DNA of 36,253 nucleotides, taken from an uncultured bacterium. GTDB taxonomy: Bacteria; Patescibacteriota; Patescibacteriia; UBA1558; GWA2-36-10. Location of the stretch: contig CAINYB010000016.1 of assembly GCA_903855135.1 (NCBI GenBank), positions 1 through 36,253 on the forward strand, read 5' to 3'. A program made the translations under genes and the position numbers. Below, piece after piece: positions 1 through 36,253 of this stretch. The first letter of the stretch is position 1, and each line of letters begins with the position of its first letter. The notes beneath the pieces are model-generated. The model was not told the DNA's origin, ran no database searches, and was given only the letters and a program-made list of their open reading frames with translations.

Positions 1-35
1 AAAAAATTATAATTCACACCGTTACAGTTTTATCT

Positions 36-125
36 GGAAGGGTCGCATAGTGGTCGAGTGCGCTTGCTTGGAAAGCAAGTGTACCGTAACAGGTACCGCG
101 GGTTCGAATCCCGCCTCTTCCGCCA
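36..125 (+). tRNA. tRNA-Ser(GGA), CCA encoded
   Basis: Acceptor stem GGAAGGG/CTCTTCC, anticodon stem-loop CTTGC-TTGGAAA-GCAAG (anticodon GGA), long variable arm TGTACC..GGTACC, T arm GGGTTCGAATCCC, 3' GCCA. Confidence 0.97.
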
Positions 126-218
126 GTTACAAAAATTCAAAAATCGGATTTTGTTTATCAATAAAATACTCTGCCATGACAAAATAAATTTAAAGAAGAA
201 TTGTTAAAGCAAAAAATT

Positions 219-1325
219 ATGAACACAAAATCTATTTTAATTTTAGGTGCTTGTGGTGGAACAGGGAAAGTAATTTGTCGCTGGCTACTCAAAACAACTG
301 ACACCTCAATTGTGATTGCTGGAAGAAATATAAATGAAGCGAACGAATTTTGCGCACAACTAAAAAAAGATTTTTCTGGAAAAAATATCTCTGCAATTTT
401 TGCTGACGCATCAAATTATGAGTCGCTTGTTTCGGCTTTTAAAAATATATCGTTAGTTATTGACGCGACTACGGCGGTCAGTTACGTTCAAAATGTTGTA
501 AAGGCGACTCTGGAAGAAGGTTGTGATTATTTGGATTATCATTTTGAACAAAAAGTCGTTTCCGCTCTCGAGGCCTTAAGACCGCAAATTGAAAAAAGCG
601 GACATTATTTTATTACTCAAGCAGGTTTCCATCCCGGTTTGCCAGCAACTTTCGTGAGATATGCCGCGCCTCAATTTGATGAAATGAAAAAAGCCATTAT
701 TGGCATGGCGATGAATGCCAGAGTTGAAAAACCAGAATCAATCTATGAACTGGTTGATGTATTGGCGGATTACAGCACGGACATATTTAAAGATAAAAAG
801 TGGAGAAAGTCCACTTTCGCAGATTTCAAGCGGATAGATTTCGACAAGCGTTTCGGAGTCAAGATTTGTTACCCACTTCAAATGGAGGAGATGCGCGCTT
901 TGCCGAAAATGTTTCCATTGGAAGAAACTGGAGTGTATGTGGCTGGGTTTAATTGGTTTATTGACTATCTGGTGATGCCTTTTGCCATAATTTTACCAAA
1001 AATTAAAAAAGGATTAGGCAGACACATGATTGCCAAAATGCTGATATTCGGTTTTAATAATTTTTCCAAAAATAATCGCGGGGTAGCTTTTGTTTTAGAA
1101 GCGGAAGGCGTAAAAGATGGGAAGTTAAAAAAATTTAGAATTCTAGCCGAGCATAACGATGCATATGAATTTACTGCTATACCAGTTGTTGCTTGCGTGC
1201 ACCAATATTTGGAAGCTAAAATTAACAACACTGGATTATTTATGATGGGGCATGTTGTTGATCCGATTTATTTACTGAAAGATATGGAAAAGATGGGAAT
1301 TAGAATTGAAAGGTTCAGCTCTTGA
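219..1325 (+). CDS. Saccharopine dehydrogenase-like NAD(P)-binding protein
   Basis: ORF 201..1325. N-terminal Rossmann motif ILGACGGTGKVICRWL and overall saccharopine dehydrogenase-family look (GCDYLDYHFEQ..., QAGFHPGLPATFVRYA). ATG at 219 preferred over TTG at 201. Confidence 0.75.
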   Translation: MNTKSILILGACGGTGKVICRWLLKTTDTSIVIAGRNINEANEFCAQLKKDFSGKNISAIFADASNYESLVSAFKNISLVIDATTAVSYVQNVVKATLEEGCDYLDYHFEQKVVSALEALRPQIEKSGHYFITQAGFHPGLPATFVRYAAPQFDEMKKAIIGMAMNARVEKPESIYELVDVLADYSTDIFKDKKWRKSTFADFKRIDFDKRFGVKICYPLQMEEMRALPKMFPLEETGVYVAGFNWFIDYLVMPFAIILPKIKKGLGRHMIAKMLIFGFNNFSKNNRGVAFVLEAEGVKDGKLKKFRILAEHNDAYEFTAIPVVACVHQYLEAKINNTGLFMMGHVVDPIYLLKDMEKMGIRIERFSS

Positions 1326-1427
1326 CTTTTTCTTTTTTTTATTTTAGTGTATAATACATTCGTTAAAAAATTAACAAAATTTATTTTTTATGCGTTAGCG
1401 TAAAGTATAATTTTTAATCAAGAAGAA

Positions 1428-2003
1428 ATGAACAATCAGTCTTTTGTCTTGACTAGCCAAGAGGATTTGCCTCCAGGTGCGGTCATCGGGAATAGAATTC
1501 CCAAAGATTATTTTGTCACCCAAGGGCAAGGGGAAAGTGATATTACTATTCATGCTGGCTCATACCATTTAGCCTTAAAACAGGCCGGCATAGAAATGTG
1601 TAACCATATTACTTATTCTTCCATTTTACCAGGAATAGCCCAAGAAGTGCAGAAACCAGACCATTTAGTACATGGGTCAGTCATGGAAAATATCAGTGCA
1701 GTTGCTAATGCTGAAAAAGGCCAAAGAGCTACAGCTAGTATTGTTTTTGCATGGTTGTATGAGCGTAAAACTGGTAAAAGATACGGCGGCCTAGTTTGTG
1801 AATATAACGGTCATGATGAAGTGGAAGTAGCAGAGAGTCAGCTTAAACAAAGTTTACAGGAGCTTTATACCCACGGCTTTGAAGAAGAGTATGAGCTTAA
1901 AGATCCAAGAATCACTACCGAAAGTTTCGTTCCACAGAAAAAATACGGCACTGCTTTAGTAGCTATTTGTTTCACTAGCTATATTTACCCTGTTTTAAAA
2001 TAA
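1428..2003 (+). CDS. Pyruvoyl-dependent arginine decarboxylase (PvlArgDC/AaxB family)
   Basis: 191 aa; TQGQGESDITIHAGSYHLALKQAGIEMCNHITYSSILPG contains the Ser-Ser self-cleavage context (SSILP) known for PvlArgDC; GQGESD and C-terminal KKYGTALVAICF resemble AaxB-type enzymes. Confidence 0.82.
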   Translation: MNNQSFVLTSQEDLPPGAVIGNRIPKDYFVTQGQGESDITIHAGSYHLALKQAGIEMCNHITYSSILPGIAQEVQKPDHLVHGSVMENISAVANAEKGQRATASIVFAWLYERKTGKRYGGLVCEYNGHDEVEVAESQLKQSLQELYTHGFEEEYELKDPRITTESFVPQKKYGTALVAICFTSYIYPVLK

Positions 2004-2013
2004 AAATATCTTA

Positions 2014-2046
2014 AAAATCACTCCCGCTATCGGTGGGAGTGATTTT
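2014..2046 (+). terminator. Rho-independent terminator after arginine decarboxylase
   Basis: Perfect stem AAAATCACTCCC / GGGAGTGATTTT followed by GTTATT. Confidence 0.8.
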
Positions 2047-2130
2047 GTTATTATAAAGGCGTTAAAGCTATGGCAAAGCGGGCTAAATTTTGCTATGATA
2101 TAAGTAAATTTTATCTTATTTCTTCTGGTG

Positions 2131-2151
2131 AGCCCCGCCGAAGGCGGGGCT
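2131..2151. repeat. GC-rich palindromic element AGCCCCGCC-GAA-GGCGGGGCT
   Basis: Perfect 9-bp stem with GAA loop in an AT-rich intergenic region; resembles the elements at 3875 and 12591. Confidence 0.7.
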
Positions 2152-2191
2152 TGACTAAAGATAATGGTATATTTAAGAAAAAAATAAAAAT

Positions 2192-3088
2192 ATGAGCATC
2201 ATATATTCTTTAAAGAAAAACATTTGGGCTGTTATTTTATTAAGTATTGCTTTGGCATTTTGGTGGCCAAATTTTGGCTTATTTTTACAGCCAAGCACTA
2301 TTTATCTTTTGATGCTTTTGATGCTATTTTCCGTGTTAGATATGAGCTACAGAAAAGTTTTTAAAGAGCTTAAGCATGATTTTAATAAAATAATTTTGAG
2401 TTTATTGATCGTTCATTTAGCTGGCCCGATGATTATTTTATTTTTTAAACCTTGGCTAGAACCAAATTTATTTTTAGGTTTGATTTTAGCTACGGCTATC
2501 AATGCGGGCATTAGTATTGTTTTTCTTTCTAAATTATATGGTGGTTCATCTAGCCAAAGTTTGGTAGTAGCAGCTTTGTCACAAATCTTAAGTCCTATTA
2601 TCGTGCCGGCAGTAGTATTTATGTTTGCTAGCGCTAGTTTACATATCGATCCCTTGAGTATGACTTTGACGATTGCCAAATTAGTTTTATTACCAATCGG
2701 CTTATCAATGTTAGTGAGGCGTAGTAGTTTTTATTCTGGTTTAGTCAAAATATCTTCGGGGGTGAATATTATTTTGTTGTTTTTATTGATCACGGCTATT
2801 ATCGCGCCTTTAAGAATGCTGATTTTAAATAATTTACAGCAAGCTGTTTGGCTAGCATTAATAGTTGCTTTAGTCTTGTTAGTTGACTTTGCTTTAGGAT
2901 TTTTGCTAGGCAAAAATAGAGGCGAGCGCGTCACTTTTGGTATTTCCTCTAGCTATAAAAATTTTGTTTTAGCCAATGTTTTAGCCATGACTTTATTTGG
3001 ACCCTTAGTCGCCCTACCGGCTGCTATCTATGCTGTTTTAAGTAATTTATTTTTAATTCCTTTACAATTTTTGTGTTGCAAAAAATAA
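2192..3088 (+). CDS. BASS-type (bile acid:Na+ symporter superfamily) membrane transporter
   Basis: 298 aa polytopic membrane protein with INAGISIVFLSKLYGG and SYKNFVLANVLAMT motifs reminiscent of the SBF/BASS family. Confidence 0.6.
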   Translation: MSIIYSLKKNIWAVILLSIALAFWWPNFGLFLQPSTIYLLMLLMLFSVLDMSYRKVFKELKHDFNKIILSLLIVHLAGPMIILFFKPWLEPNLFLGLILATAINAGISIVFLSKLYGGSSSQSLVVAALSQILSPIIVPAVVFMFASASLHIDPLSMTLTIAKLVLLPIGLSMLVRRSSFYSGLVKISSGVNIILLFLLITAIIAPLRMLILNNLQQAVWLALIVALVLLVDFALGFLLGKNRGERVTFGISSSYKNFVLANVLAMTLFGPLVALPAAIYAVLSNLFLIPLQFLCCKK

Positions 3089-3089
3089 T

Positions 3090-3833
3090 ATGACTAATAA
3101 AGAATTAGATTTTTTAATAAAATTAAAACAAAAAAAATATCGTCATCCGGCATCCGCCGGAGAAGCTTGTTTTGTAGTAGAAAATCCCAAAGTTATTTTA
3201 GAAGAAAAAAATAATAAGAATTTAAAACAGGTTTACGTGACTGATAATTTTTTAGCCAGCCTTGATGATAGTCTACCATTTAAGTATCAAGTGATATCAG
3301 AAAAAGAATTAAAGCAAGTGACAAACGCTGTCACACCCCAAGGTATGCTAGCAGTTTTTGCTATACCAGAAATAAAAGATTTTGCTTTTAAGGCAAAAGC
3401 TATTTTTATTTTGGACAACATCCAAGATCCGGGAAATCTAGGGACGATTATCCGTACTGCTGATTGGTTTGGTTTTAAAGATTTGTTTTTAGGAAAAAAT
3501 TGTGTGGAAATTTTTAATCCCAAGGTTGTTGCCGCTTCAATGGGATCATTATTTCATTTAAATTTTTATGCTAATTTAGACTTAGTTGAGCTAGTAAAAG
3601 ATTTAAAGAAAAATAAATATCATGTTTTAGCGACTGACTTAAAAGGCAAAGAAAAATTTATTTTAGATACGGCTAAAAAAATCGCCGTCATAGTCGGCAA
3701 CGAAGCTCAAGGGGTAAGTGAAGAAGTAAAAAATGAAGCTGATCAATTAATAAAATTACGTAGCTTTGGCCAAGCAGAATCTCTCAATGTCGCAGTGGCT
3801 ACAGCTATTTTAATGCATGAATTTAAACGATAA
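3090..3833 (+). CDS. TrmH/SpoU family RNA 2'-O-methyltransferase
   Basis: SPOUT motifs ILDNIQDPGNLGTIIRTADWFG, VVAASMGSLFHL, AVIVGNEAQGVSEEV, SLNVAVATAILMHE. Confidence 0.93.
   Translation: MTNKELDFLIKLKQKKYRHPASAGEACFVVENPKVILEEKNNKNLKQVYVTDNFLASLDDSLPFKYQVISEKELKQVTNAVTPQGMLAVFAIPEIKDFAFKAKAIFILDNIQDPGNLGTIIRTADWFGFKDLFLGKNCVEIFNPKVVAASMGSLFHLNFYANLDLVELVKDLKKNKYHVLATDLKGKEKFILDTAKKIAVIVGNEAQGVSEEVKNEADQLIKLRSFGQAESLNVAVATAILMHEFKR
3145..3162. repeat. Palindromic element ATCCGGCATCCGCCGGAG inside the methyltransferase ORF
   Basis: Identical 18-bp string also at 29528-29545 (intergenic); TCCGGC/GCCGGA stem. Confidence 0.75.
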
Positions 3834-3837
3834 TTTT

Positions 3838-4077
3838 ATGTCAGAAAAAGATTTTTTTTCATCTGGTGCAAGTGAAACTCCGCCGGAGGCGGAGTTTGAT
3901 GAGATTTGTCAAAAATGTGGTCAGCCAACAGGAAAGAAAATAGCGGTGAGTAATAGTCATGGCTGGTGTGCTAATTGCCTTGTGGAAGTAAAGCAAGAAT
4001 TAGAGGATAGTAGAGCATATTTTGCAGAATTACGCAGAGCCAGAGAAGCTATGGAAGTAGCAAAAGACCAAGAGTAA
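3838..4077 (+). CDS. Small zinc-ribbon-like conserved hypothetical protein
   Basis: CQKCG...CANC paired cysteines; ORF opens at 3817 (overlapping the preceding gene) but ATG at 3838 gives MSEKDFF and is more plausible. Confidence 0.6.
   Translation: MSEKDFFSSGASETPPEAEFDEICQKCGQPTGKKIAVSNSHGWCANCLVEVKQELEDSRAYFAELRRAREAMEVAKDQE
3875..3897. repeat. Palindromic element AAACTCCGCC-GGA-GGCGGAGTTT inside an ORF
   Basis: Perfect 10-bp inverted repeat with 3-nt loop within the coding frame (encodes ETPPEAEF). Confidence 0.75.
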
Positions 4078-4118
4078 TTAAATTGACTAAAAGAGCTAAT
4101 TAAATTAAGATAGCCTTA

Positions 4119-5912
4119 ATGAATTTGAGTGAAGAAATCAAGGCTAGACTAGATATTGTCGAGGTGATTTCTGGCTATATTGCCTTAAATCCCGCTGGAG
4201 ACAATTATCGTGCGCGCTGTCCATTTCATAATGAAAAAACAGCGAGTTTTATGGTATCCAAGTCAAAACAGATTTGGCACTGTTTTGGTTGTAATAAAGG
4301 CGGTGATTTGATTAAATTTGTGGAAGATTATGAAGGTTTGAGTTTTATCGAATCGGCTAAACTTTTGGCCGCCAAAGCTAATATCAAGCTAGAAAATTTA
4401 TCCACTCATCAAAGCTCAAGCAAAGACTATAGCGTTTTATATCAAATCAATGAACAAGCAGAGCAATTTTATTTTAATAAATTAAAAGAAAAAAATTCTG
4501 TTACCGAAAAAGTTTTAGCCTATTTAGCTAAAAGAAAAATAAGCTTTGATAGTCAAAGTAAATGGTCTTTGGGTTTAGCAGGCGAAACTTGGGATGAGTT
4601 GTATTTATTTTTACAAAGTAAAGGCTTCAAAGATCAAGATATTTTTCAAGCGGGCTTGAGTTTACAAAAAAAATCAGGGACTGGTTTTGTCGATCGTTTT
4701 CGTAAACGATTAATGTTCCCTTTGCTAGATGCACAGGGTAAAGTAGTTGGTTTTACTTCTCGCACTTTGGCAAAAATTGCTTACGAAGAAGATGATTTTG
4801 GTGGAAAATATATTAATAGTCCGCAAAGTCCGATTTATGATAAAAGCAAAATTTTGTATGGTTGGGATAAGGCCAAAGAAGAAATCAGACGCAAAAAATA
4901 TATTATCGTCGTCGAGGGAAATATGGACGTGATTGCCGCTCATCAAGCCGGCACGACTAATTGTGTGGCGGTGTCTGGCACAGCTTTGACTGAACAGCAT
5001 TTACATTTGATGAAGCGCTATACAGATAATTTGATTTTGTCTTTTGATGGTGATAATGCTGGTTCCAATGCAGCTTTACGAACTATCACTTTAGCCTGGG
5101 GCTTTGAATTTAATGTAAAAATTTTAGTCTTGCCTCCAGGTTTGGATCCAGCTGATGTGGTCAAAGAAGATCCAAAATTATGGTTGAGTTTAGTACAAAA
5201 ATCAATTGTCGCGATGGATTTTTATTTAAATAAAGTTTTAGCAGGCGTGGATTTGAATCGAGCAGATCATAAAAAAATCGCTGTTAGTAAATTATTACCT
5301 TTAATCAAGTCTTTAAAAAGTAAAATAGAGCAAACACATTATTTGAAAATTTTAGCTGATCGTTTGAATTTGCCTTTAGAAATTTTACAAACAGATTTTT
5401 CTCATAGCAAAATAGCAGTGGAAGAAAGAGTGACAACAAACAATACAGTTACGAATATTAAAACAACTAATAAAACCTTATCCTTGAGTGAGCAAGTTTT
5501 GGCTCTAGCTTTTGCCTATGATAAATACTGGCAAAAACTGATTTCTGACTTGGAGCCGGAAGCTTTGGCGACAGAGTGGCAAGATCTTTACAAAAATGCT
5601 ATTATTTATTATACTAAGCAACGATCTTTAACTTCATTTTTAGATAATAGTGATTTGTCAGATTCACAAAAACAAGAGTTTATCCGTTTGACGATGTCAG
5701 CAGCTAAAGATTTTGTAGAATGGCAAACAAAGGAGCTAGATGATCATTGGTCATCTTTGGTTAATAATTTGAAAAAGCAACACTTAATTACAACACGACA
5801 AAATTTATTTAACGATTTGCGTCAAGCAGAATTAAAACAAGACAGCCAAGCGAGCGATCAAATTATTCATCAAATTAATTTATTAAACAAAGAAATAGAT
5901 AAGTTATTATAA
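4119..5912 (+). CDS. dnaG: DNA primase DnaG
   Basis: CHC2 zinc finger ([13 protein letters not shown]...[11 protein letters not shown]), TOPRIM region [17 protein letters not shown]...LSFDGDNAG. Confidence 0.97.
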
Positions 5913-5917
5913 ATTTC

Positions 5918-7291
5918 ATGCCAAACAAAAAAACTGTCCCGCTTCGCAGCACTGCGAGCAAAAAAATTGACAGCTCAAAATTGAATAAAGGCAAGGCAAC
6001 AAAAAAGGTTGCTAAAACAACGGCTTCTGCGAAAAGCGGGGGGCGTAAAAATTTAAGCGCTAAGCTTAAGAGCAAAGATGTTTCTAAACATCAGCAAAGC
6101 ATGAAAAAGACCAAGTCTACTGGTCAGCTAAAAAAAAGCGAAAAAGTAGAGAAAAAAAAGATTAGCTCCAAACACACCAAAGCTTTAATCAAGGCGCCAA
6201 AGGCTGACCTGGATTTTAATTTGGTGGAAAATTTATTAAACAAAGGACGCATGCGTGGCTTTTTGACTGAAGACGAGCTTTTGCGCATCTTTTGTGATCT
6301 CGAAGACTATGTCGATAAATTTGAAGAATTTATTGATCACTTAGAGGATTTAGCAGTCACGATAGTCCCTAGTGAAGGTGGTATCTTAGATCGCTCAAAT
6401 CAGACGCCAGGTGCTTTATCAAAGGCTGGTGTGCAAAATGATGAGAAACGTGGTGATTTGACGGACATTGCTGCTGATTCTATCCAGATGTATTTGCGAG
6501 AGATTGGTAAAGTTTCTTTGCTTAGCTCAGAAGAAGAAGTGATGTACGCCAAGCGCAAAGAGAAAGGCGACTTAGAAGCTAAAAAAAGATTAGTGGAAGC
6601 TAACTTGCGTTTGGTAGTTTCCATCGCTAAAAAATTTACTGGCCGTTCTTTGTCTTTGCTTGACCTTATTCAAGAAGGTAATATTGGTTTATTTAGAGCC
6701 GTAGAAAAATTTGATTATCGCAAAGGCTATAAATTTTCTACTTATGCCACTTGGTGGATTAGACAAGCTATCACTAGAGCCCTTGCTGATCAGTCTCGCA
6801 CTATCCGTATTCCAGTGCATATGGTAGAAACTATTAATCGTTTTAATCAGATAGAGAGACGTTTGGTCCAAGACTTAGGCCGTGATCCATTACCAGAAGA
6901 AATAGCCGCTGAAATGGGCGAGGACATTGATAAGGTAAGACAGATTATCAAAATCTCTCAAGAAACAGTTTCTCTCGAAGCTTCTGTGGGTGATGATGAT
7001 GAAGATAGCACTCTGGGAGATTTTATCGAAGATGAAAAAACTATTACTCCTGATAGAGTAGCAGCTTTGAGACTTTTATCTGATCATGTCAAAGCGATTA
7101 TTTCTGACTTGACTCCTCGCGAACAAAAGATTTTAGAAATGCGTTTTGGTTTGGCCGATGGCGTAGCTCATACTTTAGAAGAAGTTGGCCAAGAGTTTGG
7201 CGTCACTCGTGAACGTATTCGTCAGATTGAGGCCAAGGCTTTGGAGAAAATCCAAAAGCACGAGCAAATGAGAAAATTACAAGATTACTAA
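5918..7291 (+). CDS. rpoD: RNA polymerase primary sigma factor RpoD with lysine-rich N-terminal extension
   Basis: Regions 2-4 of sigma70: [61 protein letters not shown]-terminal [17 protein letters not shown]. Confidence 0.97.
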
Positions 7292-7299
7292 TAGAAGGC

Positions 7300-7330
7300 A
7301 AAGACCTCGCCAAAGCGAGGTCTTTTTGTT
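7300..7330 (+). terminator. Rho-independent terminator after rpoD
   Basis: Stem AAAGACCTCGC-CAAA-GCGAGGTCTTT followed by TTGTT. Confidence 0.9.
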
Positions 7331-7335
7331 ATAAT
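7330..7335 (+). promoter_or_regulatory. -10 element TATAAT 12 bp upstream of the 7348 start codon
   Basis: TATAAT hexamer adjoining the rpoD terminator; predicted start site only a few nt before the ATG. Confidence 0.45.
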
Positions 7336-7347
7336 CAAAGTAATTTT

Positions 7348-7803
7348 ATGTTTCTCACTAGCCACACCGCTGCCGCTATTTTAATAGCCACCAAAACACA
7401 AAATCCATTTTTGGGTTTTATTTTAGGTTTATTATCACATTTTATTTTAGACATTGTGCCCCATGGCGAAGGAGGCTTATTTGCAGGGAGTAAAAGTCAC
7501 AAGCAAAAACTATTAAATTTAGCTAAATTAGCCGCAATTGATTTTTTATTGAGCGTGATTTTATTAATTTCCACTTTATATTTTTTAAAACCAAATAATA
7601 TTTTTATTTTTATCGCCACTGCCAGTGGTGCTGTTTTGCCGGATTTTTTGTGGGGCAGCGTAGAATTATTTAAACTAAAATTTTTAAATTGGTTTTTAGT
7701 TTTGCATCATCGTTTACATGATTTATTAGATATTGTTTATGATATTAAATATGGTTTATTAGTGCAGCTGATATTTATTATTTTATGTTTGTCTTTAATC
7801 TAA
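7348..7803 (+). CDS. Small conserved membrane protein
   Basis: 151 aa, MFLTSHTAAAILIATKTQNPFLGFILGLLSHFILDIVPHGEG; several hydrophobic segments. Confidence 0.65.
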   Translation: MFLTSHTAAAILIATKTQNPFLGFILGLLSHFILDIVPHGEGGLFAGSKSHKQKLLNLAKLAAIDFLLSVILLISTLYFLKPNNIFIFIATASGAVLPDFLWGSVELFKLKFLNWFLVLHHRLHDLLDIVYDIKYGLLVQLIFIILCLSLI

Positions 7804-9416
7804 AAAAAATAAAAAATTATCAATTTTTTGGCTTACTAGTTTTATTAGGTCTTTTATTTTTTGGTTTTAATTTATGGGGCTACTTTTTATCTGACGATTG
7901 GCACTGGCTATATTTAGCCAAAAGTAGAGCGTGGTCTTGGGATATTTTTAGTACTAATTATGAAGGCTTAAGAGTTGGCGGTTCATATAATCCTTTGAGC
8001 TTTTTAGTGTTTAAAATATTTTATAGTTTATTTCACTTAAAAGCTGGCTTATATCATCTAGTAAGTATTTTAGTACATAGCATAAATGCATATTTAGTAT
8101 TTATTTTAGCGAATAAATTTTTTGTTCAGGACAAAAGCAAAAAGTATTTAGCCTATTTAGCCGCTGTTTTATTTTTACTTTGGCCAAGCCAGACCGAGAT
8201 TGTGAATTGGCTAGCTGCTTGGCCACATTTATGGGCTAGTACTTTTTATTTATTAAGCTTTATTTATTATTTAAATTATCGTCAAAAAGCTAAACTAAAA
8301 TTTTTGCTTTTATCGTTTTTATTTTTTATCGTTAGTTTAGGTTTTAAAGAAAACGCTTTTAGTTTGCCGATCCTTATCTTTTCCTGGGAAGTGTATCAGT
8401 CTTTGAAAAAAGAAGTTAAAAATTGGTCTTGGGCCTTTATTTATTATTTTATTTTATTAAGCTTATTTTTATTTTTCCGACAGCAATTTACTGGGGCTTT
8501 AGTTGGCTATTATGGACAGAGTCAGCTAGCTATTTCGCCTTTAGCTTATTTTGCTAATTTATTAGCTTTTTTGAGTTCGCAGTTTACTTTTGGGGCTTTT
8601 AATATTTTCTTTTATAAAGTTTCTTATCATTATTTAGCTTTACTTTGTATTTTGGGGGCAAGCTTTTTGAGCTTATATTTTTTCTTTACTTGCTATTATA
8701 AAAAATGGCAGCAAGCTATTTTATTATTTTTTAGCATAATACTTTTGTTACCGGTATTGCCACTTGGTTTACATCATTTGAATTTTGCTGGGGAAAGATA
8801 TGTTTATCTATCTTCCGCTTTTATGGTCATCTGGTTCTTAGTTTTGATTACCGAAAGTGGATTAACAGGCAAACAAAGTAGATATTTATTTATTATTTTA
8901 AGTTTGGCTATTTTAGTGCCCTTAGTAATCAAAAATAATATTTGGCAGCAAGCTAATATTTTAAGTCGCCAAATTGTTACTAGCTATTCCGAGTTAAAAT
9001 TAACTGATGATGCTAAACTTATTTCTGTTGGCTTGCCAGACAACCTTAGTGGCGCAGAAGTATTTCGTAATAATTTACAGCAAGCTTTAGAGCTTAGTTA
9101 TCCAAGCTATAAAGGAGAGATCAAAACTTTATCAGCTTATGTTTTTTTGAATCAGAAAAATAAAAACGAACACTTATTAAAATGGCGTCAAGATGATTTA
9201 GGTTGGTTTGCCGAATCAGTTGACGGTAAATTTGTGGTCACAGGCCAAACTTCGATCACTAAAGATGATGTTTATTTTGAATTGTGGAATTATAACTATC
9301 AAAACTATACAGCAAATTTAATGCGCCTGATGCCGACAGAGGAGTTAAAACAAGCCTTATTAAAAGGGGACGTGAAATGGCTGACTTTTGATAGGGGCAG
9401 ATTAATGGTGTATTAA
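7785..9416 (+). CDS. Polytopic membrane protein, probable GT-C-type glycosyltransferase
   Basis: 543 aa; many TM helices, early LSDDWHWLYLAKSR acidic motif, WPSQTEIVNWLAAWPHLWAS segment. Confidence 0.55.
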   Translation: MFVFNLKKIKNYQFFGLLVLLGLLFFGFNLWGYFLSDDWHWLYLAKSRAWSWDIFSTNYEGLRVGGSYNPLSFLVFKIFYSLFHLKAGLYHLVSILVHSINAYLVFILANKFFVQDKSKKYLAYLAAVLFLLWPSQTEIVNWLAAWPHLWASTFYLLSFIYYLNYRQKAKLKFLLLSFLFFIVSLGFKENAFSLPILIFSWEVYQSLKKEVKNWSWAFIYYFILLSLFLFFRQQFTGALVGYYGQSQLAISPLAYFANLLAFLSSQFTFGAFNIFFYKVSYHYLALLCILGASFLSLYFFFTCYYKKWQQAILLFFSIILLLPVLPLGLHHLNFAGERYVYLSSAFMVIWFLVLITESGLTGKQSRYLFIILSLAILVPLVIKNNIWQQANILSRQIVTSYSELKLTDDAKLISVGLPDNLSGAEVFRNNLQQALELSYPSYKGEIKTLSAYVFLNQKNKNEHLLKWRQDDLGWFAESVDGKFVVTGQTSITKDDVYFELWNYNYQNYTANLMRLMPTEELKQALLKGDVKWLTFDRGRLMVY

Positions 9417-9451
9417 AACAAAAAACAGAGCTTTAGGCTCTGCGATTTTGA

Positions 9452-9526
9452 TGGCTCCGGGAGAGGGATTCGAACCCACGACCAATTGATTAACAGTCAA
9501 CTGCTCTACCACTGAGCTATCCCGGA
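9452..9526 (-). tRNA. tRNA-Asn(GTT), CCA encoded
   Basis: Minus strand TCCGGGATAGCTCAGTGGTAGAGCAGTTGACTGTTAATCAATTGGTCGTGGGTTCGAATCCCTCTCCCGGAGCCA. Confidence 0.96.
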
Positions 9527-9527
9527 T

Positions 9528-9603
9528 TGGTAGCGGGAGTCGGACTCGAACCGACGGCCTCCAGGTTATGGGCCTGGCGAGCTGCCAACTGCTCTATCCC
9601 GCG
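9528..9603 (-). tRNA. Initiator tRNA-fMet(CAT) with C33, CCA encoded
   Basis: Minus strand CGCGGGATAGAGCAGTTGGCAGCTCGCCAGGCCCATAACCTGGAGGCCGTCGGTTCGAGTCCGACTCCCGCTACCA; unpaired C1xU72 and A11:U24 are initiator features. Confidence 0.92.
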
Positions 9604-9658
9604 ATGTTTAAACACAGTATAAACAATCTATGCCACTTTGACAAGCTTTTTAGATGTC

Positions 9659-9682
9659 TGCCCTTCAACTATGTTCAGGGCA
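9659..9682. repeat. Imperfect palindrome TGCCCTTCAACTATGTTCAGGGCA
   Basis: TGCCCT/AGGGCA stem in the tRNA spacer; reverse complement (CCCTGAAC..GTTGAAGGG) resembles the CCCCGAGCGAAGTCGAGGGG element at 18926. Confidence 0.5.
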
Positions 9683-9713
9683 TTCTCCTCGCTATCACAG
9701 CTTTGGTCGAAGA

Positions 9714-9741
9714 CCATGAGCGAGCAAAGCGAGTCGAATGG
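9714..9741. repeat. Element CCATGAGCGAGCAAAGCGAGTCGAATGG abutting tRNA-Ala
   Basis: GAGCGA..AAGCGAGTCGAATGG resembles the GAGCGAAGTCGAGGGG element; overlaps the tRNA-Ala CCA end. Confidence 0.5.
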
Positions 9742-9815
9742 TGGACCATAAGGGACTTGAACCCTTGACCTCTTCCATGCCATGGAAGCGCTCTAGCCAA
9801 CTGAGCTAATGGCCC
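9739..9815 (-). tRNA. tRNA-Ala(GGC), CCA encoded
   Basis: Minus strand GGGCCATTAGCTCAGTTGGCTAGAGCGCTTCCATGGCATGGAAGAGGTCAAGGGTTCAAGTCCCTTATGGTCCACCA. Confidence 0.96.
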
Positions 9816-9824
9816 GTAAAAAAA

Positions 9825-9901
9825 TGGTAGCAGGGGTGGGGATCGAACCCACGACCTCAGGCTTATGAGTCCTACGCTCTAACCAACTGAGCTACCCTGC
9901 C
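9825..9901 (-). tRNA. tRNA with CAT anticodon: elongator Met or Ile2 (lysidine type)
   Basis: Minus strand GGCAGGGTAGCTCAGTTGGTTAGAGCGTAGGACTCATAAGCCTGAGGTCGTGGGTTCGATCCCCACCCCTGCTACCA; identity between Met and Ile2 not resolvable by eye. Confidence 0.93.
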
Positions 9902-9902
9902 T

Positions 9903-9987
9903 TGGTACCGAAGGTGGGACTCGAACCCACATGACTTGCGTCACACGATTTTGAGTCGTGCGTGTCTACCAATTTCACCACTTCGGC
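9903..9987 (-). tRNA. tRNA-Leu(CAA), CCA encoded
   Basis: Minus strand GCCGAAGTGGTGAAATTGGTAGACACGCACGACTCAAAATCGTGTGACGCAAGTCATGTGGGTTCGAGTCCCACCTTCGGTACCA; class II variable arm, anticodon CAA. Confidence 0.96.
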
Positions 9988-10046
9988 CTAAAATAAATAC
10001 AATAAACAACGATGATTTTACAATAAAAAATGATTTTAGTCAACCT

Positions 10047-10748
10047 ATGTCAAAAATATCAAAAGAATTAAAAAAATATTCTAGTCCTAAAAAAGCAGAA
10101 ATTTTGCAAAGGTTTTTTAAAACTGCTCCTGGTCAATATGGTGCGGGTGATAAATTTATCGGCATCGTGGTACCAGACATTAGAAAAGTAGTTAAACAAA
10201 ACACAGATTTATCTTTAGATAAAGTGCTTGTTTTATTGCATTCACCGATTCATGAAGAGCGTTTATGCGCGGTATTAATTTTAGTAGCGCAATATAAAAA
10301 AGCAGACTTGAAACAGCAGCAGAAAATATTTCAGCTATATTTAAAAAATTATAAATATATTAACAATTGGGATTTAGTAGATTTATCAGCTCCTAATATT
10401 GTTGGTGCTTATTTGCGTGACAAGCCAAAAGATATTTTAACTAAATTAGCCAAGAGTAAAAATCTTTGGCAAAAAAGAATTTCGATCTTAGCGACCTTTG
10501 ATTTTATTTATCATAAAAAATCTGAAGAGACTTTAAAAATCGCTAAAATTTTATTACATGATGAGCATGATTTGATTCACAAAGCGACGGGGTGGATGCT
10601 CAGAGAAGTGGGCAAGCGAGTAGATGAAAAAGTTTTGCTAAAATTTTTAGATGAGCATTATAAAGCTATGCCCAGAACTAGCTTAAGATATGCGATTGAG
10701 AGATTAGCAGAGCCAAAACGTTTAGCTTACTTGCACGGCAAAATTTAG
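10047..10748 (+). CDS. DNA alkylation repair enzyme, AlkD-like (HEAT-like repeats)
   Basis: KAEILQRFFKTAPGQYGAGDKFIGIVVPDIRKVVKQ and NNWDLVDLSAPNIVGAYL..KATGWMLREVGKR typical of AlkD family. ORF opens in the tRNA-Leu at 9936, so start taken at ATG 10047. Confidence 0.9.
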   Translation: MSKISKELKKYSSPKKAEILQRFFKTAPGQYGAGDKFIGIVVPDIRKVVKQNTDLSLDKVLVLLHSPIHEERLCAVLILVAQYKKADLKQQQKIFQLYLKNYKYINNWDLVDLSAPNIVGAYLRDKPKDILTKLAKSKNLWQKRISILATFDFIYHKKSEETLKIAKILLHDEHDLIHKATGWMLREVGKRVDEKVLLKFLDEHYKAMPRTSLRYAIERLAEPKRLAYLHGKI

Positions 10749-10769
10749 CTTGCTAAAAATTCAGAATAA

Positions 10770-10817
10770 AAAAATACCCCTGTCATCCTCGCGAAAGCGG
10801 GGATGGGGGTATTTTTT
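10770..10817. terminator. Bidirectional terminator with embedded TCATCCTCGCGAAAGCGGGGATG palindrome
   Basis: Outer stem AAAATACCCC / GGGGTATTTT flanked by A and T runs, between convergent genes; inner repeat-like palindrome. Confidence 0.75.
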
Positions 10818-10829
10818 GATAGTATTGTT

Positions 10830-12128
10830 TTATTCAGCTGCTCCACCCATCACTCGGATAGGGCCACTACCGTCGTCTTGTTTTTGTGCTTGGTCAATGA
10901 TGTCTTTAGCAAGTGGTATTACCACGCTAGTTTTGTATGGGTTGTCAGTCTTTTCTGGATTTAAGATTGGGAAGACTAAAGCAGGCACTAATAATTCATC
11001 ATTGATATTATTTTTGTATTGCCAACTACGGACGTATTGGAGCTTTGGTGTGCCGACGGCTATTTCTACTATCTTAGCATTATCTTCTGGATAGTAATAG
11101 CTAGGATAAATACTGCCGTTACGTAAAAGTTTTAAAATTTTATCTTTGTCAGTCTCCATTTTGTAGTTTGAGCTTTGATAATTTTGAGTGTTTAAATTAT
11201 ACAAAGAACTGACCTTATTAAATTCTAAATTGACATTTAGTTGCAAACCTTGTTTTGATCCCCAATCATCATAAACTTGTTTGCCCTCAATTAATAAAGG
11301 ATAAATCACTGACACACTATTAGAAACTGGATAAATGCTAGATACTTTAGCATCTTCCGCTTTAAGCATCGGCATAATATTGTAATTGTTTTTTTGTACT
11401 TCTGGCTGACCATACAGATCACGGTTTATATTATGTTCGCTTAAAAAATTATCAGTTAAAGCAATGATAGTATCATCAGCTGGGATGTCGGTGTTTTTGA
11501 ATTCTCTTGGCACATAGTTTGTGCCATACCATTTTTCCCAGTTTTCGTTTAAAGAAATACTACCTTCAAAAAGATTGACATAAAGTGAGTAGCCAAATTT
11601 TTGGTCCTGGATAATATTAAAATTATTTAGTCCAGCGTCAGCAAAGCTATTTAAATTTAATAAACCTAAATTAAAGTTGCCAAAATTATTTTTAGCATTT
11701 TCGCCTTTGATTCTTTTTAAGACTGCTAATTCTGTATCACTTAAACTAAACTCGTCACCTTGATAAACATATTGATAATAAGTTGGTTGATAAAACGGCA
11801 TAGTTTCTGGGGCCATCATTTTAGTGTCCGTAGCGCTACCAGCGTTTCCCATCATAGCACTTGACGCGATGGAACTCGCAGCTCGATTAAAATTTTGTGT
11901 AGCAGCATCAGCTGATTCATTATTTATGGCGTTGCTTGCGTCGTAGGCGAGAGTGCCAAAAGCTTCGGCTGCCACTTTTTTGATGTTTAAACTCAAACCG
12001 CTTTGGTCTAAGAAATTATTGTTATTATCACTTGGTTGTTGTGATTTTGGTTTTTGCCAAGTGATAAAACCATATACTAGTATCAAAACTAGTACCAAAG
12101 CAGCGAGAATATAACGTGTATTTTTCAT
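10830..12128 (-). CDS. Hypothetical protein with N-terminal membrane anchor
   Basis: ORF 10830..12158; start at MKNTRYILAALVLVLILVYGFITW (12128) avoids translating the palindrome at 12144-12167. Confidence 0.7.
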   Translation of the reverse strand: MKNTRYILAALVLVLILVYGFITWQKPKSQQPSDNNNNFLDQSGLSLNIKKVAAEAFGTLAYDASNAINNESADAATQNFNRAASSIASSAMMGNAGSATDTKMMAPETMPFYQPTYYQYVYQGDEFSLSDTELAVLKRIKGENAKNNFGNFNLGLLNLNSFADAGLNNFNIIQDQKFGYSLYVNLFEGSISLNENWEKWYGTNYVPREFKNTDIPADDTIIALTDNFLSEHNINRDLYGQPEVQKNNYNIMPMLKAEDAKVSSIYPVSNSVSVIYPLLIEGKQVYDDWGSKQGLQLNVNLEFNKVSSLYNLNTQNYQSSNYKMETDKDKILKLLRNGSIYPSYYYPEDNAKIVEIAVGTPKLQYVRSWQYKNNINDELLVPALVFPILNPEKTDNPYKTSVVIPLAKDIIDQAQKQDDGSGPIRVMGGAAE

Positions 12129-12143
12129 AAAGTTTTTTCTTAT

Positions 12144-12167
12144 GACCTCGAAGGTCACCTCGAGGTC
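12144..12167. repeat. Palindrome GACCTCGAAGGTCACCTCGAGGTC
   Basis: GACCTCGA/TCGAGGTC arms; related to GACCTCGAGGTTTAAACCTTCGAGGTC at 30079-30105. Confidence 0.65.
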
Positions 12168-12248
12168 GTCTTTATCCTCATTATATTACAAAGTTGCTTA
12201 AAAATAAAGCTTTTGTTAAACTAATAAATAGTTAAGCACCTAAGCATC

Positions 12249-12527
12249 ATGGCTAGCTTTAAGAATTTACAAATCAAAGTACATGGTCGAGTGCAAGGTG
12301 TTGGTTTTAGGTATTTTGCTAAATGCCAAGCAGAAAAATTACAGATCAAGGGCTTTGTCCAAAATCAGACAGACGGTTCGGTTTATTTAGAGGTCGAACA
12401 AGAGTCAGCGGTTTTAGACAAATTTGTAACTTGGTGTAAAAAGGGTTCTCCTTGGTCAAAAATTAGCAATATCGATGTCAAAACTGGTGAGCTAAAAAAT
12501 TTTAGTAAGTTTTTCATTGAAGTCTAA
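12249..12527 (+). CDS. acyP: Acylphosphatase
   Basis: VHGRVQGVGFRYFAKCQAEKLQIKGFVQNQTDGSVYLEVEQE matches the acylphosphatase signature. Confidence 0.94.
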   Translation: MASFKNLQIKVHGRVQGVGFRYFAKCQAEKLQIKGFVQNQTDGSVYLEVEQESAVLDKFVTWCKKGSPWSKISNIDVKTGELKNFSKFFIEV

Positions 12528-12590
12528 AGCCAATGTTTTGAGAATTTACTACTTTTTAAGTGGAGCTTGTTTTTTCGACCTCGGGGAGAT

Positions 12591-12605
12591 CCCGCCAAAG
12601 GCGGG
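12591..12605. repeat. Palindromic element CCCGCC-AAA-GGCGGG
   Basis: Perfect 6-bp GC stem, embedded in GACCTCGGGGAGAT...AGGGCCTC. Confidence 0.6.
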
Positions 12606-12629
12606 AGGGCCTCAATAATTTAAAATAAT

Positions 12630-13391
12630 ATGCCAAATTTAAAAATAATTTCTTGGAACGTCAACGGCATCAGAGCAGTAGTCAAAAAAGGTTTTGTGCA
12701 ATTTTTAAAAAAATATCAGCCAGATATTTTGTGCGTGCAAGAAATAAAGATTTCTGAAATAGCACGTGCCAAAGAGGTTTTTGATTTTGCTGGCTATCAA
12801 GAATTTTGGCATCCAGCTGTCAGACCTGGCTATAGTGGCACAGCTTGCTTAGTCAAAGATGGTTTGAAAGTAGAGAGACTAGCTGATTTAGTTTGGGATG
12901 ATGAAGGTCGGATTTTGATTTTAGACATTGGCAAATATTATTTAGCTAATATTTATTTCCCGAATGCCAACGATGCTTTGTCTCGTTTGTCTTTTAAGAT
13001 AAAGTTTAACGATAAATTATTAGCGCACTTAAAAAAACTAGAAACAAAAAAACCAGTGATTGTCACTGGAGATTTAAATGTCGCACATCAAGAAATAGAT
13101 TTAGCGCGTCCGAAAGAAAATAGCGGTAACGCTGGTTTTACCCAAGAGGAAAGAGCGTGGATGGATAAATTTTTAAATTCAGGTTTTAAAGATACTTTTC
13201 GTGAGCTACATCCACAAACTGTAAAATACTCTTGGTGGTCTTATCGCGCAGGCGCAAGAGTTAGAAATGTTGGTTGGCGCATTGATTATTTTTGCATTTC
13301 CAAAAATAGTCTAAAAAATATTAGCGATGCTTTTATTTTACCAGAAGTTTCTGGCTCTGATCACTGTCCAGTCGGCATCAAAATTAATTAA
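12630..13391 (+). CDS. xth: Exodeoxyribonuclease III / AP endonuclease
   Basis: LKIISWNVNGIRAVVKKGF...DILCVQEIK; GDLNVAH; WWSYR..N.GWRIDYF; SDHCPV. Confidence 0.96.
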   Translation: MPNLKIISWNVNGIRAVVKKGFVQFLKKYQPDILCVQEIKISEIARAKEVFDFAGYQEFWHPAVRPGYSGTACLVKDGLKVERLADLVWDDEGRILILDIGKYYLANIYFPNANDALSRLSFKIKFNDKLLAHLKKLETKKPVIVTGDLNVAHQEIDLARPKENSGNAGFTQEERAWMDKFLNSGFKDTFRELHPQTVKYSWWSYRAGARVRNVGWRIDYFCISKNSLKNISDAFILPEVSGSDHCPVGIKIN

Positions 13392-13483
13392 ATAATATTT
13401 TATTGAAAATAAGCTTATTTTAGGTTTATTTTTTTGTTTGACTTGTCTAAAAGCGTTTTTTTATTTATTATTATGGATACTAT

Positions 13484-14695
13484 ATGAAAAATCCAAAATA
13501 CTTAGTTTTTATTCTAATCTTAGCCATTGTGGCCTTTTTTGCAGGCAAAGTTTTGCTTTTTGCTAATAGTGCCGAAAATACTAAACAGGAAGCCGCTAAA
13601 ATATCACCTGATAATGAAGTGTCTATTAGCATTGAGTCGGGTATGACTTTTTCTGATATTACAGAAGCAGCTGGCGTCTCAAGCTCCACTCAAGAATTAT
13701 TAACTGCTACTAAAGATGTCTATGATCTAGCCAAAATCAAAGCAGGGAAAAATGTTTTGTTTTATTTTGATAAACAGACAAATGATTTTCATAAGCTGAT
13801 TTATCAAACGAATTCAGAAACAGAATTGATTTTAAATAAAACAAATAATGTTTGGCTAGCTGAATTAAAAACTATTGATTATGAAGTGAGGATCAAAACT
13901 GTTTCCGGCACTATTTCCACTTCTTTTTATCAATCAGCGCTTGATCAAAATATTGATGAGCGTGCTATCATGGGCTTAGCTGATGTTTTTGCTTGGACAG
14001 TAGATTTTGGCATGGGTATCAAAGAAGGCGATACTTATAAATTTATTTACGAAGAGCGTTATCGTGATGGCCAATATATCATGCCCGGAAAAATCTTAGC
14101 CGCAGTTTTTAATAATGATGGTGAAGAAAAAGAGGGCTATTATTTTAAAGAAGGAGTAGATGCTGACGGTGAAGATTTGGATGGCTATTATAATCTAAAA
14201 GGCGAATCTTTGCAGAAAATGTTTTTGAAAAATCCCGTTGATTTTCGCTATATCAGCTCTGGCTTTACGACAGGCCGTAGATACGTCGAGGCCTTTAATG
14301 TTTCTACTGGTCATCGAGCGATCGATTATGCAGCGAGTTTAGGTACACCGATAAGAGCCATCGGTGACGGTGTAGTCACTTATGCTGGCTGGAGCAAAGC
14401 TGGCTATGGTAATCTCACTTCTATTAGACATAATAGCACTTATTCTAGTAATTATGCTCATCAGTCAAAAATGTATGTTAAAGTTGGCCAGCATGTAAAA
14501 CAAGGACAGGTGATCGGTGCGGTTGGCTCCACTGGTTTTTCGACTGGACCACATTTGCATTTTGAGATCGTGCAAAATGGCACGAAAATAAATCCTTTGA
14601 CTTTAGATATGCCTTCAGAAAAAAATCTGACTGAAGATAAAATGCCCGAATTTTTGGATAGCATCAAAGATTGGCAAAAACAATTACATGAATAA
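13484..14695 (+). CDS. M23-family murein metallopeptidase
   Basis: C-terminal HRAIDYAASLGTPIRAIGDGVVTYAGWSKAGYGN...GFSTGPHLHFEIVQNG; N-terminal hydrophobic anchor. Confidence 0.93.
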   Translation: MKNPKYLVFILILAIVAFFAGKVLLFANSAENTKQEAAKISPDNEVSISIESGMTFSDITEAAGVSSSTQELLTATKDVYDLAKIKAGKNVLFYFDKQTNDFHKLIYQTNSETELILNKTNNVWLAELKTIDYEVRIKTVSGTISTSFYQSALDQNIDERAIMGLADVFAWTVDFGMGIKEGDTYKFIYEERYRDGQYIMPGKILAAVFNNDGEEKEGYYFKEGVDADGEDLDGYYNLKGESLQKMFLKNPVDFRYISSGFTTGRRYVEAFNVSTGHRAIDYAASLGTPIRAIGDGVVTYAGWSKAGYGNLTSIRHNSTYSSNYAHQSKMYVKVGQHVKQGQVIGAVGSTGFSTGPHLHFEIVQNGTKINPLTLDMPSEKNLTEDKMPEFLDSIKDWQKQLHE

Positions 14696-14727
14696 TTTTT
14701 TGGTTTGTTTATTTTGCCAAAATTCGC

Positions 14728-14733
14728 TATAAT
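14728..14733 (+). promoter_or_regulatory. -10 element TATAAT just upstream of parA (possibly leaderless mRNA)
   Basis: TATAAT ends 9 nt before the ATG at 14743. Confidence 0.5.
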
Positions 14734-14742
14734 AAGCCTTGT

Positions 14743-15501
14743 ATGGGACGAGTCATAGCCATCGTCAATCAAAAAGGTGGAGTGGGTAAAACTACGACCA
14801 CTGTTAATTTAGCTGCTTATTTAGCTGAGGCTGGTAAGCGGGTTTTAGTGATAGATATTGACCCCCAGGGCAATGCTTCCTCTGGTTTTGGTTTTGACAC
14901 CAAGATTTTAAATCAAGGCCTTTATGAGGTCTTATTAGAGCCCCAGACCACTGTCCAACAAGTAGTAAAAGCTCATAGTGATAATCTGCATCTTTTACCC
15001 TCCACGTCAGACTTAGCGGGTGCGGCCATTGATCTAGTGGGACAGCACAATAGAGAATTTCGTTTGCGAGAAAATTTAAGAGAGGTGGTTGATCTTTATG
15101 ATTTTATTTTGATTGACAATCCACCGTCTTTAGGCTTACTGACTATCAATGGATTAGTAGCTGCTAACGAAATTTTGATTCCGGTCCAGTGTGAATATTA
15201 TGCGCTAGAAGGTTTGGGTCAGCTGTTAAGTACGATTGATTTGATTAGAGACAATCTACAGCCAGAGCTAAAAGTTTTAGGTGCAGTTTTGACCATGCAT
15301 GACTCCAGAAATAAATTATCCCAAGCAGTTTTTGAAGAAATTTATCGTCACTTTCCACATAAAATTTTTCGCTCGGTTATCCCGCGCAATGTAAAACTCG
15401 CTGAAGCACCGTCTTTTGGAAAGACTATCAAAGATTATGATCACGGCTCACCAGGTGCTAGAGCTTATCGTCGTCTATCGCAAGAAATCATCATTAGTTA
15501 A
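14743..15501 (+). CDS. parA: ParA/Soj chromosome partitioning ATPase
   Basis: IAIVNQKGGVGKTTTTVNLAAYLA deviant Walker A; VIDIDPQGNASSG. Confidence 0.97.
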   Translation: MGRVIAIVNQKGGVGKTTTTVNLAAYLAEAGKRVLVIDIDPQGNASSGFGFDTKILNQGLYEVLLEPQTTVQQVVKAHSDNLHLLPSTSDLAGAAIDLVGQHNREFRLRENLREVVDLYDFILIDNPPSLGLLTINGLVAANEILIPVQCEYYALEGLGQLLSTIDLIRDNLQPELKVLGAVLTMHDSRNKLSQAVFEEIYRHFPHKIFRSVIPRNVKLAEAPSFGKTIKDYDHGSPGARAYRRLSQEIIIS

Positions 15502-15515
15502 AAATACAAATAAAT

Positions 15516-16385
15516 ATGTCAAGTTTAGGCAGAGGCTTGGGGTCATTGATCCCTAATAAAAAAACAAGTTACGAAGAAGATGTAAACACGGCAGTAGCTC
15601 AAGATCAAGATAAAATAAGTGGTGAAAGAATTCAGTATATTGATCCGAGTTTGATCAAAACGAATCCTTATCAGCCACGTAATCATTTTGATCCAGAGAA
15701 AATGGAAGAGCTATCCGAGAGCATCAAAAAGCACGGCATCATCCAGCCACTAGTAGTGACCAAAGAGTATGATGGCTATCAGCTGATCGCTGGTGAGCGT
15801 CGTCTACGTGCCGCCAAACTTTTAAACATGTCTGAAGTGCCAGTGATAGTTCGTTTGGCTAATGATAAAGATAAATTAGAATTATCTATCATTGAAAACG
15901 TTCAGCGTCATAACCTGAATCCTTTAGAAGAAGCAGAAAGTTATCGTCGGCTAGAAGAGGAGTTTGGTTTAACTCGTGAGCAAATCGCTGAACAAGTAGG
16001 ACGCAGTGCTCCCACGGTCGCTAACTATTTGCGTATTTTAAAATTACCGATTGTGATTCAAGAAGCTATCAGAGAAAATAAAATAACTTTTTCTCATGCT
16101 AAAGCGATTGCTGGCTATCCAAGTAAACTGGAGCAAATAAAAATCTTTAAAAAGATTTTAGATAGCAATCTTAGTGTTCATCAGCTAGAAGATTTAGGCA
16201 AAAAAAATGCGGATAAAATAAAAGAAGAAGCGGCTAAAGATCCTATCCTTACTTCTTGGGAAGATAGACTAAGTCGTAATCTAGGAGCTAAAGTGAAGAT
16301 CATGAAACACGCTGATAAAGGGTCAATCAAAATAGACTTCTTCTCGCATGAAGAGTTGAGAAATATTTTAGAGAAATTAAGTTAG
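15516..16385 (+). CDS. parB: ParB/Spo0J partition protein
   Basis: RGLGSLIPNK; NPYQPRNHFDPEKMEELSESIKKHGIIQPLVV; GERRLRAAK; HTH region. Confidence 0.97.
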   Translation: MSSLGRGLGSLIPNKKTSYEEDVNTAVAQDQDKISGERIQYIDPSLIKTNPYQPRNHFDPEKMEELSESIKKHGIIQPLVVTKEYDGYQLIAGERRLRAAKLLNMSEVPVIVRLANDKDKLELSIIENVQRHNLNPLEEAESYRRLEEEFGLTREQIAEQVGRSAPTVANYLRILKLPIVIQEAIRENKITFSHAKAIAGYPSKLEQIKIFKKILDSNLSVHQLEDLGKKNADKIKEEAAKDPILTSWEDRLSRNLGAKVKIMKHADKGSIKIDFFSHEELRNILEKLS

Positions 16386-16403
16386 TATCACTATAAAAAA
16401 ATC

Positions 16404-16500
16404 ACCCCCTCTTTTTCTCCCCCTTCGTAAGGGGGAGATTATTGAATCAAAAGACTTTAGAAAAACTCCTCCCCTTACGAAGGGGAGGATGGGAGGGGTT
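16404..16500. repeat. Inverted pair of pyrimidine-rich palindromic elements (ACCCCCTCTTTTTCTCCCCCTTCGTAAGGGGGAGA)
   Basis: Copy 1 about 16404-16438, inverted related copy about 16466-16500 (reverse complement ACCCCTCCCATCCTCCCCTTCGTAAGGGGAGGAG); third relative at 36128. Confidence 0.75.
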
Positions 16501-16509
16501 AAGACAACA

Positions 16510-16534
16510 AAACCCCCGGCATCGCCGGGGGTTT
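16510..16534 (-). terminator. Terminator of rel
   Basis: AAACCCCCGGC-ATC-GCCGGGGGTTT stem; minus-strand T run follows. Confidence 0.85.
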
Positions 16535-16543
16535 AAAAAAGTT

Positions 16544-17971
16544 TTATTTTCTCAACTGATTTCTGATTTTTTCTTTAGCCGCGGTGGTGATGACGATATT
16601 GAGCCAATCAGGATTTGGCTTTTTTCTATTTTTGTCTATCAAAATCTCTACCACATCACCAGACTTTAGAGCGTGATTGAGAGAGACCATTTGTTCATTT
16701 ATTTTTGCGCCCACACATTTGTTGCCGATATCAGTGTGGATATGAAAAGCAAAGTCGAGGGGCGTAGCATTTTCTGGGAGCTCGATCACATCGCCTTTGG
16801 GAGTAAAGACAAAGATGCGATTTAAAAATAAATCATTTTTAACGTGTTTGATAAACTCGACATTATCAGTAATGCTTTTTTGGATATCTAACAAATGTTT
16901 GATCCAAGTCGGTGGATTTTTTTTATTATCAATATTTTTTAGCTCTTTGTAGCGACTATGAGCGGCGATACCAAACTCCGCTTCTTCATCCATCGCTTGG
17001 CTACGGATTTGGATCTCGGCGATTTTACCAAACTCGGTAAAAACCGAAGTGTGGAGTGAGCGATAACCATTTGGTTTTGGTTGGGCGATATAGTCTTTGA
17101 CGCGGCCTTTCAATGGCGTCCAACGTTTGTGGATGATGCCTAAGACGCTATAGCAATCGATCACATCAGGGACGATGATACGTAAAGCAATCAAGTCATA
17201 GACTTTATTTAAATCTTTGCCTTTATGTAAAAGCTTTTGGTAAAGACTAAACAAACTTTTTACTCGTCCTTTGATTTGTAAATAATGAATATTATTTTTG
17301 ACTAAATCTTTTTGGGCCAAGTGTTGGATTTTGGCGATATATTTTGTTTCGGTTTTCAAGCGATCTTTGACGAGATTTGAGACCCAGAGATATTCACTGG
17401 GATAGACGTAGGGGAAAGCTAGATCTTCTAAACGAGTTTTGATTTCAAACATGCCTAAGCGATTGGCAATCGGGGCATAAATTTCTAAAGTCTCTTGAGC
17501 GATACGCAAACGTTTTTCTTCTCGCACGCCCTCTAGAGTCTGCATGTTGTGCAGACGATCAGCTAGTTTGATGATGATGACACGTAAGTCTTTGGACATC
17601 GCCAAAAACATTTTGCGTAAATTTTCCGCGTATCTTTCTAGACCACGATATTTTAAAGTACCGAGTTTAGTGACACCGGCTACTAGCTCGGCCACTTCTT
17701 TGCCAAAATTATTTTTGACATCCTCGAGACTAAAATCAGTGTCTTCTGGCACGTCGTGCAATAAGCCAGCCGTGATCGAAGGAATGTCCATTTTCATCTC
17801 CGCTAGATTGTAGGCTGTAGCTAAAGCATGATAAATATAGTCTTCGCCAGTACGTCTTTTTTGGCCACGGTGTGCTTCAGAGGCAAAATGAAAAGCTTTG
17901 ATGACAGTATTAATGTCTTCATCTTGGTATTCAGTGATCAATATTTTCTTTAAGTCTTCAAAAGTAATCAT
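16544..17971 (-). CDS. rel: RelA/SpoT-family (p)ppGpp synthetase/hydrolase
   Basis: HD domain (GLLHDVPEDTDFSLED), synthetase domain (VYDLIALRIIVPDVIDCYSVLGIIHKRWTPLKGRVKDYIAQPKPNGYRSLHT), TGS domain (VFTPKGDVIELPENATPLDFAFHIHTDIGNKCVGAKIN). Confidence 0.96.
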   Translation of the reverse strand: MITFEDLKKILITEYQDEDINTVIKAFHFASEAHRGQKRRTGEDYIYHALATAYNLAEMKMDIPSITAGLLHDVPEDTDFSLEDVKNNFGKEVAELVAGVTKLGTLKYRGLERYAENLRKMFLAMSKDLRVIIIKLADRLHNMQTLEGVREEKRLRIAQETLEIYAPIANRLGMFEIKTRLEDLAFPYVYPSEYLWVSNLVKDRLKTETKYIAKIQHLAQKDLVKNNIHYLQIKGRVKSLFSLYQKLLHKGKDLNKVYDLIALRIIVPDVIDCYSVLGIIHKRWTPLKGRVKDYIAQPKPNGYRSLHTSVFTEFGKIAEIQIRSQAMDEEAEFGIAAHSRYKELKNIDNKKNPPTWIKHLLDIQKSITDNVEFIKHVKNDLFLNRIFVFTPKGDVIELPENATPLDFAFHIHTDIGNKCVGAKINEQMVSLNHALKSGDVVEILIDKNRKKPNPDWLNIVITTAAKEKIRNQLRK

Positions 17972-18064
17972 TTTGTTTTGGTGTATTTATCTTAATATTT
18001 TAGAGTAAAAATAGCAAGATCAGTCAAGTATGATTCTTGACCACGCCCCTCGCGAGGAGCGGGG

Positions 18065-18093
18065 TTGACTTTTTGGCTATTTTGTGTTAATAT
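18065..18093 (+). promoter_or_regulatory. Sigma70-type promoter of the small-ORF cassette
   Basis: TTGACT (18065-18070), 17-bp spacer, TAATAT (18088-18093). Confidence 0.7.
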
Positions 18094-18140
18094 CTTAGCT
18101 TGAGTGTACATTGTCAACATTTCAACGAAAGGAAGAACGC

Positions 18141-18272
18141 ATGAATCTTTGTCCTTTGGAATTGCAAGTGTTAGTGATGCAGATGCATCTTTCTCGAATT
18201 CTGTTGCGTTTGAACCTGTTAATTCTCGAGCAAACAAAAGGAGAGGCAGATGCCCAAAAAGAAGCTGCTTGA
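18141..18272 (+). CDS. Hypothetical small protein, cassette ORF1 (43 aa)
   Basis: MNLCPLELQVLVMQMHLSRILLRLNLLILEQTKGEADAQKEAA; preceded by AAGGAAG; overlaps ORF2 start by 23 nt. Below the ORF-track size cut-off. Confidence 0.5.
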   Translation: MNLCPLELQVLVMQMHLSRILLRLNLLILEQTKGEADAQKEAA

Positions 18273-18603
18273 CCCTGTTTACCACAGAGACGTCTTGCCC
18301 GTGAAGATTATCTGTTGGTTGCGGCTAGAAATAGATCGCATCTACAGAAACCATGAAATAGTGAGCTTTAATGGCGTTCCTGGTTATTTGGCTAGCACAA
18401 CTGATAGCAATGACTGCTGTTTATTCGCATCCTCGGCCGATGGTCGAAGGTATTGCGTGCCGATCGCGACGATTTTTGTGGTCGAGCACGCTTCTGACCT
18501 CTTTGTGAAAGAGGCGTTGGCCGGAGAAGATTTTCAATCACTCTTGATCGACATCGACTCATTTGTCGAAGAAGTCAAGAACATTCTCAGGAGACTCCAA
18601 TGA
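18250..18603 (+). CDS. Hypothetical protein, cassette ORF2 (117 aa)
   Basis: Preceded by AAAGGAGAGGCAG (strong SD); C/G-ending codons unlike neighbours; no family recognised. Confidence 0.65.
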   Translation: MPKKKLLDPVYHRDVLPVKIICWLRLEIDRIYRNHEIVSFNGVPGYLASTTDSNDCCLFASSADGRRYCVPIATIFVVEHASDLFVKEALAGEDFQSLLIDIDSFVEEVKNILRRLQ

Positions 18604-18812
18604 CCGCGGTCGACGAAGACAAGAGGCCGGTGACTCATTACCAGTACAAGAGCATGATCGTGTGGTCCAGGTGTGAGCCTAATGCACACGGTTTGTTGCA
18701 CTGTCATCAAGTGCCTGCCCCAAGGAAGCCTAGCACTCGCCCTGTGCGTAATGAAATGCCAGAGAATCTCTTTGCCGGTTACCTTTCATTGCGTCAGCTG
18801 AAGAAGCTGTAG
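18600..18812 (+). CDS. Hypothetical protein, cassette ORF3 (70 aa)
   Basis: ATGA overlap with ORF2 stop, SD AGGAGA upstream; no family recognised. Confidence 0.55.
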   Translation: MTAVDEDKRPVTHYQYKSMIVWSRCEPNAHGLLHCHQVPAPRKPSTRPVRNEMPENLFAGYLSLRQLKKL

Positions 18813-18831
18813 CACTTCGTTGAAGCCCCCT

Positions 18832-18883
18832 AAGAGCTACGAACTTGCCCCCATCCGGGACATTTACGTAGCTCTTTTTCTTT
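18832..18883 (+). terminator. Terminator of the small-ORF cassette
   Basis: Perfect 10-bp stem AAGAGCTACG / CGTAGCTCTT (18832-18841 / 18867-18876), T-rich tail TTTTTCTTTT. Confidence 0.8.
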
Positions 18884-18890
18884 TGCATAA

Positions 18891-18918
18891 AAAATACCTG
18901 CCGTCAGGCAGGTATTTT
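18891..18918 (-). terminator. Terminator of topA
   Basis: AAAATACCTGCC-GTCA-GGCAGGTATTTT; minus-strand continuation is T-rich. Confidence 0.8.
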
Positions 18919-18925
18919 AGTTTCA

Positions 18926-18945
18926 CCCCGAGCGAAGTCGAGGGG
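18926..18945. repeat. Element CCCCGAGCGAAGTCGAGGGG abutting the topA stop codon
   Basis: Imperfect palindrome directly adjacent to the topA TAA (18946-18948). Confidence 0.65.
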
Positions 18946-21150
18946 TTATTCTTCCGCGTCTTTAGTGAATTCACAAGACTCACATTTTATTTTATCTTTA
19001 GCAGCAAATAATAATAGCTGTTGGCATTGGGGACAGAGCTCGCCAGTTGGTTTGGTCCAAACAGCGTGTTCGCACTTTGGATATTGATCACAGCTATAAA
19101 AAGCTTTACCGCGTTTACTTTTTTTCTCCACCATTTGTCCTTTTTTACATTTGGGACAGATGACGCCAAGTTCTTTTTGAATAGCTTTAGTACTTTTACA
19201 CTCAGGATAGTTGGAGCAGGCTAAAAATTTGCCAAAGCGTCCATGTTTTAAAATCATGGCACTGCTGCATTTTTCACATTTTTCTTCTACAGTAGTTTCT
19301 TCTTCTATCTTACCATCATCACCTAGTGGCTTAGTGTTTTTACATTCAGGATAATTAGTACAGGCTAAAAATTTTCCAAAGCGACCAAGTTTGATCACCA
19401 TTGGGTTACCGCATTTGTCACAGACTTCATCTGTAGCTGTTTCGGTTATTTCTTTTTTGTCTAAATCTTGATCTTTTTCTTTTAAGTTTTTCATAAAAGG
19501 TTCATAAAAAGCTTTAATAATAGGTTGCCAATCTTTTTTGCCATCAGCAATTTTATCTAAATCATTTTCCATCTCGGCAGTAAAATTGTAGTCAACGATA
19601 TCGGCAAAATTTTCTACTAAAAGTTTATTGACTACAAAAGCTATTTCAGTCGGCGCTAAACGTTTTTCTATTTTTTCCACATACTTACGCAAGACCAAAG
19701 TAGCAATGGTTGGTGCATAAGTAGAAGGACGGCCAATGCCGAGTTTTTCCATATCTTTGACTAAGCCGGCTTCAGAATATCTCGCTGGTGGGGTAGTAAA
19801 GTGTTGGATATTTTCTAAACTTTTTAGCTCCACAATATCATTGATTTCTAAGGCTGGTAACTCTTCATCATCAGAACTATTTTGATAAATGATTTGCCAG
19901 CCAGCGAAAATAGTGACGGAGCCGACGCTGCGTAAAGTCCATTTAGTTTTTTCAGCTTTTATTTCGACGCTGGTATTTTCAGTTTTAGCGTCAGTCATTT
20001 GTGAAGCGATAGCTCTTTGCCAAATCAGTTGGTAAAGCTTGAATTGTTTGCTATCTAAAAAGTCTTTGATTTTCTCTGGAGCAAGTCCGGCTTCAGTAGG
20101 ACGGATAGCTTCGTGAGCTTCTTGAGCAAGTTTTGCTTTTTTCTTAAAAACACGGCCACCATTTTCAGCATATTTTTCACCTAAGTTTTGTTTGATGTAT
20201 GTGATTGCTTCAGCGACAAAATCTTCTGACAAATTTTTAGAGTCAGTACGCATGTAAGTGATCAAACCAGTGCTACCATTTTCACCGATGTCGATACCTT
20301 CATAAAGCTGTTGAGCGAGCATCATGGTTTGTTTGGCAGAGTAGCCAAAGCGACGATTAACTTCTTGTTGTAAAGTAGAGGTAGTAAAAGGGGCTGGTGG
20401 AGTTTTTAAGTTTTCTTTAGATTCAATATTTATAATCTTGAGAGAACTTGCTTTTATTTCTTCAACAGCGATTTTAGCTACTGCTTCATCAAGATCAAAT
20501 TTTTGTAAAGTCTGATCATCTTTTTTCCACAAACTGATTTTAAAATCATTGTGATCTTTGTGTGCCACACCTTCGACGCTCCAATATTCTTGGCTGACAA
20601 AATTATTACGCTCTTGTTCACGCTCAACTATCAGACGCAAGGCGACTGATTGCACGCGACCAGCAGACAAACCTTTGGCCACTTTTTTCCATAAAAGCGG
20701 AGAAAGCTTATAGCCCACTAAACGATCTAAAACACGACGAGCTTGTTGGGCGTCGACTAAATTTAGGTCTAGTTCTCGTGGATGCTCGATAGCTTTTAAA
20801 ATTGCTTTTTTAGTGATTTCATGAAAAGCGATTCTTTTAGCTTTATCTTTGGGAGTTTTTAAGAGATGTAATAAATGCCAGCTGATGGCCTCACCTTCGC
20901 GGTCCTCATCAGTCGCAAAGTAGACCAGGTTAGATTTTTTAGCTAAATCTTGGAGCTCTTTGACGCGTTTTTTAGCTTTAGCTGGTACGACATAAGTTGG
21001 CTCAAAATTATGCTCGACATCAACGCCAAGTTTACTGCTAGGTAAGTCACGGACATGACCAAAACTAGACTCGACTTTGTAGTCTTTGCCTAAAAAACCT
21101 TTGATGGTTTTGGCCTTGGTAGGTGACTCGACGATGATTAAATCTTGCAT
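18946..21150 (-). CDS. topA: DNA topoisomerase I
   Basis: LIIVESPTKAKTIKGFLGKDYKV; TDEDREGEAISWH; GLITYMRTDS; C-terminal CxxC zinc ribbons (CDKCGNPMVIKLGRFGKFLACTNYPEC). Confidence 0.98.
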   Translation of the reverse strand: MQDLIIVESPTKAKTIKGFLGKDYKVESSFGHVRDLPSSKLGVDVEHNFEPTYVVPAKAKKRVKELQDLAKKSNLVYFATDEDREGEAISWHLLHLLKTPKDKAKRIAFHEITKKAILKAIEHPRELDLNLVDAQQARRVLDRLVGYKLSPLLWKKVAKGLSAGRVQSVALRLIVEREQERNNFVSQEYWSVEGVAHKDHNDFKISLWKKDDQTLQKFDLDEAVAKIAVEEIKASSLKIINIESKENLKTPPAPFTTSTLQQEVNRRFGYSAKQTMMLAQQLYEGIDIGENGSTGLITYMRTDSKNLSEDFVAEAITYIKQNLGEKYAENGGRVFKKKAKLAQEAHEAIRPTEAGLAPEKIKDFLDSKQFKLYQLIWQRAIASQMTDAKTENTSVEIKAEKTKWTLRSVGSVTIFAGWQIIYQNSSDDEELPALEINDIVELKSLENIQHFTTPPARYSEAGLVKDMEKLGIGRPSTYAPTIATLVLRKYVEKIEKRLAPTEIAFVVNKLLVENFADIVDYNFTAEMENDLDKIADGKKDWQPIIKAFYEPFMKNLKEKDQDLDKKEITETATDEVCDKCGNPMVIKLGRFGKFLACTNYPECKNTKPLGDDGKIEEETTVEEKCEKCSSAMILKHGRFGKFLACSNYPECKSTKAIQKELGVICPKCKKGQMVEKKSKRGKAFYSCDQYPKCEHAVWTKPTGELCPQCQQLLLFAAKDKIKCESCEFTKDAEE

Positions 21151-21214
21151 ATTTTTTAGTTTATAGCTTATTCAGTGTCGAACTATACAATAATTTGCAT
21201 CATTTGACAAGGGC

Positions 21215-23209
21215 TTATGGTTTTAGCTTGTTTTCTTTTAAAGCTTTATCACTGCTAGCTACTAATTTTTTGACCCAATCAGTCAAGCTTTTTTTCTTAG
21301 TTGGGCTAACATTAGTGAAGTTTTCTGAAACATTATAGAGTTCAGATTTATTACTACCTTCTATTAAGACGTCATCGTTTATATAATAAACATTATCTAA
21401 ACATTTGTTTAAAACTTGGTTGCTATAGTTTGGAGAAAATAAACTGGTACCCATGAAGTTTGCGGGCATGCCAGTTTCACTTTGATTTAGTAAATGCCAA
21501 ATCGTTGGCGCGATGTCTATCTGTGAAGCTAGACTTTGGATAACTCCCTGATCTTTGCGTGGGGTGACGATGACAAAAGGCATGAGATTGTAGTCTTCAA
21601 AACCCTTAAAGTCTTCGGTAAAGAAATTATAAAAACGGTGATCATTATAAATGACGATTAAAGTATTATCTAGCATGTTTAAGTCAGACATTTTTTTGAA
21701 AGTAGTTTTTAAAGCATCGTCAGTGGTTTTTAAAAAGCCTAAATAGTTCTCGATCGTTTCTTGATCTTCGTAAAGAAATTTTTTGCTATTTAATAAATCT
21801 ACATATTCCGTATTGAGCTGATTATGCCACGGTGTGATTTTGAGATTGTTTTTAACTAAATTATAGTCTATCAATTCTTGAGTGTGTGGCGAGTGAGTAG
21901 TGAAGCTAAGTAGATAGGCAAAAAATGGTTTGTTACTTTTAGCTAAAACGTCTAAGCCATGAGTGAAGACATATTCATCATCTTCTTTCTGACGAAAATA
22001 TGGCGTCAGGTAAATATTATCAAAAGACCATTTAGGCAGTAGGATATCACGGCTGTAAAAGTTTGGTAAATCAGAATGAAAGTAATAAGTTTCATAGCCA
22101 ATATTTTTCACCAAGTCAGATAAACAGCTATAATCATTTTTTAATCCCGTGTTGTTAATAGTATTTTCCGAGGCTGGCCAAAAGCTACACAAAGACAAAA
22201 ATTCCGCATTGATAGTTTGGCAGCTATCGGAGTGAAAATTAGTGACCGAGATATTATCTTTGATCAAAGATTTTAAAAATGGCATCGGTGATGGATCATT
22301 ATTTATCGCCCAATCACTAACGGACTCGAGCTGGATCACGAGCACATTTGTTTTTGGCTCTATGGCTGGCAAGGAGTTTATTTTTTTAGTTGAACTTGAG
22401 ATGTTTGGTAAAATATTTTGGTAGATATATTTTGTCTGCGCTAGACTATCTGCAGGCAAATCATATTGTTTTTCGGAAGTAGTATTGCCAGTGGCAAGCT
22501 CGATAGGCATTTGCTCCATAGGACTGGCCTGACTTTTTAAAAATGGGCTAAACATTTGTTCATAAAAATCTCCTAAAAAACCAATATCATTTATTTTTTG
22601 GCTAGTTTTCCACCAGTCAGCTTGAGGATTTTGTTGTAAATAAGTGACAAAATTAAAAACACTAAAGTTAATAAAAATAAAAAATAAGATAGCTACGCCG
22701 GCTTTTTTTAAGGGGTGTAAGTTTTTATTGATAAATACATTTAGCTTGGTATCTTGAAAAAATAAGCTCGCAATTTTTTCTTTTTTGATAATTCTTAAAT
22801 AAATAGACGAAGTAAATATTAAACTAAGTAGAAGCAATAAACTTGCTAGATACAGATAGATAGGCACCAGATGATAAAAGTCTTTAAAGATATAGACCAT
22901 ACCGGAGTTGACTTGATTTAGCTGATTTAAACTAATGTTGATAAAATTGCCAAACACTTGGAAATAAGCAAAATTTATCAAGCCAAAAAATATCATGACA
23001 GCTACACCGACGTGACATAGTAGGTACCACCACTTTTGATTGATGAAATTGAGTAAAGCTAAATATGAGAGATTAAACATCGCCACAAAAGCTAAATTGA
23101 GCAGGGTGACGTTTAAGTTTAAAAAATATGAGTAGACAGCAAAGTAAATAAAAAACAACGCAAAAAATATCAGACTAAAAAGAAAATTGTATTTACTATT
23201 TTTCGGCAC
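21215..23209 (-). CDS. LtaS-like membrane sulfatase / phosphoglycerol transferase
   Basis: N-terminal TM helices then NVLVIQLESVSDWAIN...MPFLKSL...SDSCQTINAEFLSLCSFWPASE. GTG start at 23209 (overlapping folC TAG) is more plausible than ATG at 23254. Confidence 0.85.
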   Translation of the reverse strand: MPKNSKYNFLFSLIFFALFFIYFAVYSYFLNLNVTLLNLAFVAMFNLSYLALLNFINQKWWYLLCHVGVAVMIFFGLINFAYFQVFGNFINISLNQLNQVNSGMVYIFKDFYHLVPIYLYLASLLLLLSLIFTSSIYLRIIKKEKIASLFFQDTKLNVFINKNLHPLKKAGVAILFFIFINFSVFNFVTYLQQNPQADWWKTSQKINDIGFLGDFYEQMFSPFLKSQASPMEQMPIELATGNTTSEKQYDLPADSLAQTKYIYQNILPNISSSTKKINSLPAIEPKTNVLVIQLESVSDWAINNDPSPMPFLKSLIKDNISVTNFHSDSCQTINAEFLSLCSFWPASENTINNTGLKNDYSCLSDLVKNIGYETYYFHSDLPNFYSRDILLPKWSFDNIYLTPYFRQKEDDEYVFTHGLDVLAKSNKPFFAYLLSFTTHSPHTQELIDYNLVKNNLKITPWHNQLNTEYVDLLNSKKFLYEDQETIENYLGFLKTTDDALKTTFKKMSDLNMLDNTLIVIYNDHRFYNFFTEDFKGFEDYNLMPFVIVTPRKDQGVIQSLASQIDIAPTIWHLLNQSETGMPANFMGTSLFSPNYSNQVLNKCLDNVYYINDDVLIEGSNKSELYNVSENFTNVSPTKKKSLTDWVKKLVASSDKALKENKLKP

Positions 23210-24513
23210 TATTTTGTTTTTAATTTTTGTGTTATTTGTTCTTCGCTGATCCAATGTTCTCGCAAGCCACCAGCCAAAAAGAAGGAGCCAGTGATGACTA
23301 CTAAATCTTTGGCTTTAGCGTTTTTCAAAGCTTCAGCGAGCGCAAGTTTCGAGTCATGAAACACTTTTGTCTTAATTGTAGCTAAATTTTCACATTGCGT
23401 AAACAATTTTTTTAAAGAAGCACTTTTTCTAAAAGGATTATCAAAGCGAGTTAAATATAAAAAATTGACTTGCGGTAAAAGTTTTTTTAAAGCTGGTAAA
23501 TAATCTTTATCTTCAGCGGCGCCAAAAATCAAATGTAATTTTTTATACTTTTGAGATTTTACAAACTCAATCAAGTTATTTAATTTGTCTACATTATGGG
23601 CGCCGTCCAAAATCACTTTAGGATTTGTTTGGATGATTTCTTGTCGACAGATTAAAGAAAAGTCATTGATGACTGTTTCAGGATTTTTTGGCTGAATTTT
23701 TAAAAGTGCTAGAATATTTAAAACTAAGTTGAGGTTTGTTTTTTGTTTTGGGGTGCTAAAGTATTGTCCGCCCTTAATATTTTGGGCTAAATTTTTTAGC
23801 TCAACAAATTTGGCTCTTTTTCGCTCGCAAGTTTTTTTAAAAATATTGACTAATTTTTGATCAGTTTCGCTAGTTAAAAAATACGAGCCAAATTTTATAA
23901 TGCCAGCTTTATCAGTGGCAATATCTTTTTTAGTCGGCCCTAATATCTCTGTATGATCTAGACCGATATTGGTGATCGCCGATACCACTGGTGCGGGGAT
24001 GACATTGGTGGCGTCATGCATACCACCGAGGCCAGCTTCTAAAATCATCCAGTCACATTTTTCTCTGACTCCATATAATAGAGCAATGCTAGTACAAAGC
24101 TCAAAATAAGACGGTACGTCAGTTTTGTATAAAGTGATGTATTTGTCTAGTGCTGGTTTTATTTGTTGATTTAAAATATCATGCAAAATTTCAGGGGAGA
24201 TTAATTTATGATTGACTCTAAATTTCTCAATAGTCGTGGTGGCAAAAGGTGAAGTGTAAGATCCGACTTTGAGACCGCTGTCTATCATCATGTTTTGCAA
24301 AAGATTGACAGTTGAGCCTTTGCCAGCTGTGCCTGTCACATGGATAAATTTTAATTTTTTTTCAGGATTACCGAGCAAGTTTAAAAATTTTTGTAAACGT
24401 AAAATAAAAATCTTTCGGCTATTGGCCTTAAGCAAATAGTTTTTTCTTTTGATGTTAGCCAGACCTTCGAGCCAGGCTACATCTTGGTGGTAAATGTTTA
24501 TTTTGCTTGCCAT
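23209..24513 (-). CDS. folC: FolC-type folylpolyglutamate/dihydrofolate synthase (Mur ligase family)
   Basis: FIHVTGTAGKGSTVNLLQNMMIDSGLKVGSYTSPF...EKFRVN; GLDHTEILGPTKKDIATDKAGIIK; LDGAHN. Confidence 0.92.
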   Translation of the reverse strand: MASKINIYHQDVAWLEGLANIKRKNYLLKANSRKIFILRLQKFLNLLGNPEKKLKFIHVTGTAGKGSTVNLLQNMMIDSGLKVGSYTSPFATTTIEKFRVNHKLISPEILHDILNQQIKPALDKYITLYKTDVPSYFELCTSIALLYGVREKCDWMILEAGLGGMHDATNVIPAPVVSAITNIGLDHTEILGPTKKDIATDKAGIIKFGSYFLTSETDQKLVNIFKKTCERKRAKFVELKNLAQNIKGGQYFSTPKQKTNLNLVLNILALLKIQPKNPETVINDFSLICRQEIIQTNPKVILDGAHNVDKLNNLIEFVKSQKYKKLHLIFGAAEDKDYLPALKKLLPQVNFLYLTRFDNPFRKSASLKKLFTQCENLATIKTKVFHDSKLALAEALKNAKAKDLVVITGSFFLAGGLREHWISEEQITQKLKTK

Positions 24514-25553
24514 TGATTAAAATAGTTTAGTTCGATTAGATTTTTTAGTTCTAGTTGACTTAAAATACTAGTCAAGCTAGCGAGATCAAAATTTAGTTTA
24601 GTTTGTAAATCTTCGGTGCTCAAAGCTTCGATTTGTAAAGTTTGATAAACTAGCGTTTGCTCTGAGTTTAAATTTAAATTAATTTCTTGTTTTAAAGTGA
24701 TTAAATCATAAGTTTTTAAAATACTGTCAGCGTTTAATAAAATTTGAGCACCTTGAGCTAGTAAATCATTTGGCCCTTCATTTAAAGTCTGGTTGATATT
24801 ACCTGGTAAGGCAAAAACTTCACGGCCAGCCTCTAGCGCACATTGGGCGGTTATCAGCGTGCCAGATTTTAATGTACCGGAAATAACAATAGTTGCTTTA
24901 CTCAAGCCGGCCAAGATACGATTGCGCTGCGGAAACTGATAAATATTTGCTTTAGTGTCGGGTGGATATTCAGATAAAATCAAGCCATCATGTTTTAAAA
25001 TCTGTTTTGCTAATTTTAAATTACTTTGAGGATAAAATACTTCTGGCTCAAAACCGGAGCCTAACACCGCAATCGTTTTTAGATTATTAGCTAGCGCTTG
25101 CTCGTGAGCTAGGGTGTCGATGCCGATAGCTAGGCCACTAGCGATCACTAGCGGTGTATTTCTACAATCAGCGATGATTTTTTCCAAAGCATGCTGATGA
25201 TAAAAGCTCAGAGTTCTGGAGCCTACCACGGTCACTAAATATTCACTTTGTAATAAATTTAGATTTCCTTGGTAAAATAAAAAGAGCGGGGGATCAAAAA
25301 TAGTTTTTAATAATTTTGGATATTGTTCATCTAAAATACACAAAGCCTTTTGGTAAAGCGGAAACTCTGTGCGGATTTTTGCTTTAAAGTCTGGATCCAG
25401 TTTAGCTTTGGCTATCAAGTGACCAATAGTTTGTGGAGGAGAGTTATAAAGCTCGCTGGGCAAAAATCCGTTTTTTAAATAGTCCCAAAGCAAAGCTTCT
25501 TTTAAACCAGAGACTGATTTTAAACAAAATAAATAAAACTTTTCTTTTTTCAT
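24498..25553 (-). CDS. dprA: DNA processing protein DprA
   Basis: VTVVGSRTLSFY...VIASGLAIGIDTLAHEQAL; LSEYPPDT..FPQRNRILAGLSKATIVI; GREVFALPGNIN. Confidence 0.95.
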   Translation of the reverse strand: MKKEKFYLFCLKSVSGLKEALLWDYLKNGFLPSELYNSPPQTIGHLIAKAKLDPDFKAKIRTEFPLYQKALCILDEQYPKLLKTIFDPPLFLFYQGNLNLLQSEYLVTVVGSRTLSFYHQHALEKIIADCRNTPLVIASGLAIGIDTLAHEQALANNLKTIAVLGSGFEPEVFYPQSNLKLAKQILKHDGLILSEYPPDTKANIYQFPQRNRILAGLSKATIVISGTLKSGTLITAQCALEAGREVFALPGNINQTLNEGPNDLLAQGAQILLNADSILKTYDLITLKQEINLNLNSEQTLVYQTLQIEALSTEDLQTKLNFDLASLTSILSQLELKNLIELNYFNQWQAK

Positions 25554-25592
25554 CGCTTTTTCTTCAATATTATTTTCTTTTCTTCTTTAATC

Positions 25593-25623
25593 ATTTTGTT
25601 TCCGCCTTCTGCGGAAACAAAAT
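25593..25623. repeat. Perfect 13-bp inverted repeat ATTTTGTTTCCGC-CTTCT-GCGGAAACAAAAT
   Basis: Direct base pairing; between the divergent dprA and the 25714 gene. Confidence 0.8.
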
Positions 25624-25662
25624 ATCAGAATAAGCATAATATATAGGAAGAGATTTGTAAAA

Positions 25663-25691
25663 TTGACCGCATTTTTTTAATGTTTTATACT
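25663..25691 (+). promoter_or_regulatory. Promoter of the 1249-aa protein gene
   Basis: TTGACC (25663-25668), 17-bp spacer, TATACT (25686-25691). Confidence 0.65.
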
Positions 25692-25713
25692 TTTAAAGTA
25701 ATACATATAATTT

Positions 25714-28700
25714 ATGGAAAATTTAGGCAATATTCTCCCAAATAATATAGAAAATTTAGAGCCAGAGAAAACAGAGCAACTACATTATGGTGAATTATCC
25801 CCAGAACAACTGAAGATAGTTGATAATTTTTGTGGAGAAGTTATTATGTCTGGTAGAGAAGAAAAACTAGCTGCTTTTGTTAATATTCCTTTAGAATTGC
25901 ATACAGCTGTAGCTGAAAGATTTATACAAAAAAATAGCACACGGCATATGGTGGGAGCTAGATTTGTTTTGAATAATTTAGAAAAATTTAGCGCCTTAGA
26001 TTATATGGAGCTAGCTCACGCATTAGGCTCTGAGTATATTTTTGATTCAGCCAATGAAGATGTGTTAGACAAATTTCCGGATCATAATGCCTTGGTAATG
26101 CATTTTTTATCTATAGAAGAATTAGCTCAAAACTATGGCCAAAGTAATTTTTTAAAATTTTTAGCAAAACGTATTAAGGATTTGCGTGATATAAATTTTG
26201 AGCCTTTGATGCCAAAATTTTTTAATTTATTAGCTAATAGCTACTTTGCAGAACAGGCTACGAATGTTTTAAAGATTATTCTTGAGGATCAAGGTAAAAA
26301 TTTTCATATCTTAAATTATGTTTTAGATGCAGCTAAAATTAATCCGGAAATTTTAAGTCTAACCTATCTTTGGGAAAGGTGTAAAAATGAGCTAGAAGAA
26401 AAAGAAATTATTTCTTTGTCAGAATTAGAAATCTTGATGTCGGCTAATGATTTAGTCATTACTGATTGGTGTTGGCAGCATCAAGAAAAATTAAAAGCAA
26501 TAGAGTCGAATAAATTAGCCGCTTTGTTTTTACCTGTTCTTGAAGGTCGTAAAGGTATAGCGGAGAGTCTTTTGGAATTTCAGAATCCTGGGAAATATAA
26601 AGAACTTCAAGAAAGGAGATCAGCAGAACATTTTGCTCCTAGGAGACGTAAAAAAAGACCAGACGGACCATTGTTTTTTGGTGCAGAGACCAATATTATG
26701 GTATATGAAGAGATAAAGTTTCCAGCTGAGCTAGAAAAAATTTTGGCCAATTTTCCAGATTTAAATGAGCAAGAGTTGTTAAATAGCTTATTGGAAACAA
26801 AACCAACTTTTATTTTGAACCATCTGGAATTATTTTCAAATATTGATTTAGAGGTCAAGCATAAAATCTTGGCTAGCTTGATGGAAAAGGATGGTGGTAT
26901 AAAAGTTTTGTTAAATCAATTTGATTTTTTCAAAGAATTTCACAATGAAAAATTAGCGCTACAATTAGTGGAGATTGGTGAAAATACAGCGGAGTTTGTT
27001 TTGGATAATTTAGCAAATTTTTCAGACTTAGATCATACCAGATTAGTTCAAGTTTTAATAGATAAAAATTATAGTAATTTGCTGGATAGACGTTATAAAG
27101 AATTAAATTTGGGATTAGATCAACAGTCTTTGGATGATGTTTTAAAAAAGAACGCTTTAAGATTTAGTGAATATTTTATTGTGCGTGATTTATTAGAGCC
27201 ACAAGATGAGATTGATAAAGAAAAGCAAGCTCAACAAATTTTTTCTCGTCTTAAAGAGAAATCTAGTTATTGGCAAGATCAGGATAATGTGGTTCAGCCA
27301 TTTGAGAATGGTGCGCAATATTTTGGTTATGAAAAAATGTGGGAATATGTCTCTAGACACAAGCTTAGTCGCCATGATGCTTTGCACAATTTTTCTTCTA
27401 TCTTAGGTTTAGCTAAAGGATCTGGTTTAGAAGCTAAACAATTTTTTTATCAAATTTTAGCTCAAGTAAAAAAAGATGACGCGGGTTATTATGAGGGCAC
27501 GGCACATCATCATTTAAATATGATAGCTAATAATATTTCTTTAGATATAGAAGCAGTGTTGTCGGAAGCTAAGAAATATCAAGACATTCAAGAAATGCAA
27601 CAAGCCCTGCAAGGCGTAGATGGGCCAGGAGATGTTTTTGCTTCTTGGAAAACTTTGAAAAAATACGCTGATATTTTTCAATTGCTAAAGAAAAAAGAAA
27701 TTCTTGATGAATTAGTAGCTTTAAAACAAACTGGTCAATTAGAATTATTTAACTATGTGGAGAAACTGGCTTTTCATCCCAATGTTGATTTAAAAGCAGT
27801 GATGCAATTTTGGCGCCAACCAGATGAATTTTTAGATGTGGAAGAAATTCATGCAACCTCTAGTCATGAGCGTAAAAAGCCCTCTCGTTATACTAATATT
27901 CCTAATTTGGATTTATCAGCCGAAGATTTGCGCGATGCTTTAGTTGAGGGGGATTATGATTCTATGCAGGCATTTGAGCCTTTAAGTATTGAATATATAG
28001 TTAGAGACTTACCAAGCAATAATTTATCTGAGTTAATTAAGCAAGCCTTAGGTTCTCGTAGTTTAGGTATAGCTGGCCAAGCTCGTGATGCTAAAAAATT
28101 ATTTGCTGAGTTAAATACAATCTTAAAAACTGCAGGTTTAAATATTAATACCTATTTACAAGCTTCTAATGGTGAAGAATTAAAGTTGAGTGGAAATATG
28201 CAAACTAATTTAGTGAATAAATTATTTGATCAACAAATTGGCTTAGTTGTTAAAACTAAAAAATATCGAGCGCAAGTACATCTAAAGTCTGATCCTGATG
28301 CGGTGGTGGCCGGTAATGATACTTCATGTTGTATGCCTTTTGGTAGTGGTAAAAATAATGTTTATACTTTTAACCCCATCACTTCTTTATTTACTGTCCA
28401 AGTAGAAACAGAGGATGGTCATTGGCGTACAGTGGCTCAAAGTGTTTTGACTAGAGATAAAGATATTGGTGTGCAAGTAGATGAGTTGATCGATCGTTTG
28501 GATAACGAACACACTAATATGAATGAAGTAATACCGGAGGATATTTTAAGACAATCTCAAGGTATTATTACTTGTGACAATGTAGAGTTAGCCAAAAATT
28601 TTGTAGATGTAAATTTTGGCCCAGTTATTGAAGATATTTATCGAGATTTTTTTCAAGAGTATACTGTTCATTTTGCGCAAAAAGATGATTTAGACGCGCA

Positions 28701-29463
28701 AAGAGTCATTATTGGCCCTGGTTATTCTGACTCTTTGACTCATTTGCCAAGAACCGCTAATTATTTTGTGCCAGAAGCACCAGTTGGTTATAGTGATAAT
28801 GTTCACGCTGAGAGTCTTGTTTTAAATTTAAAAGCTAAAGAGAGCTTACGCTTGTCCCATAGAGCTATACATATGCAAACCAAATTAAAGGCTGAGCAAT
28901 TTCTAGACACTATGACACAACGAGCAGTTTTACCAAAAGGAGTTGATTATTTAACTTTTAAAGACAGTTTAAGTGTAGCCTATATTGAAGGCAAGGCTTA
29001 CCATGATAATCAAACCCTAATGCAGTATTTGCACAACATGGAAAACGCCTTGATTGCTAAAGATGTTAGTAACACTTTTAAAAATCGTCCAAATATGAGC
29101 TTGCAATATCGAGATACTGAAGGCAAAACTCACGCTTATATGTTGGCTTACGAGGGGAAAAAAGATAAAGATGGTGAAGATTTGCTTTATGTGGCAGATT
29201 TAGCTTCCGATGGTCATGCGAGAGCGGGAGCTTCTTTGGTGTTGGGTTTTGTTGAGTTGTATAAAAAAAATTATTTAGCTAAAGATGAGCTTAAGCCAAT
29301 TTATGCTCAGTTAAGAGAACAAACTTCTTATAAATTAGTCATGAATCAATTAGATAAAATAAGTAAAAGTATGGGTATTAAATTTGAAGTAGAAGAATTA
29401 TCTGCTTATGAAATGGGTGATGATACTATGCACGAAGTTATTTTAAGACCAGTAAAAATATAA
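25714..29463 (+). CDS. Large (1249 aa) hypothetical protein: alpha-helical repeats plus uncharacterised C-terminal region
   Basis: Recurrent units FVLNNLEKFSALDYMELAHAL, FILNHLELFSNIDLEVKHKIL, FVLDNLANFSDLDHTRLVQVL; C-terminal NDTSCCMPFGSGKNNVYTFNPITSLFTVQ and LYVADLASDGHARAGASLVLGFVELYKKNYL. Confidence 0.85.
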   Translation: MENLGNILPNNIENLEPEKTEQLHYGELSPEQLKIVDNFCGEVIMSGREEKLAAFVNIPLELHTAVAERFIQKNSTRHMVGARFVLNNLEKFSALDYMELAHALGSEYIFDSANEDVLDKFPDHNALVMHFLSIEELAQNYGQSNFLKFLAKRIKDLRDINFEPLMPKFFNLLANSYFAEQATNVLKIILEDQGKNFHILNYVLDAAKINPEILSLTYLWERCKNELEEKEIISLSELEILMSANDLVITDWCWQHQEKLKAIESNKLAALFLPVLEGRKGIAESLLEFQNPGKYKELQERRSAEHFAPRRRKKRPDGPLFFGAETNIMVYEEIKFPAELEKILANFPDLNEQELLNSLLETKPTFILNHLELFSNIDLEVKHKILASLMEKDGGIKVLLNQFDFFKEFHNEKLALQLVEIGENTAEFVLDNLANFSDLDHTRLVQVLIDKNYSNLLDRRYKELNLGLDQQSLDDVLKKNALRFSEYFIVRDLLEPQDEIDKEKQAQQIFSRLKEKSSYWQDQDNVVQPFENGAQYFGYEKMWEYVSRHKLSRHDALHNFSSILGLAKGSGLEAKQFFYQILAQVKKDDAGYYEGTAHHHLNMIANNISLDIEAVLSEAKKYQDIQEMQQALQGVDGPGDVFASWKTLKKYADIFQLLKKKEILDELVALKQTGQLELFNYVEKLAFHPNVDLKAVMQFWRQPDEFLDVEEIHATSSHERKKPSRYTNIPNLDLSAEDLRDALVEGDYDSMQAFEPLSIEYIVRDLPSNNLSELIKQALGSRSLGIAGQARDAKKLFAELNTILKTAGLNINTYLQASNGEELKLSGNMQTNLVNKLFDQQIGLVVKTKKYRAQVHLKSDPDAVVAGNDTSCCMPFGSGKNNVYTFNPITSLFTVQVETEDGHWRTVAQSVLTRDKDIGVQVDELIDRLDNEHTNMNEVIPEDILRQSQGIITCDNVELAKNFVDVNFGPVIEDIYRDFFQEYTVHFAQKDDLDAQRVIIGPGYSDSLTHLPRTANYFVPEAPVGYSDNVHAESLVLNLKAKESLRLSHRAIHMQTKLKAEQFLDTMTQRAVLPKGVDYLTFKDSLSVAYIEGKAYHDNQTLMQYLHNMENALIAKDVSNTFKNRPNMSLQYRDTEGKTHAYMLAYEGKKDKDGEDLLYVADLASDGHARAGASLVLGFVELYKKNYLAKDELKPIYAQLREQTSYKLVMNQLDKISKSMGIKFEVEELSAYEMGDDTMHEVILRPVKI

Positions 29464-29527
29464 AATAAGGCTATTTTACATCTCTAGTATTTTTTGTTAA
29501 AATATATTCACCTTAATTATTAATACT

Positions 29528-29545
29528 ATCCGGCATCCGCCGGAG
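29528..29545. repeat. Palindromic element ATCCGGCATCCGCCGGAG (intergenic copy)
   Basis: Identical to 3145-3162. Confidence 0.75.
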
Positions 29546-29560
29546 TAAACAAATAAAATT

Positions 29561-30061
29561 ATGCCTATTAAAAAAACAGCGGTCCGCAAAAGTGAGGACC
29601 AAGAAGAAATGATGGATTTTGATGATTTTGTTGCTCGTACACCAAAAGCCAAAAAAGCTAATAAAACTTGGTTATTCATTACTTTATTATTAGTCATCAT
29701 TGTTTTGGGTGCAGCTATTTTCTTTATGCCAAAATTAAAGATGAATAAAACTGCCCAATATCAAGCGATCTTTTTAGAGAGCCAGCAAGTTTACTTTGCT
29801 AAAGTCGTCAAAGAAGATGCTTTGTCTGTTTATTTAGATGATGTCTACTATATCCAAACCCAACAGCAAGTAATTCCTGCCATCGAAGAGGGAGCAGAGG
29901 ACACCGTCAAAGAAGTGCCAGTTTTGGTTAAGCGTGGACAAGAATTACATCAGCCAAGTGGTTGGATGCAAATCAATCGTAATAAAATAATTTCTATCGA
30001 ACAAATCGGTGCTGACTCTGAGATTTTAAAAGAAATTGAAAAAGTAAAAGCACAGAAATAA
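29561..30061 (+). CDS. Hypothetical membrane-anchored protein
   Basis: 166 aa, single TM WLFITLLLVIIVLGAAIFFM. Confidence 0.75.
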   Translation: MPIKKTAVRKSEDQEEMMDFDDFVARTPKAKKANKTWLFITLLLVIIVLGAAIFFMPKLKMNKTAQYQAIFLESQQVYFAKVVKEDALSVYLDDVYYIQTQQQVIPAIEEGAEDTVKEVPVLVKRGQELHQPSGWMQINRNKIISIEQIGADSEILKEIEKVKAQK

Positions 30062-30073
30062 AGCTTATATTTT

Positions 30074-30112
30074 AAAACGACCTCGAGGTTTAAACCTTCG
30101 AGGTCGTTTTTT
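30074..30112 (+). terminator. Terminator hairpin AAAACGACCTCGA...TCGAGGTCGTTTTTT
   Basis: Perfect 13-bp stem with loop GGTTTAAACCT and T run. Confidence 0.85.
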
Positions 30113-30136
30113 AGTCCAGCCGGGAGCCTCTACATC

Positions 30137-30190
30137 TAAAGTATTAAGTATAAATTAATACTTTACACTTTTTACTTTATGGTTTATAAT
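30137..30190 (+). promoter_or_regulatory. merR-type gene promoter with candidate operator
   Basis: TTTACA (30162-30167), 17-bp spacer, TATAAT (30185-30190); perfect inverted repeat TAAAGTATTAA-GTATAAA-TTAATACTTTA (30137-30165) overlaps the -35. Confidence 0.6.
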
Positions 30191-30216
30191 TAGTCTGTCG
30201 TTTATTTTTTTATTTC

Positions 30217-30471
30217 ATGCGCAAAATAAAAACAGGCTTTGCTACTCCAAATTCTCATTTAGTAAAAATTGGCACTTTGGCTGCTATGTTTAATATTTTG
30301 CCTTCAACCATAAATTTTTATACTTCAGAAGGTTTTTTAAAAGCCGATGGTCGCAGTAAAGGTGGCTATCGGCTTTATGATCCAGAAAAAGCCATTGCTA
30401 CTTTAAAAAAAATAGAGAATTTGCAAAATAAAAAAAGATTTTCTTTAAAAGAAATTAAAAAATTAATATGA
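30217..30471 (+). CDS. MerR-family HTH transcriptional regulator (DNA-binding domain only)
   Basis: VKIGTLAAMFNILPSTINFYTSEGFLKADGRSKGGYRLYDPEKAIATLKKIENL. Confidence 0.85.
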   Translation: MRKIKTGFATPNSHLVKIGTLAAMFNILPSTINFYTSEGFLKADGRSKGGYRLYDPEKAIATLKKIENLQNKKRFSLKEIKKLI

Positions 30472-30590
30472 AGCAAAGATTAGACAAGGTTTTTTCTAAA
30501 GCCAAACCAAAGCATCGGGTTTATCAGCCACGCTTGCGTAAAAAAGCTAAAAATAGCTGGTGGCAAGCTTTGTATTCGATATTTTTCTGA
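30468..30590 (+). CDS. Small basic protein (40 aa) coupled to the MerR-type gene
   Basis: MKQRLDKVFSKAKPKHRVYQPRLRKKAKNSWWQALYSIFF; ATGA overlap with the upstream stop. Below the ORF-track cut-off. Confidence 0.45.
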   Translation: MKQRLDKVFSKAKPKHRVYQPRLRKKAKNSWWQALYSIFF

Positions 30591-30736
30591 AGTTTTGCCA
30601 CCTCGTCTTCGACTTCGAGGTCGCTCAGACTCGAGAAGAGCTTGTCGAGAGGTAAATGTTGTCAAATCACTCGTTTTTGGCTAAAATAACTCTTACCTAA
30701 CTAAATGCCTTTAATTCTCCACTAAATTGCTACGAT

Positions 30737-30760
30737 TTTTCCCCGCGTACGCGGGGAAAA
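30737..30760. repeat. Perfect palindrome TTTTCCCCGCGTACGCGGGGAAAA upstream of ileS
   Basis: 24-bp perfect inverted sequence. Confidence 0.75.
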
Positions 30761-30796
30761 CCTAGTTGCATAGATGGGGCGAGTAAAATTTAATAT

Positions 30797-33703
30797 ATGT
30801 CTAATTTTAAAGATCAGGAACAAGAAATACTAGATTTTTGGGATAAAGATCAGACTTTTCAAAAATCAGTAGAAAAAACAGCTCCCAAAGGTGATTATCT
30901 GTTTTATGATGGTCCGCCTTTTGCGACCGGTACTCCTCATTATGGACATTTGGTGGCTAGTATCATGAAAGATGTTGTGCCTCGTTTTTGGACAATGTGC
31001 GGCTTTAGAGTAGAAAGAGTTTGGGGCTGGGATTGTCATGGTTTGCCGATTGAAAACATTGTGGAAAAAGAATTGGGCTCACAAAGTAAAAAAGCCATAG
31101 AAGAATTAGGCGTAGCCAAATTTAATGAACTTTGTCGTTCCAAAGTTTTGGGCTATGTCAGTGATTGGGAGCGCGTCATCAGACGCTTGGGACGCTGGGT
31201 GGATATGAAAAATGCTTACCGTACCATGGACATCGGCTTTATGGAGTCTGTTTGGTGGGTATTTAAATCTTTATGGGATAAAAATTTAGTTTACAAAGAT
31301 TATCGTTCTATGCATATTTGTCCAAGATGTGAAACTACTTTATCACAATCAGAAGTAGCTGAAGGCTATAAAGATATTAAAGATTTATCAGTCATAGCAA
31401 AATTTGAACTTATAGACGAGCCAAACACTTTTATTTTAGCTTGGACCACTACACCTTGGACCTTGATTGCTAATGTTGCTTTAGCTGTTGGTGTGGATAT
31501 AGCTTATGTTAAAATCAAAAAAGAAAATGAATTTTATATTTTAGCTAAAGAGCGTTTATCAGCTTTTGAGCTTGAATTCTCAAGCACTCCAGAAATAGTT
31601 GAAGAATTTAAAGGTAAAGATTTAGTGGGTAAAAAATATATTTCACTTTTTGACTATTATGCTAAAGATGAAAAATTAGCAAATCATGCTAATGGCTGGC
31701 AAGTAGTGACAGCTGATTTTGTCACAATCGTTGATGGTACCGGCGTGGTACATATCGCGCCAGCTTTTGGTGAAGATGATATGAATTTGGGTAAAGAAAA
31801 AAATTTACCTTTTGTTCAACACCTTGGTATGGACGGTATCATCAAAACCGAGGTGACAGATTTTGCCGGCCTTCATGTGAAACCAAAAGATGATGTGCAA
31901 GCAACTGACATCGCGATCATCAAATATTTAGCCAGTAAAAATTTATTGTTTGCTAAAGAAAAATACGAACACAGCTATCCACATTGCTGGCGCTGTGATA
32001 CACCATTGATCAACTACGCCACTAGCTCCTGGTTTGTCAATGTCACCAAAATAAAAACTGATGCTTTAGCCCAAGCCGAGAAAATAAATTGGACACCGGA
32101 GCATATTAAAATTGGTCGTTTTGGTCAGTGGCTAACTGGTGCTAGGGACTGGTCTATTTCTCGTCAAAGATTTTGGGCTTCAGTCATGCCGATCTGGGTA
32201 TGTGATCAATGTGATGATAAAATAGTTTTTGGCTCGGTAGCAGATTTAGAAAAAGCCAGCAATCAAAAGGTGACTGACTTACATAAACACATCGTTGATG
32301 AAGTGACTTTCCAATGCATAAAGTGTAGCGGTACTATGAAACGCGTGCCAGATGTTTTAGACACTTGGTTTGATTCTGGCTCTATGCCTTATGCCCAGAT
32401 GCATTATCCTTTTGAAAATAAAGAGAAGTTTGACCACTCTTTTCCCGCTAAATTTATTGCCGAAGGTGTGGATCAAACTCGTGCTTGGTTTTATTATCTT
32501 CATGTCTTAGGTACAGCTTTAAAAAACAGTCCTGCTTTTGAAAATGTGATCGTCAATGGCATAGTTTTGGCTGAAGATGGTAAAAAAATGGCTAAGAAAT
32601 TACAGAATTATCCTGATCCAGAAATTGTCATGGAAAAATACGGTGCTGACGCCTTGAGACTTTATTTATTATCAAGTCCAGTGATGTTAGCGGAAAATTT
32701 ATCTTTTACGGAAAAAGATTTAGTAGTTGTCTACCGCAGATTTACTACTTTATTACAAAATGTTTTGTCTTTTTATCAGATGTTTAAGGCAGAGGGGAAG
32801 CAAGTAGCTTTTAATCCCCTTGCTTTACATAATATTTTGGATCAGTGGATAGTAGCCAAACTTGCTCGTTTAAATACTGAAGTGGAGCTTGCGATGCAAG
32901 AGTATAATTTAGTCAAAGCCACACGTCCTCTATTTGATTTTGTCGATGAACTTTCTACTTGGTACTTGCGACGTAGTCGAGAAAGATTTAAAGGCGATGA
33001 TGAAGCCGACAAACAAGAAGCTTTGGGTACACTCGCTTTTGTCTTGCAAGATTTTGCTAAAATTATTGCGCCGTTTACTCCGATGACTGCTGAAATCATC
33101 TGGCAAGAATTTCACCCCAACACCTCTGCACATCTTGAAGCTTGGCCAGAAAAACTAAACATTGAAAATTCAGAAAATATTTTAGCAGACATGACAGCTA
33201 CGCGTGATATCGTCGAAACTGTCCATGCTTTGCGTGCTTCGGCTAACTTAAAAGTCAGACAACCATTAGCGACTTTAGAAATCAGTACCAAACTAAAGCA
33301 AGAATATTTAGACTTATTAGCTGACGAGCTCAATGTCGAGCAAATAAAAATAGTAAGTGAAGTCACAGTAGAAAATGGCTGGCTTCAGCAAGAAGTAAAT
33401 AATCTAAAAATTTCTTTAGATACCAATTTAACTGATGATTTAAAAGACAAAGGTATTTTAAGAGAATTAATACGCTCGATAAATGCTTTGCGTAAAGAGT
33501 CAGGCTTACAACCAAGCGATAGACCAACCGAAACTTATCAAACAAATTCGGAAACTTTATTACGCGTCATCACTAAATATCAAGCTGAACTAGAAAAAAA
33601 TACTTCGGCAGCTAGTTTAATCAAAGTAGAAAACAGCGACGACTTAAAGCAAAAACAAAACTGTGAAATAAATGGTGAACAAATTATTTTAGGTTTAAAA
33701 TAA
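30797..33703 (+). CDS. ileS: Isoleucyl-tRNA synthetase
   Basis: YDGPPFATGTPHYGHLVASIMKD (HIGH), WGWDCHGLPIEN, DGKKMAKKLQNYPDP (KMSKS-like). Confidence 0.97.
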   Translation: MSNFKDQEQEILDFWDKDQTFQKSVEKTAPKGDYLFYDGPPFATGTPHYGHLVASIMKDVVPRFWTMCGFRVERVWGWDCHGLPIENIVEKELGSQSKKAIEELGVAKFNELCRSKVLGYVSDWERVIRRLGRWVDMKNAYRTMDIGFMESVWWVFKSLWDKNLVYKDYRSMHICPRCETTLSQSEVAEGYKDIKDLSVIAKFELIDEPNTFILAWTTTPWTLIANVALAVGVDIAYVKIKKENEFYILAKERLSAFELEFSSTPEIVEEFKGKDLVGKKYISLFDYYAKDEKLANHANGWQVVTADFVTIVDGTGVVHIAPAFGEDDMNLGKEKNLPFVQHLGMDGIIKTEVTDFAGLHVKPKDDVQATDIAIIKYLASKNLLFAKEKYEHSYPHCWRCDTPLINYATSSWFVNVTKIKTDALAQAEKINWTPEHIKIGRFGQWLTGARDWSISRQRFWASVMPIWVCDQCDDKIVFGSVADLEKASNQKVTDLHKHIVDEVTFQCIKCSGTMKRVPDVLDTWFDSGSMPYAQMHYPFENKEKFDHSFPAKFIAEGVDQTRAWFYYLHVLGTALKNSPAFENVIVNGIVLAEDGKKMAKKLQNYPDPEIVMEKYGADALRLYLLSSPVMLAENLSFTEKDLVVVYRRFTTLLQNVLSFYQMFKAEGKQVAFNPLALHNILDQWIVAKLARLNTEVELAMQEYNLVKATRPLFDFVDELSTWYLRRSRERFKGDDEADKQEALGTLAFVLQDFAKIIAPFTPMTAEIIWQEFHPNTSAHLEAWPEKLNIENSENILADMTATRDIVETVHALRASANLKVRQPLATLEISTKLKQEYLDLLADELNVEQIKIVSEVTVENGWLQQEVNNLKISLDTNLTDDLKDKGILRELIRSINALRKESGLQPSDRPTETYQTNSETLLRVITKYQAELEKNTSAASLIKVENSDDLKQKQNCEINGEQIILGLK

Positions 33704-34338
33704 TGACTTTTAAAACTGAAGCCTTTGTTTTAAAAACTAAAGCTTTCAAAGATGCTGACCGGCTTTACTATTTATTTACTCCGTCTGAAGGTATGGTGAC
33801 GGCCGTTTTAAAGTCAGCGGCTAAATCTGGCTCCAAGCTCGCTGGACATTTACCGGTCTTTGCCAAAGTGCGTGTGATGATCGGCCGTGGCAAAATAGAT
33901 CACTTGGCGGGTGTAGAATTAGTCGAAGATTTTCCTAATTTAAGATCTGATTTAAAAAATCTCGCGCTGGCTTCTTCGATTGCGGAGATTTTTTTAAATG
34001 ATTTTAGTTTTGGACAAAAACAAGCCGAGTTTAAGCTCTTAAATGAAGTTTTATTTTTATTAAATAACGAGACTTTAGAACCAGGCGCTAAATTACTTTT
34101 AGTTCGTGCTTTTTTGTGGAAATTTCTCGCTTTATCTGGTTTTAGTTTACCCACTTTTTCAATTAGCAAAACTTTGCTACAATTGATACAAGAGATCTTA
34201 AAACAGCCTTTGGTGGAAGTTTTAAATTTTTCTTTATCTAAAGAATTAAATAAAGAATGGCTACAAGCTTCGCAAATATATTATCAAGAAGTTTATGACA
34301 GGCCTTCACAAGCATTAAAATTATTTGTTTATGGTTAA
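33703..34338 (+). CDS. recO: DNA repair protein RecO
   Basis: TFKTEAFVLKTKAFKDADRLYYLFTPSEGMVTAVLKSAAKSGSKLAGHLPVFAKVRVMIGRG; TAATG overlap with ileS. Confidence 0.88.
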   Translation: MTFKTEAFVLKTKAFKDADRLYYLFTPSEGMVTAVLKSAAKSGSKLAGHLPVFAKVRVMIGRGKIDHLAGVELVEDFPNLRSDLKNLALASSIAEIFLNDFSFGQKQAEFKLLNEVLFLLNNETLEPGAKLLLVRAFLWKFLALSGFSLPTFSISKTLLQLIQEILKQPLVEVLNFSLSKELNKEWLQASQIYYQEVYDRPSQALKLFVYG

Positions 34339-36124
34339 AACACAAAAAAAAGATTTAGACGCCGCTCAAGTAGCACCACGCCGAAAAAGCTCCTATCAAG
34401 CACCAGAGATAAGTGCACGCCGCAAAAAAGAAGTGCCAAATGAATATCGCAGTTTTAAAAAAGCTCCGAAAACTCATGGCTTTTTGATTTTCTTTTTGTT
34501 TTTGTTATTTGCTTCCGCTTTAGGTGGATTTTTTTATTGGAATAGTCGTTTCAGCCAAACAGAGACCGAAAGCTTGACTTTGCAAGTGAGCGCTTCAGAC
34601 AAAATAGTTTCTGGTGATGAAGTCACTTATAAACTAGAGTATAAAAATTCAGACAAAGTTGCTTTGACGCAAATGAAGCTCAGTGTGTATTGGCCAGCGG
34701 GTTTTTATTTTGACTCCAGCTCTGTGCCGCCAACTAATGAGAATGCCAAAGAGTGGCTCTTGAGTGACATCGGTGCTGGTCAGACGGGAACTTTGGAAAT
34801 CAAAGGTCAGCTAGTGGGAAATAAAGATGAAAATCTAGAAGCTATTTTTACCCTTGATTATCAGCCAGCGAATTTTAGCTCAGACTTTTCCGTCACTACT
34901 AAAGCTAATACTTTGATCACTGAAAATAAACTAGAGATAAATATCGAAACTATTGATAAAACTTTGATCAATACTGAACAAGAAATCAAAGTTATTTACA
35001 AAAATCTTTCCCAAGAAAAATTAGAAGATTTATTTTTAGATATTTTATTTCCGGATGATTGGGATAGCGCTAAAATAGAGCCTACTTGGGAAGCTGAGCT
35101 TTTAGCTACCTCTCTAGAGCCAGCAGAAGAAAAAACTATCACCATCACTGGTAATTTTGGCGCTGATAGCAAGCCAGAGCAAATGTTAGTAGTAGAAATC
35201 GGTAAAAAACAAGATGATAAATTACGTCGTTTGGCTCGCGCTGAAAAGAAAATCGCTGTCGTCAGTCCACAGTTTGAAACCAGTTTAAAAATCAATGGCA
35301 ACAGTGGTGATGCGCAAGCTAATTGGGGTGAGGAATTAAAATATCAACTGGAAATCAAAAATACTAGTCCGAGCGAAATCAATGATGCGCAAGTTATGAT
35401 GAACTTGAGTGGTGTGGTTTTGGATTGGGATTCGATGGAAACTAGTGCAAAAGTGGATGAGCAAACTTTGACTTGGAACAAAGAGCAAGATGAAAGTGTC
35501 GGCACCTGGCCGAGCCAAGAAACCAAGACTTTTACTTGGAAAGTCAAAGTCAGCAAAGATCAAGTGAGCGAAAGAACCATTGACCATGATTTGACTATCA
35601 ATATCATTGGTTTGGATGCTTGGGAGCAAACAGCGACTTTATCTAAACTTTCTGTCGGCGATAATCTGACTTTTAATAATGGTGTGTATTGGGATCTTGG
35701 TGGTCGTCGTGTCGGCACTGGACTTTTGCCACCACAAGTCGATGAAGAAACCAGCTACTTAGCTGTCTGGTCCATACCGCAAGCAGCGAGCAGTTTTAGT
35801 AAAGTAAAGATTAGCACTGTTTTATCAGAGCAAGTTTTCTTTGGTAGTGAAACTGATGTTTCGGTTGGTGATTTGAGCTTTGATGAAGAAAGCCAAGTTT
35901 TGACCTGGACTATCAGTAGTTTTGATAGTAGTGATGTCCCAGCGACTGCTTCTTTTGTCCTTACATTAAAGCCAGAAGCAGCCGATAAAGGCAAAACTAT
36001 GACAGTTTTAGATACAGTGACCGCCACAGCTAAAGGTAAAGAGGAAGTAGTCGTCAAAACTAAATTGATCAGTACAGCTGATGTCGTCAGCAATACTTCT
36101 GGTGATATCGGCACAGTGAAATAA
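34325..36124 (+). CDS. Membrane-anchored extracellular protein with DUF11-like beta domains
   Basis: TM segment HGFLIFFLFLLFASALGGFFYW, then repeated beta-rich units with YKLEYKNSDKVALTQMKLSVYWPAGF, VIYKNLSQEKLEDLFLDILFPDDW, YQLEIKNTSPSEINDAQVMMNLSG. Confidence 0.7.
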   Translation: MFMVKTQKKDLDAAQVAPRRKSSYQAPEISARRKKEVPNEYRSFKKAPKTHGFLIFFLFLLFASALGGFFYWNSRFSQTETESLTLQVSASDKIVSGDEVTYKLEYKNSDKVALTQMKLSVYWPAGFYFDSSSVPPTNENAKEWLLSDIGAGQTGTLEIKGQLVGNKDENLEAIFTLDYQPANFSSDFSVTTKANTLITENKLEINIETIDKTLINTEQEIKVIYKNLSQEKLEDLFLDILFPDDWDSAKIEPTWEAELLATSLEPAEEKTITITGNFGADSKPEQMLVVEIGKKQDDKLRRLARAEKKIAVVSPQFETSLKINGNSGDAQANWGEELKYQLEIKNTSPSEINDAQVMMNLSGVVLDWDSMETSAKVDEQTLTWNKEQDESVGTWPSQETKTFTWKVKVSKDQVSERTIDHDLTINIIGLDAWEQTATLSKLSVGDNLTFNNGVYWDLGGRRVGTGLLPPQVDEETSYLAVWSIPQAASSFSKVKISTVLSEQVFFGSETDVSVGDLSFDEESQVLTWTISSFDSSDVPATASFVLTLKPEAADKGKTMTVLDTVTATAKGKEEVVVKTKLISTADVVSNTSGDIGTVK

Positions 36125-36127
36125 AAT

Positions 36128-36163
36128 ACCCCCTCTCTTTCTCCCCCTAATCTAGGGGGAGAT
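36128..36163. repeat. Pyrimidine-rich palindromic element ACCCCCTCTCTTTCTCCCCCTAATCTAGGGGGAGAT
   Basis: Closely related to copy at 16404-16438; stem CTCCCCCTA/TAGGGGGAG. Confidence 0.7.
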
Positions 36164-36198
36164 GTCTGTTAGATAAATTCGTTGAAGAAAGCGATTTT

Positions 36199-36253
36199 AT
36201 GAAGTTTAATTTTAATAATACAAAAATTAAACCCGTCAGAAGAAAATTAAGAC
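36199..36253 (+). CDS. Start of a truncated ORF running off the window
   Basis: ATG followed by open frame MKFNFNNTKIKPVRRKLR... to the window end. Confidence 0.4.
   Translation, partial: MKFNFNNTKIKPVRRKLR

Follow-up and report, generated by a model that had tools for sequence, protein, structure and literature searches.

Phage morons are compact genes that lie between conserved genes, have their own promoter and terminator, and deviate in base composition. The cassette described here, located between rel and topA in the genome of an uncultured patescibacterium (G000; 810 kb, 28 contigs), is likewise compact, carries its own promoter and terminator, deviates in composition and has conserved neighbours. 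It differs from morons by its chromosomal position with rel and topA as flanks and by the lack of a phage context, and it has no phage relatives in the phage collections that were searched. With type II toxin-antitoxin modules it shares small, coupled ORFs and a patchy distribution, but it matches none of their families and its putative partners are not inherited together.

A closer parallel is found in the minimal mobile elements (MMEs) of Neisseria. In the definition quoted in PMC3082526, and traced there to Saunders and Snyder 2002 and Snyder 2007, a pair of conserved genes encloses cassettes that vary from genome to genome and whose incorporation is attributed to homologous recombination. 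By this definition, the rel/topA locus resembles the MMEs in its conserved pair of flanking genes, its differing cassettes of whole genes and the absence of mobility genes. Homologous recombination is attributed to MMEs in that source, while we infer it here from the contrast between flanks and cassette and from an excess of dS at another site. The rel/topA locus also differs from the MMEs so described in that it varies between species and genera instead of strains, in that a promoter and leader are conserved within it, and in that its contents are GC-rich genes for orphan small proteins. The exchange locus may best be read as a variant of this known kind of locus. On balance, we consider it probable that rel and topA enclose a hypervariable exchange slot, and that the cassette, as one of its occupants, is moved by recombination with DNA of related cells and gives rise to orphan small binding proteins.

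Anatomy of the cassette

The window, i.e., the whole stretch of 36,253 nt that was analysed, is contig C16 of G000. The conserved edges of the slot are rel (RelA/SpoT family, 16544..17971) and topA (DNA topoisomerase I, 18946..21150); both are encoded on the minus strand, and the cassette is on the plus strand. A preliminary description of this DNA had named these two neighbours correctly, and its promoter, three overlapping ORFs with ribosome binding sites and terminator were all found in place.

The promoter (18065..18093) has the structure TTGACT-17-TAATAT with an extended -10 TG (TTTTGTGTTAATAT). As a string it is not rare (4 occurrences found versus 1.5 expected), but its -10 region is kept at the same site in G001, the congener of G000, and in G002, and TTTTGTGTTAATAT is invariant across these three aligned genomes. 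It is followed by an unstructured 5′ leader (18094..18140; fold z +0.96) consisting of TTGTCAACATTTCAACGA and the SD AAAGGAAG. Over 50 bp (18079-18128) this region is 84% identical to G001, and the match stops at the SD. ORF1 (18141..18272) encodes 43 aa and belongs to no family. ORF2 (18250..18603), preceded by the SD AAAGGAGAG, encodes an orphan protein of 117 aa and overlaps ORF1 by 23 nt. ORF3 (18600..18812; 70 aa, also an orphan) has the SD AGGAGA and is coupled to ORF2 through ATGA. The unit ends with an intrinsic terminator (18832..18876), whose outer stem of 10 bp (AAGAGCTACG/CGTAGCTCTT) is followed by a T-rich tail; for the stem-loop a dG of -21.6 was calculated (z -4.8), and none of 200 shuffled sequences was as stable.

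The three small ORFs are the entire content of the cassette, which includes no integrase or transposase. Flanking direct repeats, which would mark a transposon, were not found. The extended -10 promoter, the unstructured leader, an SD for each ORF, the coupling of the ORFs, the strong terminator and the orientation opposite to both neighbours suggest that the cassette is a real orphan unit built for independent expression. This anatomy supports the earlier view of a self-contained small-protein module with its own expression signals.

Base composition, coding capacity and predicted products

The composition of the cassette had been called foreign. Measured against 412 ORFs of G000 that encode 150 aa or more (mean GC3 0.279, sd 0.059), this applies to ORF2 (GC3 0.556, z 4.1) and ORF3 (0.629, z 4.6), but not to ORF1, which is not unusual (0.395, z 1.3). 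Translational selection was rejected as a cause of high GC3, since the genes for EF-Tu, HU and ribosomal proteins show values of 0.24–0.33, with 0.24 for both EF-Tu and L2, and thus highly expressed genes do not have the bias. The only other marked GC peak in the window is a cluster of five tRNA genes (9455-9987, minus strand). Elsewhere in the genome, L071:1137-2435 (minus strand) has a GC3 of 0.68 and codes for 432 aa, with a signal-like N-terminus; the copy in G001 is 79% identical with a GC3 of 0.69, so that this gene is GC-rich yet stably inherited.

In an AT-rich genome, a GC-rich island may be an RNA gene, and together with the lack of protein family matches this could point to a structured non-coding RNA or to spurious ORFs in a GC-rich intergenic stretch. 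A homologue of ORF2 in G002 (39–40% identity) speaks against this. Differences between the two sequences amount to 0.48/0.37/0.70 at the three codon positions, with saturated synonymous sites, which is the pattern of a constrained protein. ORF2 is thus a genuine gene on which purifying selection acts, one of the checks on which the small-protein reading had been made to depend. Considering also the SD of each ORF, the conserved ORF overlap and the absence of any Rfam match in the cassette region, we regard a non-coding origin as extremely unlikely.

None of the products could be assigned to a known family in Pfam, PHROGs, NCBIfam, PADLOC, PDB sequences or phage and plasmid records; the single marginal match, in PHROGs, was to a stretch of a long tail-fibre family (E 4e-4). 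The initial impression of unrecognised products is thereby borne out. Profile searches of the 381 genomes of the class, GTDB contigs, IMG/VR, phages and plasmids for further relatives of ORF2 and ORF3 returned only the G002 protein for ORF2 and the G001 protein for ORF3, and an ORF2 profile search of the order (36 genomes) added nothing beyond G002. A description of such cassettes in Patescibacteria was not found in the part of the literature that was covered.

An AlphaFold2 (AF2) model of ORF2 was built on two sequences (mean pLDDT 57, pTM 0.46). It shows four strands with pLDDT of about 68–81 (about 73–81 over residues 31–70) and C-terminal helices, and the predicted barrel core comprises about residues 27–78. 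With this core, Foldseek retrieved the KorB C-terminal domain, Tudor, Hfq and NusG KOW at E-values of 3e-3 or worse. The core superposes on such SH3-like barrels with an rmsd of about 2–3 Å over 46–60 alignment columns. The predicted core thus resembles these barrels, but ORF2 has no sequence similarity to them and carries the additional C-terminal helices, and its low-depth model shows four strands compared to the five or six of SH3-like small barrels. The usual ligands of such barrels are peptides or nucleic acids. The model suggests that ORF2 probably encodes a soluble small beta-barrel protein of the SH3-like type, which would bind a peptide or a nucleic acid. A prediction for ORF3, made on its G001 homologue, was too uncertain to be used (pLDDT 48).

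These data also bear on the view that the cassette is an anti-phage defence or counter-defence module, possibly phage-derived and moron-like. Such a module would fit with small orphan ORFs that have a promoter and a terminator of their own, with the foreign composition and with the fast turnover (see below), and by fold the predicted ORF2 core also matches many small uncharacterised phage proteins in Foldseek. However, SH3-like folds are too widespread to identify such a module, PADLOC gave no match and the cassette holds no known defence protein. PHROGs returned only the marginal tail-fibre stretch, and neither the 50,697 phage records nor IMG/VR contained a relative. The phage or plasmid origin proposed earlier lacks direct support, and no phage or plasmid record matches. 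A defence or counter-defence role of the cassette is possible, but we consider a module of this origin and kind unlikely.

The rel/topA site in related genomes

In nearly all members of the family that were examined, and beyond the family, rel adjoins topA. In most family members the gap between them is 39–157 bp long and empty. Four genomes from three genera, and only these, contain a GC-rich cassette at this site; they are the four closest by topA (amino acid identity 100% for G000, 95% for G001, 88% for G002 and 74% for G009), and two of the three occupied relatives of G000 belong to other genera. Their gaps measure 519–974 bp with a GC content of 0.44–0.49 and contain small ORFs behind a promoter. 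At the same site G012 (L039:2320-2600) has an unrelated AT-rich gene for a 74-aa zinc-ribbon-like protein, with an SD and a terminator-like repeat, and the gaps of G019 and G027 are likewise wide and AT-rich. The sets of genes differ among G000, G001, G002, G009 and G012, and most other genomes are empty.

A recent single acquisition of the slot was rejected because of its occupation across genera. The slot was already filled when the genera separated, which contradicts the recent acquisition proposed for the locus. The GC-richness of the slot outlasts saturated synonymous divergence, so foreign composition here does not equal recent arrival: one and the same site has stayed GC-rich in different genera with GC-poor core genes.

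The contents of the slot do not follow the flanks. Between G000 and G001 the flanking DNA is 91.6% and 88.6% identical, and within the cassette only the 50 bp of the leader can be aligned. The slot of G001 lacks ORF2 and keeps a homologue of ORF3 (33% identity, BLAST E 2e-4, 0 of 1000 shuffles by SW), while topA is 95% identical there; no other significant homologue of ORF3 was found. The slot of G002 keeps ORF2 and has no recognisable ORF3. Its ORF1 counterpart (46 aa) is similar in size and position, with borderline homology (SW, 32 of 1000 shuffles), and the 23-nt overlap recurs (L004 380-520 and 498-782). The third ORF of G002 resembles ORF2 of G009 (2 of 1000 shuffles). Two further similarities noticed by eye were not significant, namely that of G002 ORF3 to ORF3 of the window (826 of 1000 shuffles) and that of G009 ORF1 to ORF2 of the window (682 of 1000). 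With ORF2 shared only with G002, ORF3 only with G001, and a match between G002 and G009, the gene content of the slot is mosaic. In G001 (L036:960-1040) an apparent deletion fuses the -10 region of the cassette to about codon 8 of rel, and the usual start of rel and the -35 box are gone; this may be an assembly fault.

The mosaic content weighs on the idea of a toxin-antitoxin module with ORF2 as toxin and ORF1 or ORF3 as antitoxin, one of the options named in the preliminary description. Small overlapping and coupled ORFs, an own promoter and a patchy distribution would be expected for it. The partners are not kept together, however: G001 has the ORF3 homologue without ORF2, and G002 has ORF2 without a recognisable ORF3. 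No toxin-antitoxin family matches either, and we consider this reading very unlikely.

Similar loci in the genome and possible exchange

The cassette is not unique. In 605 kb of the 810 kb of G000, the sample to which all locus counts refer, 32 GC-rich small ORFs with ribosome binding sites were found. After removal of RNA-gene artefacts they represent about twenty dispersed loci, many with an own promoter and terminator. GC3 values and visual inspection served to delimit the GC-rich sets, and tRNA/rRNA artefacts were removed by hand after the results were known. G001 has a comparable number of such loci. The suggested search for like cassettes was thus positive for the kind of locus, but an identical cassette was not found in two places. 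Another cassette in G000 (L074:14205-14533) shares GGGGTTGACTTTTTGGCTA with the start of the promoter in the window and has a similar layout of overlapping ORFs.

At sites syntenic between G000 and G001 the flanking DNA is about 84–91% identical. Promoter and leader often align up to the SD or the start codon, and the coding sequences do not. This applies to L071/L098 (leader of 75 bp at 88%), L085/L096 (111 bp at 88%) and L131/L099 (69 bp at 90%), all with coding sequences lacking significant similarity. Thirteen GC-rich small ORFs have syntenic flanks, about 10 of them protein-like. Of these protein-like ORFs one is kept in the congener, compared to 12 of 17 ordinary small ORFs (Fisher p 0.004); adding a separately scored conserved 59-aa cassette changes this to 2 of 11 (p 0.018), the samples being small in both cases. 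The sole diverged pair that could be measured, L129/L091, has 51% identity and a dS of 1.63, versus a genome median of 0.74. Such an excess is more readily explained by replacement from a divergent source than by selection acting only on the protein. Elsewhere, one and the same leader is followed by unrelated proteins that differ in length. Four GC-rich coding sequences that are unrelated to each other, two of them in G000 and one each in G001 and G002, lie behind a promoter and a 5′ leader with an 8-bp hairpin. The hairpin covaries, both sides being changed in 2 of its pairs. These leaders are located at L085:6310-6410, L074:12418-12525 (minus strand), L096:5675-5776 (minus strand) and L151:1500-1584, and a comparison with Rfam gave no convincing match for them.

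The main rival explanation is a vertically inherited, fast-evolving operon, whose genes would diverge in place in an arms race while selection holds their GC content. Very fast divergence of this kind could also leave coding sequences that no longer align. In agreement with it, pairs at the same site are homologous yet divergent (40% for ORF2, 33% for ORF3, 51% for L129/L091), and G000 and G002 have the order of ORF1 and ORF2 and their 23-nt overlap in common. It does not account well for the dissimilar third ORFs of G000 and G002, the match of G002 ORF3 to G009 ORF2, the absence of ORF2 from the congener, or the unrelated proteins of different length behind one leader elsewhere, and the coding sequences have diverged far more than the adjacent leader DNA (roughly 10–16%). 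We regard divergence in place as a rather unlikely cause, even if it is the strongest of the competing ones.

If the cassette instead occupies an exchange slot, a small transcription unit would have been gained between topA and rel before G000/G001, G002 and G009 diverged into separate genera. From then on, promoter and leader would largely have been retained, as they are in G000, G001 and G002. The small GC-rich genes downstream of the leader would have been lost, rearranged or exchanged for others, and homologous recombination within the conserved flanks is the most likely mechanism. The incoming DNA would probably have been taken up from related cells by natural transformation. ComEC, to which the check for competence was confined, is present in the genome, and for Patescibacteria competence has been put forward as a way of taking up DNA (PMC12455944). 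Counting against exchange, an occupied GC-rich slot is seen in four genomes only, and no replacement was caught in the act.

The strong turnover of genes favours a role in conflict or interaction, with phage, host cell or competitor, over housekeeping. Patescibacteria live as epibionts, for the most part uncultured, and their genomes are very small. As a tentative extension, which we hold possible at best, dispersed slots with conserved promoter and leader and swapped GC-rich orphan coding sequences might occur throughout the family, about one per 30 kb, and supply a reduced genome with a renewable repertoire of small membrane and soluble proteins. If this is true, some twenty or more slots per genome that exchange orphan proteins would be a concrete source of many unannotated genes of Patescibacteria, and the slots would provide a small pool of candidates for interaction with the host or conflict with phages.
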